Below are positions 1-64,000 of a stretch of 64,000 bases of DNA, one piece after another (the stretch's first letter is position 1; every line of letters begins with the position of its first letter). The DNA lies in contig NZ_VIRS01000008.1 of NCBI RefSeq assembly GCF_006912135.1, positions 62,001 to 126,000 on the forward strand, given 5' to 3'. The translations under genes were made by a program, and so were the position numbers. Below the pieces are notes generated by a model that saw nothing but the letters and a program-made list of their open reading frames with translations, did no database searches and was not told the DNA's origin. This DNA is from Cryptosporangium phraense (GTDB lineage: Bacteria > Actinomycetota > Actinomycetes > Mycobacteriales > Cryptosporangiaceae).

Positions 1-1
1 G

Positions 2-613
2 CTGTCGTTGCTGCTCTCGGCGTTGATCGGGCTGGCCACGCCGCCGGTCGCCGGGTTCATCTTCGCGGCCGCCGGCATCACGCTGCCGGTGGCGATCCCG
101 GTGGCGGCGTCGCTGGTGTGCGCGGTGCTGTTCGTCGTCGTCGCACATCGGGACGTCCTCGAGAAGGCCGCGGCCGCGCGGGCCGAGTTCGTCCGGGCCG
201 TCTGTACCTATCTGGACCTGGTCGCGCTCCAGCTGGCGGCCGCGCACGGGCCGGTGCAGGCGCTCGAACAGGCGGCCCAGGTGTGCGACGGCTGGGTCTT
301 CCAGCGGATCCGCGAGGCGCTGCTCCGGGCCCAGCTCCAGATGCGTTTCCCGTGGGCCGAGCTGCGGCTGATGAGCGAGGAGATCGGCGTCGCCGAGCTC
401 GGTGACGTCGGCGCGATCATGCAGTCCTCGGGCGCCGAAGGCGCGCAGGTGCAGCAGACGCTGCGGGAGCAGGCCGACTCGCTGCGCGATCAGATCCGCA
501 CCACCGACTTGGCTCGCGCGGAGTCGATCACGTCTCGGCTCGACATTCCGGGCGCCGCGCTGGTGTTCGTGCTCGTCCTGTTCGTGCTCTATCCGTTCAT
601 GACCCGGATCTGA
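2..613 (+). CDS. TadC-like type II secretion F-domain membrane protein (5' partial)
   Basis: The frame is open to the left edge, so the N-terminus is missing; about 203 residues are present. Two hydrophobic stretches lie near the beginning (roughly residues 5-20 and 28-45 of the visible part), followed by a long amphipathic helical region and a C-terminal membrane segment ending at residue ~200. This is the pattern of the T2SSF domain of TadB/TadC inner-membrane platform proteins, which assemble Flp pili. The following genes are a tiny pilin-like protein and TadE/TadG-like proteins, which supports TadC (usually the last platform gene). I assign the family from architecture and context; there is no catalytic motif to check. 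Confidence 0.75.
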   Translation: MSLLLSALIGLATPPVAGFIFAAAGITLPVAIPVAASLVCAVLFVVVAHRDVLEKAAAARAEFVRAVCTYLDLVALQLAAAHGPVQALEQAAQVCDGWVFQRIREALLRAQLQMRFPWAELRLMSEEIGVAELGDVGAIMQSSGAEGAQVQQTLREQADSLRDQIRTTDLARAESITSRLDIPGAALVFVLVLFVLYPFMTRI

Positions 614-622
614 GGGAGTCGC

Positions 623-799
623 ATGATCAAGCTGTATGTGGCGGTGTTTCTGCGGATGCAGGAGCTGACCCGGGAGCGCGATCGCGGTGACGGCCCCGTG
701 CCGACCTCGATCATCATCGCCGGGCTCGCGGTGCTGGCGGCGGCGGTGGTGGCCTGGGCCACCACGAAGGCCAACAACGCGATGAACTCGGCTCCGTAG
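623..799 (+). CDS. Small single-TM protein, candidate Flp/Tad pilin
   Basis: A 58-residue protein starting at ATG 623, nine bases after the TadC-like stop with GAGGGAG just upstream, and ending one base before the next ATG. It has a basic/acidic N-terminal leader (residues 1-27, with ERDRGDG) followed by one hydrophobic helix (PTSIIIAGLAVLAAAVVAW, residues ~28-46) and a short polar tail. Short leader, glycine just before the helix and position in a Tad locus suit a class-IVb prepilin-like subunit. The usual glutamate at +5 after a prepilin cleavage site is not seen, so it may be a pilin-like accessory protein instead. Tight spacing on both sides indicates one operon. Confidence 0.6.
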   Translation: MIKLYVAVFLRMQELTRERDRGDGPVPTSIIIAGLAVLAAAVVAWATTKANNAMNSAP

Positions 800-1201
800 A
801 TGCGGTGGCCGCGTCCGCGGGGTGAGCGGGGGTCGTCGCCGGTCGAGCTGGCGATCCTCGCTCCCGCCGTGCTGCTCGCGCTGTTCGCGTCGATCCAGGT
901 CGCGGCCGTGTTCATGGCCCGGTCGACGGCGTTGTCGGCGGCGCAGGAGGCCACCACGGCGGAGCGGGCGTTCGACGCCCCCGAGGGCGCGGGCGAGGAC
1001 CGGGGGCGCGCCTTCCTGGCGCGCGCCGGTGACTGGCTGTCCGGCGGTCGGGTGACCGTCGTGCGTAACGGCGACGAGGTCACGACGACGGTCACGGGCA
1101 CGGCGATCTCGCTGGTGCCGGGTTTCACGTTCGCGGTCTCCGAGACCGCCCACGGCGAGGTCGAACGCTTCACCACCGACGACGAGGACCCAGGCCCATG
1201 A
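800..1201 (+). CDS. TadE-like pseudopilin/assembly protein
   Basis: 133 residues. The N-terminal stretch RGSSPVELAILAPAVLLALF (residues ~9-28) is the TadE signature: a short charged leader, a Glu in the helix and one transmembrane segment. The rest is a small extracytoplasmic domain of alternating beta-prone segments ending in an acidic tail. TadE-type proteins are minor pilin-like components of Flp pilus machines. The ATG at 800 follows the TAG of the pilin-like gene directly, and the stop overlaps the next ATG (ATGA), so translation of the cluster is probably coupled. Confidence 0.82.
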   Translation: MRWPRPRGERGSSPVELAILAPAVLLALFASIQVAAVFMARSTALSAAQEATTAERAFDAPEGAGEDRGRAFLARAGDWLSGGRVTVVRNGDEVTTTVTGTAISLVPGFTFAVSETAHGEVERFTTDDEDPGP

Positions 1202-1680
1202 CGACGCTTGGCGAGCGAGCGATCGCGGCCGGGCGCGCGACCCGGGCACTGGGCGGCGGGCGGGCGGCGGACGAGGGGTCGATCGCGGTCGAGTTCGCGA
1301 TCCTCGTGCCGGCGTTCGTGCTGCTGATCGCGGTGGCGGCAGTGATCGGGCGGCAGACCGTCGCCCAGACCGCGATCGAAGGCGCGGCCCACGACGCGGC
1401 CCGGGCGGCGTCGATCTCCCGGACCGCGGCCACCGCGCAGGCCCGCGGCAAGGCCGCGGCCAACGACGTCCTCGATGCGCAGGGCCTGCACTGCGACCCG
1501 GTCACGATCACGGTCGACACCAGCCAGTTCGCGCGCCCGGTCGGCCAGGCCGCCGCGGTCACCGCGGTCGTCTCGTGCTCGGTGAGCTTCTCCGACATCG
1601 CGGTCCCCGGCCTGCCCGGCAACCGCACGCTGTCGGCCACGTTCACCAGCCCGCTCGACATCTACCGGAGCCGATCGTGA
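1198..1680 (+). CDS. Second TadE-like protein
   Basis: 160 residues, starting at the ATGA overlap with the preceding TadE-like gene. After a ~25-residue basic leader comes DEGSIAVEFAILVPAFVLL (residues ~25-43), the TadE helix with its conserved Glu, then a predicted surface domain with two cysteines (around residues 99 and 127) that could form a disulfide. Paired TadE paralogues next to a TadG-like gene are the usual arrangement in actinobacterial Tad loci. Its stop overlaps the GTG of the next gene (GTGA), continuing the coupled operon. Confidence 0.82.
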   Translation: MTTLGERAIAAGRATRALGGGRAADEGSIAVEFAILVPAFVLLIAVAAVIGRQTVAQTAIEGAAHDAARAASISRTAATAQARGKAAANDVLDAQGLHCDPVTITVDTSQFARPVGQAAAVTAVVSCSVSFSDIAVPGLPGNRTLSATFTSPLDIYRSRS

Positions 1681-2081
1681 CCGCGCCCGACGATCGAGGC
1701 CGGGTCAGCGTGTTCCTGGCGATCGCGCTGGCCGGCGTCCTCATTCTCATCGGGATGGTCGCGGACGGCGGCGCGCGGCTGCGCGCGATGCAGCGCGCGG
1801 ACAACATCGCGGCCGAGGCCGCGCGGGCCGCCGGGCAGGGCATCGACGGCGCGACCGCGATCCCCGGCGGGAAGAAGCAGCTCGATCCGGACCTCGCGGT
1901 CCGGGCCGCCCAGGACTACCTCGCGTCGGCTGATGTCACCGGCACCGCGACCGTCAACGACGACCTCGACGAGGTCGACGTCGAGGTACAGATCACCCGG
2001 CCGACCGCGATGCTCGGCCTGATCGGAATCAACACGATCCAGGTCACCGGCCACGCCACGGCCGTGCTCCGCACGGAATGA
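1677..2081 (+). CDS. TadG-like pilus assembly-related protein
   Basis: 134 residues from GTG 1677, chosen because it overlaps the previous stop (GTGA) and puts the helix at the right distance; an upstream open frame is only the shadow of the TadE gene. Residues ~9-29 (RVSVFLAIALAGVLILIGMV) form the TadG-type N-terminal membrane anchor, followed by ADGGARLRAMQRADNIAAEA, typical of the actinobacterial Rv3657c-like/TadG-related family. The remainder is a small secreted domain. Likely a minor pilin or assembly factor of the same machine. Confidence 0.78.
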   Translation: MTAPDDRGRVSVFLAIALAGVLILIGMVADGGARLRAMQRADNIAAEAARAAGQGIDGATAIPGGKKQLDPDLAVRAAQDYLASADVTGTATVNDDLDEVDVEVQITRPTAMLGLIGINTIQVTGHATAVLRTE

Positions 2082-2100
2082 CTCCGGAAGGTAGGCGTCG

Positions 2101-5100
2101 ATGAGCTCCGCTACTGCGCCCCGAGGGCGACAGGTCCTGTCCGGCCTCGTCGCGCTGATCGTCCTCCTGGGGACGCTCGTGGGCGTGCCGATTCTGCTCG
2201 CGGTACTGGGCGGCAACCTGTTGCCCGACCACGTGCCGACGCTGGCCGAGGCCGGGCACGCGCTCACGTCGCCGGACGACGGCACGCTGTTCCTGCGGGT
2301 GCTGACGGTGGCGGGGTGGGTCGGGTGGGCGACGTTCGCGCTGTCGGTGGTCGTCGAGGTGCCGTCGGCGTTGCTGCGCCGGCCGGCGCCGAGGTTGCCG
2401 GGGTTGCGCACGCAGCAGCGGGCGGCGGCGGCGCTGATCGCGGCGATCGCGCTGCTGGTGGGAACGTCGACGGCGGCCAGCGCGGCCGTGGCGCCGACGT
2501 CTGTTGCGGCGTCCGTGGCCGCTGGGCATCCGGCGATGCAGCACGGCGCGGCGCCGTGGTCCGCGGCCGCCCGCGATGGGCTTCCTATGACGGGCGCGGC
2601 GCCGTGGTCCGCTGTGGCCGCGCGCGATGGGGTTCCGGAGTCGGCGACCGGCGCGGCGCCGTGGTCGTCGGCCACCGCGCGCGATGAGCTTCCTGCGGCT
2701 GGGACGGCGCCGTGGTCCGCGGCCGTGGCGCGAGATCGACTTTCGGCCGCGGAAGCGGTGCCCACGGCGGCGAGGGACGGGCTCCCGGCCGCAGGAGCGG
2801 TGCCGGCGGGGGCGCGGGAAGGCGTTCCGGCTCCGGCTGTGGGAGGGGTGCCGGCGGCGGCGCGGGATGGGGTGCCGGCTCCGGCCGTCGGGGCGGCGCC
2901 CGGAGCGGCGCGTGATCAGGTGCCCGCGCCCGCTGCCGGCGAGGTGCCCGGGGCGGCGCGGGATGGGGTGCCGGCTCCGGCTGTGGGGGCGGTGCCGGTG
3001 GCGGCGCGTGATCAGTTGCCGGCTCCGGCTGTGGGTGGGGTGCCCGCCGGGGCTCGGGATGGGGTGCCGGCGGCGGCCGTCGGGGCCGCGCCCGGAGCGG
3101 CGCGTGATGAGGTGCCCGCGCCCGCTGCGGGCGGGGTGCCCAAGGCGGGGCGGGACCAGATGCCGGCGGCTGCTGGGGGCGGGGTGCCTGGGGCGGCGCG
3201 TGATCAGGTGCCGGAGGCGGCTGGTGGGTCGGTGGGGACTCACACGCCGGCTCGTGGGTCGGAGGGGCGGCCGGCGTTGCCGCAGCGGGGGGCTTCGGGG
3301 CCGCGGGCCGGGTCGGGTGGGGCGCCCGGGTACACGGTTCGGCCGGTCGGAGGCGGGGGGACGTATGTCGTGGCTCCCGGGGATCGGCTCGCGGACATCT
3401 CGGCGCGGTTCCTCGGGGACCCGGACCGGTATCCAGAGCTCGCCGCGGCCAGCGGAGTGTCCGATCCGGACGAGATCCGGGCCGGTCAGCGCATCGTGCT
3501 GCCGCCGGGCGCGCGCGACCGCGGTGCGTCCCAGTACGCGGCCGGGCCGGTTCAGGCATCGTCGACGAGTACGTACGTCATCGCACCGGGCGATCGGCTC
3601 TCCGACGTCTCGGAGCGGTTCCTCGGCGACCCCGACCGGTATCCCGAACTCGCGACCGGCAGCGGTGTCGGTGACCCCGACGAGATCCGCCCTGGCCAGC
3701 GCATCCTGCTCCCTCCGGACGCCCGCGACCGAGGCGCCGATCCCCACGCCACCGGCCGGGTAGACCCTCCGACCGACCCCGACAACTCAACCCCAACCCC
3801 AGATGCCCCCGCCCCGGGCACTCCCGCCCCGAGCGCGCCGAGCAACCCGGCCCCAAGCAGGCCCGCCCCGAGTGCCCCCGCCCCGAGTGCCCCCGCGCCG
3901 AGCTCGGCCGCCCCAGCCCCCGGCGCCCCGGCCCCGGGCACGCCCGCGCCGGGCACGCCCGCGCCGGGCGCGCCCGCGACAAGTGCCCCCGCGCCAAGCG
4001 CCCCTGCGCCGAGCTCGGCTGTGCCCGCTCCCGGTGCCCCGGCCCCGGGTACCCCCGCGCCGAGTACTCCCACCCCGAGCGCGCCCGCGCCGAGCGCCTC
4101 TGCTCCCAGCGCCCCCGCGCCGAGTTCAGCTGTGCCCGCTCCCGGTGTGCCGGCGCCGGGTGCCCCGGCCCCCACGGCGCCCGCGCCGAGCGCCCCCGCC
4201 CCCAGCGCCCCTGCGCCGAGTTCGGCTGTGCCCGCTCCCGGTGTGCCGGCGCCGGGTGCCCCGGCCCCCACCGTACCCGCCCCCCGCACTCCCGCCCCGA
4301 GCACGGCCGCGCCGAGCGCCCCGGCCCCAAGCACAGCCGCGCCCAGCGCCCCGGCCCCGAGCACGGCCGCGCCCAGCGCGCCGGCCCCGGACACGGCCGC
4401 TCCGAGCACGGCCGCTCCGAGCACGGCCGCGCCGAGCGCGCCGGCTCCGAGCACGGCTGAGCCCCGGCCTAGTCACGACCTGCCCCAGCCGGCGCCCGGC
4501 GGCGTCCCCCAGAACGAACGCGTACCGGACCGCGCGCCGGACGCGGCGCCCCGGGGCGCCAGTGGGAGCGCCGACCCGGCGGCCGAGAGCACCACACCCC
4601 AGACCACCGCAACCCGCCCCGCCTCGCACGACTCCTCACCGATCCTCCCGATCGGCGTCCCCCTCGCCGGCGCCGGTCTGCTCGCCGCGCTGCTTCTGGC
4701 CCGCGGCCGCCGCCAGAACGCGTTCGTCGGCCGACACCGTCGGCACCGCGGCCGCCCCAAGCCAAAGCCCAACCCGAAACCCACCTCCAAGCCCGACGGT
4801 TTCATCGCCGCCCCGCCGCGCCAGCGATCCGAGCCTCCGCCGCTCCCGGTCCGGATCCCCGCGCCCGTGCCTCCGCCTCCCGCCGACACCCCCGAACCGC
4901 CGAACGTCGCCCCGGCCGCCACCAACGCCCGGCTCGACGCCGCCCTGCGCGCGCTCGCGATCTCGCTCGCCGACCGGTCCCCGGACGCGATGCCCGATGT
5001 CCTCGGCGCCTGGCTCGAACCCGACGGCATCAAGCTGATCCTCAGCCGTCCCTGTCCGAACCCGCCGTCGCCGTGGAGCGGCACCGCGGTCAGCTGGATC

Positions 5101-5805
5101 CTGGCCGCCGACGCCGAACTGCCCGACCTCGCGCCGATGCCCGCGCCGCTTCCGATGCTGGTCACGGTCGGCACCCGCGGCGGCACACCGCTCGTCCTCG
5201 ACCTCGAACGCCTCGGGGTCCTGACGCTCACCGGCGACGAGTTCCGGGCCGAGGACCTCCTCCGTTACATCGGCGCCGAGCTCGCCGGCAGCCCCTGGAG
5301 CGACGACGTCGAGATCCTCGTCGCGGGCTTCGACTCCGAGCAGACCAACCACTTCGCGATGATCGGCGACGGCCGGATCGAGCCGGTCCCGACCGTCGCC
5401 GACGGCATCGGACGGATGCGCCGACGGGTCAGCCAGGCCCTCGGCGTCGAGAAGACCTCCGGCGGACGCCACGCGGCCGCCGACGAGCACGAGGACGACG
5501 ACGAGTGGGCGCCGACGATCCTGCTCGCGGCCGATCCCGACCTGGAGGAGACGATCGCGCTCGGCGAGCTCGACGAGGAACTCGCCAAGACCGGGCGCTG
5601 CGGCGTCGGGATCGTCGCGGCGATCCGGGGCGACCTCGGCCGCTGGCCGCTCTCGACCAACTCCGAGGGTGGGATGTCGGCCGGCTTCCTGGGCATCGAC
5701 GAGGCCCGGCTCGTTGCCGCCCGCCTCTCCCGCCCCCGCCTCGGCAGCCTGGCCGAAGAATTCGTCGACTCGGCCATCCAGGGCAACAGCAACCCTTTGA
5801 CCTGA
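2101..5805 (+). CDS. Giant LysM membrane protein with Pro/Ala repeats
   Basis: 1234 residues; ATG 2101 has GGAAGG eight bases upstream. Order: three hydrophobic helices (~13-37, 64-86, 108-130); a degenerate repeat region (~150-375) built from units like VPAPAVGAVPGAARD; two near-identical LysM domains (~418-474 and ~487-545, each with TYV(V/I)APGDRL and DPDRYPEL); a ~230-residue P/A/S/T tract with repeated APAPSAPAPS; a transmembrane helix (~848-868); and a ~340-residue C-terminal domain starting after a basic Lys/Pro stretch. LysM domains bind peptidoglycan or chitin-like glycans, so this may tie the Tad machine to the wall. Related actinobacterial Tad-linked LysM proteins often carry a BTAD regulatory domain at the C-terminus; I see none here. 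Function of the C-terminal domain is unknown to me. Confidence 0.85.
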   Translation: MSSATAPRGRQVLSGLVALIVLLGTLVGVPILLAVLGGNLLPDHVPTLAEAGHALTSPDDGTLFLRVLTVAGWVGWATFALSVVVEVPSALLRRPAPRLPGLRTQQRAAAALIAAIALLVGTSTAASAAVAPTSVAASVAAGHPAMQHGAAPWSAAARDGLPMTGAAPWSAVAARDGVPESATGAAPWSSATARDELPAAGTAPWSAAVARDRLSAAEAVPTAARDGLPAAGAVPAGAREGVPAPAVGGVPAAARDGVPAPAVGAAPGAARDQVPAPAAGEVPGAARDGVPAPAVGAVPVAARDQLPAPAVGGVPAGARDGVPAAAVGAAPGAARDEVPAPAAGGVPKAGRDQMPAAAGGGVPGAARDQVPEAAGGSVGTHTPARGSEGRPALPQRGASGPRAGSGGAPGYTVRPVGGGGTYVVAPGDRLADISARFLGDPDRYPELAAASGVSDPDEIRAGQRIVLPPGARDRGASQYAAGPVQASSTSTYVIAPGDRLSDVSERFLGDPDRYPELATGSGVGDPDEIRPGQRILLPPDARDRGADPHATGRVDPPTDPDNSTPTPDAPAPGTPAPSAPSNPAPSRPAPSAPAPSAPAPSSAAPAPGAPAPGTPAPGTPAPGAPATSAPAPSAPAPSSAVPAPGAPAPGTPAPSTPTPSAPAPSASAPSAPAPSSAVPAPGVPAPGAPAPTAPAPSAPAPSAPAPSSAVPAPGVPAPGAPAPTVPAPRTPAPSTAAPSAPAPSTAAPSAPAPSTAAPSAPAPDTAAPSTAAPSTAAPSAPAPSTAEPRPSHDLPQPAPGGVPQNERVPDRAPDAAPRGASGSADPAAESTTPQTTATRPASHDSSPILPIGVPLAGAGLLAALLLARGRRQNAFVGRHRRHRGRPKPKPNPKPTSKPDGFIAAPPRQRSEPPPLPVRIPAPVPPPPADTPEPPNVAPAATNARLDAALRALAISLADRSPDAMPDVLGAWLEPDGIKLILSRPCPNPPSPWSGTAVSWILAADAELPDLAPMPAPLPMLVTVGTRGGTPLVLDLERLGVLTLTGDEFRAEDLLRYIGAELAGSPWSDDVEILVAGFDSEQTNHFAMIGDGRIEPVPTVADGIGRMRRRVSQALGVEKTSGGRHAAADEHEDDDEWAPTILLAADPDLEETIALGELDEELAKTGRCGVGIVAAIRGDLGRWPLSTNSEGGMSAGFLGIDEARLVAARLSRPRLGSLAEEFVDSAIQGNSNPLT

Positions 5806-5859
5806 GGCGATCCCGCACCCCTTGACCTCAAGCGCACTGCAGCTTGCACGCTCTCCTAC

Positions 5860-6255
5860 ATGCCGATCTTCACCGACGCAGAGCTCGCCTACCTGTCGAG
5901 CCAACGGCTCGCCCGACTGGCCACCGTCGACGCCCGGGGCGTTCCCCAGAACAGCCCGGTCGGCTACTCGGTCGACCCGGACACCGGGGCCATCGACATC
6001 GGCGGGTACCACATGGGGGCCAGCCGGAAGTTCCGCAACGTCCGGCGGTCCGGCAAAGCGGCCTTCGTCGTCGACGACATCGCGTCGGTCTCCCCGTGGC
6101 GGGTGCGCGGGATCGAGATCCGCGGTGACGCCGAGGCGATCGACGGCCTCCCGGCCCAGGGCCACCTCAGCGGCGAGATCATCCGCGTCCACCCGCGCTG
6201 GATCCTCAGCTGGGGCCTCGACGGCCAACCCCCACGCGGCTCCCGCCGACTCTGA
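5860..6255 (+). CDS. PPOX-class F420/FMN-binding split-barrel protein
   Basis: 131 residues. The start MPIFTDAELAYLSSQRLARLATVD and the following PQNSPVGYSVDPDTGAIDI are characteristic of the pyridoxamine-5'-phosphate-oxidase-like F420-dependent oxidoreductase family in actinobacteria (split beta-barrel flavin/F420-binding fold). KFRNVRRSGKAAFVVDD is the strand pair that normally binds the cofactor phosphate. Substrate is unknown; members reduce a variety of small molecules or simply bind F420. It stands alone, 54 bases after the LysM gene, and is followed by a tandem repeat rather than another gene. Confidence 0.82.
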   Translation: MPIFTDAELAYLSSQRLARLATVDARGVPQNSPVGYSVDPDTGAIDIGGYHMGASRKFRNVRRSGKAAFVVDDIASVSPWRVRGIEIRGDAEAIDGLPAQGHLSGEIIRVHPRWILSWGLDGQPPRGSRRL

Positions 6256-6277
6256 CCCGAGGCCAAGCCCCGACGAG

Positions 6278-6395
6278 GCCGCGACCCAGGCCGCGACCCA
6301 GGCCGCGACCCAGGCCGCGACGAGGCCGCGCCAGGCCGCGACCAGGCCGCGCCAGGCCCGACCAGGCCGCGCCAAGCCGCGACCCACCCGCGACC
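6278..6395 (+). repeat. GC-rich 12-bp tandem repeat array
   Basis: Downstream of the PPOX gene lie at least three perfect 12-bp units (ggccgcgaccca) followed by degenerate 9-12 bp variants containing ggccgcgccag and ggccgcgacc, up to about 6395. The array sits in the gap between two same-strand genes and its unit length is a multiple of three, so it stays open in the frame of the downstream ROK gene and gives a low-complexity Ala-Thr-Gln/Arg peptide if read. I regard it as non-coding slippage-prone DNA. Confidence 0.75.
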
Positions 6396-6514
6396 CACCT
6401 GCGCCAGAACAACGCCGACCCCGGCGACACCCCCCGCGCCACTCGCGTACCGAACGGGACAATGGGCATGCTTGGAGATGTGTCCGGGCGGGACGTACGC
6501 GTAGGGGAGATGCA

Positions 6515-7495
6515 ATGGGCTTGGTCGTGGGCGTCGACGTCGGCGGAGCGCGCATCGCGGCCGGCCTGGTCGACGCCGACGGCCGGGTGCTGATCCGGCA
6601 GACCGTCCCCACCCCGCCCCGCCCCGCCGACCTCGTGCCGTGCGTCCACGCCCTGGTCAGTGCGTTCCGTGGCGGGTACACGATCTCCGCGGTCGGGCTC
6701 GGCATCGCCGGCTTCGTCGACCGCGACCGGTCGACGGTCCTGTTCTCCTCGCTCGCCGGCTGGGCCGACGAGCCGCTCGGCGTCGAGCTCGAACGGCTGC
6801 TGGGCATCCGGGTCACGGTCGAGAACAGCGGTAGCGCGGCGGCCTGGGCCGAGTCCAGGTACGGCGCCGGCCTCGGCGAGCCGAACCTGGTCAGCTGCGT
6901 CGTCGGCACCGGGCTGGGCGGCGGGTTCGTCGTCGACGGGCATCCCTACCGGGGGCGGTTCGGCGTCGCGGCGGAGTACGGGCACATCCCGGTCGTGCCC
7001 GGCGGTCTGCTCTGCGGCTGCGGCAACCGCGGGTGCTGGCAGATGTACGCGTCGGGCGCGGCCCTGGCCCGGGAGGCGCAGCAACTGGCCGCCTCCGGCG
7101 CGGAAGAGGCGAAGCCCCTGCTCGCCAAGGCGAACGGTGAGATCGGCGAGATCGGCTACCGCGTGGTCGCGGCCGCGGCCCGCGAGCAGGATCCGGCCGC
7201 GCTCGCGCTCGTCGAGAAGGTCGGACGCTGGCTCGGCACCGGAATCGCCACGGTGGCGTCCGTATTGGACCCCGGCTGCGTGGTGATCGGCGGCGGGATG
7301 CTGAACGCGCTCGTCGGCGTTTCGGCGACCCCCGACTCCGACCCGGCCGATCTGCTGTTGGAGCCGGCCAGGGACGAGTTCCGCCGGAGCCTGCCCGGGC
7401 GCGGTTACCGCCGGGAAGCGAACATCGCCCCGTCCGCACTCGGCCCGGATGCCGGCCTGATCGGCGCGGCCGACCTCGCCCGTACCTACCGTTAG
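6515..7495 (+). CDS. ROK-family sugar kinase (glucokinase-like)
   Basis: 326 residues from ATG 6515 (GGGGAG upstream); the frame continues upstream only through the tandem repeat. N-terminal phosphate-1 motif VGVDVGGARIAAGLVD (~4-19); ENSGSAAAWAE and VVGTGLGGGFVVDG supply the sugar-binding Asn-Ser and ATP phosphate-2 region; EYGHIPVVPGG followed by CGCGNRGCWQMYASG (~166-180) is the ROK zinc site (His plus CxCGxxGC). This matches ATP-dependent glucokinases of actinobacteria, which phosphorylate cytoplasmic glucose and often mediate carbon catabolite effects. The canonical DxGGT here reads DVGGAR, so the Thr after GG is replaced. Substrate specificity cannot be read from sequence. Confidence 0.87.
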   Translation: MGLVVGVDVGGARIAAGLVDADGRVLIRQTVPTPPRPADLVPCVHALVSAFRGGYTISAVGLGIAGFVDRDRSTVLFSSLAGWADEPLGVELERLLGIRVTVENSGSAAAWAESRYGAGLGEPNLVSCVVGTGLGGGFVVDGHPYRGRFGVAAEYGHIPVVPGGLLCGCGNRGCWQMYASGAALAREAQQLAASGAEEAKPLLAKANGEIGEIGYRVVAAAAREQDPAALALVEKVGRWLGTGIATVASVLDPGCVVIGGGMLNALVGVSATPDSDPADLLLEPARDEFRRSLPGRGYRREANIAPSALGPDAGLIGAADLARTYR

Positions 7496-7807
7496 CACGT
7501 TTCAGTCCGGCCTCCGGTAGGGCCGACCGAATCGTTGGCCCGAACGGGCGCACCTCATCCGCCGTGCGGCCCGTCGGGCGGGGGCACTTCGGCGCGGTAA
7601 GGCCCTGGGGGCCGTTTCGGGGCGGTAGGGATGCCCCCCTTTCTGCGATCGTGTAGCCGTGTTCGGGTGCCCACGGTCCGTTGTCGACGGTCGCGCCGCT
7701 CAGTGCGGGAGTTCGCCAGGCGTGCCCCCGTGCGTCGACCAGCCCGGGAAGCCGTGACGTTCGCGCCCGGCTCCGGCGACAATCGTGCGGTCGACTACGA
7801 CCGCGCG
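7496..7807. other. Intergenic region, no gene seen
   Basis: Roughly 310 bases between the ROK stop and the chosen start of the GGDEF/HD-GYP gene. The downstream frame is open from 7631, but the encoded peptide is Arg-rich and lacks similarity to membrane sensors, so I treat this as leader/promoter DNA. G-rich runs near 7600-7625 (ctgggggccgtttcggggcggtaggg) are the only visible feature. No convincing terminator hairpin or promoter could be assigned. Confidence 0.5.
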
Positions 7808-10078
7808 ATGCCCGACACTGCCCTCCCGGCCGAGGTGAAACCCGAGCCGGGCCGCACCCACCCCGGCATCCGGGTCGAAGACATCGACGACCAGCGCCGC
7901 GCCGCGGCGTTCTCGGCGCACCGGCGTTCGGTCTGCCGCGACGAGCTCTGCCGGCTCTCCGCCGCCTGCGGGATCGGCTGGATCGTTCTCTACCAGCTTC
8001 TCGCCTGGGCGGCCGGTGGCACCTGGGCCGCGCCGCTCGTCACCGACGCGATCTACCTGCTGCCGATCGTCGCGGCCGCCGTCTTCGGCGTCTGGGCCGC
8101 GCGCAGTACGACGGGGCGGATCGCGATCGTCTGGCGCTGGCTGGCCGCGTCGACGATCTGCTGGCTGGTGGGCGAGGTGATCTGGAGCGTCTGGGGCGTC
8201 TGGCTGTCGTCCGACCGGGTCGCCGCGGCGGCCGAGACCGACGCCAAACTCCCCGAGGTCGGCATCGCGTTCACGGTGTCGTACGCGCTGCTGGTGCCGG
8301 CAGCCTGGTTCGGGTTCGTCTACACGCGCAAGCTCTGGCGGGCCCGCGCGCTGGTCGACGCGGCGCTGGTCGCGCTCGCGGTCGGCGCGGTCGGCTGGCG
8401 GCTGATCGGGTCGTCCGACCCGGTCGAGACCGACATCATCGCCGACCTGGCCTATCCGGCCATCGGGCTCGCGTTCCTGGTCGCGCTGGTCGGCGCCGGG
8501 CTGGCCCGCCACCGGGGGATCCCGTGCTCGATCCTGCTGGCGATCGTCGGTTATGGGTTCGGCGTCCTGGCCGACGCCGGTTACGCGTTCGCGGACGCGA
8601 ACAACTCGTTCTCGGACACGAGCCTGGTGAACGCCGGCTGGCAGGCCCAGGCCGTGTTCCTGACGCTCGGCGGGCTGGCCGCGGTGCGACATCCCGACGT
8701 GGAGCCGCCGGTCGAGCGGTTCGAGCACGACCGGGCGTTCGGCGCCGTGCTCGTGTCCGGGCTCTCGGTCGCGGTCCTGGTCGTCATCGACCAGGTGCGC
8801 AACCACAAAGTGGACTCGGTCTGGCTGCTGGTGACCGGCCTCGTCGTCGCCGGCCTCCTGGTACGTCAGGCGCTGACCACCCGCGAGCGGACGCGGCTCG
8901 CCCACCGCCTCGACGACGCACTCCGCGAGCAGCGCCGCACCGCGGTCACCGACGGCCTGACCGGCCTCTACAACCGGCCGTTCTTCCAGGCGCTCTTAGG
9001 GGTCGAGGCCCGCCGGGCCGCCCACGGCAGCGCCCGGGCCGGGCTGATCCTCGTCGATCTCGACTCGTTCGTCCGGATCAACGCGCACCACGGCCGGCCC
9101 GCAGGCGATTCGGTGCTGGTGCAGGTCGCCGACCGGCTGCGGATCGCCGCGCGCCCCGGTGACGTCCTGGCCCGCTACGGCGGTGACGAGTTCGCCTGTC
9201 TGCTTCCGCAGACCGACGAGGAGGCCGCGATGGAGGTCGCCGAACGCTTCCGGCAGGCCCTCCGGCGGACGACGATCGTCGTCGGCAGCAGCGCGTCGGT
9301 CGAGGTGACGGCCTCGTTCGGGGTGGCGACGACCGGCGGCCAGCCGGCCGAACACCCGGATGCCGACGTCGCTGAGCCCGTCCTCGACATGGAACGCCTG
9401 GTCCGGGACGCCGATCGCGCGCTCACCGACGCGAAGGAGCGCGGCGGCGACCGGGTCGTGGTGGCCGGGCGCGCCGATCGCCGGACGGTGGCCGACGACG
9501 CCGACGTGCCGCCCGAGCTGGCCTGGCTCGCCGACCGGGTCGACCGGGTGCTGTCCGACCACGAGCACAGCACGGCCGTGGCGCGGTGGTGTCTGCTGGT
9601 CGGGGGGTATCTCGCGCTCGATCACATCGAGTTGCGTCAGGTCGTCGCGGCCGGGCGGTTGCACGACATCGGGAAGTTCGGCGTGGGGGCGGCGATCCTG
9701 CGGAAGACCGAGCCGTTGACCGAGCCCGAGTGGGGGGCGTTGCGGTGTCATCCGGAGGAGGGGGCCCGGTTGTTGCGCGGGGTCGGGGGGCATGCGGCGC
9801 TGGCGCCGCTGGTGGCGGCTCACCACGAGCGGTGGGACGGGCTCGGGTATCCCGAGGGGATCAAGGGCGAGGCGATCCCGCTGGGGGCCCGGATCATCGC
9901 GGTCTGCGACAGCTGGGCCGCGATGCGCGTCGACCGCCCCTACGCCCCCGCCCTGGACCCGCGCTCGGCCCGCCACGAGATAGAACAGGCCCGAGGCACC
10001 CAATTCGACCCCATCGTCGTCGACGCCTTCCTAGCGTTGCTAGACCAAGACCTCATCGACGACCCGGCTCCGCTGTGA
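7808..10078 (+). CDS. Membrane GGDEF plus HD-GYP protein
   Basis: About 756 residues from ATG 7808 (MPDTALP). After a polar N-terminus there are about eight hydrophobic segments (~45-335), then a linker helix, a GGDEF domain with intact GGDEF (~457-461) preceded by RPGD five residues ahead (the inhibitory I-site RxxD), and a C-terminal HD-GYP domain with LHDIGK (~618) and HHERWDGLGYPEG (~670-682). GGDEF makes cyclic di-GMP from two GTP; HD-GYP hydrolyses it. Both active sites look complete, so the protein could do both, switched by the membrane sensor. It stands alone and overlaps the convergent VanZ-like gene by 39 bases. Confidence 0.9.
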   Translation: MPDTALPAEVKPEPGRTHPGIRVEDIDDQRRAAAFSAHRRSVCRDELCRLSAACGIGWIVLYQLLAWAAGGTWAAPLVTDAIYLLPIVAAAVFGVWAARSTTGRIAIVWRWLAASTICWLVGEVIWSVWGVWLSSDRVAAAAETDAKLPEVGIAFTVSYALLVPAAWFGFVYTRKLWRARALVDAALVALAVGAVGWRLIGSSDPVETDIIADLAYPAIGLAFLVALVGAGLARHRGIPCSILLAIVGYGFGVLADAGYAFADANNSFSDTSLVNAGWQAQAVFLTLGGLAAVRHPDVEPPVERFEHDRAFGAVLVSGLSVAVLVVIDQVRNHKVDSVWLLVTGLVVAGLLVRQALTTRERTRLAHRLDDALREQRRTAVTDGLTGLYNRPFFQALLGVEARRAAHGSARAGLILVDLDSFVRINAHHGRPAGDSVLVQVADRLRIAARPGDVLARYGGDEFACLLPQTDEEAAMEVAERFRQALRRTTIVVGSSASVEVTASFGVATTGGQPAEHPDADVAEPVLDMERLVRDADRALTDAKERGGDRVVVAGRADRRTVADDADVPPELAWLADRVDRVLSDHEHSTAVARWCLLVGGYLALDHIELRQVVAAGRLHDIGKFGVGAAILRKTEPLTEPEWGALRCHPEEGARLLRGVGGHAALAPLVAAHHERWDGLGYPEGIKGEAIPLGARIIAVCDSWAAMRVDRPYAPALDPRSARHEIEQARGTQFDPIVVDAFLALLDQDLIDDPAPL

Positions 10079-10546
10079 GACCAGCGCGGCGATCGCCGCG
10101 CCGGTCGTGTTGAGGAGGACGTCGTCGACGCTGGTCACTCGGCCGATGGCCAGGGCGTACTGCAGTAGTTCGACGACGACGGATCCGGCGCAGGCCAGGG
10201 CGGCCACCTGAGCCACCGAAACTCGCCACCGCAGCGGCGCGCAGAAGCCGAACGCGGCGAACACCAGCAGGTTCCCGCCGATCTGTTCGATCGCCGTGGA
10301 CGCCGACCCGAACGACAGCAGCCCGGCCAGCGGTACCGCCTCCACCGACCGCCCGGACCCCCGGGGCGTCAGGATCATCCACACCCACGGCGCCGTCCCG
10401 ACCACCATCCCGACCTCGGCGAACGAGTACCGCCAGCGATGCGCCGACCCACGCCGCCACCACGCCAGCGCGACCACGACCAGCGCGGCGGGCACCAGCG
10501 AAACCGCCGTCACCAGAACGACCCCGCTCCACGCCGCACCCACCAC
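10040..10546 (-). CDS. VanZ-like membrane protein
   Basis: 168 residues from GTG 10546, with four to five hydrophobic helices. The segment QIGGNLLVFAAFGF and later VVVELLQYALAIGRVTSVDDVLLNTTGA match the VanZ family (N-x3-F..G helix and the Glu-Q/D-D-x3-N region). VanZ was named for low-level teicoplanin resistance in enterococci; the actinobacterial homologues are of unknown function. The gene converges on the GGDEF/HD-GYP gene with a 39-base overlap and diverges from the pirin gene, sharing an 84-base promoter gap. Confidence 0.8.
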   Translation of the reverse strand: MVGAAWSGVVLVTAVSLVPAALVVVALAWWRRGSAHRWRYSFAEVGMVVGTAPWVWMILTPRGSGRSVEAVPLAGLLSFGSASTAIEQIGGNLLVFAAFGFCAPLRWRVSVAQVAALACAGSVVVELLQYALAIGRVTSVDDVLLNTTGAAIAALVSQRSRVVDEVLV

Positions 10547-10582
10547 GCGCGCATCGTGTCACAGCCCAAAAACCGGAAATGG

Positions 10583-10630
10583 TTGACACGTCATCTACAT
10601 TGAGGGAAGCAGCCAACCCAGGAGGCCGAC
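10583..10630 (+). promoter_or_regulatory. Candidate pirin leader region
   Basis: TTGACA at 10583-10588 is a perfect -35-like hexamer, overlapping an inverted repeat TGAC-AC-GTCA (10584-10593). No good -10 lies 17 bases downstream, so the promoter call is weak. AGGAGG at about 10619-10624 precedes the pirin ATG at 10631 by six bases. Confidence 0.35.
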
Positions 10631-11617
10631 ATGCCCGCCGTCACCGTCGAGAACCCGCTGGCCCTGCCGCGGCTCGCTCCCGTCGACCCGACCATCGACC
10701 GCCCGCGCGTCGTGACGAGCCTGACCACCGCACCCCAGGGCTACGAGGGCGAGGGCTTCCCGGTGCGCCGGGCGTTCGCCGGGGTCGACCTGCGCGCGCT
10801 CGACCCGTTCATTCACATGGACCAGATGGGCGAGGTCGAGTACGGCGCCGGTGAGCCCAAGGGCACCCCGTGGCACCCGCACCGGGGCTTCGAGACCGTC
10901 ACCTACATGATCGACGGCGAGATGGCCCACCAGGACTCCAACGGCGGCGGCGGCCTGATCACCAACGGCGACACCCAGTGGATGACCGCGGGCGGCGGGA
11001 TCCTGCACATCGAGACGCCACCCGAGCACCTGGTCGCCAGCGGCGGGCTGTTCCACGGCCTGCAGCTCTGGGTGAACCTGCCCAAGTCGCTGAAGTTCGC
11101 CCAGCCCCGCTACCAGGACATCCGTGGCAACAAGGTCGCGCTGCTGAGCAGCCCGGACGGCGGCGCGCTGCTGCGGGTCATCGCCGGCGAGCTGGCCGGT
11201 CACGCCGGTCCCGGCAGCACGCACACGCCGATCACGATCGTGCACGCGACGCTGAGCCCCGGCGCGAGCGTCACCGTGCCGTGGAACACCCAGTTCAACG
11301 CGCTCGCGTACGTCCTCGGCGGGGACGGCACGGTCGGCGCCAAGGCGCGCCCGATCCGGACCGGGCAGCTCGCGGTGCTGGAGGACGGCGACACGATCAC
11401 GCTCACCGCGAACCCCAAGCAGGAGTCGCGGACGCCGAACCTCGACGTCGTCCTGCTCGGCGGGCAGCCGATCCGGGAGCCGGTCGCGATGGCCGGGCCG
11501 TTCGTCATGAACACCCGGGCCGAGGTCGTCCAGGCCTTCGACGACTTCCGCGCCGGCCGCCTCGGCAGCATCCCGGCCGCCCACGGCGACGTGGTCGGCG
11601 AGACCGGCCAGAACTGA
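10631..11617 (+). CDS. Pirin-family cupin protein
   Basis: 328 residues with a strong AGGAGG six bases before ATG 10631. The N-terminal cupin has the pirin metal motif WHPHRGFETVTYMIDGEM with a following MAHQDSNG (three His and a Glu for Fe), and AGGGILHIE replaces the commoner GRGIVHSE. The second cupin and C-terminal part (LLGGQPIREPVAMAGPFVMN) are typical pirin. Bacterial pirins can act as quercetin 2,3-dioxygenases or as redox/enzyme regulators; the substrate here is unknown. Single gene, ended by a perfect hairpin. Confidence 0.9.
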   Translation: MPAVTVENPLALPRLAPVDPTIDRPRVVTSLTTAPQGYEGEGFPVRRAFAGVDLRALDPFIHMDQMGEVEYGAGEPKGTPWHPHRGFETVTYMIDGEMAHQDSNGGGGLITNGDTQWMTAGGGILHIETPPEHLVASGGLFHGLQLWVNLPKSLKFAQPRYQDIRGNKVALLSSPDGGALLRVIAGELAGHAGPGSTHTPITIVHATLSPGASVTVPWNTQFNALAYVLGGDGTVGAKARPIRTGQLAVLEDGDTITLTANPKQESRTPNLDVVLLGGQPIREPVAMAGPFVMNTRAEVVQAFDDFRAGRLGSIPAAHGDVVGETGQN

Positions 11618-11630
11618 CCCCCGCACGCAC

Positions 11631-11666
11631 CGAGGCCCCGGATCGCACGAGCGATCCGGGGCCTCG
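11631..11666. terminator. Bidirectional terminator hairpin
   Basis: A perfect 16-bp stem (11631-11646 with 11651-11666) closed by the loop acga, lying between the pirin stop and the convergent antiporter stop. There is no long T run, as is usual in high-GC actinobacteria, but placement between convergent genes strongly suggests termination in both directions. Confidence 0.8.
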
Positions 11667-11677
11667 CCGTTCGGTCC

Positions 11678-12931
11678 CTACCGAGCGACCCCCGCCCCGG
11701 CCTCTTCAGGAGCTTCCGACGAGGACGACTCGACCTCGTCCGGCGCCGGCCCGGTCGGCACCGGCAGCAGCCGCGCCGGGACGAACCGCGACAGCCACTC
11801 CGTCCGCACCACCGCGAGCGGCCCGATGATGGCCAGCACCAGCACGTAGCCGGCCGCGAACGCCGCCACCCGCGGATCGAGCCCGGCCCCGAGCGCCAGC
11901 GTCCCGAGCACGATCGAGAACTCGCCCCGGGTCAGCACCGTCACCGCGACGTTGGTCCCGGCCCGCCGGTCGTACCCGTACAGCCGGGCCGCGCCGAGCC
12001 CGGCCACCAGGTTCAGCACGATCGTCAGCACGACCGCGATCACGATCGGCACCGCCACCGACACCACGTCACCCGGGTCGATCGTCAGCCCGAACGTGAA
12101 GAAGAACAGCGCGGCGAACGCGTCACGCAGCGGATGCACCAGGCGGGTCACCCTTGAGGCGTGCGGGGTCGACCCGATCACCAGGCCGATCATGAACGCG
12201 CCGATCGCGTCCGAGACCCCGAGCTCCTCGGCCGCGCCCGCGGCCACGACCGCCAGCCCGACGAACATCACGACCAGCAGCTCGTCGGCCCGCACGTCCA
12301 GCAGCCGCGACACGAGCCGCGACCCCCACCGGGCCAGCCCGAACAGCACCACCAGGAACAGGAACGCGACACCGAACTGCCCAGCCGCGGCCCAGAACGA
12401 CGAAGCGTCCCCCAGAACCGGCTGCAGAGCCGCCAGATAGAACGCCAGGAACACGTCCTCGACCACGATGATGCCGAGGATCAGCCGGGACTCCGGGTTC
12501 CGGAGCCGTCCGAGCTCGATCAGCAGTTTGCTGACGATCGCCGACGAGGAGATCCCGACGATCCCGGCCAGCACCAGCGCCTCCCGGGTGCCCCAGCCGA
12601 GCGCGAACCCGAAGGCCAGCCCACCACCGATGTTGAGCACCAGGTACCCGACTCCGGCGATCAGCAGACGCCGTCCGCCGTTGACCAGGTCGTCGAGATG
12701 GAATTCCAGCCCCAGGTAGAAGAGCAGGAACACCAGGCCGAGCGTCGAGAGCAGCTTGAACTCGGACGGGTCCGAGACCAGCGCGAGCCCCGGCGTGTGC
12801 GGCCCGAGCAGCACTCCGGCCAGGATGAACAGGGGAATCGTGGGCAGCCCGATCTTCGCGCCGAGCCGCGCCAGTATGCCGGCGGCGAGGAACGCACCAC
12901 CGAGCGCCAACAGGATTTCCGCCGTATGCAT
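11678..12931 (-). CDS. CPA2 cation:proton antiporter
   Basis: 417 residues from ATG 12931, which overlaps the SecDF stop by one base (TGATG); the frame stays open further upstream only as a shadow of secDF. About twelve transmembrane helices. GVLLGPHTPGL (helix 2-3) and GISSSAIVSKLLIELG are the Kef/CPA2 signatures, and ILGIIVVEDVFLAFY carries the acidic ion-binding pair region. There is no RCK/TrkA-N domain after the last helix, only a ~30-residue acidic Ser/Glu tail. It should exchange Na+ or K+ for H+ across the membrane. Translational coupling to a proton-driven SecDF is notable. Confidence 0.88.
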   Translation of the reverse strand: MHTAEILLALGGAFLAAGILARLGAKIGLPTIPLFILAGVLLGPHTPGLALVSDPSEFKLLSTLGLVFLLFYLGLEFHLDDLVNGGRRLLIAGVGYLVLNIGGGLAFGFALGWGTREALVLAGIVGISSSAIVSKLLIELGRLRNPESRLILGIIVVEDVFLAFYLAALQPVLGDASSFWAAAGQFGVAFLFLVVLFGLARWGSRLVSRLLDVRADELLVVMFVGLAVVAAGAAEELGVSDAIGAFMIGLVIGSTPHASRVTRLVHPLRDAFAALFFFTFGLTIDPGDVVSVAVPIVIAVVLTIVLNLVAGLGAARLYGYDRRAGTNVAVTVLTRGEFSIVLGTLALGAGLDPRVAAFAAGYVLVLAIIGPLAVVRTEWLSRFVPARLLPVPTGPAPDEVESSSSEAPEEAGAGVAR

Positions 12932-15288
12932 CAAACCACCGCCCCACTGCCAGTACGAACAGGCTTTTTCGCCACGGAAGGCCGCGAAGAACGGCCCGGC
13001 CAGCGGCTCTCCAGCACGACGGCCAGCGGCGTCGCGGTCAACGCGGACGACGCCGTCCCGACGACGACCCCGACGAGCAACGCGATCGCGAAGTCGGTCA
13101 GCGAATCCCCACCGAGCACCGCCAGCGCGGTCAGGATGAACAGCGCCCCGAGCCCGGTGTTCACCGTGCGTGGCACGGTCTGCAGCACAGCCTCGTTGGC
13201 CACGTCCGCGAACGGCGTGCGCCGCGCCGCCCCGCGCCACCGCTCACGCACCCGGTCGAAGATCACGACCGAGTCGTTCACCGAGTACCCGATCACGGTC
13301 AGCAGCGCGGCCAGGAACACTCCGTCGAGGGACTTCCCGAGCCAGGCGAACAACCCGACCACGATCACGACGTCGTGCAACATCGCCACGACCGACGACA
13401 CGGCGAACGTCCACCGGAACCGGATCGCCAGGTACGCGACCTGCGCCAGCAGCGCGACCCCGAGCCCGATCAGCGCCTTGACCCGCAGCTCCGACCCCAG
13501 CGAAGGTCCGACCTGCTCGTCCCGGACCCGCTCGACCGACCCGCCCACGGTTTCGAGCGCGGCCCGGATCCGCTGCTCGGACTCGTCGGAGATCTGCCCG
13601 GTCCGGACCGACAGGTCCGAGTCCCCGGACTCCACCACGACGGCCCGCGGGAACCCCGCGTCGGCCACCGCCTCCCGGGCGGCCGAGATCGAGACCGGCG
13701 AGGACGTCGTGTACTCCATCAGCCGCCCGCCGGTGAACTCCACGCCGAGGTTCAGCCCCCGGCCGAAGATCCCGATCAGCGCCACCACGACCAGCACGCC
13801 CGACACGGTGAGGAACACCCGCCGGTGGCGCATCAGGTCGAAGTTGCGCCGGGTGATCCATCGTTGGACCCGGCCCGGCCCGGCCAGCCCGGTCCAGGCC
13901 GGGTGCCGACGCACCCACGGCACCGCGATCAACAGCTCCATGAGGACGCGGGTGAACAGCAGCGCGCTGACCATCGAGGCGAGCACCCCGATCGACAGCG
14001 TCACCCCGAACCCGCGCACCGGCCCGGAGGCCAGCCAGAACAGGAGCCCGGCGGCCAGCAGCGTGGTCACGTTCGAGTCGGCGATCGCCGACAGCGAGTT
14101 CTTGAACCCGCCGCCGACCGCGGCCCGCAGACCACGCGAGACCTCCTCCCGGGAGCGCTCGAAGATCAGCACGCACCCGTCGATCGCCATCCCGATCGCC
14201 AGCACGAAACCGGCCAGGCCGGGCAGCGTCAGCGTCGCGCCGAGCGCGGTCAGCACCCCGTACGAGAGCACGCCGTACCCGGCCAGCGCGATGGCCGCGA
14301 CCAGCCCGGACAGCCGGTACACGAGCAGCAGGAAGCCGATCGTCAGCGCGACCCCGATCACCGCGGCCTGCGCGCTGGCCCGGATCGCGTCGGCGCCGAG
14401 CGTCGGACCGACCGTCCGTTGCTCGACAGTCTCCACCGGCACCGGCAGCGCACCGGCCTTCACCAGCAGCGCCAGGTCGTTGGCCTCGGCCTTGGAGAAC
14501 GATCCGGTGATCTGCGTCGATCCGCCGGTGATCCCGACGTTGCACCGGACGTCCTCGCCGACCTGCGGCGCGGACACGATCTCCTGGTCGAGGACGATCG
14601 CCACCCGCCGTTGCGGGTCCCCGGAGGGGAAGCAGGCCGCGTCGCCGGTGACGGTCTCCCACGCGCGTTCCCCCGCGCCCCGGAAGTCGACGGTGACGAA
14701 CCAGCCGAGTCCGCTGGTCGCGTCGAACGACGCCGCCGCGTCGGCGATCCCCTCCCCGGTCAGCGCGGCCGGCCCCAGGCGCAGGGGCGCTCCCGACTCG
14801 TCGGTGAGCGTGAGCCCCGTCCCCGGCTCCGCCGGTGATGACGCTGAGGGGGCCGGCGTCGGGGGTGCGGTCGAAGGCGCGGCTCCCGGGGACGGCGCCG
14901 AGCTCGCGTCGGGAGCCGGCGTGGCCCCGGCCTGGTCGTAGCCGAGGACCGGGCGGACCGTGAGCTGCGCGGTCCGGCCGATGACCGCGGCGGCCTCGGC
15001 CGGGTCCTGGACGCCGGGCAGCTCGACGATGATCCGGTTGGAACCGGAGCGGGTGATCGTCGGCTCGGTCACGCCGAGTGCGTCGATCCGGCGGCGGAGC
15101 ACCTCGACCGTGCGATCGGTCGCCTCGGCGTCGGCCTTCGTGGTCGAGGTGTCTTTCGTCTCCAGCACGATCTGGGTCCCACCGCGGAGGTCGAGGCCCA
15201 GCCGGGGGCTGGAGGTGATGGTCAGGTAGACAGCTGTGCCGAGAATGACGCACGCGAGCACCGCGCGCGCCAAGTTGGCGCGGGACAT
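12931..15288 (-). CDS. secDF: Fused SecD-SecF translocase accessory protein
   Basis: 785 residues combining SecD (~1-440) and SecF (~460-770). SecD: one N-terminal helix, LGLDLRGGTQIVLE, a periplasmic P1 domain interrupted by a Pro/Ala/Ser insert (~120-150), then six-helix bundle with AIGMAIDGCVLIFERSREE. SecF: LGVEFTGGRLMEY and VIGYSVNDSVVIFDRVRER. SecDF uses the proton gradient to pull proteins out of the SecYEG channel. The conserved Asp of SecD is present, but the usual Ala-Asn after it (DANV) is Gly-Cys. Most actinobacteria have separate secD and secF in the secDF-yajC-apt locus, so this is probably a second, fused copy. The stop overlaps the antiporter start. Confidence 0.88.
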   Translation of the reverse strand: MSRANLARAVLACVILGTAVYLTITSSPRLGLDLRGGTQIVLETKDTSTTKADAEATDRTVEVLRRRIDALGVTEPTITRSGSNRIIVELPGVQDPAEAAAVIGRTAQLTVRPVLGYDQAGATPAPDASSAPSPGAAPSTAPPTPAPSASSPAEPGTGLTLTDESGAPLRLGPAALTGEGIADAAASFDATSGLGWFVTVDFRGAGERAWETVTGDAACFPSGDPQRRVAIVLDQEIVSAPQVGEDVRCNVGITGGSTQITGSFSKAEANDLALLVKAGALPVPVETVEQRTVGPTLGADAIRASAQAAVIGVALTIGFLLLVYRLSGLVAAIALAGYGVLSYGVLTALGATLTLPGLAGFVLAIGMAIDGCVLIFERSREEVSRGLRAAVGGGFKNSLSAIADSNVTTLLAAGLLFWLASGPVRGFGVTLSIGVLASMVSALLFTRVLMELLIAVPWVRRHPAWTGLAGPGRVQRWITRRNFDLMRHRRVFLTVSGVLVVVALIGIFGRGLNLGVEFTGGRLMEYTTSSPVSISAAREAVADAGFPRAVVVESGDSDLSVRTGQISDESEQRIRAALETVGGSVERVRDEQVGPSLGSELRVKALIGLGVALLAQVAYLAIRFRWTFAVSSVVAMLHDVVIVVGLFAWLGKSLDGVFLAALLTVIGYSVNDSVVIFDRVRERWRGAARRTPFADVANEAVLQTVPRTVNTGLGALFILTALAVLGGDSLTDFAIALLVGVVVGTASSALTATPLAVVLESRWPGRSSRPSVAKKPVRTGSGAVV

Positions 15289-15349
15289 GGATTTCCTCCG
15301 GACGAAGGCGAACCGGCCACGCGCTGGTCAGCAGCGCGCGCCGGACGGC

Positions 15350-15790
15350 TCAGAGACGTCCGGAGGTGGGAGGAGCTCGAGTTTCGGGGAGGCCGGCGAC
15401 GGCCGGCGGGCCGCGGGTCGGTGCGCTGGTCAGCGCCCGCCCGACCGGGATCAGCAACGGGGCCAGCGCCAGCAGCGCGGCCAGGGTGCCGGACGGGAGC
15501 CCGTCCAGCGGCGCGCGCAACGCGGCCACCGACGCCGGGGCCGAGTTCTCGCCCGAGCGCGGCGCGACGGTGTGGGTCACGGTGCGGGTCGCCGCCGGGC
15601 GGCTACGTCCGGCGGTGCCGGAGTACGACGCGGAGTGCGGAGCCAGCGCCACCGCCGGCCCGGCGCCGTTCAGGCCCGCGCCGCCGAAGCCGGTCGAGGC
15701 CCCGGCCGGTGCGGCCGCCGCGCCCAGGCCGGCTGCCGCCAGCACGGCCGCGCACAGCGCGAAGACCAGCCGCAACGTGATTCGGCGCAC
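15350..15790 (-). CDS. Small secreted/membrane protein of unknown function
   Basis: 146 residues from GTG 15790; a TTG three codons upstream is an alternative. The N-terminus RRITLRLVFALCAAVLAAAG followed by PAGAS is a clear signal peptide. Then comes a Gly/Ala/Ser-rich mature part without domains and a second hydrophobic stretch (LAALLALAPLLIPVG) near residue 115 before a Pro/Arg tail, so it may be anchored at its C-terminus. It lies 61 bases upstream of secDF on the same strand. No family recognised; an overlapping plus-strand frame looks like its shadow. Confidence 0.5.
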   Translation of the reverse strand: MRRITLRLVFALCAAVLAAAGLGAAAAPAGASTGFGGAGLNGAGPAVALAPHSASYSGTAGRSRPAATRTVTHTVAPRSGENSAPASVAALRAPLDGLPSGTLAALLALAPLLIPVGRALTSAPTRGPPAVAGLPETRAPPTSGRL

Positions 15791-15871
15791 GCCTCGCAAC
15801 GACCGGAGCGGTCGCGTGTCGAGCGCGTGCGTGGGCGGCAGAGGAGGTCCTCTCGAAGTTGGGCGGTACCC

Positions 15872-17953
15872 CTACCCTACGTGATGCCGACGCAGAGCGA
15901 GAACACACACGTCGTCCTCGAGCGGCTCGTCGGCGATCATTCCGGCCGTCACGCGGTCGACGACGTCCTGCGCGGAGACCGGCTGAGCGGTCACGCCGGC
16001 GAGCACCGTGGACAGCTTCTCCATCCCCAGATCGAGGTCGGACGCCCGCCGCTCGATCAGCCCGTCGGTGTAGCAGAGCAGGGTTCCGCCGCCCGGGATC
16101 CGCAGCGTCCGGGTCGGGTAGACCCGGGAGATCGTCGCGCCCAGGATCGGCTCGGCGCTCTGCAGCACGGTGACGTCGTCCGCCGAGACCAGCGGGTACG
16201 GGTGCCCGGCGTTCGCCCAGGACAGCTCGCCGGTCGCCGGGTCGTACAGCCCGACCACCGAGCTGACCAGCGTGCCGATCGGGTACCCGGTGATCAGCAG
16301 ACGGTTGAGTCGGGTCAGCACGTCACCGGGCTCGGGCTGTTCCAGCGTGTAGGCGCGGGCGACCGCCCGGATCTGCCCCATGATCGCGGCCGCCTGCTGG
16401 TCGTGCCCGATGACGTCGCCGATCGAGAGCCCGATCCGGCCGTCCGGCAGCCCGAACGCGTCGTACCAGTCGCCGCCGACGTCGATCCGGTCGGCCACGG
16501 CCAGGTAGTCGGCGCTGAGCGCCCCTCCGGGCACGTCCGGGAGCGTGGCCGGCAGCATCGCGCGCTGGAACAGCTCCAGCACCCGCCGCTCGGCCTGTAC
16601 CTCGGCCCGGGCCTCGGCGACGTCCTGCTTCGCGGCGACGAGTTCGCCCCGCGCGGTCACCAGCTGGCCGTGCGCGGTGCTGAGCTGGCCCTGCGTCGTG
16701 ACCAGCTGGCCCTGGGCGGTGACCAGCCGGCCCTCGGCCGTGTGCAGCCGGCCCTGGGTCGCGACCAGCTCGCCCTTGGCCGCCTTGACGTCGGTGACGT
16801 CCTGGACGACGCCCCACAGGCCGACGACCTCGGCATCCGTGTCGTCGGGGTCGTCACCGGCGCGGACGACCTCGCCGTGCACCAGCATCTCGCGCACCTC
16901 GCCGTCGGTGCGGATCATCCGGGTCTCGACGGTGAATGGCGAGCCGGTCTCGATCGCCCGCTGCTGCACGGCCTGCAGCCGCTCGACCTCGTCGGGGTGG
17001 ATGTGGGCGAGCTGTTCCGTCCGCGTCGCCGGGGGAGTGGTGCGCTGCATCAGCGCGCACAGCTCGGCCGACCAGATCGTCCGCTCGCCGGTGACGCTGA
17101 CCTCGAAACCGGCCAGCTGCGCGATCCGCTGCGACTCCAGCAGCCGGTGGGACAGGCGCGCGGTGGCGCCCAGCTGCTCGGTCTCGCGTTCGAGCTGCTC
17201 CAGCCGGTAGCGCTCGGTGACGTCGGCGATGACCGCGCCCACCCCGGTGATCGGGCTGCTCGGCCCGCCCGAGAACCGCACCGGGAACGCGTCGACGACC
17301 AGGTGCGTCGTCGTCCCGGGCGGGGTGGTGATCGGCATCACCTGCTGACGCAGGACGCCGCCGCCGCTGAGCACCGCGCGGAGCTGCGTGATCAGCGAGT
17401 CCGGCACGTCCGGGACGACCTCGGGCAGCGTCCGCCCGAGGTGGGCGGCCGGCGTCGTCCGGCTCAGCCGCGCCATCGCCGCGTTCACCCGGACGAACCG
17501 CAGGTCCCGGTCGAACAGCGCGATGCCGACCGGGGCCGCCTCGACCAGGGGATCGAGGACCGCGGTGGCGCGCCGGGCGGCGTCGGACAGGAGGTTGTCG
17601 ACCCAGACGACCGACAGGGCGGTCAGCCCGAGGAAGATCGCCGCCCACAACCAGCCCCGGGCCTGATCGGGCGGGAGCGCCTGCCGCGGCCAGGCGACCG
17701 CGGCGAGCAGCCCGCCGGTCGCCACGAACGCGGCGAGCATCCCCGGGCCTCGGCCGGCCACGACCGTCGCCCCGACCACCGCGATCAGGAACAGGAAACC
17801 AGGGATGACCTGCACGGTCGGCGTGGTCGCGATGATCAGCGCCGGACCGAGCGGGAGGAGGGCGCCCGCGAGCCAGCGGCCGGGTCCGGCGATCCAGACC
17901 CGGCGCCGGCCCTGCAGCGTGCGCCGCAGCAACGTCCGCCTGGCGAGTTTCAC
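15872..17953 (-). CDS. PAS sensor with SpoIIE/PP2C phosphatase domain
   Basis: 693 residues from GTG 17953. Four to five N-terminal helices (~28-125) form a membrane sensor; PAS-like domains at ~135-250 and ~265-390; a perfect heptad coiled coil at ~393-441 (G-x-L-x-T/A repeats); and a C-terminal SpoIIE domain (~465-690) with VGGDWYDAF, IGDVIGHD, WANAGHPYPLV and LCYTDGLIERR, the metal-binding aspartates of PP2C. Such proteins dephosphorylate STAS-domain anti-anti-sigma factors in partner-switching pathways; a STAS gene lies upstream beyond serA, and another is at 23.6 kb. Input signal unknown. Confidence 0.9.
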   Translation of the reverse strand: MKLARRTLLRRTLQGRRRVWIAGPGRWLAGALLPLGPALIIATTPTVQVIPGFLFLIAVVGATVVAGRGPGMLAAFVATGGLLAAVAWPRQALPPDQARGWLWAAIFLGLTALSVVWVDNLLSDAARRATAVLDPLVEAAPVGIALFDRDLRFVRVNAAMARLSRTTPAAHLGRTLPEVVPDVPDSLITQLRAVLSGGGVLRQQVMPITTPPGTTTHLVVDAFPVRFSGGPSSPITGVGAVIADVTERYRLEQLERETEQLGATARLSHRLLESQRIAQLAGFEVSVTGERTIWSAELCALMQRTTPPATRTEQLAHIHPDEVERLQAVQQRAIETGSPFTVETRMIRTDGEVREMLVHGEVVRAGDDPDDTDAEVVGLWGVVQDVTDVKAAKGELVATQGRLHTAEGRLVTAQGQLVTTQGQLSTAHGQLVTARGELVAAKQDVAEARAEVQAERRVLELFQRAMLPATLPDVPGGALSADYLAVADRIDVGGDWYDAFGLPDGRIGLSIGDVIGHDQQAAAIMGQIRAVARAYTLEQPEPGDVLTRLNRLLITGYPIGTLVSSVVGLYDPATGELSWANAGHPYPLVSADDVTVLQSAEPILGATISRVYPTRTLRIPGGGTLLCYTDGLIERRASDLDLGMEKLSTVLAGVTAQPVSAQDVVDRVTAGMIADEPLEDDVCVLALRRHHVG

Positions 17954-17971
17954 CCGCTGACAGCCCCGTCC

Positions 17972-19171
17972 CTATCCCAGCTGACGCAGGCAGACGGTCT
18001 CCGGCATCGCCTGCAGCGCGGCGAGGACATCGTCGGACAGCACGCCGGGCACGTCGGTGACGACGTACCCGAGCTCGCCGCGGGTGTTGAGCAGCTGGCC
18101 CTCGATGTTGACGCCGTGCTCGGCCAGGATCCGGTTGACGGTCGCGAGCACGCCCGGCGTGTTCCGGTGCAGGTGGGCGAGCCGGTGGGTGCCCGGGGTC
18201 TGCTCCAGGTTGAGCGGCGGGAGGTTCACCGACAGCGTGGTGCTGCCGGTCTCCAGGAAGCTGCGCAGCTTGCCGGCGACGAACCGGCCGATGTCTTCCT
18301 GCGCCTCCTCGGTGGACCCACCGATGTGCGGGGTCAGGATCACGTTCGGCAGGCCGCGCAGGTCGGAGACGAACTCGTCGCCGCGCTTGTTCGGCTCGTG
18401 CGGGAACACGTCGACGGCCGCGCCCACCAGGTGACCGCTGACGATGTGGTTGCGCAGCGCGACGTGGTCGACGACGAACCCGCGCGAGAGGTTGAGGAAG
18501 ATCGACCCCGGACGCATCCGGGCGAACTGCGCCTCACCGAACAGGCCCGCGTTGCCCGACCGCCCGTCGACGTGCAGCGTCACGACGTCGGCCCAGTCGA
18601 GCAGGTCTTCCAGGCTGGCGTACCGGCGGGCGTTACCCAGCGCGAGCTTGTCGGCGGTGTCGTAGAAGCCGACCGACATGCCCATCGCCTCGGCCAGCAC
18701 CGAGAGCTGGCTGCCGATGTTGCCGTAGCCGACGATGCCGAGCCGGCGGCCGCGCACCTCGTGGCTGCCCTCGGCCGACTTGTCCCAGACGCCCTCGTGC
18801 AGCGCCTTGTTCTTCTCGGTCAGCCGGCGGGTCAGCGCCACGATCTCGGCCAGCGCGAGCTCGACCACACTGCGGGTGTTGGAGAACGGGGCGTTGAACA
18901 CCGCGATGCCCCGCCCGGCCGACGAGACCAGGTCGATCTGGTTCGTCCCGATGCAGAACGCACCGATGGCCAGCAGGTCGGACGCCTTCTCCAGGACGGT
19001 CTCCGACACCTGGGTCTTCGAGCGGATGCCGAGCAGGTGGACCCCGGACAGCGCGTCGATCAGGTCCGACTCGTCGAGGGCGCCCGGCCGCGCGTCCACC
19101 TCGATACCGGCCGAGCCGAGGATCGATACAGCGTGGGGGTGCACGTTCTCCAGCAGCAGTGCCTTGAGCAT
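17972..19171 (-). CDS. serA: D-3-phosphoglycerate dehydrogenase
   Basis: 399 residues from ATG 19171. It has the D-isomer 2-hydroxyacid dehydrogenase fold: substrate domain with IRSKTQVSE, NAD-binding GYGNIGSQ (~150), catalytic Arg in NLSRGFVVD, Glu in DVFPHEP and His in LTPHIGGST, then a C-terminal ACT domain (~325-399) with RLAHLHRNTPGVLATVN. The enzyme oxidises 3-phosphoglycerate, the first step of serine synthesis, with feedback control by serine through ACT. At ~400 residues it is the E. coli-type short form, whereas many actinobacteria use a ~530-residue form, so it could be a second copy or a related 2-hydroxyacid dehydrogenase. Confidence 0.88.
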   Translation of the reverse strand: MLKALLLENVHPHAVSILGSAGIEVDARPGALDESDLIDALSGVHLLGIRSKTQVSETVLEKASDLLAIGAFCIGTNQIDLVSSAGRGIAVFNAPFSNTRSVVELALAEIVALTRRLTEKNKALHEGVWDKSAEGSHEVRGRRLGIVGYGNIGSQLSVLAEAMGMSVGFYDTADKLALGNARRYASLEDLLDWADVVTLHVDGRSGNAGLFGEAQFARMRPGSIFLNLSRGFVVDHVALRNHIVSGHLVGAAVDVFPHEPNKRGDEFVSDLRGLPNVILTPHIGGSTEEAQEDIGRFVAGKLRSFLETGSTTLSVNLPPLNLEQTPGTHRLAHLHRNTPGVLATVNRILAEHGVNIEGQLLNTRGELGYVVTDVPGVLSDDVLAALQAMPETVCLRQLG

Positions 19172-19227
19172 GGCCCCATTGTCGCTCGTTGGCGCCCCGA
19201 CCTGAAATCCCCGCGTGGCGGCGTCGG

Positions 19228-19587
19228 TCACTTCGCCGGAGCCGGGGGTTCCTCCAGCGCGAACAGCAGGTCGAGGCCGACCGTCACCATCGCCTTGCGC
19301 ACCATCGGCGGCACCCGCTGCAGGGTGGTCAGCCGGCCCTCCTCGGCGGTCAGGTGATGCATGCGGACGAGGAAGCTGAGCGCCTGCGAGCCGATGAACG
19401 TCACCGCGCCGAGGTCGATGACGACGTCGGCCGGCTGCGCGTCGGTCGCGGTGCCGAGCGCGGCCTCCAGCAGATCGACGACGAGGAGGTCGATTTCGCC
19501 GCCGAGAGTGACCGTCACCAGCCCGCCGGTCACCGTGGTGCTGACTCTGCTCTGCGGTGATAGCCAACCGTTGCTGCGACTTTCCAT
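19228..19587 (-). CDS. STAS-domain anti-sigma factor antagonist
   Basis: 119 residues; AGGAGGA lies about ten bases before ATG 19587. Single STAS domain: VSTTVTGGLVTVTLGGEIDL at the start and VVIDLGAVTFIGSQALSFLV (~55-74), where the Ser of the phospho-acceptor loop is kept but the usual DSSG reads GSQA. RsbV/SpoIIAA-type proteins bind an anti-sigma kinase when dephosphorylated and release a sigma factor. A SpoIIE phosphatase is encoded ~1.3 kb downstream on the same strand, separated by serA, so a partner-switching link is plausible but not proven. Confidence 0.83.
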   Translation of the reverse strand: MESRSNGWLSPQSRVSTTVTGGLVTVTLGGEIDLLVVDLLEAALGTATDAQPADVVIDLGAVTFIGSQALSFLVRMHHLTAEEGRLTTLQRVPPMVRKAMVTVGLDLLFALEEPPAPAK

Positions 19588-19819
19588 GGGGCGTGGTCCT
19601 CCTGCGACCGATCAGCGGCGCGGAACCGGCATGGGGGCGCCAGGAGTGAGTCCGCGTCGCATCGCTTGGAGGCCGTCTGCTCGACCCGAGAGTTGCCCCG
19701 AACGGGGGCAGTCCGCGGCAATCTTAGTGGCGGACCGTGAGCATCGTGGAGCCGGGCCGCGCTTAGCGACAACGGCGGCGGGTAGGTCCCCCGGACGTGA
19801 CGGACGAGAAGGGTGAGAC

Positions 19820-20095
19820 ATGACGGTCGACGGTGGTGCCGGAGCGTCCAGCGGGGCGTTGGGGAGCGCGGGCGGGCTCGGCGTCGAGCCCGAACAGCTG
19901 ACGGACGACGACCTGCTGCGCGAGTTGCGCCGGTTGCACGACACCAGGCACGAGACGCTGCGTCACGGTTCGGACGACGCCCTCGACGCCCACACGGTGC
20001 GCCTGGCCGACCTGGAGTCGGAGTACCTCCGGCGCTGGCCCCAGCGCGAGGTCGACCCGGCCCGGCTGCGGGAGGGTGCCCGGGCCCGCGAATAG
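19820..20095 (+). CDS. Conserved small actinobacterial protein (DUF6158-like)
   Basis: 91 residues from ATG 19820 with GAAGGGTGAG upstream. After a Gly/Ala-rich N-terminus (~1-23) there is a charged helical region LTDDDLLRELRRLHDTRHET then RHGSDDALDAHTVRLADLE and YLRRWPQREVDPARLREG. This pattern recurs across actinobacteria as a small protein of unknown function that I recall as DUF6158; the name is from memory. It starts a plus-strand pair, nine bases before the aldo/keto reductase gene, with which it is probably cotranscribed. Confidence 0.75.
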   Translation: MTVDGGAGASSGALGSAGGLGVEPEQLTDDDLLRELRRLHDTRHETLRHGSDDALDAHTVRLADLESEYLRRWPQREVDPARLREGARARE

Positions 20096-20104
20096 TGTCG
20101 GGGT

Positions 20105-21052
20105 ATGCGCTATCTACCGCTCGGGGACTCCGGACTGCTGGTTTCGGCGGTCGGGCTCGGCTGCAACAACTTCGGTGGGCGGCTGGACGTCGACGCGACC
20201 CGCGCGGTCGTCGACGCGGCGCTCGACGCCGGCATCACGCTGCTCGACACGGCGGACGGCTACGGCGGCCGCGGTGCCTCCGAGCGCGCGCTGGGTGAGG
20301 TGCTGGCCGGCCGGCGCGACCAGGTCGTGCTGGCGACGAAGTTCGGCTCGCAGGGGTCGGACATGGGCTACGGGCCCGCGGCCGGGGCCAAGGGCGGGCG
20401 GGCCTACGTCCGGCGGGCGGTCGAGGAGTCGCTGCGCCGCCTGCGCACCGACCACATCGACCTGCTCCAGCTCCACACGCCCGACCCGGTGACACCGATC
20501 TCGGAGACGCTGGCCGCGTTGGACGAGCTGGTGCGGGCCGGAAAGGTGCGCTACATCGGGCATTCGAACTTCAGCGGGTGGCAGCTGGCCGAGGCCGCGC
20601 ACGTGGCCCGGGAGCTGGGCACGGCGCCGTTCGTCTCGGCCCAGAACCACTGGTCGCTGCTGGAGCGCGACGTCGAGCGCGAGCTGGTACCGGCCGCGCG
20701 CCACTACGGCGTCGGCGTGCTGCCGTACTTCCCGCTGGCCAACGGGCTGCTCACCGGCAAGATCCGGCGGGGTCGGCCGGCCCCCGCCGGGTCGCGGCTG
20801 GCCGGGCGCGACGGCTACGTCACCGACGAGAAGCTCGACCGGGTCGAGGCGCTGGCCGGGTGGGGCGCCGAGGCCGGCCGCTCGCTGCTGGAGATCGCGA
20901 TCGGCGGCCTCGGGGCGCTACCGGGCTGCAGCTCGGTGATCGCCGGGGCGACGACGGCCGAGCAGGTGCGGGCGAACGCGGCCGCGGGGGAGTGGGTGCC
21001 GACCGCCGGGGAACTGGCCGCGATCGACGCGCTCGTGCCGGCCCGGTCGTGA
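20105..21052 (+). CDS. Aldo/keto reductase
   Basis: 315 residues. The catalytic tetrad of the AKR TIM barrel is visible: Asp and Tyr in LLDTADGYGG (~44-53), Lys in VLATKFGSQG and His in LLQLHTPD. NADPH-site loop SSVIAGATTAEQVRANAA (~275-292) is typical of the AKR11/12-like bacterial family. It reduces an aldehyde or ketone with NADPH; physiological substrate unknown. It follows the small DUF6158-like gene by nine bases and is followed 30 bases later by the polymerase-like gene. Confidence 0.9.
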   Translation: MRYLPLGDSGLLVSAVGLGCNNFGGRLDVDATRAVVDAALDAGITLLDTADGYGGRGASERALGEVLAGRRDQVVLATKFGSQGSDMGYGPAAGAKGGRAYVRRAVEESLRRLRTDHIDLLQLHTPDPVTPISETLAALDELVRAGKVRYIGHSNFSGWQLAEAAHVARELGTAPFVSAQNHWSLLERDVERELVPAARHYGVGVLPYFPLANGLLTGKIRRGRPAPAGSRLAGRDGYVTDEKLDRVEALAGWGAEAGRSLLEIAIGGLGALPGCSSVIAGATTAEQVRANAAAGEWVPTAGELAAIDALVPARS

Positions 21053-21082
21053 ATTGTCGTACCGGCGGCTGAGAATCACGGC

Positions 21083-22792
21083 GTGCTGATCGCGCTCGTT
21101 CCGGGGTGGGGCGGCGGTGGGTGGCTGGCGGAGATCGATGCCGCAGGCACCGTCGCCGGCCCCGTGCGGTGGTTCGCCGAGAGTGCGGTGCTGGCCCGCG
21201 AGGTGGCCGCGCGGGAGCGGGCGTCGAAGCCCCGGTGGCTCTGGCCCACTGCGGCCGCCGTGTACCCGGCGCTGCTGCGGGCGGGCGTCCGGGTCGGGCG
21301 GTGTCACGACCTGGAGCTGGCCGAGGCGCTGCTCAACGGGTACGACGGGCACTGGGGCGCGCCGAAGTCGCTCGGGTCGGCGCTGGCCCGCGCCCGGGGT
21401 CTGCCGGTGCCTCCCGATCCGCCGCCGCGTCCGCGTGACGTCCAGGCCTCGCTCTTCGCGCTGGACGCCGAACCCACGGCCGAGGGCGAGCCGATCGCCG
21501 AGCTCGCCGAGGTGTACCGGGCGCAGTTGCGGCGGGTCGCGGCGGTCGAGCGGCCCGAGCGGTTCCGGCTGTTGATCGCGGCCGAGTCGGCCGGGGCGCT
21601 GGCCGCGGCCGAGATGGGGCACGACGGGTTGCCGTGGTCGGTGCAGCGCCACGACGCGCTGCTCGAACAGCTGCTCGGGCCGCGTCCGCTGCCGGGTGAC
21701 CTGCCGGTGCGGCTGCACGAGCTGGCCGCCGAGGTGCGCGACGCGTTCGGCGGCGCCAAGGTCAACCCCGATGCGCCGGCCGACGTCGTGCGCGCGTTCG
21801 GGCGGGCCGGCATCCAGATCCCGTCGACGCGCTCGTGGGTCCTCAAGCGGGTCGAGCACCCGGCGGTCGCGCCGATCCTCGCCTACAAGGAGCTGTCCCG
21901 GCTGTTCGCGGCCAATGGCTGGGCCTGGCAAGACACCTGGGTCTCGGGCGGACGGATGCGGCCCGAGTTCGTGCCCGGTGCGGTCGTGTCGGGGCGGTGG
22001 GCGACGCGGGGCGGGGCGGCGCTGCAGTTGCCGAAGATCGCCCGTCAGGCCGTCGTGGCCGATCCGGGGCACGTGTTCGTGGTGGCCGATGCGGCGTCGC
22101 TGGAGCCGCGGGTGCTGGCGGCGATCTCGGGCGATCGGCGGCTGGCCGAGTTCGCCGCGTCCGGTGACCTCTACACCGCGCTGGCCGCCGACGCGTTCGA
22201 CCACGACCGGGCCCGGGCCAAGATCGGCATGCTCGGCGCGCTGTACGGGCAGACCAGCGGCGAGGGCGGCCGGCTGGCGCACGTCCTGCGCCGCCGTTTC
22301 CCGGAGGCGCTGGCCACCGTCGACGCCGCCGCCCGGGCCGGTGAAGAGGGCCGTCTGGTGCGCTCCTGGCTGGGCCGCACGTGCCCGCCGCCCGGGGCCT
22401 CGTTCGAGGAGGGCGCGGCCACCGGCGAGGGTTCACCGACCGGCGACGAGGGCGGCGAGCCGCCCACGAGCGACGCCCGCCGGGCGGCCCGGGGGCGCTT
22501 CACCCGCAACTTCCTCGTGCAGGCCACCGCGGCCGAGTGGGCGCTGATCCTGGTCGCCGGGCTGCGCCGCCGGCTGCACGCGATGCCGCCCGGCCCGGCC
22601 GACGCGGACGGCGCCCGGCTCGTGTTCTTCCAGCACGACGAGGTGATGGTGCACTGCCGGGCCGAGCTCGCCGACGAGGTGAGCGAGGCGGTCGTCGCGT
22701 CGGCCGAGGAGGCCCGTCAGCTGCTGTTCGGGCCGACGCCGGTGCGGTTCCCGCTCGACCTCGCGGTCGTCACGTCCTACGCGGACGCATGA
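21083..22792 (+). CDS. Bifunctional 3'-5' exonuclease/DNA polymerase family-A homologue
   Basis: 569 residues from GTG 21083. The C-terminal half is a compact family-A polymerase domain: motif A VADAASLEPRVLAAISGD (~333-350), a motif-B-like RARAKIGMLGALYGQTSG, and motif C FFQHDEVMVHC (~515-525) with the catalytic Asp. The N-terminal ~200 residues resemble a DEDD exonuclease fold (CHDLELAEALL) but the four acidic residues are not evident. A Gly/Glu-rich insert (~433-465) sits between motif B and motif C. It is shorter than PolA and lacks the 5' nuclease. Homologues are common as a second pol-I-like gene in actinobacteria, role unsettled. Confidence 0.83.
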   Translation: MLIALVPGWGGGGWLAEIDAAGTVAGPVRWFAESAVLAREVAARERASKPRWLWPTAAAVYPALLRAGVRVGRCHDLELAEALLNGYDGHWGAPKSLGSALARARGLPVPPDPPPRPRDVQASLFALDAEPTAEGEPIAELAEVYRAQLRRVAAVERPERFRLLIAAESAGALAAAEMGHDGLPWSVQRHDALLEQLLGPRPLPGDLPVRLHELAAEVRDAFGGAKVNPDAPADVVRAFGRAGIQIPSTRSWVLKRVEHPAVAPILAYKELSRLFAANGWAWQDTWVSGGRMRPEFVPGAVVSGRWATRGGAALQLPKIARQAVVADPGHVFVVADAASLEPRVLAAISGDRRLAEFAASGDLYTALAADAFDHDRARAKIGMLGALYGQTSGEGGRLAHVLRRRFPEALATVDAAARAGEEGRLVRSWLGRTCPPPGASFEEGAATGEGSPTGDEGGEPPTSDARRAARGRFTRNFLVQATAAEWALILVAGLRRRLHAMPPGPADADGARLVFFQHDEVMVHCRAELADEVSEAVVASAEEARQLLFGPTPVRFPLDLAVVTSYADA

Positions 22793-23118
22793 GCTTCGTT
22801 GCGCGACTCGTACTGCTCGACGACCTGGCGGTGGATGCGCCGCTCGATGATGAACGAGACGAACGGGATCGTGCCGGCCAGCATCACGCCGACGATCTTG
22901 AGCACCGGCCAGCGCAGCCGCACCGACAGGTCGAGCACCACGACCAGGTACACCATGTACAAGAAGCCGTGCAGCGGGCCGATCGTCTCGGTGAGCGTCG
23001 GGTTGTCGGCGAAGTATTTCAGCGGCATCGCGACCAGCACGAGCACGAGCAGGCCGGTACCGACCACGTACGCCGCGATCCGGTAACGGGTCAGCGCGGA
23101 CTTGACGGAGGGGTTCAC
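22777..23118 (-). CDS. DUF3817-type small membrane protein
   Basis: 113 residues from GTG 23118, fixed by the GTGA overlap with the upstream gene's stop. Three hydrophobic helices: residues ~12-30, ~45-68 and ~75-95, with GPLHGFLYMVYLVVVLDL as the most characteristic stretch, and a C-terminal charged tail RRIHRQVVEQYES. This is the DUF3817 pattern found in many actinobacteria, function unknown. It converges on and overlaps the polymerase-like gene by 16 bases. Confidence 0.85.
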   Translation of the reverse strand: MNPSVKSALTRYRIAAYVVGTGLLVLVLVAMPLKYFADNPTLTETIGPLHGFLYMVYLVVVLDLSVRLRWPVLKIVGVMLAGTIPFVSFIIERRIHRQVVEQYESRNEAHASA

Positions 23119-23549
23119 GGGGCGGTCCTTCCGGACTCGGATGATTTGTTCAGCGCGGCCAGATAGGCGTTGTAGGTGGCGAGGGCTTCCTCGTCGGCCG
23201 AGTCGGCGGAGTCGGCCGGGGGCTCGGGCGGCGGCGCGACCGGCTGGTACCGGCGCCGCACGGCCACCGTGCGCCGGCCCGGCTCCGCCGGGGCGTCCGC
23301 CTCGGATTTCTCCGTTTCGGTTTTCTCGGACGGAGGGTGCAGCTCCAGCCGCAGCATCCGGTACCAGGCGTAGGCGACGAAGGCGCCGAACGCGGGCCAC
23401 TGCAACGCGTACCCGAGGTTCTGCGCGGTGCCGGTGAGCGAGTGCGCGCGCCCCCACTGCCACCAGGCGAGGCCGAAGCAGGCGGCGATGAGCACGATCG
23501 CGACCGCGTGGCGCACCAGCCACCGCGGGGAGAGAAGGACCGACCGCAC
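23115..23549 (-). CDS. Two-TM membrane protein with SURF1-like N-terminus
   Basis: 144 residues. It opens LLSPRWLVRHAVAIVLIAAC then FGLAWWQWGRA, which is the SURF1-like first helix pattern (PRWL..., WQWxRA), and has a second helix LQWPAFGAFVAYAWYRM (~48-64). The rest is an acidic Pro/Glu/Lys-rich tail to residue ~115 with a short Ala-rich end. Homologues sit directly upstream of DUF3817 in other actinobacteria and have been annotated variously; I do not know a function. The stop overlaps the DUF3817 start (GTGA). Confidence 0.7.
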   Translation of the reverse strand: MRSVLLSPRWLVRHAVAIVLIAACFGLAWWQWGRAHSLTGTAQNLGYALQWPAFGAFVAYAWYRMLRLELHPPSEKTETEKSEADAPAEPGRRTVAVRRRYQPVAPPPEPPADSADSADEEALATYNAYLAALNKSSESGRTAP

Positions 23550-23569
23550 GTCCAGAGGTTACCGCTTGT

Positions 23570-23893
23570 CTACGTCAGGTCGAAGAGTGCGTCGACGCCG
23601 GTGATCTCGAGGATCCGGCTGGCCGCCGCCGAGGGCCGGGCCACCTGGAACTTGCCGCCGATGTTGCGGGCCTCGTGCCAGAGCGTGACCAGGACGCCGA
23701 GCCCGGTCGAGTCGAGGAACGTCACCTCGGACAGGTCGACGGTCAGCGTCGGCGCCGGACCGGACTCACGCAGCGCGGACGTGCCTGCGGAACGCAGCTG
23801 GCTCGCGGTGTCGAGGTCGAGCGCACCGGCCACCCGGAGCACGACCTCGTTCCCCAGCCGCTCGATCCTGAGCGACCACGGCATGCTGTCCAT
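23570..23893 (-). CDS. STAS-domain anti-sigma factor antagonist
   Basis: 107 residues; start set at ATG 23893 because GGAGGGGAG lies immediately upstream at good spacing, whereas the frame extends another 38 codons without an RBS. One STAS domain: SLRIERLGNEVVLRVAGALD and TVDLSEVTFLDSTGLGVLV (~55-73) with the canonical DSTG phospho-acceptor serine. It should bind an anti-sigma factor when unphosphorylated. No kinase partner is adjacent. It lies 100 bases downstream of plsC. Confidence 0.87.
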   Translation of the reverse strand: MDSMPWSLRIERLGNEVVLRVAGALDLDTASQLRSAGTSALRESGPAPTLTVDLSEVTFLDSTGLGVLVTLWHEARNIGGKFQVARPSAAASRILEITGVDALFDLT

Positions 23894-23993
23894 CAGCTCC
23901 CCTCCGGACCGGACGCGGTCACCGACCCGGACCACCCCGCGGAACGGGGCCGGCTCCGGCGCCAGCCCACGATCGTAGAGGGATCTCGGGCGG

Positions 23994-24677
23994 TCAGGCC
24001 TCGGCATCGGAATCCGCGTCCTTCTTCGGAGCGTAGTTGGGCACGTACTCCTGCCCCGAGAGCGCCCCGATCGCGGCCACGATCTGGTCGGTCACCGCGC
24101 GCCGGGCCCTGGCCTTGCCGGCCTGGCCCTTGTACTCCTCGAACGTCAGCGGCTCGCCGATCCGGACGCCGACCTTGACCGGCCGGGGGACCTTGGTGCC
24201 GGGCGGCAGGGCCCGTTCGGTGTTCATCATCGCGACCGGCACGACCGGGACGTCGGCGGTCAGCGCGAGCCAGGCGACCCCGGTGCGGCCGCGGTAGAGC
24301 CGTCCGTCGGGGGAGCGGGTGCCCTCCGGGTAGATGCCGAACAGGTCGCCGCCCTGCAGGATCTTGAGGCTGGCGTCGAGCGCCTCCTGGGCGGCCCGGT
24401 TGTTGCCGCGGTTGATCGGCACCTGGCCCTGGCCGCGCATGATCCGGGCGGTGAGCCGGTCGATCGGCCGGGTGCCGGTGAAGTACTCCTGCTTCGCGAC
24501 GAAGACGACGTCCCGGTCGATCATCAGCGGCAGGAACACCGAGTCGAGGATCGAGAGGTGGTTGGACGCGAGAATCGCCCCACCCGTGGCCGGCACGTGC
24601 TCTTTCCCCTGCACCCACGGGCGGAACGCCAGGTGGAGGAAGGGGCCCGCGACCACTCTGCTCAGGCCGTACGCCAT
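23994..24677 (-). CDS. plsC: 1-acyl-sn-glycerol-3-phosphate acyltransferase
   Basis: 227 residues. Acyltransferase motif I SNHLSILDSVFLP (~38-50, HX4D), motif II region VPINRGNNRAA, motif III GIYPEGTRSPDGR (~115-127) and motif IV VPVVPVAM are all intact. The enzyme transfers an acyl group to lysophosphatidic acid on the inner membrane. The C-terminus is a lysine/aspartate-rich tail. Paralogues are common in actinobacteria, so the acceptor may differ. A ~110-base gap without features separates it from xdhC upstream. Confidence 0.9.
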   Translation of the reverse strand: MAYGLSRVVAGPFLHLAFRPWVQGKEHVPATGGAILASNHLSILDSVFLPLMIDRDVVFVAKQEYFTGTRPIDRLTARIMRGQGQVPINRGNNRAAQEALDASLKILQGGDLFGIYPEGTRSPDGRLYRGRTGVAWLALTADVPVVPVAMMNTERALPPGTKVPRPVKVGVRIGEPLTFEEYKGQAGKARARRAVTDQIVAAIGALSGQEYVPNYAPKKDADSDAEA

Positions 24678-24789
24678 GAGAACTCCTCCCCACGGACACT
24701 GCGGTGCGACGAGATCACCCTAGAGCGCCCGGCGGCGGGGTGGGACGGGCGGGCCGCGTCCGGACGAGGGTAAGAGTGACTCACAGCAC

Positions 24790-25932
24790 TTAGGCCAGTA
24801 CGGAATGTTCCCGGTGAATGGCCTCGTGCAACGTGGACAACCGCGCTCCGGTACCGCCCCAGCGGCCCGCGACGATCTCCGCGGCGATGCTCACCGCGGT
24901 CTCCTCGGGTGTCCGGGCGCCCAGGTCGAGGCCGATCGGGGAGGCCAGCCGGGCGGTCTCGGCGGGGCTCAGCCCGGCCTCGCGCAGCCGGTCCAGCCGG
25001 TCCTCGTGCGTGCGCCGGGACCCCATCGCGCCGACGTAGGCCGCCGGGATGCGCAGGGCGACCTCCAGCACCGGGACGTCGAACTTCGGGTCGTGGGTGA
25101 GCACGCACAGCACGGCCCGCTCGTCCACCCGTCCGGCGTCCGACTCGGCCTGCAGGTACCGGTGGGGCCAGTCGACGATCACCTCGTCGGCGTCCGGAAA
25201 CCGTTTCTTGGTGGCGAACACCGGACGCGCGTCGCACACCGTCACGCGGTAGCCGAGGAACGAGCCGATGCGCGCGAGCGCGGCGGCGAAGTCGATCGCG
25301 CCGAACACGATCATCCGCGGACGAGGAGCGAAGCTCGCGACGAAGAGGGTCAGGTCGTCGCCGCGCCGCTCGCCGTCGTGACCGTAGTGGACGGTCGCGG
25401 TCCGGCCGGCCGCGAGCAACCCGCGGGCGTCGTCGGCGACCGCCTCGTCGAGCCGGGCCGAGCCGAGCGTGCCCGCGACCCGGTCGGGCCAGATGACCAG
25501 CCGACGGCCGACCCGGTCGTCGCCGGTGGGGGCGGCGGTGCTGGAGACGCACGTCACGACCGCGACCGGCGCGCCGGCCCGGATCGAGCCGACGACCTCG
25601 CCGAACTCCGGGTAGGTCGTCCGGTCGATGCGCTCGACCCACACGTCGAGGATGCCGCCGCAGGTGAGCCCGACCGCGAACGCGTCGTCGTCGGAGACGC
25701 CGTAGCGCTCCAGGCTGGGGTCGCCGGACGCGATCGTCTCCTGCGCCCGCTCGTAGACCGCGCCCTCGACGCAGCCGCCGGAGACGCTGCCGACCGCGGT
25801 GCCGTCCGGGCCGACGAGCATCGACGCCCCGGCCGGCCGAGGCGCGCTCTTCCAGGTGGCGATCACCGTGCCGACGCCGACCGACTGGCCGGCTTCCCAC
25901 CAGGAATACAGCTCGTCCAGGACCTCGCGCAT
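24790..25932 (-). CDS. XdhC/CoxI family protein
   Basis: 380 residues from ATG 25932 (MREVLDELYSWWEAGQ). N-terminal XdhC_CoxI domain (~1-80) with GVGTVIATWKSAPRPAG and SVSGGCVEGAVYERAQ; C-terminal Rossmann domain (~190-330) with RMIVFGAIDFAAALARIGSFLGY and VGAMGSRRTHEDRLDRL. XdhC proteins bind molybdenum cofactor and insert the sulfurated form into xanthine dehydrogenase or CO dehydrogenase-type enzymes. No molybdenum hydroxylase gene is in the window, so its client is elsewhere. Confidence 0.9.
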   Translation of the reverse strand: MREVLDELYSWWEAGQSVGVGTVIATWKSAPRPAGASMLVGPDGTAVGSVSGGCVEGAVYERAQETIASGDPSLERYGVSDDDAFAVGLTCGGILDVWVERIDRTTYPEFGEVVGSIRAGAPVAVVTCVSSTAAPTGDDRVGRRLVIWPDRVAGTLGSARLDEAVADDARGLLAAGRTATVHYGHDGERRGDDLTLFVASFAPRPRMIVFGAIDFAAALARIGSFLGYRVTVCDARPVFATKKRFPDADEVIVDWPHRYLQAESDAGRVDERAVLCVLTHDPKFDVPVLEVALRIPAAYVGAMGSRRTHEDRLDRLREAGLSPAETARLASPIGLDLGARTPEETAVSIAAEIVAGRWGGTGARLSTLHEAIHREHSVLA

Positions 25933-25964
25933 AAATCCACTATTGCTCGTAGCGAGGCGGAAAC

Positions 25965-26177
25965 CTAGGCGTTGACGTCGTAGACGTATCCGTAAAAGAC
26001 GCCGCCGAGGATCAAAGCGCCGACGCCGATGAAGAAGATCCGGTTTCGACGGGACATTTTCGACATCCATTTGCGCTGGGCCCAATTCAGCAGCAGGCCC
26101 GCCAGGATCACGAAGATGATGATGACGAACGCGTTCGGGTTGTCCCGCAGCGTGCCGTCCGCCTCGCCGAGGTCCAC
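25965..26177 (-). CDS. Small two-helix membrane protein
   Basis: 70 residues from GTG 26177 with AAAGGAG six bases upstream. Two hydrophobic helices (FVIIIFVILAGLLLNWA and IFFIGVGALILGGVFYGYV) are joined by the very basic RKWMSKMSRRNR, so the loop is probably cytoplasmic. Family not recognised. It lies 32 bases upstream of xdhC on the same strand, and its strong RBS and codon pattern argue for a real gene. Confidence 0.72.
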   Translation of the reverse strand: MDLGEADGTLRDNPNAFVIIIFVILAGLLLNWAQRKWMSKMSRRNRIFFIGVGALILGGVFYGYVYDVNA

Positions 26178-26275
26178 GGAACTCCTTTGGGTAGTGGAGC
26201 GACTTCTTTACGTTACGGTCCGCTTCCGCGTCCGTGGGCAGGGTAGGGGGTGAGGGAACGTGACAGAATTTGCGG

Positions 26276-26638
26276 ATGGCATCTCGCTGGAAGAAGGCCT
26301 CGCCGGGGTTGCTGGCCGGGGGGCTGGCCGCGATGGGCGTCCTGCACTTCGTCGCGCCGAAGCCGTTCACCCGGATCGTCCCGCGGGCGCTGCCGAATCC
26401 CGAGGCGCTGGTCGCGATCAGCGGAGCGGCCGAGCTGGCCTGCGCGGCGCTGGTCGCGGTTCCCCGCACCCGGCGGGTGGGCGGCCTGGCGGCCGCGGCG
26501 CTCTTCGTCGGGGTGTTCCCGGCGAACTGCCAGATGGCTCTGGACGCCCGCTCCGGCACCGCCAAGGCCATCGCCTACGGTCGGCTACCGTTCCAGATTC
26601 CGCTGGTCGCCTGGGCCCTCAGCGTGTCCAGGCGATGA
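26276..26638 (+). CDS. DoxX-like membrane protein
   Basis: 120 residues from ATG 26276 (a TTG two codons earlier is an alternative). Four hydrophobic segments with LLAGGLAAMGVLHFVAPKPF near the N-terminus and SGAAELACAALVAVPRTRR in the middle, the pattern of DoxX/DUF417-type small membrane proteins in actinobacteria. Function is unclear; relatives occur with thiol-redox or quinone chemistry. Divergent from the 70-residue membrane gene and overlaps the PHP gene at its 3' end by 20 bases. Confidence 0.78.
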   Translation: MASRWKKASPGLLAGGLAAMGVLHFVAPKPFTRIVPRALPNPEALVAISGAAELACAALVAVPRTRRVGGLAAAALFVGVFPANCQMALDARSGTAKAIAYGRLPFQIPLVAWALSVSRR

Positions 26639-27656
26639 GGTCGTCGGCCGACCAGGTGTTGATCACCATCGCCGGGTCGACACCGCAGAGGGCGGCCCGG
26701 GCGCAGCCGTAGGGCTGCCAGTCGAGCTGGCCGGGCGCGTGGGCGTCGGTGTCGATCGCGAAGTGGCAGCCGGCCTCGACGGCCAGCCGGAGCAGCCGCT
26801 TCGGCGGGTCGAGCCTCTCCGGCCGCGAGTTGATCTCGACCGCCACGCCCCGCTCCGCGCAGGCCGCGAACACCGCGTCGGCGTCGAACTCGCTCTCCGG
26901 ACGCTTGCCCTGGCCGGTGGACTCGCGCCCGGTGACCAGCCGGCCGGTGCAGTGCCCGAGGACGTCGGTGTTCGGGTCCTCGATCGCGCGCAGCATCCGC
27001 TTGGTCATCACGTCTTTCGGGGCGCGCAGCTTGGAGTGCACGCTCGCGACGACGACGTCCAGGCGCTCCAGCAGCGAAGGCTCCTGGTCGAGCGTGCCGT
27101 CCTCGTTGATGTCGACCTCGATGCCGGTGAGGATGCGGAACGGCGCCAGCTCGGCATTCAGCTCGGCCACCACGTCCAACTGCTGCCGCAGGCGCTCCGG
27201 GCTCAGCCCGTTCGCGACGGTCAGCCGGGGTGAGTGATCGGTGAGCACGAGGTAGTCGTGGCCGATGCTGCGCGCGGCCTCGGCCATCTCGCGGATCGGC
27301 GAGCCGCCGTCCGACCAGTCGGAGTGCGCGTGGCAGTCGCCCTTGAGCAGCGCCCGCAGGGCGTTGCCGGCCTCGTCGACCGACGTGCCCGCGGTGGCCT
27401 CCAGGCGGCGCAGGTAGACCGGCTCCTCGCCGTTGAGCGACTCGGCGACGCAGCGGGCGGTCACGTCGCCGATGCCCTGGAGCTTCTTCAGCGTGCCGGC
27501 CTCGGCGCGCTCGTGGAGCTCGTTCTCGTCCAGCTTCTCGACCGCCGCCGCGGCCGACCGGAACGCGCGCACCCGGTACGTGGCCTCGTGGGCCCGCTCC
27601 AGCAGGAACGCGATCCGCCGGAGATCGGCGACCGGGTCACGTCGGGTGTCCGTCAC
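26619..27656 (-). CDS. PHP-domain hydrolase with helix-hairpin-helix N-terminus
   Basis: 345 residues from GTG 27656. Residues ~5-95 resemble the DNA polymerase X 8-kDa/HhH domain (LQGIGDVTARCVAES), followed by a PHP domain with all metal motifs: GDCHAHSDWSDG (~107-118), VLTDHSPRL, TGIEVDI, VVASVHSKL, LGHCTGRLV and AIDTDAHAP. This is the PolX-derived PHP protein family, lacking the nucleotidyltransferase domain. PHP proteins hydrolyse phosphoesters with a trinuclear metal site; substrate (DNA 3' ends or a small phosphate) is unknown. Confidence 0.88.
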   Translation of the reverse strand: MTDTRRDPVADLRRIAFLLERAHEATYRVRAFRSAAAAVEKLDENELHERAEAGTLKKLQGIGDVTARCVAESLNGEEPVYLRRLEATAGTSVDEAGNALRALLKGDCHAHSDWSDGGSPIREMAEAARSIGHDYLVLTDHSPRLTVANGLSPERLRQQLDVVAELNAELAPFRILTGIEVDINEDGTLDQEPSLLERLDVVVASVHSKLRAPKDVMTKRMLRAIEDPNTDVLGHCTGRLVTGRESTGQGKRPESEFDADAVFAACAERGVAVEINSRPERLDPPKRLLRLAVEAGCHFAIDTDAHAPGQLDWQPYGCARAALCGVDPAMVINTWSADDLIAWTR

Positions 27657-27688
27657 CCCGACACCGTACCCGTGGGAACCTGTGGGGT

Positions 27689-28468
27689 ATGACCGCGCGT
27701 AAAGACATCGAGTGCTGGCTGATGGACATGGACGGGGTGCTCGTCCACGAGGGTGTGCCGGTTCCCGGCGCGCCGGAGTTCCTCGCGAAGCTCGTCGAGA
27801 CGGGTCGCCGGCACCTGGTGCTGACCAACAACTCGATCTACACGCCGCGTGACCTCTCGGCCCGGCTGCAGCGGGCCGGCATCGCGGTGCCGCCGGAGTC
27901 GATCTGGACGTCCGCGCTGGCCACGGCCAAGTTCCTCGAGGACCAGCGGCCGGGCGGCACCGCGCACGTGGTCGGGGAGGCCGGTCTGACGACCGCGCTG
28001 CACGACATCGGCTACATCCTGACCGACGCCGACCCGGACTACGTCGTGCTGGGTGAGACCCGCAACTACAGCTTCGAGGCGATCACGACCGCGATCCGGC
28101 TGATCGATCGCGGGGCCCGCTTCATCGCGACGAACCCGGACGCGACCGGCCCGTCGCACGAGGGTGCGCTGCCCGCGACCGGGGCGGTGGCCGCGCTGAT
28201 CAGCAAGGCGACCGGCGTCGAGCCGTACTTCGTCGGCAAGCCGAACCCGCTGATGATGCGGTCGGCGCTGAACGCGGTCGACGGGCACAGCGAGTCGACC
28301 GTGATGATCGGCGACCGGATGGACACCGATGTGATCGCCGGGATGGAGGCCGGGCTGCAGACCGTGCTGGTGCTCACCGGCGTGACCCAGGCCGCCGACG
28401 TGAACCGGTTCCCGTTCCGGCCGTCGCGGATCCTGAACTCGGTCGCGGATCTGGTCGACGAGGTCTGA
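27689..28468 (+). CDS. HAD-IIA family phosphatase (NagD-like)
   Basis: 259 residues. HAD motif I LMDMDGVLVHEG (~12-23), motif II VLTNNSIYT (~46-54), the C2A cap in the middle, motif III Lys in YFVGKPNPLM and motif IV MIGDRMDTDVIAGMEAG (~203-219). NagD-like enzymes dephosphorylate nucleotides or sugar phosphates. Divergent from the PHP gene, 32 bases apart, and 23 bases upstream of a TetR regulator on the same strand. Confidence 0.9.
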   Translation: MTARKDIECWLMDMDGVLVHEGVPVPGAPEFLAKLVETGRRHLVLTNNSIYTPRDLSARLQRAGIAVPPESIWTSALATAKFLEDQRPGGTAHVVGEAGLTTALHDIGYILTDADPDYVVLGETRNYSFEAITTAIRLIDRGARFIATNPDATGPSHEGALPATGAVAALISKATGVEPYFVGKPNPLMMRSALNAVDGHSESTVMIGDRMDTDVIAGMEAGLQTVLVLTGVTQAADVNRFPFRPSRILNSVADLVDEV

Positions 28469-28491
28469 TTCCTGCGGGCACCATAGACCCG

Positions 28492-29202
28492 ATGGGCGAC
28501 GCTCGGAGTCAGCGACCCGATCGGCGCGTCGCGCGGCGACTCGCGAACCGGTCGGTGATCGAGGACGCCGCGTTGCGGCTCTTCGCCGAGAAGGGCTACG
28601 AGGCCACGACGGTCGACGAGATCGCGGCCGAGGCCGGGGTCAGCGTCCGGTCGTTCCACTACCACTTTCCGACGAAGCGGGACGTGCTGGTCGGTGACCT
28701 GAGCGGCAAGGCGGACGAGCTGGCGTCGGCGCTCGCCGCCCAGCCCGACGGACAGCATCCGCTGGTGGCGTTGCGGGCCGCGCTGCACACGCTCGGCGTC
28801 GCGCAGGACGTCGAGCACCGGGAGCGGACGCTGCTCCGGGCCCGGATCCTGCGGTCGGAGCCGCACCTGGTGCCGTTCGCGCACGAGTTGTTCCGGGGCT
28901 TCGGCCGGGTGCTGTCGGAGGACGTCGCCCGCCGCGCCGGCCTCGACGCCGACCGGGACGCGTACCCGCGGCTGGTCGCGTCGGTGGCGGTCGCGGTGCT
29001 GGGCTCGACGATGATGACGCTGGCGTCGGAGGGGTGCGATCAGGCGGCGCTGGACGAGGCCATCGACAGTGCGCTGGAGTGCGTGCTGGCCGGGTTGCCG
29101 AGTCCGGGGTGCGCGGTGTCGGCTCCGGCGGCGGGGCCGGCGGCTACGGAGGCGGGGGCGGCTTCGGCGGCCGGGAAGATGCGGAGCCCGAGCAGCAGGT
29201 AG
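28492..29202 (+). CDS. TetR-family transcriptional regulator
   Basis: 236 residues. N-terminal HTH (~20-66) with ALRLFAEKGYEATTVDEIA and GVSVRSFHYHFPTKRDVL; the C-terminal ligand domain runs to ~200, then a 35-residue Ala/Pro/Gly tail. The tail is encoded in the 163 bases that overlap the convergent PAP2-GtrA gene. Ligand and targets unknown; TetR repressors often control a neighbour, here the HAD gene upstream or the membrane protein downstream. Confidence 0.85.
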   Translation: MGDARSQRPDRRVARRLANRSVIEDAALRLFAEKGYEATTVDEIAAEAGVSVRSFHYHFPTKRDVLVGDLSGKADELASALAAQPDGQHPLVALRAALHTLGVAQDVEHRERTLLRARILRSEPHLVPFAHELFRGFGRVLSEDVARRAGLDADRDAYPRLVASVAVAVLGSTMMTLASEGCDQAALDEAIDSALECVLAGLPSPGCAVSAPAAGPAATEAGAASAAGKMRSPSSR

Positions 29203-30278
29203 CGGGCCAGGCCGCCGACCGCGGACGCGATGAGCATCACGGTCAGTTCGAGCGTGTGGCTCGCGTGCGGGGTCGTCGAGTCCAGGACGAGCAGCGCGCC
29301 GGTCGTGACCAGGTAGGAGAGCAGCACGGTGCCGGCCGCGGCGACCCGGGCCAGGAGCCCGTTGCGGTCGCTGCGGAACGTCCAGGACCGGTGGGCCTCG
29401 TTGGAGAGCAGGGTCGAGACGATCGACGCCACCGTGTTCGCGACGGCCGACGGCATGACCAGGAGCAACGGCACGAAGATCACCGCGGAGAGCAGCGTCG
29501 AGGCGCCACCGACCACGACGAACCGGATGAACGGCCAGACGTGGTGGGAGGCGACCGCGACCGCGCGGGCGCGCGCCACGGTGACGGTGCCGAGCAGCGG
29601 GCCCGGCTCGACGATCGCCATCGCGACGATCAGGAGCGCGCAGCCGACGATCGCGTCGAGCCAGTAGTGGTTGCCGGTCGCGACCACGACGGCCAGCGTC
29701 GTCACCGGATGTAATACGGCGAGCCAGCGCCACGGGGTCTGCAGGGTCCGGATCAGCGCGATCGCGACCAGCACCGCCCAGGCGACGTGCAGTGACGGCA
29801 TCGCCGCGAACTGGTTGGCCAGCCCGGTGCCGACCGGCCCGTAGACGGACTGCCCGTAGACGTGGGCGGTGTCGACCATGCCGTGGTCGGTGAGCATCCG
29901 CGGCGGGGCCAGCGGGTAGAAGATGTGCCCGACCAGCGCGAAGCCGGTGAGCAGGGCGAGCGTCCAGCGGAACCACGGGTAGGCGCCCGGCCGCCGGACG
30001 AACAGCCAGACCAGCACGGCGACGGTGGCGGGGAAGTGGACCCGGGCGTAGTAGGTGTTCATCGCCTCGATCAGCGTCGGCCAGTGCAGCGCGGCCTGCT
30101 GGATCCAGTGCTCGCTCGGTAAGCCGATGCGGCGCTCGAACGCCCACACCGACTCGGCGTGGGCGAACGCGGTGCCGGTGTGATGCGACGCCAGGTAACG
30201 GCCGCTCATGTACGCGAGGTACAGCGCGGCGATCAGCGGTACCTCACGTAACGCGCGCCGGAGCACATCACTCTTCAC
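29040..30278 (-). CDS. PAP2-family phosphatase fused to a GtrA domain
   Basis: 412 residues if started at GTG 30278, eight bases after AGGAGG (30287-30292); the ATG at 30284 is only two bases from that RBS. The N-terminal half is a six-helix inositolphosphotransferase-like PAP2 domain with YPLAPPRM, AAMPSLHVAW and GNHYWLDAIVG (catalytic His and Asp). The C-terminal half (~225-360) is GtrA-like with FIRFVVVGGASTLLSAVIF and NEAHRSWTFRSDR. GtrA proteins move polyprenyl-linked sugars across the membrane, so the fusion may dephosphorylate or recycle a lipid carrier. A Ser/Ala tail overlaps the TetR gene. Confidence 0.85.
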   Translation of the reverse strand: MKSDVLRRALREVPLIAALYLAYMSGRYLASHHTGTAFAHAESVWAFERRIGLPSEHWIQQAALHWPTLIEAMNTYYARVHFPATVAVLVWLFVRRPGAYPWFRWTLALLTGFALVGHIFYPLAPPRMLTDHGMVDTAHVYGQSVYGPVGTGLANQFAAMPSLHVAWAVLVAIALIRTLQTPWRWLAVLHPVTTLAVVVATGNHYWLDAIVGCALLIVAMAIVEPGPLLGTVTVARARAVAVASHHVWPFIRFVVVGGASTLLSAVIFVPLLLVMPSAVANTVASIVSTLLSNEAHRSWTFRSDRNGLLARVAAAGTVLLSYLVTTGALLVLDSTTPHASHTLELTVMLIASAVGGLARYLLLGLRIFPAAEAAPASVAAGPAAGADTAHPGLGNPASTHSSALSMASSSAA

Positions 30279-30287
30279 TCGCATCAC

Positions 30288-30793
30288 CTCCTACGCGAGA
30301 GACACTACTGCGCAATGCAAAGTAGTACTCACCGCGTAGTCGGTGGGTGCGTGTCTTTGCTGTTCACAGGCTTACGATGCGCTAATTTTCAGAATCTGCA
30401 AAGTTGCTACATGCATGTTGTTGGTCACACGGATGCCGTTACGACACGAACTGGCTACCAGCGTGCCTGCTCACACCGTGTCGACGCCTCCACCCCTCCA
30501 ACTGTCGCCTTTCGGTCACGCTCTGGCCCGCCGGCGCTCGCATGCCGAAGCACGGTCGTCGACCCCACCGGATCGGTCGACTCAGCGCCTCGCGCCGCTC
30601 GCCCGACCGGGGCCCGCGCCGATGGGGCCGCGACGGCCCGCGGACGACCATCTCCCGAACCGGCGCCACGGAACGACCCCGCCCCGATCGGGCGACTCAG
30701 AAGTCCGGGCGGGTGCAGACCCGATGCAGACGCGGGCCGCGGAACGGGCCTGAGCCGTTGCGGCCGCCTGCAACGCGCGCACGGCCCGATCGG
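30288..30793. other. Intergenic region with an A+T-richer core
   Basis: About 500 bases between the divergent starts or ends of PAP2-GtrA and lacI. Bases ~30300-30460 are clearly richer in A/T than the rest of the window (for example ctaattttcagaatctgcaaag), then the DNA becomes an ordinary GC-rich filler. Short open frames here on both strands give Arg/Pro-rich peptides without domains or RBSs. No tRNA fold or terminator was recognised. It may hold the PAP2 promoter and a regulatory RNA or be a relic of transferred DNA. Confidence 0.5.
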
Positions 30794-31792
30794 CTAGTAC
30801 GTGTGTTTGGGCGGGCCGCTCGAGGCTCTCACCACCAACTCGGGGGAGAACCTCACCTGCCGATGGACGTGCGCGTCCGTCGCGTCCGCCTCGGCCAACA
30901 GGAGCTCGGCGGCGGTGCGCCCGAGCAGGTGGCGGGGCTGCCGCACGGAGCTCAGCGGAACCGCCGCGGCGGCGGCGAACTCGATGTCGTCGTAGCCGAC
31001 GATCGACAGGTCGCCGGGAACCGACAGCCCACGGGACACCATCACCTGCAGCACCCCCAGCGCCAGCAGGTCGTTCGCGCAGAAGACCGCGGTCGGCGGG
31101 TTGCGCAGGCCGAGCAGGCGCTCGCCGGCGTCCCGGCCGGACGCGACGTTCAGCGCGGCCCCGGCGAGGATCTCCAGGTCGCCGCCCGCGACCGCGCCCT
31201 GGTACCGGTCGGCGCACTGGGCCAGGCTCATCGGTCCGCTCACGTAGGCGATCCGCTCGTGGCCGAGGTCGCGCAGGTGCGCGGCCGCCAACTCGCCACC
31301 GAGGACGTCGTCGACCGCGACCGAGCAGTAGTCGCCCTCACCGGCGTGCCGGTCGAGCAGCACGACCGGGACGCTGCGCCGGCGCAGGCGGGCCAGCCGG
31401 TCGCCGTCGATGTCGACCGGCGTGATCAGCACGCCCTGCACCCGCTGCTCCTCGAGCAGGTCGAGGTAAGCCTGCTCCTTCTCGCGACGCTCGTCGGAGT
31501 TGCAGAGGATGACCGCGAGCCCGGCCTCGTTCGCGGCGTCCTCGACTCCGCGGGCGACGTCGGTGAAGAACGGGTTCGTGACGTCGAGGACGACGAGACC
31601 CAGCGTGCGGCTGCGGCCGGCGCGTAGGTGCCGGGCCGACTCGTTGCGGACGAAGCCCAACTCCTCGATCGCCCGGCGGACCCGCTCGCGGGTCGCGGGC
31701 GCCACCGCCTCCGGACGATTCAGCACATTGGAGACGGTTCCGACGGACACCCCGGCTCTCTCCGCGACCTCCCGAATGCTCGTCGTCGCCAT
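30794..31792 (-). CDS. LacI-family regulator of rhamnose genes
   Basis: 332 residues from ATG 31792. HTH with SIREVAERAGVSVGTVSNVL (~5-24) and hinge helix RNESARHLRAGRSRTLGLV; then a periplasmic-binding-protein-like effector domain with VTNPFF, NSDERREKEQAYLDLL, VLLDRHAG and VGYDDIEFA. It is divergent from the rhamnose operon, and TGAAACG-type palindromes lie before both its own gene and the operon. I infer a repressor relieved by rhamnose or an early metabolite, autoregulated. Confidence 0.9.
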   Translation of the reverse strand: MATTSIREVAERAGVSVGTVSNVLNRPEAVAPATRERVRRAIEELGFVRNESARHLRAGRSRTLGLVVLDVTNPFFTDVARGVEDAANEAGLAVILCNSDERREKEQAYLDLLEEQRVQGVLITPVDIDGDRLARLRRRSVPVVLLDRHAGEGDYCSVAVDDVLGGELAAAHLRDLGHERIAYVSGPMSLAQCADRYQGAVAGGDLEILAGAALNVASGRDAGERLLGLRNPPTAVFCANDLLALGVLQVMVSRGLSVPGDLSIVGYDDIEFAAAAAVPLSSVRQPRHLLGRTAAELLLAEADATDAHVHRQVRFSPELVVRASSGPPKHTY

Positions 31793-31844
31793 GCGGTGCC
31801 CCTCTCCCGGTCTGGCGGGAGCGTACTTGTTGCACCGGCCAATT

Positions 31845-31856
31845 TGAAACGTCTCA
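31845..31856. promoter_or_regulatory. LacI-type operator before the regulator gene
   Basis: TGAAACGTCTCA differs by one base from the palindromic LacI-family operator TGAAACGTTTCA. It lies ~53 bases ahead of the regulator start, suiting autoregulation. Confidence 0.65.
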
Positions 31857-31922
31857 GATCACCGGCCAGCTTAAGGGCCCCGGGCAGCGAGAGGTCACAG
31901 AAATGTCACGCAGGCGAAACCG

Positions 31923-31952
31923 TTGACACGTGACGGCGCTCACTCGTACGGT
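31923..31952 (+). promoter_or_regulatory. Candidate promoter of the rhamnose operon
   Basis: TTGACA at 31923-31928 is a perfect -35 hexamer; TACGGT at 31947-31952, 18 bases later, fits a TAnnnT -10. Transcription would begin near 31959, just before the operator at 31967. Confidence 0.6.
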
Positions 31953-31966
31953 CGGCGCCACTGAGT

Positions 31967-31978
31967 TGAAACGATTCA
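31967..31978. promoter_or_regulatory. LacI-type operator of the rhamnose operon
   Basis: TGAAACGATTCA is a LacI-family palindrome (TGAA-xCGx-TTCA) just downstream of the candidate promoter and 26 bases ahead of the first gene. A repressor here would block early transcription. It matches the site at 31845 in its left half. Confidence 0.72.
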
Positions 31979-32004
31979 TTATTCCTCGCAACGGAGCGTG
32001 TGCT

Positions 32005-33507
32005 GTGACCAACGGCGAGCCCCTGCTCTCCCTCGAGGGGGTGGGCAAGACATTCGGCGCGTTACGGGCGCTCGACGGCGTCTCGCTGGACCTCTATCCC
32101 GGCGAGATCCACGCCCTGATGGGGGAGAACGGCGCCGGCAAGTCGACGCTGGTCCGCATCCTCGCCGGCGTGCACCGTCCGGACTCCGGGACCGTCACGC
32201 TCTCCGGGGCCGAGGTCACGTTCGCCGATCCGGCTGCCGCGCGCGACGCCGGCATCGCGGTGATCTACCAGGAGCCCACGCTCTTCGGTGACCTGTCGGT
32301 CACCGAGAACGTCTTCATGGGACGGCAGCCGCTGGGCCGCTTCCGCGCCATCGATCGAAAGACCATGCGGACGCAGGTCGACGCGCTGTTCGCCCGGCTG
32401 GGCGTCGCGCTCGACCCGGACCGGCCGGCCAGCGGGCTCTCGATCGCCGACCAGCAGCTCGTCGAGATCGCCAAGGCCCTCTCGCTCAATGCGCGGGTCA
32501 TCGTCATGGACGAGCCGACCGCGGCGCTCTCGTCCCGCGAGGTCGAGCGGTTGTTCGCCGTGGCGCGAACCGTGAAGGCCGACGGGGCCGCGCTGGTGTT
32601 CATCTCGCACCGCCTGGACGAGGTCTACGCACTCTGCGACCGGGTGACCGTGCTGCGCGACGGCAAGTTCGTCTCGTCCGACCCGATCGCGTCGGTGACC
32701 GAGGACGAGCTGGTCCGCCGGATGGTCGGCCGCGATCTGGACGCGCTGTTCCCGAAGATCGACACGACGCCGGGTGAGGTCGGGCTGCGGGTCGAGCGTC
32801 TGACCCGGGAGGGCGTGTTCACCGACGTCTCGTTCGAGGTCCGCACCGGCGAGATCGTCGCGCTGGCCGGGCTCGTCGGCTCCGGCCGCAGTGAGATCGC
32901 CCGGGCGATCTTCGGGATCGACAAGTACGACGCCGGAGCGGTGTCCGTCTTCGGCCGCGCGCTGAAGCCCGGGCGGCCGACGACGGCCATCGACGCCGGG
33001 ATCGCGCTGGTGCCCGAGGACCGCCGTCAGCAGGGCCTGGTCATGGAGCTCTCGATCGCCCGGAACGCGTCGATGACCGAGATGGGCGCCCTCGCGCGGT
33101 TCGGGCTGCTCGGCGGCCGCGCCGAGCGGAACCTGGCCCAGGAGTGGGCGACGAAGCTGCAGCTCAAGTACCGCAGCCTGTCCGACGCGGTCGGGGTGCT
33201 CTCCGGTGGCAACCAGCAGAAGGTCGTGCTGGCGAAGTGGCTGGCCACCGCGCCGAAGGTGCTGATCGTCGACGAGCCGACCCGGGGCATCGACGTCGGG
33301 ACGAAGGCCGAGGTGCACCGGCTGCTGTCCGAACTGGCCTCGCAGGGCGTGGCGGTGCTGATGATCTCGTCGGAACTCCCGGAGGTGCTCGGCATGGCCG
33401 ATCGGGTCCTGGTGATGCGGGAGGGCCGGCTCGCGGCCGAGTTCTCCCGAGCCGACGCCACCGAGGAGACCGTGCTCTCCGCCGCGGTCGGCCGGAGGGC
33501 GGCATGA
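32005..33507 (+). CDS. rhaT: Sugar ABC transporter ATP-binding protein (rhamnose)
   Basis: 500 residues; GTG 32005 is chosen over an earlier in-frame ATG at 31930 because GGAG lies eight bases ahead and the upstream codons are promoter and operator DNA. Two fused ATPase domains: Walker [10 protein letters not shown] (~41-49), [15 protein letters not shown], Walker [12 protein letters not shown]; second half with [31 protein letters not shown] and [14 protein letters not shown]. This is the carbohydrate-uptake CUT2 type (as RbsA/AraG), powering import. The following permeases, binding protein and enzymes assign rhamnose. Confidence 0.9.
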
Positions 33508-34985
33508 GCGCCCCGGTCGCGGCGGGTGCGCCGGGCGGATCCGGCGGCTCCGGCGGCGGCCCGGGCGGCGGCGCCCCGGGCGGCGCACAGAGCGGCGCCC
33601 CGGGAGGCGGCGCGCAGAGCGCGGCGCGGCAGCGATCGGCGGCGGCGCTGCTCGGGCGGCTCGCGCGGGCTCGTGAACTCGGGCTCGTCGTGGCACTCCT
33701 GCTGCTGTTCGGGGCCACCGCGGCGGTGAACCCCCGGTTCATCGGCGTGCAGAGCCTCAAGGACATCCTGCTCAACACCGCGATCGTCGGGCTGCTGGCG
33801 GTGGGCCAGACGCTGGTCGTCGTCACCCGCAACATCGACCTGTCGGTGAGCTCGGTGCTCGGCATCTCGGCGTTCGTCACCGGCCTGCTCTTCGCCGACC
33901 ACGATGTGCCGATCGTGCTGGCGTTCGTCGTCGGGATCCTGATCGGCGCGGTGTGCGGCGTGATCAACGGCGTGCTGGTCGCGGTGTGCCGGATCCCGGC
34001 CCTGGTGGTGACGCTGGGCACGCTCTACGTGTTCCGGGGCTTCGACTTCTGGCTGGCCGGCTCGCGGCAGATCAACGCGGCCGACATGCCGAAGACGTTT
34101 CTCGACCTGGGTAGCGGGTCGGTGCTCGGGGTGCCGTTCCTGGTGATCATCGCGCTGGTGCTGCTGGCGATCGTCGCCTGGGGGATGCGCAACCTGCGGT
34201 CCGGGCGGGAGCTGTACGCGATCGGGTCGAACCCCGAGGCGGCCCGGCTGGCCGGTATCGCGGTCGGGCGGCGGGTGTTCGCGGCGTTCGTGCTGACCGG
34301 GGCACTGTCCGGGTTGGCCGGTGTGCTCTGGGCGGCCCGGTTCGGCACGATCGACGCGACCGCGGCGACCGGGTTCGAGCTGAACGTCGTGGCCGCGGTG
34401 GTCGTCGGGGGCGTCGCGATCTTCGGTGGGAGCGGCACGGTGATCGGCGCCGCGCTCGGCGCGTTGCTGCTGTCGACGATCGGGTCGGCGCTGGTGGTGC
34501 TGAAGGTCGAGGCGCTCTGGGAGCGGGCCATCGACGGTGCGCTGCTGCTCGCCGCGATCACCCTCGACCGCCTGCTCGCCCTCCGCGCCGAACGCGCCCT
34601 GCGGGCCAGCGCCAGCCGAGGCGCCACCACCCTGCCGGCAGCCCCGCCGACCGGCACGCCCGCGAACGGCGCGCCCGCGAATGGCACGTCCGCCGATGGC
34701 GCGCCCGCGAACGGCGCGTCCGCCGATCGTGCGTCCGCGAACGGCCCGGCCGTGGGTGGCGCGGCGGCCGCCGGCGGCCCGGATCCCGCCGCCGATGGCG
34801 CGCCTCCCGGGGCGTCCACCGAAGCGGTGACGAACGGCGAGGCCACCACCGGAGACGGAACCGGACCGACGACCGGAACCGCGACGGTTTCGCCGGCCGG
34901 AGAGCCGGCCGACGGCGATCGGCCCACCGCCGCCGCGGCCGACGGCGAGACGACTGCTGCTGACGCCAAGGGAGGCGCGCGATGA
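33504..34985 (+). CDS. rhaP: CUT2 sugar ABC permease with low-complexity tails
   Basis: 493 residues from ATG 33504 (ATGA overlap with the ATPase stop). Core (~50-365) has about nine helices with the BPD_transp_2 signature [17 protein letters not shown] and [21 protein letters not shown]. Unusual are a 47-residue Gly/Ala/Pro N-terminus ([15 protein letters not shown]) and a ~128-residue C-terminal tail of imperfect repeats ([15 protein letters not shown]) rich in Ala/Gly/Thr. Such permeases are normally ~320-350 residues. The tail is in frame with no stop lost before the next gene's ATGA, so it is probably translated. Confidence 0.88.
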
Positions 34986-36019
34986 GTACGACGATTTTGC
35001 CGCCGCCCGGCACGTCCGAGCAGGCCACCACCTCCTCCGGGGAGGGCTCGCCGTTCCGGCGGCTGCTGTCCTGGGAAGGCGCGATCACCGCGCTGCTGAT
35101 CTTCGTGATCCTGGCCGCGTCCCTCGGCGTCGACAGCTTCGACAGCTCGTTCAACATCACGAACCTGCAGCTCGACATCATCGAGATCGCGATCATGTCG
35201 CTGACCCTCACGCTGCTGGTCGTGATCGGCGAGATCGACCTCTCGATCGCCTCCAACCTGGGCATGTGCAGCGCGCTCATGGGCGTGCTGTGGAACGCGG
35301 GCCTGTCGATCGAGTCGATCATCCCGATCGTCATCGTGGTCGGCGCGCTGGCCGGAGCGTTCAACGGCTTCCTGGTGACGGTCGTCGGCCTGCCGAGCCT
35401 CGCGGTCACGATCGGCACGCTCGCGCTCTACCGCGGCCTGGCCTACGTGTTCCTCGGCGACAAGGCGGTCGCCGACTTCCCGCTCAACTACACCGCCTGG
35501 CCGGCCAAGACGCTCGGCAGCCTGCCGATCCCGTACCCCACCGTGCTGGTGATCGTGCTCGCGATCGTCGTGGGCATCGTCCTTCATGCGACGCCGATCG
35601 GCCGCTCGTTGTACGCGATCGGCTCGAACAAGGAGGCCGCGCGGTTCGCCGGCATCCGGGTCAAGCGGATCACGTTCTGGCTGTTCGTCGCGTCCGGCGC
35701 GTTCGCCGGGCTGGCCTCGGTGATCTACACGTTCCGGTTCGCCAGCTCGCGCGCCGACAACGCCAACGGCCTCGAGCTGACGGTCGTCGCCGCGGTGCTG
35801 CTCGGCGGCGTCTCGATCTTCGGCGGACGCGGCACGCTGCCCGGCGTCCTCGTGGCCGTGCTGCTGGTCGGCGTGCTGCGCAACGCGCTGACGCTCGAGG
35901 ACGTCAAGCCGGACACGCTGATGCTCGTCACCGGCGGCCTGCTGATCATCTCCGTGCTCGCCCCCAACGCCGTCACCTGGATCCGGGAGCGATGGCGGCT
36001 ACGACAGCTTTCCCGATAA
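34982..36019 (+). CDS. rhaQ: Second CUT2 sugar ABC permease
   Basis: 345 residues from ATG 34982 (ATGA overlap with the first permease). Membrane core with VVIGEIDLSIASNLGMCSAL and VAAVLLGGVSIFGGRGTLPG, the same family as its neighbour but of normal length. The two permeases form a heterodimeric channel, as in the rhizobial rhamnose importer RhaSTPQ. The stop is followed after 29 bases by the binding-protein gene. Confidence 0.9.
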   Translation: MSTTILPPPGTSEQATTSSGEGSPFRRLLSWEGAITALLIFVILAASLGVDSFDSSFNITNLQLDIIEIAIMSLTLTLLVVIGEIDLSIASNLGMCSALMGVLWNAGLSIESIIPIVIVVGALAGAFNGFLVTVVGLPSLAVTIGTLALYRGLAYVFLGDKAVADFPLNYTAWPAKTLGSLPIPYPTVLVIVLAIVVGIVLHATPIGRSLYAIGSNKEAARFAGIRVKRITFWLFVASGAFAGLASVIYTFRFASSRADNANGLELTVVAAVLLGGVSIFGGRGTLPGVLVAVLLVGVLRNALTLEDVKPDTLMLVTGGLLIISVLAPNAVTWIRERWRLRQLSR

Positions 36020-36048
36020 CCCCCCACCCCACCCGAAAGGGCTCAACA

Positions 36049-37122
36049 ATGATGTTGCTCCGTGCTCGGAGAGCCGTCGCGTTCTCCGCCGCGGTCGTCG
36101 CCGTGACGCTCGCCGCGGCCGCCTGCGGTGGCACCACCAAGGACTCGACCGACAACGCGAGCGCCGGTCCGGCGTCGTCGGCGTCGGCCAACCCGGACGC
36201 GGCCCTCAAAGAGGGGCTGAAGATCGCGTTCCTGCCCAAGCAGGTCAACAACCCGTACTTCACGGTGGCCGACAAGGGCGGCGAGAAGGCGGTGACCGAG
36301 TTCAAGGGCACCTACAAGGAGGTCGGCCCGTCCGACGCCTCCGCGTCGTCGCAGGTCACCTACATCAACACGCTGACGCAGCAGGGCCAGAACGGCATCT
36401 GCATCTCGGCCAACGACGCGAACGCGATCGTCCCGGCCCTGACGCAGGCCCGCCAGCGGGGCGTCAAGGTCGTCACCTACGACTCGGACGCCGCCGTCGC
36501 CGGGCGGGACGCGTTCGTGAACCAGGCGAACCCGGAGGACCTGGGCCGCAGTGAGGTCCAGCTGCTGGCCAAGCAGATCGGGGAGAAGGGCAAGATCGCG
36601 ATCCTGTCCGCGACCCCGAACGCGACGAACCAGAACACCTGGATCGAGTTCATGAAGGACGAACTCAAGAAGTACCCGGGGATGCAGCTGGTGAAGGTCG
36701 CCTACGGCAACGACGACGACCAGAAGTCGTTCCAGGAGACGCAGGGTCTGCTCCAGGCCTACCCGGACCTGAAGGGCATCATCTCGCCGACGACCGTCGG
36801 CATCGCGGCCGCGGCCCGGTACCTCTCGTCGTCCCCGTACAAGGGGAAGGTGCAGCTCACCGGCCTCGGGACGCCGAACCAGATGCGTCAGTACGTGAAG
36901 GACGGCACGGTCAAGCAGTTCGAGCTCTGGGACCCGGCGAAGCTCGGTTACCTGTGCGCGTACACCGCGGCCGCGCTGTCGTCCGGGCAGATCACCGGCA
37001 AGGAAGGCGAGAAGTTCAAGGCCGGCGAACTCGGCGAGTACACGATCGGCAAGGACGGCGCGATCCTCCTCGGCCCGCCCCAGGTCTTCGAAAGCACGAA
37101 CATCGACCAGTTCAATTTCTGA
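36049..37122 (+). CDS. rhaS: Rhamnose-binding lipoprotein (periplasmic-binding family)
   Basis: 357 residues from ATG 36049 (GAAAGG eight bases upstream; the second ATG directly after is possible). Signal sequence RRAVAFSAAVVAVTLAAAAC gives a lipobox with the Cys at about residue 26; the mature protein is a type I sugar-binding fold with IAFLPKQVNNPYFTVADKGG and LGTPNQMRQYVKDG. The family is the RhaS/autoinducer-2-like group. It presents rhamnose to the permeases on the outer face of the membrane. A perfect hairpin follows six bases after the stop. Confidence 0.9.
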   Translation: MMLLRARRAVAFSAAVVAVTLAAAACGGTTKDSTDNASAGPASSASANPDAALKEGLKIAFLPKQVNNPYFTVADKGGEKAVTEFKGTYKEVGPSDASASSQVTYINTLTQQGQNGICISANDANAIVPALTQARQRGVKVVTYDSDAAVAGRDAFVNQANPEDLGRSEVQLLAKQIGEKGKIAILSATPNATNQNTWIEFMKDELKKYPGMQLVKVAYGNDDDQKSFQETQGLLQAYPDLKGIISPTTVGIAAAARYLSSSPYKGKVQLTGLGTPNQMRQYVKDGTVKQFELWDPAKLGYLCAYTAAALSSGQITGKEGEKFKAGELGEYTIGKDGAILLGPPQVFESTNIDQFNF

Positions 37123-37128
37123 GTGAAA

Positions 37129-37156
37129 CGCCGGGGCCCGGCAACGGGCCCCGGCG
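37129..37156 (+). terminator. Perfect GNRA-loop hairpin inside the rhamnose operon
   Basis: A 12-bp perfect stem (37129-37140 with 37145-37156) closed by gcaa, a GNRA tetraloop. No T run follows, and the next gene starts 14 bases downstream with its own AGGAGC. I infer an mRNA-stabilising stem or partial terminator that keeps binding-protein expression higher than the enzymes. Confidence 0.75.
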
Positions 37157-37170
37157 CACCAGGAGCAACC

Positions 37171-37491
37171 ATGCGACGCGTCTGCCTCCTGGGCCAGGTC
37201 GACCCGACCCGGCTCGACGAGTACCGGGAACGGCACGCAGCGGTGTGGCCCGACATGCTCGCCGCCCTCACGAAGCACGGCTGGACGAACTACTCGCTGT
37301 TCCTCAAGGACGACGGCCTCCTGATCGGCTACCTCGAGACCGAGGACTACGAAGCCGGCCTCGCCGGAATGGCCACCGAGGACGTCAACGCCCGCTGGCA
37401 GGCCGAGATGGGCCCGTTCTTCGTGGGCCTCGACGGCCGCCGCCCCGACGAAGGCTTCCTCGTCGTCCCGGAAGTGTTCCACCTCGACTGA
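37171..37491 (+). CDS. rhaM: L-rhamnose mutarotase
   Basis: 106 residues; AGGAGC at 37161-37166 precedes ATG 37171. The typical family features are present: RRVCLLGQVDPTRLDEYRER with the catalytic-site RHAAVWPDM, KHGWTNYSLFLKDDGLLIGY and MATEDVNARWQAEM. The enzyme interconverts alpha- and beta-L-rhamnose before isomerisation. Length matches the usual ~104. It sits between transporter and isomerase, eleven bases before the latter. Confidence 0.92.
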   Translation: MRRVCLLGQVDPTRLDEYRERHAAVWPDMLAALTKHGWTNYSLFLKDDGLLIGYLETEDYEAGLAGMATEDVNARWQAEMGPFFVGLDGRRPDEGFLVVPEVFHLD

Positions 37492-37502
37492 AAGATACCG
37501 CT

Positions 37503-38660
37503 ATGTCCCGAGTTACCGACGTACTCAACTCCCAGCACATCGAGCTGCCCTCGTGGGCGTTCGCGAACTCGGGGACCCGGTTCAAGGTCTTCCCGCAGGC
37601 CGGCGTCCCGCGCGACCCGTACGAGAAGGTCGCCGACGCCGCCCAGGTGCACAAGTACACCGGGGTCGCGCCGACGGTCGCCCTGCACATCCCCTGGGAC
37701 AAGACCGACGACTACGCCGACCTGGCCCGCTACGCCAAGGACCAGGGCGTCGCGCTGGGCACGATCAACTCGAACGTGTTCCAGGACAACGACTACATGC
37801 TGGGCAGCGTCACCAATCCGGACCAGCAGATCCGGCGCAAGGCCACCGAGCACCTGCTGGAATGCGTCGACATCATGGACCAGACCGGGTCGCGCGACCT
37901 CAAGCTCTGGTTCTCCGACGGCATCAACTACCCGGGCCAGGACGACATCCGTGAGCGTCAGGACCGTCTGGCCGAAGCGTTGAAGACCGTCTACGAACGG
38001 CTCGGCGACCACCAGCGCATGCTGCTCGAATACAAGCTCTTCGAGCCGGCCTTCTACGCCACCGACGTCCCCGACTGGGGCACCGCCTACGCCCACACGC
38101 TCGCGCTCGGCGAGCGGGCCGTGGTCTGCGTGGACACCGGCCACCACGCCCCGGGGACCAACATCGAGATGATCGTCGCGGTGCTCCTGCGGGCCGGGAA
38201 GCTCGGCGCGTTCGACTTCAACTCCCGCTTCTACGCCGACGACGACCTGATGGTCGGGGCGGCCGACCCGTTCCAGCTGTTCCGCATCCTGTTCGAGGTG
38301 CTGCGCGGCGGCGGTCTCGAAGCCGACACCGAGATCGCGTTCATGCTCGACCAGTGCCACAACATCGAGCCCAAGATCCCGGGGCAGATCCGCTCGGTGA
38401 TGAACGTCCAGGAGGCCACCGCCAAGGCCCTGCTCGTCGACCGGGACGCCCTCGCCGCGGCCCAGAAGGCCGGCGACGTTCTCGGCGCCAACGCGGTCTT
38501 CATGGACGCCTACAACACCGATGTCCGGCCCCTCCTGGCCGACCTGCGGGCCGACAAGGGCCTCGACCCGGACCCGATGGCCGCCTACCAGCGCTCCGGC
38601 TACGCCGAGCAGATCGTCAAGGACCGAGTCGGAGGAACGCAAGCGGGATGGGGAGCATGA
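37503..38660 (+). CDS. rhaI: L-rhamnose isomerase (Pseudomonas stutzeri type)
   Basis: 385 residues from ATG 37503. TIM-barrel metalloisomerase with KLFEPAFYATDV (Glu), VCVDTGHHAPGTN (Asp, His), FDFNSRFYADDDLMVG (Asp pair) as metal ligands, and WFSDGINYPGQDD. It converts L-rhamnose to L-rhamnulose. The length and motifs match the RhaI family rather than E. coli RhaA. The coding end overlaps the chosen start of the aldolase gene. Confidence 0.93.
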   Translation: MSRVTDVLNSQHIELPSWAFANSGTRFKVFPQAGVPRDPYEKVADAAQVHKYTGVAPTVALHIPWDKTDDYADLARYAKDQGVALGTINSNVFQDNDYMLGSVTNPDQQIRRKATEHLLECVDIMDQTGSRDLKLWFSDGINYPGQDDIRERQDRLAEALKTVYERLGDHQRMLLEYKLFEPAFYATDVPDWGTAYAHTLALGERAVVCVDTGHHAPGTNIEMIVAVLLRAGKLGAFDFNSRFYADDDLMVGAADPFQLFRILFEVLRGGGLEADTEIAFMLDQCHNIEPKIPGQIRSVMNVQEATAKALLVDRDALAAAQKAGDVLGANAVFMDAYNTDVRPLLADLRADKGLDPDPMAAYQRSGYAEQIVKDRVGGTQAGWGA

Positions 38661-40693
38661 CCAACGAGACCGTTGCCGCACTGATCGCCCGCAGCAACCG
38701 CCTGGGCGCCGATCCGCGCAACACGAACTACGCCGGCGGCAACACGTCGGCGAAGGGGACCGATACCGATCCGGTCACCGGCGGTCCGGTCGACCTGCTC
38801 TGGGTCAAGGGCTCCGGCGGGGACCTCGGCACGTTGAAGGAGTCCGGCCTCGCCGTCCTGCGCCTGGATCGGCTGCGGGAACTCACCCACGTCTACCCGG
38901 GTATCGACCGCGAAGACGAGATGGTCGCCGCGTTCGACTACTGCCTCCACGGCCGCGGTGGTGCCGCGCCGTCGATCGACACCGCCATGCACGGTCTGGT
39001 GGACGCCGCCCACGTCGATCACCTGCACCCGGACAGCGGCATCGCGATCGCCACCGCGGCGGACGGCGAGAAGCTGACCGCGGAGATCTTCGGCGGCCGG
39101 GTCGCCTGGGTGCCGTGGCGCCGGCCCGGTTTCCAGCTGGGCCTGGACATCGCCGCGATCAAGGCCGGGAACCCGGGCGTGATCGGCACCGTCCTGGGTG
39201 GTCACGGCATCACGGCCTGGGGCGACACCAGCGAGGAGGCCGAGGCCAACTCACGCTGGATCATCGAGACCGCCGCCGCCTACATCGCCGCGCAGGGGGC
39301 GTCCGAGCCGTTCGGGGACAACGTCGCCGGTTTCGAGCCGCTCCCGGAGGCCGAGCGCCACGCCAAGGCCGCCGCGCTCGCCCCGGTCGTCCGGGGCCTG
39401 GCCTCGACCGACAAACCGCAGGTCGGGCACTACACCGACAGCGAGGTCGTGCTCGACTTCCTGTCCCGGGAGAAGCTCGCCCCGCTGTCGGCGCTCGGCA
39501 CCTCGTGCCCGGACCACTTCCTCCGCACGAAGGTCCGTCCGCTGGTCGTCGACCTGCCGTCGAGCGCCTCGGTGGAGGAGATCACCGAGCGGTTGACCGC
39601 GCTGCACGCGGCCTACCGCGAGGACTACGCGGCCTACTACAACCGCTATGCGGACGACACGAGCCCGGCCATGCGTGGGGCCGACCCGGCGATCGTGCTG
39701 GTACCCGGCGTCGGCATGTTCAGCTTCGGCGCGAACAAGCAGACGGCTCGCGTCGCCGGCGAGTTCTACGTCAACGCGATCAACGTGATGCGCGGTGCCG
39801 AGGCGATCTCGACCTACGCCCCGATCCCCGAGTCGGAGAAGTTCCGGATCGAGTACTGGGCCCTGGAAGAGGCCAAGCTGAAGCGGCTGCCGGAGCCCAA
39901 GGCCCTGGTCGGACGGATCGCGCTGGTCACCGGCGCGGCCTCGGGCATCGGTAAGGCGATCGCGGCCCGGTTCGCGGCCGAGGGCGCCTGCGTGGTGATC
40001 GCCGACCTCGACGCCGAGAAGGCCCGAACCGCGGCCGAGGAAATAGGCACCAGAGACACCGCGATCGGCGTCGCCGCCGACGTCACCGACGCCGCCGGGG
40101 TGAAGGCCGCCTTCGACGCGGCCGCGCTCGCGTTCGCCGGCGTCGACCTGGTCGTGAACAACGCCGGGCTGTCGATCTCCAAGCCGCTGGCCGACACCAC
40201 CGAGGCCGACTGGGACCTGCTCCACGACGTGCTGGCCAAGGGCTCGTTCCTGGTCGCACAGCAGGCCGCCAGGACGATGACCGCTCAGCGCATGGGCGGC
40301 GACATCATCTACATCTCGTCCAAGAACAGCGTGTTCGCCGGGCCCAACAACGTCGCCTACAGCGCGGCCAAGGCCGACCAGGCCCACCAGGTCCGGCTGC
40401 TCGCGGCCGAGCTCGGCGAGCACGGCATCCGGGTCAACGGCATCAACCCCGACGGGGTCGTCCGCGGCTCCGGCATCTTCGCCGGCGGTTGGGGCGCCTC
40501 CCGGGCGGCCGTGTACGGGGTGCCCGAGGAGGACCTCGGCAAGTTCTACGCCCAGCGGACCCTGCTCAAGCTCGAGGTGCTGCCCGAGCACGTCGCCAAC
40601 GCCGCGTTCGCGCTGGTCGGCGGCGAGCTGACCCACACGACCGGGCTGCACGTCCCCGTCGACGCCGGCGTCGCGGCCGCGTTCTTGCGATGA
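38648..40693 (+). CDS. rhaEW: Bifunctional rhamnulose-1-phosphate aldolase/lactaldehyde dehydrogenase
   Basis: 681 residues. ATG 38648 is chosen because GGAGGA (38631-38636) lies 11 bases ahead; ATG 38657 gives the tighter ATGA overlap but has poor spacing. N-terminal class II aldolase (~1-430) with NTNYAGGNTSAKG, DAAHVDHLHPDSGIAIA and VLGGHGITAWG as zinc His ligands; C-terminal short-chain dehydrogenase (~430-681) with ALVTGAASGIGKAIAARF, NNAGLSISK and NNVAYSAAKAD (Tyr-x3-Lys). It cleaves rhamnulose-1-phosphate to dihydroxyacetone phosphate and L-lactaldehyde, then oxidises the aldehyde to lactate, as shown for RhaEW in other bacteria. Confidence 0.92.
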   Translation: MGSMTNETVAALIARSNRLGADPRNTNYAGGNTSAKGTDTDPVTGGPVDLLWVKGSGGDLGTLKESGLAVLRLDRLRELTHVYPGIDREDEMVAAFDYCLHGRGGAAPSIDTAMHGLVDAAHVDHLHPDSGIAIATAADGEKLTAEIFGGRVAWVPWRRPGFQLGLDIAAIKAGNPGVIGTVLGGHGITAWGDTSEEAEANSRWIIETAAAYIAAQGASEPFGDNVAGFEPLPEAERHAKAAALAPVVRGLASTDKPQVGHYTDSEVVLDFLSREKLAPLSALGTSCPDHFLRTKVRPLVVDLPSSASVEEITERLTALHAAYREDYAAYYNRYADDTSPAMRGADPAIVLVPGVGMFSFGANKQTARVAGEFYVNAINVMRGAEAISTYAPIPESEKFRIEYWALEEAKLKRLPEPKALVGRIALVTGAASGIGKAIAARFAAEGACVVIADLDAEKARTAAEEIGTRDTAIGVAADVTDAAGVKAAFDAAALAFAGVDLVVNNAGLSISKPLADTTEADWDLLHDVLAKGSFLVAQQAARTMTAQRMGGDIIYISSKNSVFAGPNNVAYSAAKADQAHQVRLLAAELGEHGIRVNGINPDGVVRGSGIFAGGWGASRAAVYGVPEEDLGKFYAQRTLLKLEVLPEHVANAAFALVGGELTHTTGLHVPVDAGVAAAFLR

Positions 40694-42123
40694 CGGCTTT
40701 TGCGGCCGTCGACCTCGGCGCGTCCTCCGGGCGCGTCGTGGTCGGCCGGGTGGGGCCGGACGCGCTGGACCTGCACGAGGTGCACCGGTTCGCCAACGAG
40801 CCGGTGCGCCTGGCCGGGACCCTGCACTGGGACGTGCCGGCGCTCTACCGCGAGGCGCTGGCCGGTCTGCGCCAGGCCGGGCCGGTCACGAGCATCGGCG
40901 TCGACTCGTGGGCCGTCGACTACGGGCTGCTCGACGACTCCGGTGCGCTGCTCGGCGCCCCGGTGCACTACCGCGACCGGCGCACCGAGGGCGTCGCCGC
41001 GGCCGTGGCCGAGCGGATCGCGCCCGACCGGCTGTATCGACGGTCGGGGCTGCAGGAGTTGCCGTTCAACACGCTCTACCAGCTGGTCGCCGCCCGGGAC
41101 ACGGCCGCCTACCGGGTCGCTCAGCACCTGCTGCTGATCCCGGACCTCGTCGGCTTCTGGCTGACGGGGTCCATCGGGGCGGAGGTCACCAATGCCTCGA
41201 CGACCCAGCTGCTCGACGTCCACAAAAGAGTCTGGGACCGGGAGCTGGCGACGGAGCTCGGCCTCCGCCCGGAGCTGCTGCCGCAGCTGCGGCAGCCGGG
41301 GGACCGGCTGGGGAACCTGCGCGCGGACGTCGCCGACGAGGTCGGCTACGACGCGCCGGTGATCGCGGTGGCGTCGCACGACACCGCGTCGGCGGTGATC
41401 GGCGTGCCGGCCGTCGACGCGCGCTTCGCCTACATCTCCTGCGGGACCTGGGGTCTGGCCGGCCTGGAGCTCGACCGGCCGGTGCTCACCGAGGCGAGCC
41501 GGCGGGCCAACTTCACGAACGAGGCCGGGATCGACGGCACGGTCCGGTACCTGCGGAACGTGATGGGGCTGTGGCTGCTGCAGGAGTCGGTGCGCTGGTG
41601 GGAGCGGTCCGGGTCGCGGGCCGACCTCCCCACGCTGCTCGCCGACGCGGCGGGCGTTCCGGCCGGCCGGACCGTGATCGACGTCGACGACGCCCGGTTC
41701 CTCCCGCCGGGTGACATGCCGTCGCGGATCGTCGCCTACGCCGAGGAGACCGCGCAGCCGGTGCCGTCGGCGCCGGGCGAGGTCGTGCGGTGCATCCTCG
41801 ACAGCCTGGCGCTGGCGTTCCGGCGCACTCTCCGGCAGGCCGTCGCGCTGGCCGGGCACGACGCGGACGTCGTGCATCTGGTGGGCGGCGGCGCGCGCAA
41901 CGCGCTGCTCTGCCAGTTGACCGCCGACGCGACCGGCCTACCGGTCGTCGCCGGTCCGGTCGAGGCGACCGCGCTCGGCAACGTGCTGGTGCAGGCCCGT
42001 GCAGCCGGCCTCCTCCATTCTTTGGCGGACGCTCGTGAGCTGCTCGCCGCGACCCAGCGCACCGTGCGCTACGAGCCCCGTTCGGGAGTGGACTGGGAGG
42101 GGCTCACTCGCCGCTACCGATAG
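40690..42123 (+). CDS. rhaB: L-rhamnulokinase
   Basis: 477 residues from ATG 40690 (ATGA overlap with the preceding stop). FGGY-kinase fold: N-terminal AAVDLGASSGRVVVGRV, VDSWAVDYGLLD, substrate-binding ASTTQLLDVHKRVWD, VASHDTASAV and ISCGTWGLAG; ATP-binding HLVGGGARNALLCQLTADAT. It phosphorylates L-rhamnulose at O1, feeding RhaEW. Last gene of the operon; it overlaps the convergent MFS gene by 20 bases. Confidence 0.93.
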   Translation: MTAFAAVDLGASSGRVVVGRVGPDALDLHEVHRFANEPVRLAGTLHWDVPALYREALAGLRQAGPVTSIGVDSWAVDYGLLDDSGALLGAPVHYRDRRTEGVAAAVAERIAPDRLYRRSGLQELPFNTLYQLVAARDTAAYRVAQHLLLIPDLVGFWLTGSIGAEVTNASTTQLLDVHKRVWDRELATELGLRPELLPQLRQPGDRLGNLRADVADEVGYDAPVIAVASHDTASAVIGVPAVDARFAYISCGTWGLAGLELDRPVLTEASRRANFTNEAGIDGTVRYLRNVMGLWLLQESVRWWERSGSRADLPTLLADAAGVPAGRTVIDVDDARFLPPGDMPSRIVAYAEETAQPVPSAPGEVVRCILDSLALAFRRTLRQAVALAGHDADVVHLVGGGARNALLCQLTADATGLPVVAGPVEATALGNVLVQARAAGLLHSLADARELLAATQRTVRYEPRSGVDWEGLTRRYR

Positions 42124-43519
42124 CCAGGCGCTGACCGTTGCGGGCGGCCGCGGCCTGGGCCCAGCGGCTGGTGGAGACGGCGCCGAGCGCGAGCACGGCC
42201 AGCCCGCACCCGCCGAGCACAGCCCAGGCGGCGTGGCTCGATTCGAGGAAGCCGTTACCGGTGCCGGCCACGATCGAGCCGGTGACCGCGACGCCGATCG
42301 AGGCGCCGAACTGGCGGGCGCTGGCGGCCAGCGCCCCGGCGACCCCGACCTGGTCGGGCGGCAGCCCGGAGACGGCGGTGTTGGTGACCGGTGGGCTGAT
42401 CAGGCCGACGCCGAGTCCGAACAGGGCGTAGGTCGCCACCAGGTAGGCGCTCGGGATGTGCGCGGTCAGCGGCACGAGCAGGAATGCGCCGGCCGCGAGC
42501 AGCGCGCCGCCCAACGTGAGCGGGAGACGGGCACCCCGGGACGCGACGAGCCGTCCGGAGAGCGTGGCCGCGACGGCCTGGCCGGCGGCCAGCGGCACGA
42601 TCATCAGCCCGGCCCGCAGCGGGCTCGAGCCGCGGATGTCCTGCAGGTAGAGCGTGTTGAGGAACAGGAACCCGCCCAGGCAGGCCGACATCACCACCGA
42701 GATCGTGTTCGCGCCCGAGAACGGCGGGCTGCGGAAGAACCGGAGGTCGATCATCGGCTCGGCCCGCCGCGGCTCGACGACGAGCAGCCCAGCCAGGGCG
42801 AGGACCGCGAGAACGATCAGCCCGACGATCCAGGGGTCGGCCCAGCCCCGGCGGGGACCCTCGATCGTCGCCCCGACGATCGACGCGAACAGGACGACGA
42901 TCAGCGCCTGGCCGGGCGGGTCGAACGCGCGCGCCCGGGCCGCCCGGGACTCGGGGACGAACCGCCGGGTGAGCAGCAACGCGACGATCCCGATCGGGAC
43001 GCCGACCCAGTACACCGAGCGCCAGTCGATGCCGCTGACCAGCAGCCCGCCCAGCACCGGCCCGACCGCGATCGTGATGCCGATGACCGATCCCCACACG
43101 CCGATCGCCCGGGCCCGTTCCTGGCGGTCGGTGAACACGCTGGCCACGATCGACATCGCGACCGGGTTGAGCATCGAGCCGCCCACCCCCTGCAGGCCGC
43201 TGAACGCGATCAGCCACCCGACGCCGGGGGCCAGCCCGCACAGCAGCGACCCGAGCGAGAACAGCGCCAGCCCGAGCTGGAAGATCCGCTTGCGTCCGTA
43301 GCGGTCGGCCATCGAGCCGGAGAGCAGGAGCAGGCAGGCCATCACCAGCGAGTAGGCGGAGACCGTCCACTGCAGGCTGGTGACCGAGGCGTGCAGGTCC
43401 CGGCTGATCGAGGGGAGGGCGACGTTGACGATCGTCAGGTTGATGCCGGTCACGCCGACGCTCAGGCAGCAGATCGCGAGCACCAGCCGGCGGTGGACGG
43501 GCAGTGTTGTGGTGGTCAT
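42104..43519 (-). CDS. MFS drug exporter (DHA2, 14-TM type)
   Basis: 471 residues from ATG 43519 (GAGGAA upstream). About 14 helices. NLTIVNVALPSISRDL and SLQWTVSAYSLVMACLLLLS with GSMADRYGRKRIFQLG (motif A) and VGPVLGGLLVSGIDWRSVY (motif C) are the EmrB/QacA proton-driven export signatures. It lies divergent from a TetR gene with a long palindrome between, the usual arrangement for a repressed multidrug pump. Substrate unknown. Confidence 0.9.
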   Translation of the reverse strand: MTTTTLPVHRRLVLAICCLSVGVTGINLTIVNVALPSISRDLHASVTSLQWTVSAYSLVMACLLLLSGSMADRYGRKRIFQLGLALFSLGSLLCGLAPGVGWLIAFSGLQGVGGSMLNPVAMSIVASVFTDRQERARAIGVWGSVIGITIAVGPVLGGLLVSGIDWRSVYWVGVPIGIVALLLTRRFVPESRAARARAFDPPGQALIVVLFASIVGATIEGPRRGWADPWIVGLIVLAVLALAGLLVVEPRRAEPMIDLRFFRSPPFSGANTISVVMSACLGGFLFLNTLYLQDIRGSSPLRAGLMIVPLAAGQAVAATLSGRLVASRGARLPLTLGGALLAAGAFLLVPLTAHIPSAYLVATYALFGLGVGLISPPVTNTAVSGLPPDQVGVAGALAASARQFGASIGVAVTGSIVAGTGNGFLESSHAAWAVLGGCGLAVLALGAVSTSRWAQAAAARNGQRLAIGSGE

Positions 43520-43546
43520 GGCGGTTCCTCGGACAGGCGGATAGAG

Positions 43547-43594
43547 TCTCCGGTGGAAACGGAGAGGCTGTCCGCATGACCATACGGACAGCCT
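43547..43594. promoter_or_regulatory. Palindromic operator region between MFS and TetR genes
   Basis: Two inverted repeats share the 103-base gap: TCTCCG-(7)-CGGAGA at 43547-43565 and a perfect 10-bp arm pair AGGCTGTCCG / CGGACAGCCT with a 10-base spacer at 43565-43594. CGGACAG also occurs as a separate half-site at 43530-43536. This is a strong candidate binding site for the divergent TetR repressor. Confidence 0.7.
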
Positions 43595-43622
43595 ATCCAC
43601 TTACGCAACGGGGAGGGCAGGC

Positions 43623-44171
43623 GTGGCTGACCGTCCGCGGGCCGACGCGGCCCGCAACCGGCAGCGGATCCTCGACGCGGCCCGCACCGCGTTCGCCGCG
43701 ACCGGTGCCGAGACGTCGATGGCCGAGGTGGCCCGGCAGGCCGGGGTCGGCATGGCGACGCTGTACCGGAACTTTCCCGGTCGGCACGAACTGCTGGAGG
43801 CGCTGCTGGCCGACGAGGTCGACGAGGTGTGCGCGGCGGCCGCGACGGTGGAGGGGAACGACCCGGGGGAGCGGCTGATGAACTGGCTGCGCCGGTTCTT
43901 CCGGTACGTCACCGACAAGCGGCCGGTGGTGATGGGGCTGCTCGAGCACACGGACCCGACCGACCCGGTCTTCAAGACCCGGGGCCGGATGCTCACGGCC
44001 GGGCAGCCGCTGCTCTCGGCCGCCCAGGAGGCTCACCAGATCGACGGCGACCTCGAGCTCGACCAGATCCTCGACCTCGTGATGGCGATCGCGAAGATCT
44101 CCGGCACGCCGGAGTACCGCCGCCCGATCCTGGACGCCGCTCTGGCCGGCCTGCAGACCCGGCCTGGTTAG
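43623..44171 (+). CDS. TetR-family repressor of the MFS pump (inferred)
   Basis: 182 residues from GTG 43623 with GGGAGGG upstream. HTH (~12-58) has RILDAARTAFAATGAETSMA and AGVGMATLYRNFPGRHELL; the remainder is a helical ligand domain ending at ~175. Divergent from the DHA2 exporter and separated by palindromes, so I infer it represses the pump and itself. Ligand unknown. Confidence 0.87.
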   Translation: MADRPRADAARNRQRILDAARTAFAATGAETSMAEVARQAGVGMATLYRNFPGRHELLEALLADEVDEVCAAAATVEGNDPGERLMNWLRRFFRYVTDKRPVVMGLLEHTDPTDPVFKTRGRMLTAGQPLLSAAQEAHQIDGDLELDQILDLVMAIAKISGTPEYRRPILDAALAGLQTRPG

Positions 44172-44181
44172 TCTGGGTGGG

Positions 44182-45030
44182 ATGGGGAACCTGCTCGCGG
44201 TCAGCGACCTGCACGTCGGGTACAAGGAGAACCGGGACGTCGTCCGGGCTCTGCGGCCGGTGGCGGACGACGACTGGCTGATCGTGGCCGGGGATGTCGC
44301 CGAGCGGCTCGAGCACATCGTCTGGACGCTCAAGGTGCTGACGCTGTCGTTCGCCCGGGTGATCTGGGTGCCGGGCAACCACGAGCTCTGGACCTCGGCG
44401 AAGGACCCGGGCTCGCCCCGCGGCGACACGAAGTACCGGACGCTGGTCGAGGCCTGCCGTGCGCTCGGCGTCACCACGCCCGAGGATCCGTACCCGACCT
44501 GGGACGGCGGCGACGAGCCGGTCACGATCGCCCCGCTGTTCACGCTGTACGACTACTCGTTCCGGGCCGACGGGCTGACCCAGGAGCAGGCGCTGGCCCA
44601 GGCCTACGAGTCGGGAGTCGTCGCCACCGACGAGGCCGTGCTGCACCCCGACCCGTACGAGACGCGCGGTGACTGGTGCCGGGCCAGGGTGGCGTCCACG
44701 GCTGCCCGGCTCGACGCCGAGCTGCCCGCCGACCGGCGGACCGTGCTCGTCTCGCACTGGCCGCTGCATCCGCAGCCGACCAAGCGTCTGCGGTACCCGG
44801 AGTTCGCGCAGTGGTGCGGCACGACGCTCACGGCCGATTGGCACCTGCGCTACCGCGCCGCCGTCGCGGTCTACGGTCACCTGCACATTCCACTTCGGGA
44901 CGTCATCGACGGGGTGCCGTTCGAGGAGGTGTCGCTGGGGTATCCGCGGGAGTGGCAGCCGCGGAGCCGCCCGCACGGTCTACCGAGGCTGGTCCTCCCG
45001 GCCAGAACCCGTCTCCCAGCACATGAGTGA
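44182..45030 (+). CDS. Metallophosphoesterase
   Basis: 282 residues from ATG 44182, ten bases after the TetR stop. Calcineurin-like motifs are complete: SDLHVGYKENRD (~8-19), VAGDVAERL, PGNHELW, VSHWPLHP and VYGHLHIP (GHxH). These bind two metal ions and hydrolyse phosphoesters; similar actinobacterial proteins are uncharacterised, although one group sits near phosphopantetheinyl transferase genes. Substrate unknown. It ends just before a short convergent gene. Confidence 0.88.
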   Translation: MGNLLAVSDLHVGYKENRDVVRALRPVADDDWLIVAGDVAERLEHIVWTLKVLTLSFARVIWVPGNHELWTSAKDPGSPRGDTKYRTLVEACRALGVTTPEDPYPTWDGGDEPVTIAPLFTLYDYSFRADGLTQEQALAQAYESGVVATDEAVLHPDPYETRGDWCRARVASTAARLDAELPADRRTVLVSHWPLHPQPTKRLRYPEFAQWCGTTLTADWHLRYRAAVAVYGHLHIPLRDVIDGVPFEEVSLGYPREWQPRSRPHGLPRLVLPARTRLPAHE

Positions 45031-45108
45031 GCCATTCCAGCCCGCCGGCCCGCGGCGAATGAATCGTCCGGGCGGGGCGCGTCGGGGGCGTGAGACGCGG
45101 CGGTTGTT

Positions 45109-45360
45109 TCAGGGGTCGACGATCCGGGTCACCCGAACGATCGGGCCGACTTCCAGCATCGCCACGTTCCCCCACTCCACCACCAGATCCCCGTCCGCAG
45201 TGGAGTACTGCAACCGCCCACCCCGGTGCAGATCCTGCGGAAACCGGCGCAGCGCGTCCTGCGGCGACCGGGCAACGACCCGAATGACCCGGGCGTTTCC
45301 GTCGATAGCGACCCGCACCCAGAATTCACGCGGCGGCTCGGGATCGCGTTCGTGCTGCAT
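45109..45360 (-). CDS. Small unknown protein
   Basis: 83 residues, ATG 45360. Sequence shows WVRVAIDGNARVIRVVA, a DALRRFPQDLHRGGRLQY helix and ADGDLVVEWGNVAMLEVG, consistent with a small mixed alpha/beta fold, with no signal peptide or transmembrane segment. It converges with the metallophosphoesterase and diverges from the membrane protein upstream of 45612. I do not recognise the family; periodic hydrophobic residues and normal codon use make a real gene likely. Confidence 0.55.
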   Translation of the reverse strand: MQHERDPEPPREFWVRVAIDGNARVIRVVARSPQDALRRFPQDLHRGGRLQYSTADGDLVVEWGNVAMLEVGPIVRVTRIVDP

Positions 45361-45611
45361 ATCGGCACAGTATCGAACGCGAGTTCGAAACGCCGCGCGG
45401 GTGGGGCCCGCGCGTCACCGGTGACACCAGTGATGATTGCGTTGTTTGGGACGAACAGGGCAGGTCCATTCACTCATGTTCGTTCGGCGCTCGGTCATAT
45501 CAGTTGGCAGCAACTCGTGATTTTCTGTCGATCACTCTTCAGAATTGAAAGGGCACCCTCAGCGACGAGGGGTTCTCACTGGTCCGTGGCGACGGGATCG
45601 GAGACAGGCGG
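45361..45611. other. Divergent intergenic region with inverted repeats
   Basis: About 250 bases, lower in G+C than its surroundings, between two divergent genes. It holds CGAAC-gcga-GTTCG (45374-45387), a perfect 8-bp stem CGCGCGGG/CCCGCGCG with a 5-base loop (45394-45414) and a segment tgattttctgtcgatc that is rare for this genome. Both genes could be expressed from here. No start signal can be named with confidence. Confidence 0.5.
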
Positions 45612-46283
45612 ATGGGTCGTTACGTCAAAGAGCGCGGCAAAGGCGAGGAGACGTACTACTGGTATCCAGGTCAGAAGGACGACTGGATGCAGGCCGCTAT
45701 CGCCCTGGGGAGTGGCCTGGTCGCAGCGGCGGCCATCCGGGTGGCCACCGGAAGCACGATGTGGGCGGCGGCGGTCGGTTTCACGGTGACCGCGGCGCTC
45801 TCGGGGACCTACCTCGGCCGGCGGGACGCGAAGGCGCTCGCCGTGACCGATCCCCGGGGGCTGGCCGGTGCGGTGTTGATCGCGTTGGCGTTCGTCCGGG
45901 CCCTGGCCAAGGGGTCCGGTGCGGCGCTGGCGGCGATCGTGATCGCCCGGACCGCGACGCCCAACTTCTGGTACGAGTGGGTCCTCCCGCTGGTACCGGC
46001 CGTGGTCGGGGCGATAGCGCACCACCTCGGGATGTTCTACGAGAACCTGGAGAAGGCCTCCAAGGTCAAGGTCAAGGCGTCCGAGTCGGAGCTGGCCAAG
46101 TTCGCGGCCGAGATGAAAGCCGCGAAGGAGGCCAAAGCTGCGCAGAAGCCGGAACCGGCCCCCGAGGCCCCGGCCACCCCTGACCCGGCAACCGAGACCG
46201 CGCCCTACGTGGCCGCTCTCCCGGGTGAGGTCGACGAGCCGCAGGGCAGGCAGGCGGTGTTCTCGCGCCGCCGTCCGGCCTGA
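45612..46283 (+). CDS. Membrane protein with Ala/Pro-rich tail, function unknown
   Basis: 223 residues from ATG 45612. After a basic N-terminus with YYWYPGQKDDWM there are four hydrophobic segments (~26-45, ~50-66, ~87-110, ~118-137); the last loop is followed by a charged helix rich in Lys/Ala/Glu (~140-178) that could be a coiled coil, and a Pro/Ala tail. No domain recognised. It immediately precedes the potassium-channel remnant, though I see no proof that the two were linked. Confidence 0.7.
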   Translation: MGRYVKERGKGEETYYWYPGQKDDWMQAAIALGSGLVAAAAIRVATGSTMWAAAVGFTVTAALSGTYLGRRDAKALAVTDPRGLAGAVLIALAFVRALAKGSGAALAAIVIARTATPNFWYEWVLPLVPAVVGAIAHHLGMFYENLEKASKVKVKASESELAKFAAEMKAAKEAKAAQKPEPAPEAPATPDPATETAPYVAALPGEVDEPQGRQAVFSRRRPA

Positions 46284-46330
46284 CGGTCGTCCGACGCGCC
46301 GCGTCCCCGGATCCACGGAAAGATTGATGA

Positions 46331-46939
46331 ATGCGCTGGTGGGGATCTGGGGACGGGCGTCTGTCGGCCGCTCGGAGGAACGGGGCCTACGAGCGGTTCG
46401 TCGATCGAACCGACGACGTCATGCTGGTGACCGCTGGCAGTTCGTCCGTTCGAACCTGCCGGACCTCGTGATCGTGCTGGTTCCGCCGCTGCGCAGCCTC
46501 CGGCTGGTGGCGGCGCTCATGCGTCTGCTGGGGTTGGTCAGCGTCGTCGGGCGGCTGTCCCGGCAGAGCCTCGAGGTACGCACCGGTGCGTAACCCGGTG
46601 ACCGCCCAGGGGCGGTGGATGGCCGGCGTCCTCATGCTGGCCGGCATCGCGATCCTGGGGATCGTCACCGCGAGCATCGCGGCCTGGTTCATCGGCCAGT
46701 TCTCCGCGGCCTCGGCCGCGGTCACCCACGCGGTCTCGGACGCGGTCGAGGACGCCGTCGACGACGCGGTCGACCAGCAGGCGGAGTTGCTCGCCGCGGT
46801 CCGAGACCTATCTCACCGATTGGAACGTTTAGAGAGTCGGGTAGGCGACGCGGTGCGCCATCTTGACGCCGGGCGACACGCCGATAACGCCGAAACCGGT
46901 ACAGAACCGGCTCTGATGCGCGACGATCAAGGCACTTGA
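46331..46939 (+). pseudogene. Decayed voltage-gated potassium-channel-like gene
   Basis: Three pieces in two reading frames resemble one channel. Piece 1 (46331-46471, 46 codons) has AYERFVDRTDDVMLV, a typical N-terminus; it then hits a stop. Piece 2, shifted frame (about 46430-46593), has DRWQFVRSNLPDLVIVLV then RSLRLVAALMRLLG, the S4-like Arg-rich segment, before TAA. Piece 3 (46586-46939), in the first frame, is PVTAQGRWMAGVLMLAGIA followed by TM6-like GIVTASIAAWFIGQF and a coiled-coil tail with DLSHRLERLESR. The S1-S3 helices and the pore with its TVGYGD filter are absent. At least two deletions and a frameshift are needed. Piece 3 could still be translated from GTG 46586 as a one-helix protein. 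Confidence 0.62.
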
Positions 46940-47051
46940 CCGGGCAGAACGGCTTGGCACGACACCCGCCCCGAGGGCATCATGAGTGTCGACCTACCGA
47001 GGGATACAGGGCGTTGGGGAAGGCGTACCTCGTTCCTACGGGAGGTCTCCG

Positions 47052-47543
47052 GTGCCAGCACGTGGCGTTTTGTACGTCCACTCCTGCCCGCCTGCGGTGT
47101 GCCCGCATGTGGAGTGGGCTGTCGCACGGGTCCTTGGCGTGCCCGTGAACTTGAAGTGGACGGCGCAACCTGCCGATCCCACGACCCTGCGAACCGAGTC
47201 CCAGTGGACCGGTTCGCCGGGGACGGCAGGCGAGATCGCCACTGCTCTGCGTGCCTGGCCGATGACTCGGTTCGAGATCACCGAGGAACCCAGCCCGGGC
47301 GTCGACGGGGAGCGGATCATGCACGTCCCGGGCCGGGGGGTGCACCGCAGCACGATGAGCGCCAACGGCGACATCCTGGTGTCCGAGGACCGGCTGCGCA
47401 GCCTGCTGGCCACCGCGGTCGGCCCGGACGCGATCGCCCACGGCCTGGAGAAGCTCCTGGCCGCCGAATGGGACCTCGAACTCGAGCCGTACCGTCACGC
47501 CGGCGACGGGGCCCCGGTCACCTGGCTGCACCGGACAGGCTGA
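47052..47543 (+). CDS. DUF3145 family protein
   Basis: 163 residues from GTG 47052, five bases after GGAGGT; the frame is open upstream without a second RBS. The start PARGVLYVHSCPPAVCPHVEW then NLKWTAQPADP, TESQWTGSPGTAGEI, FEITEEPSPGVDGERIMHVP and YRHAGDGAPVTWLHRTG define the conserved DUF3145 of actinobacteria, function unknown. It stands 13 bases before the GH3 gene on the same strand, so they may be cotranscribed. Confidence 0.9.
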   Translation: MPARGVLYVHSCPPAVCPHVEWAVARVLGVPVNLKWTAQPADPTTLRTESQWTGSPGTAGEIATALRAWPMTRFEITEEPSPGVDGERIMHVPGRGVHRSTMSANGDILVSEDRLRSLLATAVGPDAIAHGLEKLLAAEWDLELEPYRHAGDGAPVTWLHRTG

Positions 47544-47556
47544 GTACGGTGGGGCG

Positions 47557-49326
47557 GTGCCTCGCACCGCACAGCTCTTACCGTCCCGGTCCGACCGTCC
47601 CGGCGGCCGCGGCCCGCGTCGTCCGCTGCTCCTGGCGATCGCCGGCGTCGTGGTCGTCGGCCTCGTCGTCGGTGGCTTCTGGGTGCTGCGTCCGGACTCC
47701 TCGGACGCGCCCCGGGAGGCAGCCCCGCCGAAGCCCTCGTCGGTAGCCCCGGCGCCGCCGGCCGGTGACGACGTCGCCGCCCGGGCCAAGGCCATCGCGG
47801 GCAAGCTGGCCGACGTCGACCTGGTCGGCCAGATGCTGATGCCGTTCGTGTACGGCGACGCGGCCGACCAGGTCTCCGACGCGACCCGGCAGCTGAACGT
47901 GGCCCGCGACGGCGTCGGCACGCCGTCGGAGATCGTGAAGAAGTACCGGCTCGGCGGCGTGATCCTGATCCGTCGCTCCAACGACGACCCCACCGCGCCC
48001 ACCAACCCGGCCTCGAACGTCGGGTCACCCGATCAGGTGCGGGCGTTCACGTCCGGGCTGCAGAAGACCGCTCAGGGCCTTCCGGCCGGCGTCCCGCTGA
48101 TGGTGGGCGTCGACCAGGAGCACGGGACCGTCACCCGGATCCGCGAGGGCGTCACCCGGCTGCCGGCCGCGATGGCGTTCGGCGCGGCCGACGACGTCTC
48201 GCTGACCGAGAAGGCGGCGGCGGTGTCCGGCTCCGAGCTCCGGACGCTCGGCATCGACGTGGACTTCGCCCCGGACGCCGACGTGATCGGCGGCCCCGGC
48301 AACACGGTGATCGGCTCCCGGTCGTACGGGTCCGACCCGGCCGCGGTGGGCAAGCAGGTGGCGGCGACCGTGCGGGGTTACGAGAGCGTCGGCGTGGCCA
48401 CCGCGATGAAGCACTTCCCCGGCCACGGGCACACCGACGTCGACAGCCACGAGGCGCTGCCGGTGCTCACCCAAACCAAGGCGACGCTCGAGCAGGAGGA
48501 CCTGGCGCCGTTCAAGGCCGGGATCGAGGCCGGGAGCGAGATCGTCATGTCCGGCCACCTCTCGGTGCCGGCGCTCGACCCCGAGTTCCCGGCCTCACTG
48601 AGCCACAAGATCCTCACCGACCTGCTGCGCGGCGAGCTCGGGTTCACCGGCATGGTCGTCACCGACGGGCTCGACATGAAGGCGCTGACCGACAAGTACG
48701 GGCCGGCCGAGGTGGCGGTGCGGGCGATCCTGGCCGGCAACGACCTGCTGCTCCAGCCCCCGGACGTCGGGGCGGCCCAGCAGGGGCTGCTGGCCGCGCT
48801 GAAGTCCGGCCGGCTGTCCCGGGAGCGGGCGGTCGAGGCCGTGACCCGCGTTCTCACGGTCAAGCTGAGGTCGAGGCCCGCCGCGCAGCCGATGTCGACG
48901 CTGGCCTCGGCGACGAACCGGGCCGCGGTCGACGCGGTGGCGGCCAAGGCCGTGACGCTGTTCCGCGGCAAGTGCGACGGCCCGCTGATCGCCGGCCCGG
49001 TGACGATCACCGGCGGGGCGTCCGAGGCGCGGGTGGCGCTGAAGAGCGCGCTGCAGCGCCAAGGTGTGCGGATCGGCACCGGTGGCGACTCGATCCACCT
49101 CGCCGGGTACCTCGACACGGCCGCCGATCTACGGCTCGCGACGGTGACGGTCGCGACCGACGTCCCGTACATCCTCGCGTCGGCGAAGTCCCCGACCCTG
49201 CTCGCCACCTACGGCAACGTCGACGCGTCGATGAGCGCCCTCGCCGCCGTGCTCACCGGCCGCGCCCGTCCCGAAGGCCGCTCACCCGTCCCGGTGACGG
49301 GCCTGCCCCGCTCGGCCTGCGAGTAG
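47557..49326 (+). CDS. Secreted glycoside hydrolase family 3 (beta-N-acetylhexosaminidase-like)
   Basis: 589 residues from GTG 47557. One N-terminal transmembrane anchor (~22-45) with a Pro/Ala linker, then GH3 (~80-430): VGVDQEHGTVTRI, TAMKHFPGHGHTDVDSH (NagZ-type His-Asp acid/base loop) and VVTDGLDMKAL with the catalytic Asp nucleophile. A C-terminal domain without recognisable residues follows. The short loop KHFPGHG is typical of NagZ-type enzymes that remove N-acetylglucosamine from muropeptides; here it would act outside the membrane in wall recycling. Terminated by an exceptionally long hairpin. Confidence 0.88.
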   Translation: MPRTAQLLPSRSDRPGGRGPRRPLLLAIAGVVVVGLVVGGFWVLRPDSSDAPREAAPPKPSSVAPAPPAGDDVAARAKAIAGKLADVDLVGQMLMPFVYGDAADQVSDATRQLNVARDGVGTPSEIVKKYRLGGVILIRRSNDDPTAPTNPASNVGSPDQVRAFTSGLQKTAQGLPAGVPLMVGVDQEHGTVTRIREGVTRLPAAMAFGAADDVSLTEKAAAVSGSELRTLGIDVDFAPDADVIGGPGNTVIGSRSYGSDPAAVGKQVAATVRGYESVGVATAMKHFPGHGHTDVDSHEALPVLTQTKATLEQEDLAPFKAGIEAGSEIVMSGHLSVPALDPEFPASLSHKILTDLLRGELGFTGMVVTDGLDMKALTDKYGPAEVAVRAILAGNDLLLQPPDVGAAQQGLLAALKSGRLSRERAVEAVTRVLTVKLRSRPAAQPMSTLASATNRAAVDAVAAKAVTLFRGKCDGPLIAGPVTITGGASEARVALKSALQRQGVRIGTGGDSIHLAGYLDTAADLRLATVTVATDVPYILASAKSPTLLATYGNVDASMSALAAVLTGRARPEGRSPVPVTGLPRSACE

Positions 49327-49331
49327 GAGAC

Positions 49332-49382
49332 CGACGACGAATCGGGCCTACGGCAACCCGCCGTAGGCCCGATTCGTCGTCG
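49332..49382. terminator. Long bidirectional terminator hairpin
   Basis: A perfect 23-bp stem (49332-49354 with 49360-49382) with the loop aaccc, placed between the convergent GH3 and fabF genes. No T run follows, consistent with actinobacterial terminators. Confidence 0.85.
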
Positions 49383-49391
49383 TAGCGTGCG

Positions 49392-50669
49392 TCAGAGCGC
49401 GGTGAACGCCAGTGCGACGTTGTGACCGCCGAAGCCGAAGCTGTCGTTGATCGCCGCGGTGATGTTCATCTTGCGGGCGGTGTTGGCCGCGATGTCGAGG
49501 CAGACCGCGTCGTCCGGGTCCTCGAGGTTGATCGTCGGCGGGACGATCCCGTCGCGGATCGACAGCACGGTCGCGATCGCCTCCACCGCACCGGCCGCAC
49601 CGAGTAGGTGCCCGGTCATCGACTTGGTGGCGGTGACGACCGGGTGGTCGCCGATCGCGGTCCGCAGCGCCAGCAGCTCACCCATGTCACCCGCGGGGGT
49701 CGACGTCGAGTGGCCGTTGACGTGCTGGATGTCGGCCCCGGTGAGCCCACCGTCGGCCAGCGCCTCGGCCACGGCCCGCGCCTGGCCGGTGCCCGACGGG
49801 TCGGGCTGGACGATGTCGTAGCCGTCGGCGGTGATGCCGGCCCCGGCCAGCACCGCGTAGCCGGTACGACCCCGGGCCCGCGCGTGCGACGCCCGCTCGA
49901 GGACGACCATGCCGCCGCCCTCACCCAGGACGAACCCGTCCCGGCCCTTGTCGAACGGACGCGACGCCCGCTCGGGCTCGTCGTTGCGGGTCGACATCGC
50001 CCGCATCGCCGCGAAACCGGCCATCGGCAGCGGGTGGATGCACGCCTCCGCGCCACCGGCCAGCACGACGTCGGCCTTGCCCGAGCGGATCAGCTCCAGG
50101 CCGATGGCCAGGGCCTCGGCCCCGGTCGCGCAGGCCGAGACCGGGGCGCGCACGGCCGCCTTGGCGCCGACCTCCAGCCCCACGACCGCGGCCGGACCGT
50201 TCGGCATCAGCATCGGGACGGTCAGCGGGGAGACCCGGCGGGGTCCCTTCTCCCGCAGGACGTCCCACTGGCCGAGCAGCGTCAGCGCGCCGCCGATGCC
50301 GGAGCCGACCACGACGGCGAGCCGCTCGGGCTCCACGTCGGGCGAGCCCGCGTCGGCCCAGGCCTCCCGGGCGGCGACGACGGCCACCTGCTGGACGCGG
50401 TCCATCCGGCGGGCCTTGACCCGCTCGATGACCTCGGTGGGTTCGACGGCCAACCGGGCGGCGATCCGCACCGGCATCTCGGCCGCCCATTCCTCGGAGA
50501 GCTGGCGCACACCGGACCGGCCGGCGAGCATCGCTTCCCAGGTGGAGGTGACATCGCCACCGAGCGGGGTGGTGGCACCCAGCCCGGTGACGAGCACCTC
50601 GTTGTCACCAGCGCCGGGGCCCCCCAACGCCGGTGTAGCGGAGACCTCAGCGGAGGGGCGCTCGGTCAT
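49392..50669 (-). CDS. fabF: 3-oxoacyl-ACP synthase II
   Basis: 425 residues from ATG 50669. KAS fold with catalytic Cys in VSACATGAE, His in HVNGHSTSTPAGD and His in KSMTGHLLGAAGAVE, plus LGEGGGMVVLE and NDSFGFGGHNVAL. It condenses malonyl-ACP with acyl-ACP in elongation. The His loop reads NGHS where NAHG/NAHA is more common; both active His residues remain. It follows acpP after four bases and ends the fatty-acid operon. Confidence 0.95.
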   Translation of the reverse strand: MTERPSAEVSATPALGGPGAGDNEVLVTGLGATTPLGGDVTSTWEAMLAGRSGVRQLSEEWAAEMPVRIAARLAVEPTEVIERVKARRMDRVQQVAVVAAREAWADAGSPDVEPERLAVVVGSGIGGALTLLGQWDVLREKGPRRVSPLTVPMLMPNGPAAVVGLEVGAKAAVRAPVSACATGAEALAIGLELIRSGKADVVLAGGAEACIHPLPMAGFAAMRAMSTRNDEPERASRPFDKGRDGFVLGEGGGMVVLERASHARARGRTGYAVLAGAGITADGYDIVQPDPSGTGQARAVAEALADGGLTGADIQHVNGHSTSTPAGDMGELLALRTAIGDHPVVTATKSMTGHLLGAAGAVEAIATVLSIRDGIVPPTINLEDPDDAVCLDIAANTARKMNITAAINDSFGFGGHNVALAFTAL

Positions 50670-50673
50670 GAGC

Positions 50674-50919
50674 TCAGGCCTGCGCCTGGGAGATGTAGTT
50701 CACCGCGTCGCCCACGGTCTTCAGCCCCTGGACGTCGTCGTCCGGAATCTTCACGCCGAACTTCTCCTCGGCGGCCACGACGACCTCGACCATGGACAGC
50801 GAGTCCACGTCCAGGTCGTCGGTGAACGACTTGTCGTCGGCGACGTCGTCCTTGGACACGTCGGCGATCTCCTCGAGGATCTCGGCCAGGCCGGCGCGGA
50901 TCTCGTCGTTGCTGCTCAC
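50674..50919 (-). CDS. acpP: Acyl carrier protein
   Basis: 81 residues from GTG 50919 (AGAGGAA about eleven bases ahead; an ATG in that leader is in another frame with an early stop). Four-helix ACP with the phosphopantetheine site DLDVDSLSMVEVV (Ser at ~42) and acidic KIPDDDVQGLKTVGDAVNYI. It carries the growing acyl chain between the other products of this operon. Spacing of 35 bases from fabH and four from fabF. Confidence 0.95.
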   Translation of the reverse strand: MSSNDEIRAGLAEILEEIADVSKDDVADDKSFTDDLDVDSLSMVEVVVAAEEKFGVKIPDDDVQGLKTVGDAVNYISQAQA

Positions 50920-50954
50920 AGTGAGTGCATTCCTCTCGGTGGTGGGGACCGTGC

Positions 50955-51908
50955 TCAGGGCAGAGTAATGACCTGGCCGGCGTAGGTGAGACCGCCGCCG
51001 AAGCCGAACAGCAGCGCGGGGCCGCCCGAGGGCAGCCCGCCCTCCTCGACGAGCTTCGACAGGGCCAGCGGGATCGAGGCCGAGGACGTGTTGCCGGACT
51101 CGACGATGTCCCGCGCGATCACCGCGTTCTTGGCGCCGAGGCGCTTCGCGATGTGATCGATGATGCGGACGTTCGCCTGATGCGGGATGAACGCGACCAG
51201 TTCTTCCGGGGAGACCCCGGCACGCTCGCACGCCTGCAGGGCGAACGGCGCGAGCTTCGTGGTGGCCCAGCGGAAGACCGCCTGGCCCTCCTGCCGGATG
51301 TAGCCGTCGTCGTCGACGTGCAGTACGTCGGTGCGGCCCTCGCTGCCCCACAGCACCGGCCCGATGCCGTTCTGCTCGGACGCGGTGACGACCGCCGCTC
51401 CGGCGCCGTCGGCGAACAGGATGCACGTGGTGCGGTCCTGGAAGTCCATGATGTTCGTGAGCTTCTCGGCCCCGATCACCAGCGCGGTCTTCGACGCACC
51501 GGCCAGGATCGCCTGCTGCGCGGTGGCCAGCGCGTAGCTGAAGCCCGAGCAGGCGGTGTTCAGGTCGTACGCGCCGGGCGCGTGGATGCCGAGCCGGGTC
51601 GACACCTGGCTGGCCACGTTGGGCAGGATCGTCGGCGGGGTGATCGTCGCGACGACGATCTGGTCGACCTCGGAGGCCTCGATGCCGGCGTTGGCCAGCG
51701 CCTTGCCCGCCGCCGCGGCCGACATGTCGACGACGGTCTCGTCCGGGGCGGCGAACCGCCGGGCCTTGATGCCGACGCGGTCCTGGATCCACTCGTCGTT
51801 GGTGTCGACGCCCCACTCGGTGGCCAGGTCGTCGTTGGTCACCACGCGGGTGGGCTGGTAGTGCCCCAGACCGACGATCCGGGCGCCGGGCCCGTCGGTG
51901 AAACTCAT
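50955..51908 (-). CDS. fabH: 3-oxoacyl-ACP synthase III
   Basis: 317 residues from ATG 51908 (ATGA overlap with fabD). Cys-His-Asn triad in NTACSGFSYAL (~112), IPHQANVRIID (~245) and ESGNTSSASIP (~275). It starts fatty-acid synthesis by condensing acyl-CoA with malonyl-ACP; in actinobacteria it prefers branched primers, which gives branched lipids. Length typical. Confidence 0.95.
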   Translation of the reverse strand: MSFTDGPGARIVGLGHYQPTRVVTNDDLATEWGVDTNDEWIQDRVGIKARRFAAPDETVVDMSAAAAGKALANAGIEASEVDQIVVATITPPTILPNVASQVSTRLGIHAPGAYDLNTACSGFSYALATAQQAILAGASKTALVIGAEKLTNIMDFQDRTTCILFADGAGAAVVTASEQNGIGPVLWGSEGRTDVLHVDDDGYIRQEGQAVFRWATTKLAPFALQACERAGVSPEELVAFIPHQANVRIIDHIAKRLGAKNAVIARDIVESGNTSSASIPLALSKLVEEGGLPSGGPALLFGFGGGLTYAGQVITLP

Positions 51909-52825
51909 GCATCTGCTCCGATCAGCTCAACGGCGGCCGGCAGGTCGTCGGGGGTGTTGACGGTGACGACCTGGACGCCCTTCATCGCGCGCTTGGCCAG
52001 CCCGGCCAGCGTCCCGGCGGGCGCGAGTTCGATCGCGGCGGTGACGCCGAGTTCGAGCAGGGTCGCCTGGCAGAGGTCCCAGCGGACCGACGCGGTGACC
52101 TGCTGGACGATCCGGGTGAGCGCCTGGGGGCCGTCGGCCACCGGGCTCCCGTCGAAGTTGGAGAGCAGCGTCCGGGCCGGGTCGCTGACCGCGAGACCCT
52201 CCGACGCGGCGGCCAGGCCCTGGACGGCCGGCGCCATGTACGGGGTGTGGAACGCGCCCGCGACCTGCAGCGCGATGACCCGGGCCCGGGCCGGCGGCTC
52301 CTCGGCCAGCTTGGCCAGCGCGTCCAGCGGTCCGGCGGCGACGATCTGGCCCGCGCCGTTGCGGTTGGCCGGGGTCAGGCCGAGCGCGTCCAGGCGGTCG
52401 AGGACCTCGTCCTCGACCCCGCCGAGGACCGCGCTCATGCCGGTCGGCTCGATCGCGCAGGCGGCGGCCATCTCGCGGCCGCGGACGGCCGCGAGGCCGA
52501 CCGCTCCGTCGGCCGTGAGGGCACCGGCCAGCGCCGCGGCGGTCAGCTCACCGATGCTGTGCCCGGCGACGACGCCGGCCCGCTCGACGGGCAGGAACGA
52601 GGCGACGGTCAGGCCGGCGGCGACCAGCAGCGGTTGGGTCTTGGCGGTGTCCCGGATCTCGTCGGCGTCGGCCTCGGTCCCCAGCTCGACGAGGTCGAGA
52701 CCGGTCACTTCCGAGTACTGGCCGAGCAGTGCGGACGCACGGTCGGCACCGTCCCAGCCGTGCAGCCACGGAGAGAGGAAACCTGGCTTCTGCGAGCCCT
52801 GTCCGGGGGCGAGTAGGGCGAGCAC
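51905..52825 (-). CDS. fabD: Malonyl-CoA:ACP transacylase
   Basis: 306 residues from GTG 52825, with GCGAGG about nine bases ahead. Active Ser in VAGHSIGELTAAA (~91), His in VAGAFHTPYMAP (~195) and LLAPGQGSQ at the N-terminus. It loads malonyl groups onto AcpP. First gene of fabD-fabH-acpP-fabF, with 110 bases of leader after fasR that contain GAGG-AAA-CCTC (52896-52906). Confidence 0.94.
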   Translation of the reverse strand: MLALLAPGQGSQKPGFLSPWLHGWDGADRASALLGQYSEVTGLDLVELGTEADADEIRDTAKTQPLLVAAGLTVASFLPVERAGVVAGHSIGELTAAALAGALTADGAVGLAAVRGREMAAACAIEPTGMSAVLGGVEDEVLDRLDALGLTPANRNGAGQIVAAGPLDALAKLAEEPPARARVIALQVAGAFHTPYMAPAVQGLAAASEGLAVSDPARTLLSNFDGSPVADGPQALTRIVQQVTASVRWDLCQATLLELGVTAAIELAPAGTLAGLAKRAMKGVQVVTVNTPDDLPAAVELIGADA

Positions 52826-52935
52826 GTATTGAGCCTCGCAATTCTGGGCGTGCTTTCGCGGTATGGCGAGCGACTAACTCCTACGCAGCTTTTTAGAGGA
52901 AACCTCCAATCCATGGGGGTACCCGGTGACCCGTC

Positions 52936-54105
52936 TCACGATTGGCCGTGCATTCGCCCGATCGCGAGCGCCAGCCGCAGGCTGAACGCGTCCCGGGGGT
53001 TGGTCGGGACGAGCGTGGTGATCTCCCCGATGCGTCGCAGGCGGTAACGCACGGTATTGGGGTGAACGAACAAGATCCGTGCGGTCGCTTCGAGGGCCCC
53101 GCCGCTGTCCAGGTACACCGACAGCGTCTCGACGAGCGTCGGCCCGGCCGCGTCCAGCGGCTTGTAGACGTCGGACACCAACCGGCGGCGGGCCTCGGTG
53201 TCGCCGGCCAGCACCCGCTCGGGCAGCAGGTCGGCCGCGGCCACCGGCCGGGGAGCGGCCGGCCAGGCCGCGACCGCGCGCCAGCCGGCCTCGGCGGCCC
53301 GGGCCGATTCCGGCGCCCCGGACAGCGCGGGCACCGCGTGCCCGACGACGATCGGGCCCGGCCCGAACTCGGCCAGCAGCGTCTGGGTCGCACGCACCGG
53401 GTCGTCGGCGCCGCCGAGGACGGCCACCAGCCGCTGGCCCTGGACGCCGGCCAGCACGTCGAGCCCGGCCCGGCGTCCGGTGTGCACCAGGCTGTCGACG
53501 ATCTGGTCGGAGTCCATGACCGTGGCCGAGGAAGGCGCCGTCCCGATCACCACCGAGACCGGCGACAGATCCGTCCAGCCCAGGGCGGCGGCGCGGCTGG
53601 CCAGCGCGTCGGCCGGATCGCCGCGCAGCAGGGCGTCCACCAGCAGGGCTTGGAGGCGCAGGTCCCACGCGCCGCGGGTCTCGGCCGCCCGGGCGTAGAC
53701 CTCGGCGGTCGCGAACGCGACCTCGCGGGAGTAGCGGAGGATCGCCTCACGCAGCTCGGACTCCTCGCCCGGCGCGGCGAGCTCTCCGGCCTGCTCCTCG
53801 GCCACCTCGACGGTGATCTTCACCATCGCCAGGGCCTGCTGGAGGGTCACCGAGCGGGCCATCTCGCGCGGGGCCGCGCCGAACACGTCGCCGGTCACCT
53901 TCGGACGGCTGGCCGGGCTGCGCATCCACTGGACGAGCGAGCCGATGCCGGCCTGGACGACGAGCGTCACCCAGGAGCGCTGATCGGCCGGGAGCGAACG
54001 GAACCAGGGGAGCGTGTCGTCCATCCGGGCCACGCTGCGGGTGGCCAGTGCGCCGGACGCGCGCTCGATCCGCCGGAGCGTGGCGGCGAGCGGCGTGGTG
54101 GTCAC
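52936..54105 (-). CDS. fasR: PucR-family activator of fatty-acid genes
   Basis: 389 residues if started at GTG 54105, where the conserved TPLAATLRRIERASGALA follows; an ATG at 54159 lies in the divergent promoter region. N-terminal conserved region (~1-130) with ARMDDTLPWFRSLP; a middle GGDEF-like PucR domain; C-terminal helix-turn-helix (~325-380) with ILFVHPNTVRYRLRRIGEI. In Streptomyces, FasR activates the adjacent fabD-fabH-acpP-fabF operon; synteny and sequence match. It is upstream of fabD on the same strand, so it probably controls it. Confidence 0.88.
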   Translation of the reverse strand: MTTTPLAATLRRIERASGALATRSVARMDDTLPWFRSLPADQRSWVTLVVQAGIGSLVQWMRSPASRPKVTGDVFGAAPREMARSVTLQQALAMVKITVEVAEEQAGELAAPGEESELREAILRYSREVAFATAEVYARAAETRGAWDLRLQALLVDALLRGDPADALASRAAALGWTDLSPVSVVIGTAPSSATVMDSDQIVDSLVHTGRRAGLDVLAGVQGQRLVAVLGGADDPVRATQTLLAEFGPGPIVVGHAVPALSGAPESARAAEAGWRAVAAWPAAPRPVAAADLLPERVLAGDTEARRRLVSDVYKPLDAAGPTLVETLSVYLDSGGALEATARILFVHPNTVRYRLRRIGEITTLVPTNPRDAFSLRLALAIGRMHGQS

Positions 54106-54150
54106 GGGCGAAGCGTGCCATGTCCCGGGCTCGGCGGCGAAATCGGTTAC

Positions 54151-54163
54151 ATAGAACAACTAT
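54151..54163. promoter_or_regulatory. Inverted repeat in the fasR-marR divergent gap
   Basis: ATAG-AACAA-CTAT is a 4-bp inverted repeat with a 5-base spacer in the A/T-richer stretch between the start of the MarR gene (54180) and fasR. It could be an operator for either regulator. Weak evidence on its own. Confidence 0.35.
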
Positions 54164-54179
54164 TCAGTAGGGTAGGGGC

Positions 54180-54608
54180 GTGACCACGGAGAAGCCGCTC
54201 GGTGAGGAGCTGTACGTCCGGATCGCCCGCCTGTACCGGCTGGTGTCGACGGACGTCCGGACCGGGCCGAGCGTCGCCCAGGCGCGGACGCTCGCCCGGC
54301 TGCTGGCCGACGGTCCGCAGCGGATCAGCGCGCTGGCCGCGGCCGAGCGGATGGCCCAGCCGTCGATGACCGCGCTGGTCGACCGGATGGCCAAGGCCGG
54401 CTGGGTCGAGCGCGGGTCGGACCCGACCGACGGCCGGGCCGTCACCGTGACGCTGACCGAGCGGGGAGCGGCCGAGGTCGCGGCCGTCCGCCGGGAGTCC
54501 GGCCGGGTGATGGACGAACGCCTCGCCCGCCTCCCGGACGCCGACCGGGACGCGTTGCGGGCCGCGCTGCCTGCCCTGGACGCGCTGCTGGAGACAATCA
54601 CGGCGTGA
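54180..54608 (+). CDS. MarR-family transcriptional regulator
   Basis: 142 residues from GTG 54180. Winged helix (~25-110) with ISALAAAERMAQPSMTALVD and wing DPTDGRAVTVTLTERGA, then a C-terminal dimerisation helix. Ligand unknown. Its stop overlaps the start of the hydrolase gene (GTGA), so it may regulate that gene and itself. Confidence 0.87.
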   Translation: MTTEKPLGEELYVRIARLYRLVSTDVRTGPSVAQARTLARLLADGPQRISALAAAERMAQPSMTALVDRMAKAGWVERGSDPTDGRAVTVTLTERGAAEVAAVRRESGRVMDERLARLPDADRDALRAALPALDALLETITA

Positions 54609-55381
54609 TGCGTTACGGCGACGACCCCGATCAGGTGGCCGACTTCTACCCGGCCGACGATCCGTCGGCCCTGGTGGTGTTCCTGCACGGCGGGTACTGG
54701 CGGGCGGCCTACGACCGGGAGCACGCGCGGCCGCTGGCGGTCGCGCTGGCCGAGGCCGGGTTCGCGGTGCTGCTCGCCGAGTACCGCCGGGTCGGGCGGC
54801 CGGGCGGCGGCTACCCGGGCACGTTGCTCGACGTGGCCACGCTGATCGACGTGCTCCCGGACGCGGTCGCGCCCGGGCTGCCGGTGCTGGTCGCCGGCCA
54901 CTCGGCCGGAGGCCACCTGGCACTCTGGGCCGCCGCCCGCCCGTCCCTCCCGCCGGGCGCCCCCGGCGCGCTCCCCGCACCGGGCTCCGCCGGGGCCGCG
55001 GGAGGCCCGCCGGGCTCCGCCCGGGCCGCGCGAGGCCTGGCGGGTGTGCTGGCGCTCGCGCCGGTCGCGGACCTGGCGATGGCCTCGACGCTCGGGCTCA
55101 GCAACGGCGCGACCGAGGAGTTCCTCGGCGGGACCCCGGCGGCCGTTCCCGACCGCTACGCGATCGCGGATCCGGCCGCGCTACCGCCGCCGGGCGTCCC
55201 GGTGACGATCCTGCACGGCGACGCCGACGACACCGTGCCCCTGGACGTCGCCCGCTCCTACGCCGCCGACGGCCGGGCGTCGCTGCAGGTCCTCGCCGGC
55301 TCCGAGCACTTCGGCGTGATCACACCGAGCTCGTCCGACTGGCCCCACGTCGTGGCTGCGCTGAGGGCCCTCACCCGGTAA
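54605..55381 (+). CDS. Alpha/beta hydrolase (esterase/kynurenine formamidase-like)
   Basis: 258 residues from GTG 54605 or ATG 54608. Oxyanion loop FLHGGYWRAAYDREHARPLA, nucleophile elbow AGHSAGGHLALWAAA (~97-111), Asp in HGDADDTVPLD and His in SEHFGVI make a full Ser-Asp-His triad. HGGYW with GHSAGGH recalls kynurenine formamidases and carboxylesterases. An Ala/Pro/Gly insert (~113-140) is unusual. It is translationally coupled to the MarR gene, perhaps making its substrate or ligand. Confidence 0.85.
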   Translation: MMRYGDDPDQVADFYPADDPSALVVFLHGGYWRAAYDREHARPLAVALAEAGFAVLLAEYRRVGRPGGGYPGTLLDVATLIDVLPDAVAPGLPVLVAGHSAGGHLALWAAARPSLPPGAPGALPAPGSAGAAGGPPGSARAARGLAGVLALAPVADLAMASTLGLSNGATEEFLGGTPAAVPDRYAIADPAALPPPGVPVTILHGDADDTVPLDVARSYAADGRASLQVLAGSEHFGVITPSSSDWPHVVAALRALTR

Positions 55382-55435
55382 TTCCCGGTGTGTCACATAC
55401 GTGTAATTACGTCACCAGAGTTCTACTCTGTGCAC

Positions 55436-55909
55436 ATGGCGAAGCATCGGGCGATTTGTCCCTCTCTGGTAACGGTGGCGTCGGTGTTGACGCTGTTGCT
55501 CGGCGCCGCGGTGATGGCCGAGGTGGCGATCGCGTCGGTGCCCGTCCAGCTGGTCTGGCAGCTGGCGATCGCCTGGGCGGCCTGCTCGATCGCGCTCGGC
55601 CTGCGCGAGGGACGCCGCTGGGCGCTCTACGCGGCGGCGCTGCTGGCGGTGGTCAGCCCGGGGCTGGCGCTGGCCGCCGCGGACGCGGTCGGCCCGCTGG
55701 CCGCCGCACCGTTCCTGCTGGCCCCGGCCGCGGTCGCGCTCCTCGTCCCGGAGCGTTCGGCGCGCTGGCTGCGAGGCCGCCGACCGGCCACCGGGCGAAC
55801 CCTCGTCAGCCGCCCGGTGCGGGTCCCGGCCGGCGCGTCGGCCGCGATCGCGGTCCAGAGCGACTACGCGCTCGTGGGCGTCGCTCCGGGTGGCCGCGTG
55901 AGCGGATGA
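55436..55909 (+). CDS. Small membrane protein, function unknown
   Basis: 157 residues from ATG 55436 (an in-frame earlier start lies in unlike sequence). Four hydrophobic segments with LVTVASVLTLLLGAAVMAEV, AIAWAACSIALGLREG, ALYAAALLAVVSPGLALAAA and FLLAPAAVALLVP, then a short charged tail with a Val/Ala-rich end. No family recognised. Followed by two terminator-like hairpins. Confidence 0.6.
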   Translation: MAKHRAICPSLVTVASVLTLLLGAAVMAEVAIASVPVQLVWQLAIAWAACSIALGLREGRRWALYAAALLAVVSPGLALAAADAVGPLAAAPFLLAPAAVALLVPERSARWLRGRRPATGRTLVSRPVRVPAGASAAIAVQSDYALVGVAPGGRVSG

Positions 55910-55930
55910 TCACCTCCCCGGGCTGAGGGT

Positions 55931-55990
55931 CGGTCGTTCGCGACCGGCCGGGGAGCGAAGAGGCCGGGCAGCGCTCGCGCGCTGCCCGGC
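55931..55990. terminator. Two hairpins between convergent genes
   Basis: CGGTCG-ttcg-CGACCG (55931-55946, a UUCG tetraloop) and a perfect 12-bp stem GCCGGGCAGCGC/GCGCTGCCCGGC with tetraloop tcgc (55963-55990), the second followed by ttcgtcgtt. Placement between two convergent stops supports termination. Confidence 0.75.
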
Positions 55991-56000
55991 TTCGTCGTTC

Positions 56001-56873
56001 CTAGATGTCCTTCAGGCGCGGGAGAACGCGCTCACAGATCTCGATCGTCCAGGTCGGCGGGTCGTCGGTGGCCCGGTTGCTCACCCAGACCTGCTGGACG
56101 CCGACCTTCGCGTACTCGTCCATCGCCCGCAGGAATTCGTCCTCGTCGGCGAGCGGGTCGATCCCGCTGATGATCGTCTTCTCGATCTCGGCCGGGTCGC
56201 GCCCGACGTCCGCGCAGTGCTGGTTGAGCACGTCGATCTTGCGGGCCACGGTCTCGACGTCCGGCGCGAACAGGTTGCACAGGTCGCCGTACTGCGCGAC
56301 GAGCCGGAGCGTCTTCTTCTCGCCCGACCCGCCGATCATCACCGGCGGACCTGGCTGCTGGATCGGCCGGGGCTCGCAGAGCGTCGACTCCAGCTGGTAG
56401 TGCGTGCCCTCGAACGGGCCGTCGTCGTCGCTGAACATCTGCCGGGAGATCCGCAGCGTCTCCTCCAGCCGCTCGAACCGCTCGGCCAGCGGCGGGAACG
56501 GGACGCCGAGCGACCGGTGCTCCTTCTCGTACCAGGCCGCGCCGATGCCGAACATCGCCCGCCCCTCGGAGAGCACGTCGAGCGTCGCCACGGTCTTGGC
56601 CAGCAACCCGGGGTGCCGGTAGGTGACGCCGGTGACCAGCAGGCCCAGCTTGATCCGCCGGGTGATGCCGGCCAGGAAACCCAGCCCGGTGTACCCCTCG
56701 AGCATCGGGTCGGTGGCCGGCGCGAAGGCCTCCATCTGGAACCAGTGGTCCATCAGCGTGAACGTGGACGCGCCGCCCTCGTCGGCGGCCTTGGCGGTCG
56801 CGGCCAGCAGCGGCGCGATCGCGGTGTTTCCGCCCGGGTAGGTGAAGTTCGGGTAGTGGATCGCAAGTTTCAC
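56001..56873 (-). CDS. LLM-class F420-dependent oxidoreductase
   Basis: 290 residues from GTG 56873 (overlapping the radical SAM stop, GTGA). Luciferase-like TIM barrel with AIHYPNFTYPGG, FTLMDHWFQME, GLLVTGVTYRHPGLLAKTVA, LDVLSEGRAMFGIGAAW, and PRPIQQPGPPVMIGGSGEKKT for the phosphate of F420/FMN. It reduces or oxidises an unknown substrate using F420. Coupled to the upstream radical SAM gene, which suggests shared chemistry. Confidence 0.9.
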   Translation of the reverse strand: MKLAIHYPNFTYPGGNTAIAPLLAATAKAADEGGASTFTLMDHWFQMEAFAPATDPMLEGYTGLGFLAGITRRIKLGLLVTGVTYRHPGLLAKTVATLDVLSEGRAMFGIGAAWYEKEHRSLGVPFPPLAERFERLEETLRISRQMFSDDDGPFEGTHYQLESTLCEPRPIQQPGPPVMIGGSGEKKTLRLVAQYGDLCNLFAPDVETVARKIDVLNQHCADVGRDPAEIEKTIISGIDPLADEDEFLRAMDEYAKVGVQQVWVSNRATDDPPTWTIEICERVLPRLKDI

Positions 56874-58165
56874 TGCTCGACCGTACGTCTCCGTGGGGTT
56901 CGCCTCGGATAGGCCTTGGCCGTTTCGGCCAGCTGCGTCGCGTGCTCGGCCTGACGGCGCCAGTGGCCGTAGAGTGCCCCGCTCGCGGCCAGCTGATCGA
57001 TCGTCGTGATCGTCTCGGCGGCGACGAACGCCGGCTCGGCGTCCCGCCAGGGTGTGCCGGGCAGCGGCATGAACGTGTGCGCGTGCACCCGCCCGCCCAG
57101 CGCGGCGACCTCCCGGGCCAGCGTCAGCGACGCGTCGGCGTCCGCGGACGACTCCCCGGGCATCCCGAACAGGAAGTCCACGTTGGGCCGGAAGCCGGCC
57201 TCGGCGGCGATCCGTACCGCGTCGAGCACCGGCCCGGCCCCGTGCCCCCGTCGCGACGCGGCCAGCATCCGGTCGGAGCCGGACTGGGCCCCGATGATGA
57301 TGTTGTCGTTGCTCACGTACTTCCGCAGCATCCGCATCGCCTCGGGCGTCACGTGCTCGGGCCGGATCTCGGACGGGAACGAGCCGAAGAACAGCCGCCC
57401 GTGCGACGGCAGCTCGGCCCGCACGGTGCCCAGCAGCTCCTCCACCGCGTCGAGGTCGGGCTCCTCGGTCTGGGTGCCGTACGAGAGCGACGTCGGGGTG
57501 GTGAACCGGACGTCCTTCATCCCGTCGGCCACCATCGCCCGCACGTGCCAGCGGACGTTCTCGACGCTCCGATGCCGGAACCGGGCCGAGAACATGAACG
57601 GCGTCTGGCAGAACTTGCAGGCGTAGATGCAGCCCCGGGTCAGCTCGATCGGCCCGTACTTGTGGTGGCGCAGCGAGAACGAGCCGAACGCGTCGAGTTC
57701 GCGGGTGATCGCCGGGCCGGTCCGCAGCGCGACCCCGTCGGAATCGCGCACGGCCAGACCGCGCACGCCGGTCAGCGAATCGCCGGCGTCGACCAGCCGG
57801 AGCAGCGTGGTCTCGCCCTCGCCGATCGCGGCCACGTCCCAGCCCGCGTCCAGCACCTGCTGCGGCTCGGCCGTCGCGTGCACGCCCCCGGCGACGTGCA
57901 GCACCCGGTCGTCGTCCACCAGCGTCCGGATGGTGGCGAGCTCGACCGCGAGGGCCGGGGCGTCCGGAGAGTAGAAGGACCAGAGGACCAGCACGCGGTC
58001 GGCCGTCCGCAGGCCCTCGGCGATCGCCGAGGCGGTCGCCTCCGGCGACGTCGCGAACGCGACGGTGAACGGCGTGTCCGGAGGCTCGGCCTCCAGCGCG
58101 CCGAGCAGCGCGTGGTGACCGTAGGTGTTGGCCTTCCGGTACCGCAGGACGAGGGCGACGCTCAC
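56870..58165 (-). CDS. B12-binding radical SAM protein (MJ_1487-like)
   Basis: 431 residues from GTG 58165. The N-terminal ~130 residues form a Rossmann-like B12-binding-type domain with VLWSFYSPDAPALAVELA, HVAGGVHATAEPQQVLD and IGEGETTLLRLVD; the radical SAM core follows with ELTRGCIYACKFCQTPF (CX3CX2C, ~170-186), NIIIGAQSGSDRML and FLFGMPGESSADAD. From memory this is the MJ_1487-type family, best known from methanogenic archaea. It would use SAM, a 4Fe-4S cluster and perhaps cobalamin; substrate unknown. Overlaps the LLM gene by four bases. Confidence 0.85.
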   Translation of the reverse strand: MSVALVLRYRKANTYGHHALLGALEAEPPDTPFTVAFATSPEATASAIAEGLRTADRVLVLWSFYSPDAPALAVELATIRTLVDDDRVLHVAGGVHATAEPQQVLDAGWDVAAIGEGETTLLRLVDAGDSLTGVRGLAVRDSDGVALRTGPAITRELDAFGSFSLRHHKYGPIELTRGCIYACKFCQTPFMFSARFRHRSVENVRWHVRAMVADGMKDVRFTTPTSLSYGTQTEEPDLDAVEELLGTVRAELPSHGRLFFGSFPSEIRPEHVTPEAMRMLRKYVSNDNIIIGAQSGSDRMLAASRRGHGAGPVLDAVRIAAEAGFRPNVDFLFGMPGESSADADASLTLAREVAALGGRVHAHTFMPLPGTPWRDAEPAFVAAETITTIDQLAASGALYGHWRRQAEHATQLAETAKAYPRRTPRRRTVEQ

Positions 58166-58178
58166 CCGCCCATTGTCC

Positions 58179-58490
58179 CTAAGGGAGGGGAGGCGGCGCG
58201 GCTCCGGGGCGCTGGGTGGGGACGACGACGCCGGGCGGCGGGCCCGGGGGCGCGTCCTGGGCCGACGGCGGACGCTCCGGCGCGACGTTCCACGTGACGG
58301 TCACCGAGACCGGAGCCCGGGTACCGGGCGACGGTAGGTCGTAGGTGACGTCGACGCGATCCGGACGGCCGGGCGCGCCGCTGCAGACGCACTCGGCGAG
58401 CCAGGTACCGGACGGCGTCCGGTCCGGACCGTCCGCCGGGGAGTTGATGGTGACCGTTGTTCCGTCGGGCAGTCGGACCTGATCGGGCAC
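58179..58490 (-). CDS. Small Pro-rich protein, function unknown
   Basis: 103 residues; GGGAGG eight bases before GTG 58490. N-terminal half has RLPDGTTVTINSPADG and ECVCSGAPGRPDRVDVTYDL, then PVSVTVTWNVAPER with a beta-rich look, and the C-terminal 35 residues are mostly Pro/Gly. Two Cys (CVC) at ~34-36. No signal peptide. Lies 13 bases upstream of the radical SAM gene on the same strand, so a shared transcript is plausible; no family known to me. Confidence 0.6.
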   Translation of the reverse strand: MPDQVRLPDGTTVTINSPADGPDRTPSGTWLAECVCSGAPGRPDRVDVTYDLPSPGTRAPVSVTVTWNVAPERPPSAQDAPPGPPPGVVVPTQRPGAAPPPLP

Positions 58491-58641
58491 GAGGGATCGC
58501 CTCCCTTTTCGGTGGCTGGGGGGAATCGCGCGCTGATCCTGGGTTACCCCCTCGACCAGCCCCTGAATCGAGACCTGTAGGCCCGTGGGCTTACGCCTGC
58601 GGGCCGCTGTGCGCGCGCCGGGTCCTGGCTACCGTGGCCGG

Positions 58642-59754
58642 ATGACTGCTTCTCGGCGGGTTGCGGTGATCGTCGGGACGACCGTCGTGCTGGTGTTCGC
58701 GCTGGGCTTCACGCTCCCCCGGGGTGGCGGCAGCACCGGCATCGAATATCTCGTCCCGCTCGTCGTGATCTTCGGCGGGGCGCTCTATCTGCTGCGCAAC
58801 CGGCCGGTGGTCTCGCTGGTCCTGGTGCTGTTCCTGGTCGCGCTCGTCACTCCGCTCAACTACCTCGAGGTCACCGGGTCGGTGAGCCTGCTGGCGATCG
58901 GGATTCCGGTCGGTCGGCTCGCCGCGCTGCGCCGCTGGCCGGTGTCCGTCGCGGGGGCCGTAGGCGCCTTCCTGGTCCAGGATCTGCTCGGCGTGGCGTT
59001 CTTCGCGCGCGAGTACGGCGACGCGATCAGCGTCAGCACGGTCCTCGCGCTGGTGACGACTTGTGCCTGGACCATCGGGAACACCGTCGGCCAACGGCGG
59101 GAGAACGCCGAACTGCGCCGGGCCGAGGAGACCGAGCGGGCGGTGACCGAGGAGCGGCTGCGGATCGCCCGGGAGATGCACGACCTGATCGCGCACAGCC
59201 TGGGGGCGATCGCGATCCAGGCCGGGGTCGGACGCCGGGTGATCGACAACCAGCCGGCCGAGGCCCGGAACGCGCTCGACGCGATCGAGTCCACCAGCCG
59301 TCAGGCGCTGGCCGAGCTCCGTCGCACGCTGACCGCCTTGCGGCGCTCGGATCCCGAGGGTGTGCCCGCGGCCCCGGCGCCCGGTCTGGCCGATCTCGAG
59401 GGGGTCCTCGCCGTTGCTCGCGATTCCGGTGTCCAGGTGGACGTCTCCCGGGCCGGCGACGTGCGGCCGCTGCCGGCGGACCTGGACCTGGCCGCGTTCC
59501 GGATCGTCCAGGAGGCGGTGACGAACGTGGTGCGCCACGCGGGAACGGACCGGGCTTCGGTGCGCCTGGAGTACCGGGCGGACGCGCTGGCGATCTCGGT
59601 GGTCGACGACGGCGTCGGGAGCGGGGACGCGCCGGGCACCGGCTACGGTCTGGTCGGCATGCGCGAGCGGGTCACGCTGCTCGACGGCGAGTTCGAGGCG
59701 GGCCCGCGGCCCGAGGGAGGTTTCCGGGTGTCTGCGCTGGTACCGCTCCCGTGA
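58642..59754 (+). CDS. Two-component sensor histidine kinase (NarX/DesK type)
   Basis: 370 residues from ATG 58642. Four or five helices in the first ~150 residues; HisKA_3 dimerisation with LRIAREMHDLIAHSLGAIAI (phospho-acceptor His at ~182); HATPase domain with DLAAFRIVQEAVTNVVRHAG, VVDDGVGSGDAPGTGYGLVG. Autophosphorylates and passes phosphate to the next gene's product, with which its stop overlaps (GTGA). Signal unknown. Confidence 0.9.
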   Translation: MTASRRVAVIVGTTVVLVFALGFTLPRGGGSTGIEYLVPLVVIFGGALYLLRNRPVVSLVLVLFLVALVTPLNYLEVTGSVSLLAIGIPVGRLAALRRWPVSVAGAVGAFLVQDLLGVAFFAREYGDAISVSTVLALVTTCAWTIGNTVGQRRENAELRRAEETERAVTEERLRIAREMHDLIAHSLGAIAIQAGVGRRVIDNQPAEARNALDAIESTSRQALAELRRTLTALRRSDPEGVPAAPAPGLADLEGVLAVARDSGVQVDVSRAGDVRPLPADLDLAAFRIVQEAVTNVVRHAGTDRASVRLEYRADALAISVVDDGVGSGDAPGTGYGLVGMRERVTLLDGEFEAGPRPEGGFRVSALVPLP

Positions 59755-60398
59755 CGATCTCCGTCGTCCTGGCCGACGACCAGCCGCTGATCCGCACCGG
59801 CCTGCGCGTGCTGCTCTCCGAGACGCCCGATCTGACGCTCGTCGGCGAGGCCGCGACCGGCGCCGAGGCCGTCGAGCTGGCCGAACGCCTGCGGCCGGAC
59901 GTCGTCGTGATGGACCTGCGGATGCCGAAGCTCGACGGGATCGAAGCGACCCGCCGGATCACCGCGTCCGTTCCGGACACCCGCGTCCTGGTACTGACGA
60001 CGTTCGACGACGACGAGTCGGTGTACGGCGCGCTGCGGGCCGGAGCCAGCGGTTTCCTGGTCAAGGACATGGGCCTGGACGACCTGCTGACGGCGATCCG
60101 GGTCGTGGCCGACGGGGACGCGCTGATCGCACCGAGCGTGACCCGCAAGCTGGTCGACGCGATGTCCGGCCGGACGGTCGCGCCCGCGTCGTCCGACGGC
60201 CTGACCCCGCGGGAACGGGAGGTGCTGACGCTGGTCGGGCGAGGGCTCTCGAACGGCGAGATCGCGACGTCGCTGTTCATCAGCGCGGCCACGGCCAAGG
60301 CGCACGTGGCCCGGCTGCTGACGAAACTGGACGCCCGGGACCGCGTGCAACTGGTGATCCTGGCCTACCGGTTCGGGCTCGTCAGCCCGGGGGATTAA
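59751..60398 (+). CDS. NarL/FixJ-family response regulator
   Basis: 215 residues from GTG 59751 (GTGA overlap with the kinase stop). Receiver: SVVLADDQPLIRTGL, phospho-acceptor Asp in VVMDLRMPKLDG (~54), LTTFDDDESVYGALRAGASG and LVKDMGLDD (Lys). C-terminal LuxR HTH (~145-205): LTPREREVLTLVGRGLSNGE and FISAATAKAHVARLLTKL. Partner of the adjacent kinase; targets unknown. Confidence 0.92.
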   Translation: MTISVVLADDQPLIRTGLRVLLSETPDLTLVGEAATGAEAVELAERLRPDVVVMDLRMPKLDGIEATRRITASVPDTRVLVLTTFDDDESVYGALRAGASGFLVKDMGLDDLLTAIRVVADGDALIAPSVTRKLVDAMSGRTVAPASSDGLTPREREVLTLVGRGLSNGEIATSLFISAATAKAHVARLLTKLDARDRVQLVILAYRFGLVSPGD

Positions 60399-60470
60399 GC
60401 CCGCTGACCAGTACCTTTGTCGTCCTGAGCCCGATGTGGACGGACCCCTGTCTTCGGCAGTTTCGTCGGC

Positions 60471-61763
60471 ATGGCAAAAGTGGTGCTGGGCTTCCAATTG
60501 GCGTTGGTCGGGCTGTTCGCGTTCTTGTGGAACCCGCTGGACTTCTTCATCTACCGGCTCGGCGGGCAGGTCGTGGGGGATGGAACCCGGCTGTACCTGG
60601 AGCAGCAGGCCGCGCACTGGTTCACGTACACGCCGTTCGCCGTCGTGTCGTTCATCCCGCTCTCGTGGGTGCCGCTGGTGCCGGCCCGGGTGCTGTGGGA
60701 GCTGGCGTCGGTGGGGGCGTTCGCGGTGGCCTGCCGGGGATTACCGCGGTGGGTGCTGGTCGGCGGGCTGTGCCTCGAGCCGGTGTGGCACTCGCTGTTC
60801 CTCGGCCAGATCAACCTGATCCTGCTGGCGCTGGTGGTGATCGACTTCCGGCGGACCGGCCGGTTCTCCGGGGTGGGCGTCGGGATCGCGGCGGCGATCA
60901 AGCTGACGCCGGGGATCTTCGTGGTGCTGCTGCTGGCCGCCGGGCGGGTGCGGGCGGCCGTGGTCGCCGGGGCCACGTTCGCGGCCGCTACCGCGGTCGG
61001 GTTCCTCGTCGCGCCGGAGGCGTCGGTCGTGTACTGGCGGGACACGTTCTACGACACGACCCGGGTCGGGGTGCCGTACGTCAGCAACCAGTCGCCGTAC
61101 GGGGCGCTGGTGCGCGTGTTCGGCTCGGTCGGGGAGTGGTACCTGGTGGTTCCGCTGGTGCTCGGGGTGGCGGGGGTGCTCGTGGCCGCGGTGTACGCGC
61201 GGCGGGGGGATCGGCTGGGGGCGCTGGCGGCCGGCGGGCTGACGAGCCTGCTGGTGTCGCCGATCTCGTGGAGCCACCACTGGGTGTGGGCGCTGCCGGC
61301 GCTGGTGGTGCTCTGGCGGGACGGTCGTCGGCGCGGGGCCGTCCTGGCCGGGGTGGTGTTCGCGCTGGCCCCGATGTGGGCGACCCGGCTGGTGGAACGG
61401 CCCGGTTCGCTGTGGGGGCTGGTGCCGTACCTGGTGATCGGGGATACGTACCTGCTGGTGGGGTTGGCGCTGCTCGGCGTGCTGGGGTGGACAGCACTGC
61501 GCCCCGGCACCGCTGGGGGTACCGGGGCGCTGCTACCGCTCGGTCAGGAGGCTCCGCCGGACTCGCCGGGGGGAGCCGCCGTCACGTCGTCGATGCGGTA
61601 CTTGGCCACGGCGTCCGCGGCCACCGACGCCTCGATCTCGCCCCGCTGGGCCAGGGCCCGCAGGGTCGCCACCGCGATCGACTCGGCGTCGACCTTGAAG
61701 TGGCGGCGCAGGGCGTGGCGGGTGTCGGAGGCCCCGAAACCGTCGGTGCCCAGCGACGTGTAG
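60471..61763 (+). CDS. GT87/DUF2029-type membrane glycosyltransferase
   Basis: 430 residues, about ten helices. [20 protein letters not shown] (with Asp of the GT-C type N-terminal loop), [40 protein letters not shown] and [15 protein letters not shown] match the family of polyprenyl-phosphate-mannose-dependent alpha-mannosyltransferases (PimE-like, GT87). It would add a sugar to a lipid or cell-wall glycan. Helices end near residue 345; the last ~73 residues are encoded antisense to aceE over 220 bases and look like a read-through tail. Confidence 0.83.
61499..61530. terminator. Hairpin downstream of aceE, inside GT87 gene
   Basis: Arms GCGCCCCGG and CCGGGGCGC (61499-61507 and 61522-61530) flank a 14-base loop that contains three further pairs. 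It lies 14 bases after the aceE stop and in the C-terminal part of the GT87 gene. It could end aceE transcription; its effect on the opposite gene is unclear. Confidence 0.5.
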
Positions 61764-64000
61764 TCGCCCGGTACCCAGCGCGAGATCTGGTCGGGCACCT
61801 GACGCATCCAGTCACTCGACGCGATGACCGGGCCCTCGGCGTCCGCGAGCTGGGCGGTCACCCACGGCGTGCGCGGCTCGGCGTCCGGATGGAGCAGTGC
61901 GTCGGCGTCGGCCGCGACGGCGTCGCGCCGGAGCTCGGTCCAGGACGTCACCGACCACACGTCGGCCGCGACGTTCCAGTCTTCGGCCAGCAGCTCCTGG
62001 GCCCGCAGGGCCCAGGGCAGGGCCACGCCGGAGGCGAGCAGCTGCGCGCGCCGCGCGCCCTCGGCCGTACGCGGAGCCTCCGCGTACTTGTACATGCCCT
62101 TGAGGATGCCCTCCTCGGACACGTGCTCCGGCATGGCCGGCATGACCATCGGCTCGTTGTAGACGGTCAGGTAGTAGTAGATGTTCTCCGGGTTCTCGCC
62201 GTACATCCGGCGCAGCCCGTCCTCGGTGATGACCGCGACCTCGTACGCGTACGCCGGGTCGTACGAGACGACCGCCGGGTTCGTCGCCGCGAGCAGCAGG
62301 GAGTGGCCGTCCTCGTGCTGGAGGCCCTCGCCGTTGAGCGTGGTGCGCCCGGCGGTGGCGCCGAGCACGAACCCGCGGCCCAGCTGGTCGGCGACGGCCC
62401 AGAAGCCGTCGCCGGTGCGCTGGAAGCCGAACATCGAGTAGAAGATGTAGATCGGGATCATCGGCTCGCCCTGGGTGGCGTACGACGTCGCCACCGCCGT
62501 GAACGACGCCACCGAGCCGGCCTCGTTGATGCCCTCGTGCAGGATCTGGCCCTGCTCGGACTCCTTGTAGGCGAGCATCAGTTCCCGGTCGACCGACGTG
62601 TACTGCTGGCCGTGCGGCGAGTAGATCTTCGCGGTCGGGAACAGCGAGTCCATACCGAACGTCCGGGCCTCGTCCGGGATGATCGGCACGAAGCGGTGGC
62701 CGATGTTCTTGTCCCGCATGAGGTCCTTGAGCTGCCGGACGAACGCCATCGTGGTGGCGATCTTCTGCTTGCCCGAGCCCTTCTTCAGCTGGGCGTACAT
62801 GTCCTTGCCGGGCAGCGCGAGCGGCTTGCTGCGGTCGACCCGGCGGGGGATCGCGCCACCGAGCTGGCGGCGACGTTCCATCAGGTACTGGTACTCGTCC
62901 GAATCCTGGCCGGGGTGGTAGTACGGCGGCAGGTACTTGTCGAGCTTGTCGTCCGGGATGTCGAGGAAGAGCCGGTCGCGGAATTCCTTGAGGTCTTCCT
63001 CGGTCAGCTTCTTCATCTGGTGGGTCGCGTTGCGGGCCTCGAAGTGGCTGCCCAGCGTCCAGCCCTTGATCGTCTTGGCCAGGATCACGGTCGGCTGGCC
63101 GGTGTGCTCGGTCGCGGCCTTGTAGGCGGCGTAGAGCTTCCGGTAGTCGTGGCCACCGCGCTTGAGGTTCCAGATCTCGTCGTCGCTCAGGTGCTCGACC
63201 ATCTTGCGCGTGCGCGGGTCGCGTCCGAAGAAGTGCTCGCGGACGAACGCGCCGGACTCGGCCTTGTAGGTCTGGTAGTCACCGTCGGGCGTGGTGTTCA
63301 TCAGGTTCACCAGCGCGCCCTGGGTGTCCGCGGCCAGCAGCGGGTCCCACTCGCGGCCCCAGACGACCTTGATGACGTTCCAGCCGGCGCCGCGGAAGAA
63401 CGACTCCAGCTCCTGGATGACCTTGCCGTTGCCGCGGACCGGACCGTCGAGGCGCTGCAGGTTGCAGTTGATGACGAACGTCAGGTTGTCGAGCTCCTCG
63501 CGGGCGGCGACGCCGATCGCGCCGAGCGACTCGACCTCGTCCATCTCGCCGTCGCCGAGGAACGCCCAGACGTGCTGCTGGCTCGTGTCCTTGATGCCCC
63601 GCGAGTGCAGGTACCGGTTGAACCGGGCCTGGTAGATCGCGTTGATCGGGCCGAGGCCCATCGAGACGGTCGGGAACTCCCAGAAGTCCGGCATCAGCCG
63701 CGGGTGCGGGTAGCTCGAGAGGCCACCGCCCTGGTGGGAGAACTCCTGCCGGAAGCCGTCCATCTGGTGCTCGTTCAGGCGGCCCTCGAGGTACGCCCGC
63801 GCGTACATGCCGGGGGAGGCGTGCCCCTGGAAGAAGATCTGGTCGCCGCCGCCCGGGTCGTCGTGGCCGCGGAAGAAGTGGTTGAAGCCCACCTCGTACA
63901 GGCTCGCGCTCGACGCGTAGGTGGAGATGTGGCCGCCGACCCCGATCCCCGGGCGCTGGGCGCGGTGGACCATGATCGCGGCGTTCCAGCGCATGTACGC
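61544..64000 (-). CDS. aceE: Pyruvate dehydrogenase E1, homodimeric type (5' end off the window)
   Basis: The frame is open to the right edge; about 818 of the usual ~910 residues are present, so the N-terminus is missing. ThDP-binding [15 protein letters not shown] and [52 protein letters not shown], and the C-terminal transketolase part with [20 protein letters not shown] and [11 protein letters not shown]. It decarboxylates pyruvate and acetylates the lipoyl group of E2. The AceE type is the actinobacterial form working with a separate E2. Overlaps the convergent GT87 gene by 220 bases. Confidence 0.96.

Follow-up and report, generated by a model that had tools for sequence, protein, structure and literature searches.

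The interval 46331–46939 of the window (the whole stretch of 64,000 nucleotides that was analysed) is most probably the gene of a single-domain six-helix potassium channel that has recently become a pseudogene through a real loss in this lineage. The original prediction of a decayed potassium-channel gene at this place is supported: intact syntenic orthologues occur in all three congeners compared, and in the window both the reading frame and essential domains are destroyed. With the selectivity filter and the pore helix absent, no conducting subunit should be produced from the remnant. One or two deletion events after the split from the congeners would account for the present state, and the loss would have come too late for the former selection pattern to fade from the codons that are left.

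Genomic context of the remnant

The window corresponds to positions 62001–126000 of contig C8 in a draft genome of 8.46 Mb and 87 contigs, and has a G+C content of 72%. Three genomes of the same genus (G001, G002, and G003) were used for comparison at the locus. Their common gene order is the 223-residue gene, the channel, DUF3145, GH3, and KASII, where the last two names are our assumption from the sequences of these downstream genes. The neighbours of the remnant in the window are:

45612–46283, + strand: upstream syntenic neighbour of 223 amino acids, intact, 66–68% identity at the same place in all three congeners
46986–47543, + strand: downstream syntenic neighbour DUF3145 (PF11343), intact; Pfam E-value 2e-69 over frame residues 28–183

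A Pfam search with the upstream neighbour yielded nothing above the cut-off. The DUF3145 protein is 95–98% identical to its counterparts in the three congeners, and its true start is probably a GTG near 47052. Among 27 loci inspected with 1.5-kb flanks, DUF3145 adjoins the channel match in the four loci from the three congeners and in none of the 23 others.

Three colinear pieces of one channel gene

The remnant consists of three pieces in two frames:

46331–46428, + strand: piece 1, frame 2; channel residues 1–33, the N-terminus as far as the beginning of S1 (tblastn)
46429–46592, + strand: piece 2, frame 1, 164 bp; residues ~83–137, the S4-like segment and the S4–S5 linker (tblastn and register)
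46593–46939, + strand: piece 3, frame 2; residues 188 to the stop, S6 and the coiled-coil tail (tblastn)

The naming of the helices S1–S6 presumes the usual helix order of the family and was used together with the Pfam match. According to the ORF list, the frame of piece 3 is open from a GTG at 46586 and comprises 117 codons.

A tblastn search with a full-length channel, as had been proposed, recovered all three pieces in order, and the earlier description of colinear channel fragments in two frames was thus confirmed with intact orthologues. The G002 protein matched with residues 1–32 at 46331–46426 in frame 2 (78% identity, E-value 8e-14), with residues 81–135 at 46423–46587 in frame 1 (75%, 2e-21), and with residues 187–289 at 46589–46933 in frame 2 (63%, 5e-40). 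For the G003 protein, the E-values of pieces 1, 2, and 3 were 5e-17, 1e-25, and 6e-57. As a control for chance similarity, the search was run on 1000 length-matched first-order Markov sequences; they gave three hits with E-values of at most 1e-3, the best being about 1e-4. Piece 1 aligns to the intact orthologues without gaps.

Profile searches were less informative. Pieces 1 and 2 had no channel match in Pfam, and comparison with relatives was therefore needed to decide on their origin. Piece 3 stays below the Pfam cut-off for PF07885 (Ion_trans_2; 16.6 versus 22.5 bits). In a PDB search, its top matches were potassium-channel chains, mostly named KcsA, with a best E-value of 5e-7.

Intact orthologues in the congeners

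At the syntenic place, each of the three congeners possesses one uninterrupted channel frame, of 318 (G003), 301 (G001), and 290 (G002) residues; the G001 frame ends with a TAG three codons earlier than that of G003 and has a shorter tail. The motif TTVGYGDRF is found in all three proteins. The G002 orthologue scores above the Pfam cut-offs, with 54.2 versus 25 bits for PF00520 and 61.2 versus 22.5 bits for PF07885, and has five further Pfam matches, all below their own cut-offs. The intact orthologue is thus not a two-domain potassium channel, as had been supposed, but a single-domain channel with six helices. Two NCBIfam channel models match two of the intact orthologues so far below the cut-off (at best 40.6 of 425 bits) that no equivalog name applies. 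Colinearity with one intact, continuous orthologue in all three congeners rules out that the pieces represent three separately conserved short genes.

When piece 3 was searched against 61 genomes (its own and those of 60 relatives), matches were obtained in 23, the own genome included, and the best three others were the congeners. In a collection of named genomes, a scan with the G002 protein alone found no relative, and one with the alignment of the three orthologues yielded 77 loci with 27–58% identity over the best segment, none of which is as near as the three congeners. Judged by record titles, two channel relatives (L172 and L114) lie on plasmids, of an Arthrobacter and of a Vibrio. The length of the coiled-coil tail varies among the intact channels of 318, 301, and 290 residues through acidic repeats around VESVED (L033, 8880–9833; L031, 8256–9158; L005, 943–1812).

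The genome under study contains two other Ion_trans_2 genes, located on contigs C7 and C2; the remnant itself was not matched in this PF07885 scan. G002, G001, and G003 have two, three, and three such genes, respectively, this channel included. Because two further genes are present, general potassium permeability need not have been lost.

Extent and register of the deletions

DNA alignments and the codon register locate the missing sequence at two junctions:

46428–46429, + strand: junction 1; 148 bp coding for S1–S3 absent compared to G001, G002, and G003
46592–46593, + strand: junction 2; 152 bp coding for S5, the pore helix, and the TTVGYGD filter absent

In the register of each of the three orthologues, the sequence breaks off behind residue 33, where 148 bp are missing, and again behind residue 137, where 152 bp are missing; the lengths are the same against all of them. 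Neither number is a multiple of three; their sum of 300 bp is, and piece 3 is therefore back in the frame of piece 1, while the S4 piece is out of frame. Reading from the old ATG ends at a stop at 46471, and a transcript from the old start would give a peptide of 46 residues. The inferred loss of S1–S3 and of the pore, including the selectivity filter TVGYG(D) and the pore helix, is thus correct in substance and has to be extended to S5. At least two deletions and a frameshift had been postulated, in agreement with the two missing stretches and the off-frame middle piece. With 300 bp absent, no re-framing restores a whole channel.

Translocation of the missing parts was rejected: when the intact G003 protein was searched against the own genome (E-value of at most 1e-3), only the three pieces were returned and no second copy of the missing parts. 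The direct repeats CTGGTGCTCGCCC and CTGCTGCTCGCCC, which are found near the ends of deletion 1 in G003, were considered as a substrate for slippage. This mechanism was rejected, because it should delete a length divisible by three and leave one copy behind, and the window contains no copy. In the relatives, junction 2 has an ACCGG stretch on either side; the ends may have been joined here by microhomology, with a few filler bases added.

Selection on the remaining codons

Pairwise dN/dS values between the window and the congeners were 0.11–0.16 for piece 1, 0.24–0.29 for piece 2, and 0.24–0.52 for piece 3, compared to 0.16–0.22, 0.19–0.22, and 0.28–0.47 among the intact genes. Over 167 codons without gaps, dN is 0.071 and dS 0.355 on the window branch, which corresponds to a ratio of 0.199 versus 0.242 among the intact genes. 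The neutral share of this branch, estimated from the same codons, is -0.056 with a bootstrap 95% interval of -0.254 to 0.140; decay would span at most ~14% of the branch.

In an odd-one-out test, changes were counted in four segments at positions invariant in the other three sequences. The counts were 3/25, 3/39, 0/33, and 4/30 for the window, 1/23, 0/36, 0/33, and 3/29 for G001, 1/23, 2/38, 0/33, and 0/26 for G003, and 4/26, 2/38, 0/33, and 8/34 for G002, where the window is placed between G002 and G001/G003 and the closeness of G001 to G003 lowers the counts of these two. Pieces 1, 2, and 3 all still look constrained, and relaxed selection is not detectable. It follows that either the loss happened very recently, or both cuts stem from a faulty assembly and the channel is not dead in the organism.

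Deletion in the organism or in the assembly

It is rather unlikely that the strain has an intact channel and that the draft assembly dropped two stretches of ~150 bp. Such an error would explain why the pieces lack any sign of relaxed selection, and the near equality of the two losses (148 and 152 bp, 300 bp in sum) fits it, as does the draft state of the genome with its 87 contigs. It is also slightly odd for natural decay that one gene suffered two deletions of ~150 bp and that its pieces contain no stop codon. Furthermore, a second frame on C8 (254016–255113) is net 147 bp shorter than in G001. Its gaps, however, are scattered in a proline-rich low-complexity stretch, and its frame is kept.

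The base rate of such events was estimated by comparing the ORFs of G001 (400 kb) with the whole contig C8 (268 kb). Among 209 shared C8 frames, seven were flagged as consisting of more than one piece, one of them being the channel. Two other flagged frames were aligned and neither shows a clean deletion; the second resembles divergence in non-coding sequence. No clean deletion other than that of the channel was recognised on C8, where three of the seven flagged frames, the channel among them, were aligned. A reverse scan kept 213 frames and flagged five (flags without alignment). Clean deletions are therefore not common in this part of the assembly, and this speaks for a real event.

Scans of the window with the ORFs of G001, G002, and G003 kept 54, 61, and 56 shared frames, respectively. 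The channel was flagged with G001 and G002; with G003 it was missed by the greedy filter, although tblastn and the alignment show the breaks. The three remaining flags give the impression of spurious or poorly conserved frames. The earlier statement that the neighbourhood is otherwise free of pseudogenes roughly holds, in that the G001 and G002 scans showed no convincing broken gene apart from the channel.

Coding potential of piece 3

It is very unlikely that GTG 46586 still serves as the start of a product with S6 and the coiled-coil tail, acting as a small membrane anchor or as a dominant partner of another channel. The 117-codon frame is open and is preceded by the following element:

46573–46576, + strand: GAGG, candidate fortuitous ribosome-binding site read from the sequence, 9 nt before GTG 46586

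Piece 3 could thus be translated from a GTG that, to judge from the sequence, was made at the junction, and the start features would have arisen by accident of the deletion. A frame-1 stop at 46591–46593 overlaps the start region and would allow reinitiation. In the S6 part, none of the 33 invariant amino-acid positions is changed; however, this is equally true for each intact orthologue as the odd one out. Pieces 1 and 2 are conserved as well, although they lie outside that product, and the conservation of piece 3 is therefore no evidence of translation. Further points against a small protein are that the flanks of the three relatives contain no such GTG here, that the locus is without a short gene in all three congeners, and that a promoter scan of 46200–46586 restricted to sigma-70-type sites found none. 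That the deletions created a new 117-residue membrane protein, with one S6 helix, a coiled-coil tail, and a junction-made GTG start, is hardly to be expected; such a protein would perhaps serve as an anchor, or poison the two channels that remain by joining them as a subunit.

The notion that the similarities are due to chance, or that three unrelated short genes are present, for which only the absence of Pfam channel matches for pieces 1 and 2 could speak, is practically negligible and is refuted by the colinear tblastn matches, the synteny in the congeners, and the far weaker hits of the Markov control.

Sequences flanking the remnant

Upstream of the old start codon, the window differs from the intact loci:

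46301–46330, + strand: diverged stretch before the start codon, without the GCACACTCGG motif of the intact loci

Over the last 20 nt before the ATG, G001 and G003 are identical (20/20), each of them matches G002 at 14 of 20 positions, and the window matches each congener at only 7–8. The spacing of GCACACTCGG, which is present in all three intact loci and absent in the window, would suggest, from its position, a -10 element of a leaderless transcript. The altered sequence may, on the other hand, represent ordinary divergence between species. A simple promoter scan of window positions 46200–47100 gave one site, at 46954–46983, downstream of the remnant; no terminator was found in the same range.

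The stretch between the remnant and the DUF3145 start (46938–47053) is identical at 104–113 of 115–117 aligned positions among the four congeners, the window included. Together with the first DUF3145 codons it was matched, mostly over its last half and with 71–95% identity, in 25 of 60 relatives. GGGGAAGGCG occurs in all eight loci compared, and ACCTC...GGAGGT in seven of them (ATCTC in L179). The latter lies 34–36 nt before the start, a spacing that is not in codons. This stretch may be a leader that hides its ribosome-binding site. An Rfam search with 46938–47053 yielded nothing at the gathering score, and the folding of the window copy is no better than that of shuffled sequences (z -0.35).

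Significance

The probable recent loss of one channel is ordinary gene decay and adds nothing new in kind to the knowledge of channels or of decay. It provides a clear example from a large high-GC genome for which intact congeners can be compared, and it argues against annotating 46586–46939 as a channel. Literature searches showed no such case, judged by title; PMC13345370 is a general paper on bacterial pseudogenes.

Comparison with known systems

Six-helix voltage-gated-type prokaryotic channels combine PF00520 and PF07885. The pieces in the window correspond to their N-terminus, S4, and S6 plus tail; unlike these channels, the window copy lacks S1–S3, S5, the pore helix, and the filter. 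Among solved structures, the S6 part of piece 3 is best matched by the second helix of potassium-channel chains, mostly named KcsA, with entry 3pjs_K, which we take to be KcsA, at the top (E-value 5e-7); the intact G002 orthologue matches the same chain with an E-value of 9e-27. In contrast to KcsA, whose subunits have two helices each, the ancestor of the remnant had six helices and its own coiled-coil tail.

With regard to its age, the locus can be compared to young bacterial pseudogenes (The Extinction Dynamics of Bacterial Pseudogenes, PMC2916853). That paper names Salmonella, whereas the present instance is one case only, from a large high-GC genome. Common to both is a recently disrupted gene in an intact neighbourhood.
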